Below are positions 1-7,027 of a DNA stretch of 7,027 nucleotides, piece by piece; the stretch's first letter is position 1; each line of letters opens with the position of its first letter. Location: NCBI GenBank assembly GCA_018903055.1, contig JAHIPW010000087.1, positions 1 through 7,027 on the forward strand, in the 5' to 3' direction. This stretch comes from DRGV01 sp018903055 [NCBI: bacterium] (GTDB lineage: Bacteria; UBP18; UBA7526). The notes beneath the pieces are model-generated. The model did no database searches. It worked only from the letters and a program-made list of their open reading frames with translations, and was not told the DNA's origin. A program made the position numbers and the translations under genes.

Positions 1-165
1 GAGGCTTACCAGGTAGCTTCCCAAGGCCTTGAAGTAATGGAAGGCAATGATAGCCGCCAAAACAATCCCCAGTAACTGAAAGACTTCTTTGAAGAAGCCC
101 TTGAATAGTCCTCTGATCAAGCCATAGGCCAAAGCAATAATAATTATCCCATCCAGCCAGTTCAT
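1..165 (-). CDS. cvpA: CvpA-family membrane protein, 3' end missing
   Basis: First 55 residues of a probable CvpA-family (colicin V production-like) inner-membrane protein; the rest lies beyond base 1. ATG at 165 has GGAGGG just upstream (complement of 169-174). The N-terminus MNWLDGIIIIALAYGLIRG reads as a transmembrane helix (about 3-20). A short basic loop KGFFKE with the family-typical R-G-x-x-K-G-x-x-x-E spacing follows, then a second hydrophobic helix VFQLLGIVLAAIIAFHYF (27-44). This WLD-hydrophobic-RG-KG-E-hydrophobic pattern is the standard CvpA beginning. In E. coli the family is linked to colicin V production and to envelope phenotypes; in other bacteria the function is unclear. It is codirectional with yqeY, 78 bp away. 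The fragment is short, so the family call rests on this pattern only. Confidence 0.8.
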   Translation of the reverse strand, partial: MNWLDGIIIIALAYGLIRGLFKGFFKEVFQLLGIVLAAIIAFHYFKALGSYLVSL

Positions 166-193
166 TTACCCTCCTTCGCTTCTCTCAGTCGGG

Positions 194-290
194 AGTGAAC
201 AGTGATCAGTGAACAGTTTACAATTCGCGTTGATTCGCGTTGGTTATTTAGGTTCATCTGTTTCTGTTACTCGCGTAGATTCGTGTTTTG
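194..290. repeat. Short repeat cluster spanning the yqeY 3' end and the cvpA upstream gap
   Basis: AGTGAACAGT occurs at 194-203 and 208-217. ATTCGCGTTG is a perfect tandem duplicate at 223-232 and 233-242. A related ACTCGCGTAGATTCGTGTTT at 269-288 lies inside yqeY and encodes its extra C-terminal tail. The gap 166-243 holds nothing else except the cvpA ribosome binding site. Confidence 0.7.
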
Positions 291-735
291 TAAGTTTTTC
301 TTTGACTAGATGACTGACTACCTTGCCATCTGCCCTCCCCTTAACCTTTACCATGACAGCGCCCATTACCTTTCCCATATCCTTTGGATCCTTGGCGCAC
401 ACTTCTTCAATGGTCTCTTCTATTATTCTCCCCAGTTCCTCTGGAGAAAGTTCTTCGGGCAAATATTCCTTGATAATCTTAAGTTCTCTCGTCTCTTTCT
501 CCACCAGTTCTTCTCTCTGGCCCCTCTTATATCCTTCGATAGCCTCTTTTCTCTTCTTAGCTTCAGAGCTTAAGACCCCTAGGAGATCAGATTCCTTCAG
601 TTCCTTATCCTTCCCTTTAGCAATCTCCAGGTTTTGAATCGCTGCCAAGAGGAGGCGGATGGTGGAGAGCCTCAAGGCATCCTTTTTCCTTAAGGCCTTC
701 CTCATATCCTCACTCAATTTCTCCTTTAGATTCAC
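244..735 (-). CDS. yqeY: GatB/YqeY domain-containing protein
   Basis: Member of the YqeY family, related to the helical tail domain of the GatB subunit of Asp/Glu-tRNA amidotransferase, which contacts tRNA; the standalone protein's exact role is not established. 163 residues. The start is GTG at 735 with GGAGG about 7 bases upstream, giving MNLKEKLSEDMRKALRKKD, the usual N-terminus. Family landmarks: LSTIRLLLAAIQNLEI (23-38), EAIEGYKRGQREELVEKE (64-81), YLPEELSPEEL (91-101), and DMGKVMGAVMVKVKGRADGKVVSHLVKEKL (119-148), the conserved C-terminal signature. Typical members end near residue 147-150; the extra KHESTRVTETDEPK is encoded by a short repeat-like sequence that continues into the gap. 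Position after rpsU is the widely conserved pairing. Confidence 0.95.
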   Translation of the reverse strand: MNLKEKLSEDMRKALRKKDALRLSTIRLLLAAIQNLEIAKGKDKELKESDLLGVLSSEAKKRKEAIEGYKRGQREELVEKETRELKIIKEYLPEELSPEELGRIIEETIEEVCAKDPKDMGKVMGAVMVKVKGRADGKVVSHLVKEKLTKHESTRVTETDEPK

Positions 736-802
736 CCCGCTCCTCCCTGTGTAAGAAAGATGTTTGAACTTTTTATAGCATTATTTTGAGGTATCAGAAC
801 TT

Positions 803-844
803 CAATAAGCAAAACAAGGTTCTGACGAAGTCAGGTTCTTATTG
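803..844. repeat. Nested hairpin between rpsU and yqeY
   Basis: Outer arms CAATAAG (803-809) and CTTATTG (838-844) enclose an inner perfect stem CTGAC/GTCAG (822-826 and 830-834) with a GAA loop (TTC on the minus strand). An overlapping alternative pairing joins TCAGAACTT (794-802) with AAGGTTCTGA (816-825). It could be an intercistronic RNA structure, a processing site or another repeat. No clean T run follows on the minus strand, so a strong intrinsic terminator is not supported. Confidence 0.5.
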
Positions 845-872
845 TGTTGGCTTAAGAAAGGAGGGGCGGGAT

Positions 873-1166
873 TCATCTTCTCTCTCTTCCTCCTCCTCCT
901 CCTCTTCCTGCTTCTCTTCCCGTCCCTCTTCCTGCTCCTCTTCCCGTCCCTCTTCCTCCTTCTGTTCTTCCTCTCCGTGCTCGAGCAAGCCTTTTTCTCC
1001 TGCGCTTCTCGGCCTCAATCCTCTTCCTCCTTTTCTTCTCAGAGGGCTTCTCATAATGCCTTCTCTTCTTTGCCTCAGAGAGAATGCCTGATCTCTGGAG
1101 TGCCCTTTTAAATCTCCTCAGGGCCTCTTCAATGGATTCATGCTCTCTTAGCTCTATCTTCGCCAT
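873..1166 (-). CDS. rpsU: Small ribosomal subunit protein bS21 with Gly/Arg-rich tail
   Basis: Ribosomal protein of the 30S platform near the anti-Shine-Dalgarno end of 16S rRNA, involved in initiation. Residues 1-65 are classical bS21: [20 protein letters not shown], then [21 protein letters not shown] with the family signature HYEKPSEK (37-44). The start is ATG at 1166 with AAGGAGGTG about 8-10 bases upstream, a strong site. Typical bS21 is about 57-70 residues; this one runs to 97, and residues 66-97 are low complexity (15 Gly and 9 Arg of 32) with 8-residue periodicity (GRGTGRGA / GRGTGREA). The tail is encoded by a polypurine repeat tract in which all three minus-strand frames are open, so the exact C-terminus is less certain than the core; a frameshift error or slippage in the tract would change it. 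yqeY follows 137 bp downstream, the common rpsU-yqeY pairing. Confidence 0.93.
876..976. repeat. Polypyrimidine/polypurine tract with 12/24-bp tandem periodicity in the rpsU 3' end
   Basis: On the plus strand there is no A in 101 bases and only five G (910, 922, 934, 946, 964), four of them exactly 12 bp apart. The 24-bp unit 908-931 recurs at 932-955 with one mismatch and resolves into 12-bp sub-units such as CCGTCCCTCTTC. The tract encodes the Gly/Arg tail of bS21; the +1 frame reads as Glu/Gln-rich and the third frame as Lys/Arg-rich. Confidence 0.9.
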
Positions 1167-1189
1167 TCAATAAACACCTCCTTTTAAAC

Positions 1190-1233
1190 ACAGATTTACA
1201 CAGATTAATTACAGATTTACACAGATCACAGAT
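1190..1233. repeat. ACAGATTTACACAGAT direct repeat upstream of rpsU
   Basis: ACAGATTTACACAGAT is perfectly repeated at 1190-1205 and 1211-1226, followed by a partial CACAGAT (1227-1233). AATATCA is also duplicated at 1251-1257 and 1259-1265. The array abuts the rpsU Shine-Dalgarno and would form its untranslated leader. I see no convincing promoter in 1167-1427. Confidence 0.75.
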
Positions 1234-1268
1234 AATTGGAAATCTTTGGGAATATCAGAATATCATCT

Positions 1269-1354
1269 GCCGACAGGTCGGCCTTGAGTTCGGTGTTCGC
1301 CGCCCTTGGCGAGCCTCGCCTTCGGCGGGGAGACTCCCAACTCTCCCTCAGGGA
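1269..1354. repeat. GC-rich cluster of short palindromes between the HIT gene and rpsU
   Basis: Short perfect inverted repeats lie almost end to end: GCCGAC/GTCGGC (1269-1282, 2-base loop), GGCGA/TCGCC (1308-1320), CGCC/GGCG (1317-1327) and TCCCT/AGGGA (1344-1354). TCTCG/CGAGA arms follow just beyond. The motif ACTCCCAACT occurs twice nearby (1333 and 1383). None is followed by a clear T run on the minus strand, so a mosaic of REP-like repeats fits better than a simple terminator, although the hairpins could still attenuate read-through from the HIT gene into rpsU. Confidence 0.6.
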
Positions 1355-1427
1355 TCTCGAGACCCCTCGGGACGAGAGGCGAACTCCCAACTCCGAACTT
1401 TCTGAATTCGTATTGCTTCGCACTCTA

Positions 1428-1772
1428 TTAACCTGGAGGCCAGCCGAGTTTCCTTCCTCCCAAGAGATGGAAGTGGATATGGAAGACCTCCTGGCCAGAA
1501 TCCGGACCACAGTTGGCTACTACACGAAAGCCACACTGGGCAGTGGACTTCTCCTTGGCTAATTTATTGGCCACTAAATAGATGTGGCCGATTAGTTCCT
1601 TATCCTCTTCAATTAAATCTAAGAGAGTCGAGATATGCTTCTTGGGAATGATTAAAAGATGGACCGGTGATTGAGGGTTGATATCCTTTATAGCAATCAC
1701 TCTATCATCCTCATAGACTATCTCACTCGAGATCTCCTTCTTTATGATCTTACAGAAAAGGCACTCTTCCAT
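1428..1772 (-). CDS. HIT-family (HINT-like) nucleotide-binding hydrolase
   Basis: Small histidine-triad protein of the HINT/PKCI branch. Such proteins bind purine nucleotides and hydrolyse phosphoramidates such as AMP-lysine or AMP-NH2; the physiological substrate here cannot be read from sequence. Of two adjacent ATGs (1775 and 1772), the second is preferred because AGGAGG lies 5 bases upstream of it but only 2 from the first; the product is 114 residues (MEECLFCKI...). From 1772, C4/C7 form a CxxC that may bind zinc, NPQSPVHLLIIPKKHIS (32-48) is the family core strand, and HIHFHLL (98-104) is the histidine triad with the catalytic middle His. It ends GGRKLGWPPG, the usual family terminus, so the gene is complete. 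A HIT gene between mtaB and rpsU is a known clostridial-type arrangement. Confidence 0.95.
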   Translation of the reverse strand: MEECLFCKIIKKEISSEIVYEDDRVIAIKDINPQSPVHLLIIPKKHISTLLDLIEEDKELIGHIYLVANKLAKEKSTAQCGFRVVANCGPDSGQEVFHIHFHLLGGRKLGWPPG

Positions 1773-1788
1773 CATAGCCTCCTCATTT

Positions 1789-1910
1789 GGTTGGGGTTAA
1801 GGTTAGGGTTAAGTTGTTAGTTTAGTTGTTGGGTTATGTAGTTAGTCTTTGAAGACCTAACCCTTACCGAACTACCAAACCCACTACCTTACCCTAACCC
1901 AACTACCAAC
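1789..1910. repeat. Imperfect inverted-repeat element, copy A (mtaB-HIT gap)
   Basis: About 120 bp filling most of the gap between mtaB and the HIT gene. It starts with four GGTTRR-like hexamers (GGTTGG GGTTAA GGTTAG GGTTAA). It then has a G/T-rich arm, a central hairpin GTCTT/AAGAC around 1850/1851, and an A/C-rich arm. It has 89% hand-aligned identity over 80 bases to copy B at 4035-4150, in the same orientation, with one extra hexamer. No open frame is evident. As RNA it could fold into a long imperfect hairpin. Confidence 0.75.
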
Positions 1911-1929
1911 GACTTCAAACTTTGGCCGA

Positions 1930-3252
1930 TTAAGCTAACCTTCCTATGACATATCCTTTCTTTATCTCGCCAATCTTTACTCTTACTATTTTATTTACCA
2001 AGTTCTCCGGGCCATTAAAAGCTACTTTTATATAATTGTCTGTGAGGCCAGCCAAATAGTTATTCCTTCTTCTCTTTTCAACGAGAATCTCTAAGGTTTT
2101 ACCTAAAAATAGCCTACTGAATTCTTCCTGCATCTTTAAGGAGAGCCCTAATAATCTTTCACTCCTTTTTTTGATCTCTTGTTCTCCTACCCTTCTTTTA
2201 AGTTGGGCAGCAGACGTTCCGGGACGAGGAGAGTATTTAAAGACGTGCATCTTAGAAAACTTCATCTTTTTGGCAAAGTCATAGGTATTCTCAAATTCTT
2301 CTTTCTCCTCTCCTGGAAAGCCAACCATAATATCAGTGGTAATCGCCACCCCTTTCATTTTCTCCCTGATTTTCTCTATTAAATCTCGATAATAAAAAGT
2401 GTCGTAAGGCCGATTCATTGCTTTTAGAATCTTATTGTCTCCACTTTGTAAGGGGATATGGAGATGAGGGCAGACCTTGGGAAGCTGGGCAATTCTATCT
2501 ATCAATTCCTCATTCAAATCCCTGGGTTCTATAGAACTCAATCTAATGCGCTTCAGGCCTTCTATTCCAGAGACCCTTTCTAGGAGTATGGCAAGAGCGA
2601 CTTCGCCCTGTACCGTATGGTTCAGGGTTCTGCCATTTAGGTCCTGACCCCAGGAACCCAAACGGATGCCGGTGAAGACGATCTCCTTAAAACCGTTTCT
2701 TACCAGTCCCCCTATCTCCTCCAAGATATTCTCTAAGGGTCGTGACCTCTCTTTCCCCCGAACATAAGGGATGATGCAGTAGGAACAATAGTTTTGACAG
2801 CCATCCTGTATCTTGACGAAGGCCCTGGTGTGCGAATGGTGTTTACTTACTGAAAGTGTATCATATCTTGAGTAAGAGTCAATATTTTTTACAAAGATCT
2901 CTGACCTTGAGTTCTTTTCTCCTCCATTAAGAAAGGAGGTTATTCCAATCTTCTCTCCATTTCCTAAGATTAAGTCCACTCCTTGAATCTCGGCAATCTT
3001 TTGTGGAAATCTCTGGGCATAGCAGCCGATAACGGCAACAAGGGCCTCTGGATTCTTTCTGATAATGTTTCTTATCTGCTGGCGGGATTTCTGATCGGCT
3101 CTATTGGTTACCGTACAGGTATTGATGATGTAAATATCTGCTCCCTCTTCGCTGGATACTATTCTGTAATCCTCCGTCAGGGCCTCTCGCATGGCTTGAG
3201 TATCGTACTGGTTCACCTTGCAGCCCAGAGTATGAAAAGCAACACTTCTCAT
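1930..3252 (-). CDS. mtaB: tRNA (N6-threonylcarbamoyladenosine(37)-C2)-methylthiotransferase MtaB
   Basis: Radical-SAM enzyme converting t6A37 to ms2t6A37 in ANN-decoding tRNAs; the cytosolic counterpart of MiaB and RimO. 440 residues, normal length. N-terminal methylthiotransferase domain with cluster cysteines C11 (TLGCKVNQYD), C46 (INTCTVT) and C77 (IGCYAQ); radical-SAM CxxxCxxC at C152/C156/C159 (DGCQNYCSYCIIPYVRG); SPLQS-type motif HLHIPLQSGDNKILKAMNR (263-281); TTDIMVGFPGE (305-315); C-terminal TRAM-like domain (about 378-440). GCKVNQ, together with placement after rsmE, identifies MtaB (B. subtilis YqeV) rather than MiaB or RimO. Residues about 207-218 (GRTLNHTVQGEV) look like an insertion of about 9 residues relative to B. 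subtilis, encoded by a palindromic segment. The ATG overlaps the rsmE stop (ATGA). Confidence 0.96.
   Translation of the reverse strand: MRSVAFHTLGCKVNQYDTQAMREALTEDYRIVSSEEGADIYIINTCTVTNRADQKSRQQIRNIIRKNPEALVAVIGCYAQRFPQKIAEIQGVDLILGNGEKIGITSFLNGGEKNSRSEIFVKNIDSYSRYDTLSVSKHHSHTRAFVKIQDGCQNYCSYCIIPYVRGKERSRPLENILEEIGGLVRNGFKEIVFTGIRLGSWGQDLNGRTLNHTVQGEVALAILLERVSGIEGLKRIRLSSIEPRDLNEELIDRIAQLPKVCPHLHIPLQSGDNKILKAMNRPYDTFYYRDLIEKIREKMKGVAITTDIMVGFPGEEKEEFENTYDFAKKMKFSKMHVFKYSPRPGTSAAQLKRRVGEQEIKKRSERLLGLSLKMQEEFSRLFLGKTLEILVEKRRRNNYLAGLTDNYIKVAFNGPENLVNKIVRVKIGEIKKGYVIGRLA
2606..2627. repeat. Imperfect palindrome inside mtaB
   Basis: 22 bp: arms CCCTG (2606-2610) with CAGGG (2623-2627) and ACC (2612-2614) with GGT (2619-2621), one T/T mismatch between them, and a GTAT loop (2615-2618). 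It lies in the apparent insertion encoding about residues 207-218 of MtaB and is flanked by a GCGACTTCGCC motif (2598-2607). Confidence 0.6.
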
Positions 3253-3998
3253 CCCATATCACCCAATTCATATAATACCATAGCTAAAGTTACAAGGCCC
3301 GCGGTTTCAGTGCGCAGAAGTCTTGGGCCAAGGCTTACTGGAATCGCTCCTTTTTTCTTTGCCGCCCTTACTTCTTCAGGGGTGAATCCGCCTTCTGGGC
3401 CGATAAAGACCGTGATTTTAGATCCTGGATCCTGGATCCTGGATCGTTTTAAAACTTCTTTGAGGCTGGTAGATGTCTCTTCTTCCCAGGGAATTAAGTT
3501 AAGGCTTTCTCTATTTAAATTATCAAGGGCTTGGATAAAAGGGATGACTTCTCTGACCTCTGGAACGATTGCTCTGCCGGATTGCTTTGCGGCCTCAAGG
3601 GCAATCCTCTGCCAACGATTCCTTCGCGCCCTTGCCTTTTCTTCATTCAACTTAACAACCGTCCTCTGGGTGATGACGGGAATTATTCTTTTCACTCCCA
3701 GTTCCGTAACTTTCTGAACAATGAAGTCCATCTTATCAGACTTGGGTAATCCCTGAAGCAAAGTTATTTCAATTGGTGGCTCGGTATCTAATCTGCTCTC
3801 TTCCAAGATTCTCCCGATTACTTCTTTTTTGTTGACTTGAATTATCTCCGTTAAGTATTCCCTTCCTCCTCCAGTGAAGACCTTTATTTTATCTTTCTCT
3901 TCAAGTCTTAAGACCTGGGCGATATGTCTTGCCTCATCCCCCTTTATGGTAACCTGGTTTTCCTTAATATCTTTCTCTTCGATGAAGAAGCGCCTCAA
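3249..3998 (-). CDS. rsmE: 16S rRNA (uracil-1498-N3)-methyltransferase RsmE
   Basis: SAM-dependent SPOUT methyltransferase that modifies U1498 of 16S rRNA in the assembled 30S subunit. 249 residues, typical of the family. An N-terminal PUA-like RNA-binding part (about 1-70, with GDEARHIAQVLRL at 20-32) is followed by the SPOUT domain: KSDKMDFIVQKVTELG (86-101), RWQRIALEAAKQSGR (128-142), the knot segments FIGPEGGF (198-205) and LGPRLLRTETA (223-233). The start is TTG at 3998: GGAGG lies 5 bases upstream, and the resulting (M)RRFFI matches the usual family beginning. No ATG fits better. Residues 185-193 (RSRIQDPGS) come from a 7-bp tandem repeat and lie in the variable linker before the knot. 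The stop overlaps the mtaB start by four bases (ATGA), implying translational coupling. Confidence 0.96.
   Translation of the reverse strand: MRRFFIEEKDIKENQVTIKGDEARHIAQVLRLEEKDKIKVFTGGGREYLTEIIQVNKKEVIGRILEESRLDTEPPIEITLLQGLPKSDKMDFIVQKVTELGVKRIIPVITQRTVVKLNEEKARARRNRWQRIALEAAKQSGRAIVPEVREVIPFIQALDNLNRESLNLIPWEEETSTSLKEVLKRSRIQDPGSKITVFIGPEGGFTPEEVRAAKKKGAIPVSLGPRLLRTETAGLVTLAMVLYELGDMG
3421..3445. repeat. 7-bp tandem repeat (GATCCTG) inside rsmE
   Basis: Three perfect GATCCTG units (3421-3441) plus GATC. As 25 bases the repeat passes through the reading frame without a stop and encodes residues about 185-193 of RsmE, just before the conserved knot strand. Confidence 0.85.
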
Positions 3999-4034
3999 AA
4001 ATCCCTCCGGATTTAGTCTTATGGTTAATTACTC

Positions 4035-4150
4035 GGTTAGGGTTAAGGTTAGGTTGTTAGTTTGGTTGTTGGGTTAGGTAGTTGGTCTTTAAACACCTAA
4101 CCCTTACCTAACTACCAAACCCACTACTTTACCCTTACCTAATAACATAA
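4035..4150. repeat. Imperfect inverted-repeat element, copy B (dnaJ-rsmE gap)
   Basis: About 115 bp, G/T-rich in its left half and A/C-rich in its right half on the plus strand, pairing imperfectly about a centre at 4090/4091 (GGT-n-TTTAAA-n-ACC). It begins with GGTTAG GGTTAA GGTTAG hexamers. Hand alignment of 4061-4140 with 1821-1900 gives 71 of 80 identical bases, so this is a diverged copy of the element at 1789-1910. The right boundary is uncertain (4140-4153). It has no coding potential and may be transcribed as an RNA hairpin within the operon message. Confidence 0.75.
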
Positions 4151-4176
4151 CCTGCATCAGATATCGACAGACTGCT

Positions 4177-5355
4177 TTATTCTTCTCTGCCTTTTAGGGT
4201 ATCTTTTATCTTATCAAGAACGCTCTTTTTGGAAACAGAGAGTTTCTCGCCCCCCGCTTCGGCAAATTCTCTCAGGATTTCTTTTTGCTTTTCATTGAGT
4301 CTGGCAGGTACCTGAACAATAACCTTTACATACTCATCGCCCTTGCCATGTCCATGGAGAGAAGGAACCCCTTTTCCCTTCAGTCTGAAGACTCTATCTG
4401 TCTGGGTTCCGAAAGGAATCTTCATGGTTGCCTTTCCCTCTAAGGTAGGAACTTTAATCTCCCCTCCTAATGCAGCGGTAACGAAATTAAGGGGTACTTC
4501 ACAGTAGAGGTGGCTTCCCTCTCGTTCAAATATCTTATGGGGGGTTAGACGAATGGTGACATAGAGATCGCCAGAAGGACCACCGAGCTCTCCAGCCTCC
4601 CCTTTTCCCCTCACTCTAATCGAGGTTCCACTATCCACACCGGAAGGAACCTTTAAAGATATTTTGGAAGCCTTCTTGATTTTTCCCCTCCCATGGCACT
4701 GGCCACAGGCGGCTTCAATCACCTCCCCCATTCCCCGACACTGGGGGCAGGTCTGAGAGAAAGTAAAGAAAGCCTGGGTATACCTTATCTGCCCCGTTCC
4801 CTGGCACTGGGGGCAAGTCCTCTTTCCCGTTCCGGGTTTTGCTCCACTTCCCCTGCAGGTGGGGCAGGTGACGGTCTGATAGATATTTATCTTCTTTTCA
4901 CATCCCTTGGCTGATTCTTCTAAGGTGATATCTAAGGGATACTCTAAGTCTGCTCCTCTCTGGGGTCTCCTCCCTACTCTGGTGCCAAAGAAGTCTCCAA
5001 AAATATCAGCGAAGGAGGTGCCCCCGGAGCCAAAGCCTCTCAGGATATCCTCGAAACCCCGGCCGCCAAAGATATTCCCAAAGTCGGCACCCCGAAAGAT
5101 ATCCTGGTAGGTATACTGTCCATCGATACCCGCATGGCCAAACTGGTCATAGGTAGCTTTTTTCTCTGGGTCGGAGAGAACGGCATAGGCCTCGGATATT
5201 TCCTTAAATCTTTCCTCTGCCCCCTTCTTTTCATCCGGAGCTACTTTATCCGGGTGATTCTGAAGAGCTAAGGTTCTATAGGCTTTCTTTATCTCATCTA
5301 AGGAGGCATTCCGATCCATTCCCAGTATCTCATAATAGTCACGCTTAATAGTCAT
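4177..5355 (-). CDS. dnaJ: Chaperone protein DnaJ (Hsp40, type I)
   Basis: Co-chaperone that delivers unfolded clients to DnaK and stimulates its ATPase. Complete at 392 residues, a normal length for type I DnaJ. Domains in order: J domain (about 5-70) with the DnaK-activating HPD motif at 34-36; Gly/Phe-rich linker (about 75-125) with repeated F-G-G and DIF motifs; zinc domain with four CxxCxGxG repeats (cysteines 164/167, 181/184, 203/206, 217/220); C-terminal client-binding domains (about 228-350). No key residue is missing. The ATG gives MTIKRDYYEILG, the standard family N-terminus. The upstream sequence (AGCGAAGCGAAGAG) has only a weak Shine-Dalgarno match, so translation may depend partly on ribosomes coming off dnaK. 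The downstream gap to rsmE is 178 bp and contains a repeat element where prmA sits in related gene orders. Confidence 0.98.
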   Translation of the reverse strand: MTIKRDYYEILGMDRNASLDEIKKAYRTLALQNHPDKVAPDEKKGAEERFKEISEAYAVLSDPEKKATYDQFGHAGIDGQYTYQDIFRGADFGNIFGGRGFEDILRGFGSGGTSFADIFGDFFGTRVGRRPQRGADLEYPLDITLEESAKGCEKKINIYQTVTCPTCRGSGAKPGTGKRTCPQCQGTGQIRYTQAFFTFSQTCPQCRGMGEVIEAACGQCHGRGKIKKASKISLKVPSGVDSGTSIRVRGKGEAGELGGPSGDLYVTIRLTPHKIFEREGSHLYCEVPLNFVTAALGGEIKVPTLEGKATMKIPFGTQTDRVFRLKGKGVPSLHGHGKGDEYVKVIVQVPARLNEKQKEILREFAEAGGEKLSVSKKSVLDKIKDTLKGREE

Positions 5356-5375
5356 CTCTTCGCTTCGCTATAGAG

Positions 5376-5412
5376 TGATTACAGTGATAAAAATCTGATT
5401 ACGGTGATAAAA
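5376..5412. repeat. 20-bp-period direct repeat in the dnaK-dnaJ gap
   Basis: TGATTACAGTGATAAAA (5376-5392) recurs as TGATTACGGTGATAAAA (5396-5412), 16 of 17 bases identical and offset by exactly 20 bp. The repeat fills most of the 69-bp gap (5356-5424). No CIRCE-type heat-shock operator (TTAGCACTC with GAGTGCTAA) is present here. Confidence 0.7.
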
Positions 5413-5424
5413 CCATCACTGCCA

Positions 5425-7027
5425 TCATTTCTCTTCTTTGCCTTTCTCCTCTTCTTCTTTATATTCTGCGTCTACTATATCTTCTCTCTTCTTGGACTTC
5501 TTTTCTTTGGGTTTTTCTTCTCCCGCCTCTGCGGGACCCCGCCCTGGCGGTGGCTGTGCCTTCTTTGCTTGTTCTGCGGCCTTCTTCTGGGCCTCTTTAT
5601 AGATCTCCTCTGCCAACTTATGAGAGGCCTTGCCCAACTCTTCAGAGACCTTCTTAATTTTTTCTATATCCTTTCCTTTCAGAACCTCTTTAAGGTTATT
5701 CAAGGCATCCTCAATCTTCTTCTTCTCAGAAGCGCTCACCTTATCCCCATAGTCCTTTAAGGACTTCTCTGTAGCATAGACTAAGGTGTCTGCCTGATTC
5801 CTTACCTCTGCCTCTTCTTTCCTCTTCTTATCCTCTGCCTCCTTTGCCTTGGCCTCTCTTACCGCTTTCTCAATCTCCTTCTCAGTCATCTTCTGAGAGG
5901 TAATTTTTATGGACTGCTCCTTTTCCGTTCCTAAATCTTTGGCAGAGACATGGACGATGCCATTGGCATCGATATTAAAGGTAACCTCGATCTGAGGAAT
6001 TCCTCTCGGTGCGGGAGGAATACCGACCAAATCGAACTTCCCTAAGGATTTATTATCTCTAGCCATCTCCCTCTCTCCCTGCAAGACGTTAACGGTCACT
6101 GCTGGCTGATTATCCGCTGCGGTAGAGAAGATCTGGGATTTTTTGGTGGGGATGGTGGTATTTCTAGTAATAAGGGGAGTTCTGATCTCTCCTAAAGTCT
6201 CAATGCCCAGAGTTAAAGGAGTGACATCCAGGAGCAAGATATCCTTAACTTCTCCCGTCAATACTCCGGCCTGGATGGCGGCTCCCTCTGCCACCACCTC
6301 ATCCGGGTTGACTCCCTTATGGGGCTCCTTACCGAATATCTTCTTCACCGTCTCTATTACTAAAGGCATCCTGGTCTGGCCACCAACTAAGACCACTTCA
6401 TCAATATCAGAGGGAGATAGTTTGGCATCTGCTAATGCCTGTTCACAGGGGCCGATGGTCTTCTCAACGATATCTGAGACCAGCTGCTCTAACTTGGCTC
6501 TGGTCAATTTTTTGACCAGGTGCTTGGGTCCCGTCTGATCAGCGGTGATAAAGGGAAGGTTAATCTCTGTCTCTAAGGTAGTAGATAACTCGCACTTTGC
6601 CTTCTCCGCGGCCTCTTTCAATCTCTGTAAGGCCATTCTATCCTGTTTTAAATCAATCCCCTGCTCTTTTTTGAACTCATCACAGAGCCAGTCAATTACT
6701 TCCTGATCAAGATCGTCTCCTCCTAAGTGGGTATTCCCATTGGTAGATTTTACCTGCAAGACACCCTCGCCCATATTCTCTAAAATAGAGATATCAAAGG
6801 TTCCCCCTCCCAGATCGAAGACGGCAATCTTCTCTTCCTTCTTCTTATCCAATCCATAGGCTAAAGAAGCGGCGGTGGGTTCATTGACAATCCTCAAGAC
6901 CTCTAAGCCAGCGATCTTACCAGCATCCTTTGTTGCCTGCCTTTGATCATCCCGGAAATAGGCAGGAACCGTGATCACTGCTTGGGTAACCTTCTCTCCT
7001 AAATATCTCTCTGCCTCAGCCTTCATC
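5425..7027 (-). CDS. dnaK: Chaperone protein DnaK (Hsp70), 5' end missing
   Basis: ATP-dependent cytosolic Hsp70 chaperone that binds exposed hydrophobic segments and works with DnaJ and GrpE. The visible 533 residues begin at an internal Met matching about E. coli residue 124, so roughly 123 N-terminal residues lie beyond the window edge. Visible landmarks (fragment numbering): [20 protein letters not shown] (17-36), [13 protein letters not shown] (48-60), phosphate motif DLGGGTFD (71-78; T76 corresponds to E. coli T199), adenosine motif [10 protein letters not shown] (212-221), interdomain linker [18 protein letters not shown] (262-279), beta-sandwich substrate domain (about 280-385), helical lid (about 385-485) and a charged tail (486-533) ending in acidic/lysine runs. 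Core motifs are intact, so the protein should be active. The tail is interrupted by a Pro/Gly stretch ([11 protein letters not shown]) encoded by two GC-rich palindromes. dnaJ follows 69 bp downstream. No stem-loop terminator with a T run separates them, so co-transcription is likely. Confidence 0.98.
5522..5550. repeat. Two adjacent GC-rich palindromes inside the dnaK tail
   Basis: CCCGC/GCGGG arms (5522-5526 and 5531-5535, 4-base loop) are followed 3 bases on by CCGCC/GGCGG arms (5539-5543 and 5546-5550, 2-base loop). They encode DnaK fragment residues 493-502 in the disordered tail and stand out as GC-rich against the purine-rich, lysine/glutamate-coding surroundings. Confidence 0.55.

What the first reader, a model, noticed from the sequence alone, without database searches (positions are those of the whole stretch)
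1789..4150. Two diverged copies of an undescribed-looking inverted-repeat element in neighbouring gaps of one operon
1789-1910 and 4035-4150 are the same element: 71 of 80 hand-aligned bases identical (1821-1900 against 4061-4140), same orientation, each in a gap of the gene cluster. Each is an imperfect palindrome, G/T-rich then A/C-rich. Some pairing near the centre is kept despite substitutions: GTCTT/AAGAC in copy A, GGT..TTTAAA..ACC in copy B. This could be a MITE-like or REP-like family, or an RNA hairpin acting in operon processing. Seen: similarity and symmetry. Inferred: mobility or RNA function.
Basis: partly seen in the sequence, partly recalled or inferred. Interest (0 to 1): 0.6.

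Follow-up and report, generated by a model that had tools for sequence, protein, structure and literature searches.

The report
Nested palindromic repeats in operon gaps
The two look-alike sequences are members of a scattered family of hairpin-forming DNA repeats that has spread into gaps between genes of an uncultured bacterial lineage, often with smaller palindromes lodged inside them, and the enzyme that moves them has not been identified.

Summary
Both gaps hold copies of one ~115-nt imperfect palindrome (71/80 and 99/115 identical). It is a dispersed family: 25 copies on 19 contigs of the draft genome, and more in three related MAGs. No match was found in 92 sampled genomes outside the family; an exact-core scan of 84,980 species hit only those three MAGs. 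The dnaK operon is syntenic in five relatives, and both gaps lack the element wherever readable (5 of 5, 4 of 4), so both window copies look like lineage-specific insertions. Ten of 25 copies carry GC-rich palindromes at fixed sites, some with further inserts inside. Arms of 7-8-nt arrays pair across some cores. Orientation to genes is biased 43:8. No target duplication, matching transposase (four families) or covariation was found. Best reading: a non-autonomous, ERIC/MITE-like palindromic repeat that is itself a landing site for smaller palindromes, probably transcribed as a hairpin within operons. RNA function is unproven. New variant of a known kind.

The parts
1795..1909 (-). Copy A: core palindromic repeat between the mtaB-like gene and the HIT-family gene (strand given = transcribed strand of the operon)
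   Evidence: R1 match 127.5 bits on +; 99/115 identical to copy B; palindrome arms 1790-1834/1866-1910
4035..4149 (-). Copy B: core palindromic repeat between dnaJ and rsmE
   Evidence: R1 match 133.1 bits on +; used as query, finds 25 places in own genome
4177..5355 (-). dnaJ, upstream neighbour of copy B
   Evidence: ORF; 80-90% identical and syntenic in five relatives; name from sequence, recalled
3249..3998 (-). rsmE-like gene, downstream neighbour of copy B
   Evidence: ORF, one match in each of six genomes; name recalled
1930..3252 (-). mtaB/MiaB-like gene, upstream neighbour of copy A
   Evidence: ORF, syntenic in relatives; name recalled
1428..1775 (-). HIT-family gene, downstream neighbour of copy A
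   Evidence: ORF, 83-91% identical in the four relatives where it is on the stretch fetched; name recalled

Best explanation
The element is a non-autonomous dispersed palindromic repeat (core ~115 nt, T/G-rich half then C/A-rich half) that spreads by insertion into the short gaps between co-directional genes of one uncultured bacterial family. Shown: multiple copies, presence/absence at orthologous gaps, hairpin symmetry, orientation bias, palindromes lodged inside it at fixed sites, and outer palindromic arms around part of the copies. Inferred: (a) hairpins act as landing sites for other hairpins, so that short GC-rich palindromes enter the core and the core enters older 7-8-nt-array palindromes; (b) insertion happens on exposed single strands with one preferred polarity, which in a lineage whose neighbouring genes are nearly all co-directional appears as orientation bias relative to genes; (c) once inserted behind a stop codon the element is co-transcribed as a long mRNA hairpin and is tolerated there, with mild or no effect. 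The moving enzyme is unknown and need not be encoded next to any copy.
For: 25 copies on 19 contigs in 1.085 Mb; 51 main-family copies in four genomes on the tree. Empty gaps in relatives: dnaJ|rsmE 0, 0, 0, 14 and 81 nt against 179; mtaB|HIT 3, 44, 80 and 87 nt against 155, with no model match in these gaps. Ten of 25 copies in the genome carry inserts at fixed sites. I1 and the reverse I2 each need 6 changes on the copy tree. The 20-nt GC palindrome (up to 2 mismatches) lies at 25 places in the genome, reversed-pattern control 0, and its asymmetric form is preceded by G in 23 of 25 distinct sites examined. Own outer arms pair better than swapped arms (0, 0 and 6 of 5000 permutations for three distance windows; 20 of 68 copies above the 95th percentile of shuffles in the nearest window). 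Orientation 43:8, p 7e-7. 0 of 71 copies lie wholly inside a called gene.
Against: No target-site duplication signal, so insertion ends are not defined, and copy ends vary between subfamilies. No cognate transposase found in four families searched, though the genomes are drafts (53-93% complete). One copy (pnp|uppP gap) is shared by three species of two genera, so some copies are old. The copy tree is weakly supported (6 of 48 inner branches starred), so independent entry of inserts could instead be exchange between copies. Only 20 of 68 copies show clear outer arms. The fully or nearly symmetric form of the GC palindrome has a G neighbour on a side in only 4 of the 10 sites listed. Three of six main-family copies in G001 have the minority orientation.
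Confidence: 0.68

Rival explanations
1. A selected RNA element of operons: the co-transcribed hairpin stabilises, cleaves or attenuates the polycistronic mRNA, as proposed for ERIC in Yersinia, and copies are kept for that reason.
For: Copies lie between co-directional genes, median 26 nt after the upstream stop and 50.5 nt before the next start in 40 copies, with 43:8 orientation. Folds of A and B beat shuffles. One copy between pnp and uppP is conserved in three species. The sense strand is the more stable one in 25 of 39 insert-free main-family copies, p 0.11.
Against: Co-directional gaps are the norm in these genomes (349 of 355 in the same loci). No covariation beyond shuffles. No clear strand preference of folding energy over all main-family copies (27 of 51) or over all 50 antisense copies of any family (23 of 50). 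The same operon gaps lack the element in relatives.
Confidence: 0.2
2. A classical MITE: a deletion derivative of an insertion sequence, moved by a transposase that recognises its ends.
For: Size, palindromy, copy number, intergenic position and lineage-specific insertion fit.
Against: No target duplication signal. PF01797, PF01609 and PF00078 gave no match in any of six genomes, each with positive controls. The only intact rve transposase found in the own genome has 15-nt ends ACATAGGTAACACTT, unrelated to the element. No half-elements separated by a gene-sized stretch were seen in the own genome. Other transposase families were not searched and the assemblies are incomplete.
Confidence: 0.15
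3. Not transposition: palindromes grow and turn over in place by replication template switching and array slippage, and similar cores arise by gene conversion among gaps.
For: The same gap holds unrelated palindromes or arrays in different species (pnp|uppP; mtaB|HIT and dnaJ|rsmE). Many gaps carry strong hairpins of other sequences: 21 of 64 gaps with z below -3 against 1 of 58 coding controls.
Against: Cores 82% or more identical to copy B at 25 places on 19 contigs need copying between places. The GC palindrome keeps one sequence and, in its asymmetric form, a G-preferring entry site.
Confidence: 0.12

Closest known systems
ERIC/IRU (127-bp enterobacterial intergenic repeat)
   Same: Similar size, imperfect palindrome over its length, intergenic, position between co-transcribed genes; orientation matters for its RNA effect (passages of PMC2229807)
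   Different: No sequence relation known to me (not aligned here); found only in one uncultured family; no duplication signal; carries inserted GC palindromes at fixed sites
REP / GTAG- and CGTC-tagged palindromes
   Same: The 20-nt GC palindrome is REP-sized, dispersed and mostly has a preferred 5' neighbour. REPs lodged inside longer palindromes are already described (A. variabilis, T. roseum, H. neapolitanus; passages of PMC3733652)
   Different: 5' neighbour is mostly TG or CG, not GTAG; no Y1 transposase match in six genomes; the core is 115 nt
Yeast mitochondrial GC clusters (GC42)
   Same: Short mobile GC-rich palindromes that merge and shuffle, mechanism unsettled (passages of PMC4478555)
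   Different: Organelle; reported AG target nucleotides; not described in those passages as lodged in a 115-nt palindromic host repeat family
Correia/NEMIS and YPAL
   Same: Correia comes in 107-bp and 155-bp forms differing by an internal segment; YPAL targets span or adjoin dyad symmetry (passages of PMC2229807)
   Different: Both are listed there with target-site duplications; sequence relation not tested
Heptamer direct repeats (TAACTGA) of Beggiatoaceae
   Same: 7-nt intergenic arrays near start codons (abstract of PMC4679880), like the outer arrays here
   Different: Direct, not snap-back; different sequence; no nested elements mentioned in the abstract

Membership tests
MITE | short, non-coding, many dispersed copies | tested here: met
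   25 copies of a ~115-nt core in own genome
MITE | filled and empty orthologous sites | tested here: met
   both window gaps empty in every readable relative, 5 of 5 and 4 of 4
MITE | target-site duplication | tested here: not met
   own flanks no better than permuted flanks in 50 copies, three window sizes
MITE | ends shared with an autonomous element | tested here: inconclusive
   no PF01797, PF01609 or PF00078 match; the one intact rve element has other ends; drafts incomplete and other families not searched
REP (GTAG/CGTC) | 20-40 bp palindrome with GTAG or CGTC at one end | tested here: not met
   core is 115 nt; the 20-nt insert is preceded by TG 16, CG 5, AG 2, TT 2 of 25
REP (GTAG) | RAYT (Y1) transposase in genome | tested here: not met
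   0 of 6 draft genomes, 5 of 14 control genomes positive
ERIC | long palindrome in transcribed intergenic position | tested here: met
   transcription itself inferred from operon layout
ERIC | sequence homology to the enterobacterial 127-bp consensus | not tested
   no direct alignment made; exact-core scan of 84,980 species found only three MAGs of this family; no Rfam match above gathering score
Rickettsia palindromic element | in-frame insertion within genes | tested here: not met
   0 of 71 copies wholly inside a called gene; a few overlap a gene end by 4-11 nt, and one ORF call overlaps a copy in G004:C36
Structured RNA family | covariation supporting the helix | tested here: not met
   2 of 31 pairs with double changes, a number reached by 206 of 500 shuffles; score reached by 383 of 500

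The most novel reading that the evidence does not exclude
A self-nesting palindrome system: in a transposase-poor bacterial lineage, DNA hairpins are themselves the insertion targets of other hairpins (array palindromes, then 115-nt cores, then GC palindromes, then further inserts). They spread through exposed single strands at replication by a host or unknown enzyme, so operon gaps turn over among unrelated palindromes.
Probability: 0.2. Interest if true: 0.8.

Novelty: new variant of a known kind. Interest (0 to 1): 0.5.

Why it matters
Small palindromic repeats are common in bacteria, and how many of them move is unknown. Here a compact lineage in which four transposase or reverse-transcriptase families turned up almost nothing carries layered, oriented, site-preferring palindromes, and related species give empty sites for comparison. 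This makes the question of whether hairpins can spread without a dedicated transposase directly testable in sequence data.

Tried and rejected
Rfam: two sub-threshold matches (mir-3151, 30.5 bits against gathering 83; NEAT1_2, 21.8 against 60), judged chance. Viral contigs: no exact match to the core pattern. Co-directional placement as a signature of the element: dropped, since 349 of 355 gaps in the same loci are co-directional, as are 147 of 157 in a 160-kb stretch of G003. RNA strand preference by folding energy: 23 of 50 antisense copies of any family; for the main family 27 of 51, or 25 of 39 without inserts, p 0.11. Target duplications: no signal. Covariation: none above shuffles. Families searched in six genomes: PF01797, PF00078 and PF01609 none; PF00665 one intact (own genome) and one with a stop inside (G002), the former with unrelated ends. 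Other transposase families (IS110, IS256 and so on) were not searched. Naming the lineage: relatives are labelled only 'bacterium' (HyVt-354, CSMAG_2709, CSMAG_2758) and the one name search gave no more.

Rows dropped: the tree used 51 of 71 extracted copies; 19 were left out by a motif filter (other or too diverged sequence) and one for length. A2 used 32 of 37 candidate insert-free copies; I left out the last five of the list, all from the lower end of the score ranking. In one search three copies were judged from one neighbour only, the context of copy A was taken, and the neighbours of G001:C57 are far off (1476 and 619 nt). The 43:8 count is not corrected for shared ancestry: two orthologous groups (three and two copies) are in it; without the three extra members it would be 40:8. 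The 25 neighbour counts leave out loci under 900 bases and sites with more than one mismatch. One search scored only 150 candidates a genome and only part of them, so copy numbers in relatives are lower bounds.

Full report
What was checked. Similarity stops near the ends of the core. Both lie in gaps of a minus-strand operon dnaK-dnaJ-[B]-rsmE-mtaB-like-[A]-HIT-rpsU-yqeY (gene names recalled from sequence; order conserved in relatives).

A dispersed family. The window is contig C75 of a 1.085-Mb draft genome, 85% complete. A search of that genome with copy B gives 25 distinct places on 19 contigs. A covariance model of 15 insert-free copies finds copies in G001, G003 and G004 of the same family, weaker relatives in G005 and none in G002. 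Contig lengths identify G001, G003 and G004 with MAGs HyVt-354, CSMAG_2709 and CSMAG_2758. None of the 92 sampled genomes outside the family had a match at E 0.001. An exact core pattern over 84,980 species hit only those three MAGs, with the caveat that records very near the window's own may be left out, and hit no viral contig.

Insertions. The operon is syntenic in all five relatives, as far as the contigs reach. The dnaJ-rsmE gap is 0, 0, 0, 14 and 81 nt there, against 179 nt here. The mtaB-HIT gap is 3 to 87 nt in the four relatives where it can be read, against 155 nt. The model finds no element in any of these gaps. Both window copies are therefore best read as insertions in this lineage. 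One other copy, between pnp and uppP, is shared by G000, G003 and G004, while that gap has no match to the model in G001, G002 and G005; G001 and G005 carry unrelated palindromes there (by eye). Family members thus range from recent to old.

Nesting. Ten of the 25 copies in the own genome carry GC-rich palindromic inserts at fixed sites, 20 to 66 nt without what is nested in them. A ~35-nt insert (I1) lies after GTTTGG or GTTTAG, and a 20-nt insert (I2) in either arm at the palindrome-equivalent site TG^RGT. Three carry a further insert inside: I2 in L020, and I1 in L023 and in G001:C23, whose composite inserts differ by one base although the host copies fall in different starred branches. On the tree of copies without inserts, I1 and the reverse I2 each require six changes. 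Few branches are well supported, so repeated entry and exchange between copies cannot be told apart. The 20-nt palindrome is scattered by itself: 25 places in the own genome with up to two mismatches, reversed-pattern control none. In 25 distinct asymmetric sites over five genomes its 5' neighbour is TG 16, CG 5, AG 2, TT 2. The symmetric or nearly symmetric form does not share this: a G neighbour on at least one side in 4 of 10 sites listed. Outside the core, part of the copies have arms built of 7-8-nt arrays that pair with each other across the core: own arms beat swapped arms (0, 0 and 6 of 5000 permutations in three windows), with 20 of 68 copies individually above the 95th percentile of shuffles in the nearest window (these 68 include related families). 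In a 160-kb stretch of G003, 21 of 64 gaps of 80-450 nt fold with z below -3, against 1 of 58 coding controls; by eye, several of the strongest are snap-back arrays of other sequences, others are terminator-like or GC-rich hairpins.

Orientation. With codon-model gene calls, 43 main-family copies have the aligned strand antisense to the genes and 8 sense (p 7e-7); by genome 21:4, 10:1, 9:0 and, in G001, 3:3. Co-directional position itself is not informative, as 349 of 355 gaps in these loci are co-directional and 151 of 158 genes in the 160-kb stretch are on one strand. If genes follow replication in this lineage, orientation to genes equals orientation to the fork; that step is inference.

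RNA function. Sense-strand folds of copies A and B beat shuffles (z -4.3 and -2.5). But pairs with double changes number 2 of 31, reached by 206 of 500 shuffles, and the sense strand is the more stable one in 27 of 51 main-family copies, or 25 of 39 without inserts (p 0.11). The structure is preserved by common descent as far as can be shown, and an RNA role is neither shown nor excluded.

Mover. No Y1 transposase, reverse transcriptase or DDE_1 transposase match was found in any of the six draft genomes, with controls positive. One intact rve transposase in the own genome has 15-nt ends ACATAGGTAACACTT and no core match nearby. No target-site duplication signal is visible. The enzyme is unknown. 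The idea that hairpins are landing sites for hairpins is an inference from the nesting.

Comparison with the literature. ERIC, Correia/NEMIS, YPAL, RPE and REP are the nearest kinds (passages of PMC2229807 and PMC3733652). REPs lodged in longer palindromes are already reported there, and mobile GC palindromes that merge and shuffle are known in yeast mitochondria (passages of PMC4478555). Six text searches listed no paper that, from the titles and abstract openings shown, describes this family or three-level nesting; one search listed nothing at all. Most subscription papers are not held, so this is weak evidence of absence. I file it as a new variant of a known kind, palindromic dispersed repeats, and not as a member of MITE, REP or ERIC: a defining feature of each of the first two was tested and not met, and ERIC homology was not tested.

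Noticed in passing
window 1170-1427 and 185-300: Other gaps of the same operon hold 7-nt arrays (ACAGATTTACACAGATT; CAGTGATCAGTGAACAGT) and a composite of GC-rich palindromes around 1262-1400, resembling the nested inserts seen elsewhere (by eye).
   Followed up: partly
L172:6786-6887 (G004, HIT-rpsU gap): The same operon in G004 carries a related but different palindrome family (GGTTACGG...GCCCGTTTCGG) in another gap.
   Followed up: partly
L223-L230 (G003:C30:1-160000): 151 of 158 called genes lie on one strand over 160 kb, an extreme co-directionality.
   Followed up: no
window 873-1166: rpsU-like ORF has a long low-complexity Arg/Gly-rich C-terminal tail encoded by a 12-nt-period repeat; in the four relatives where it is present about 53 of its 97 residues align.
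   Followed up: no
G000:C25:6487-6604 and G003:C35:106914-107017: Orthologous gap next to lon- and clpP-like genes (names recalled) holds palindromes of two different sequence families in two species.
   Followed up: partly
G000-G005: Three families (Y1_Tnp, RVT_1, DDE_Tnp_1) gave no match in six draft genomes and a fourth (rve) only two, one of them with a stop inside.
   Followed up: partly
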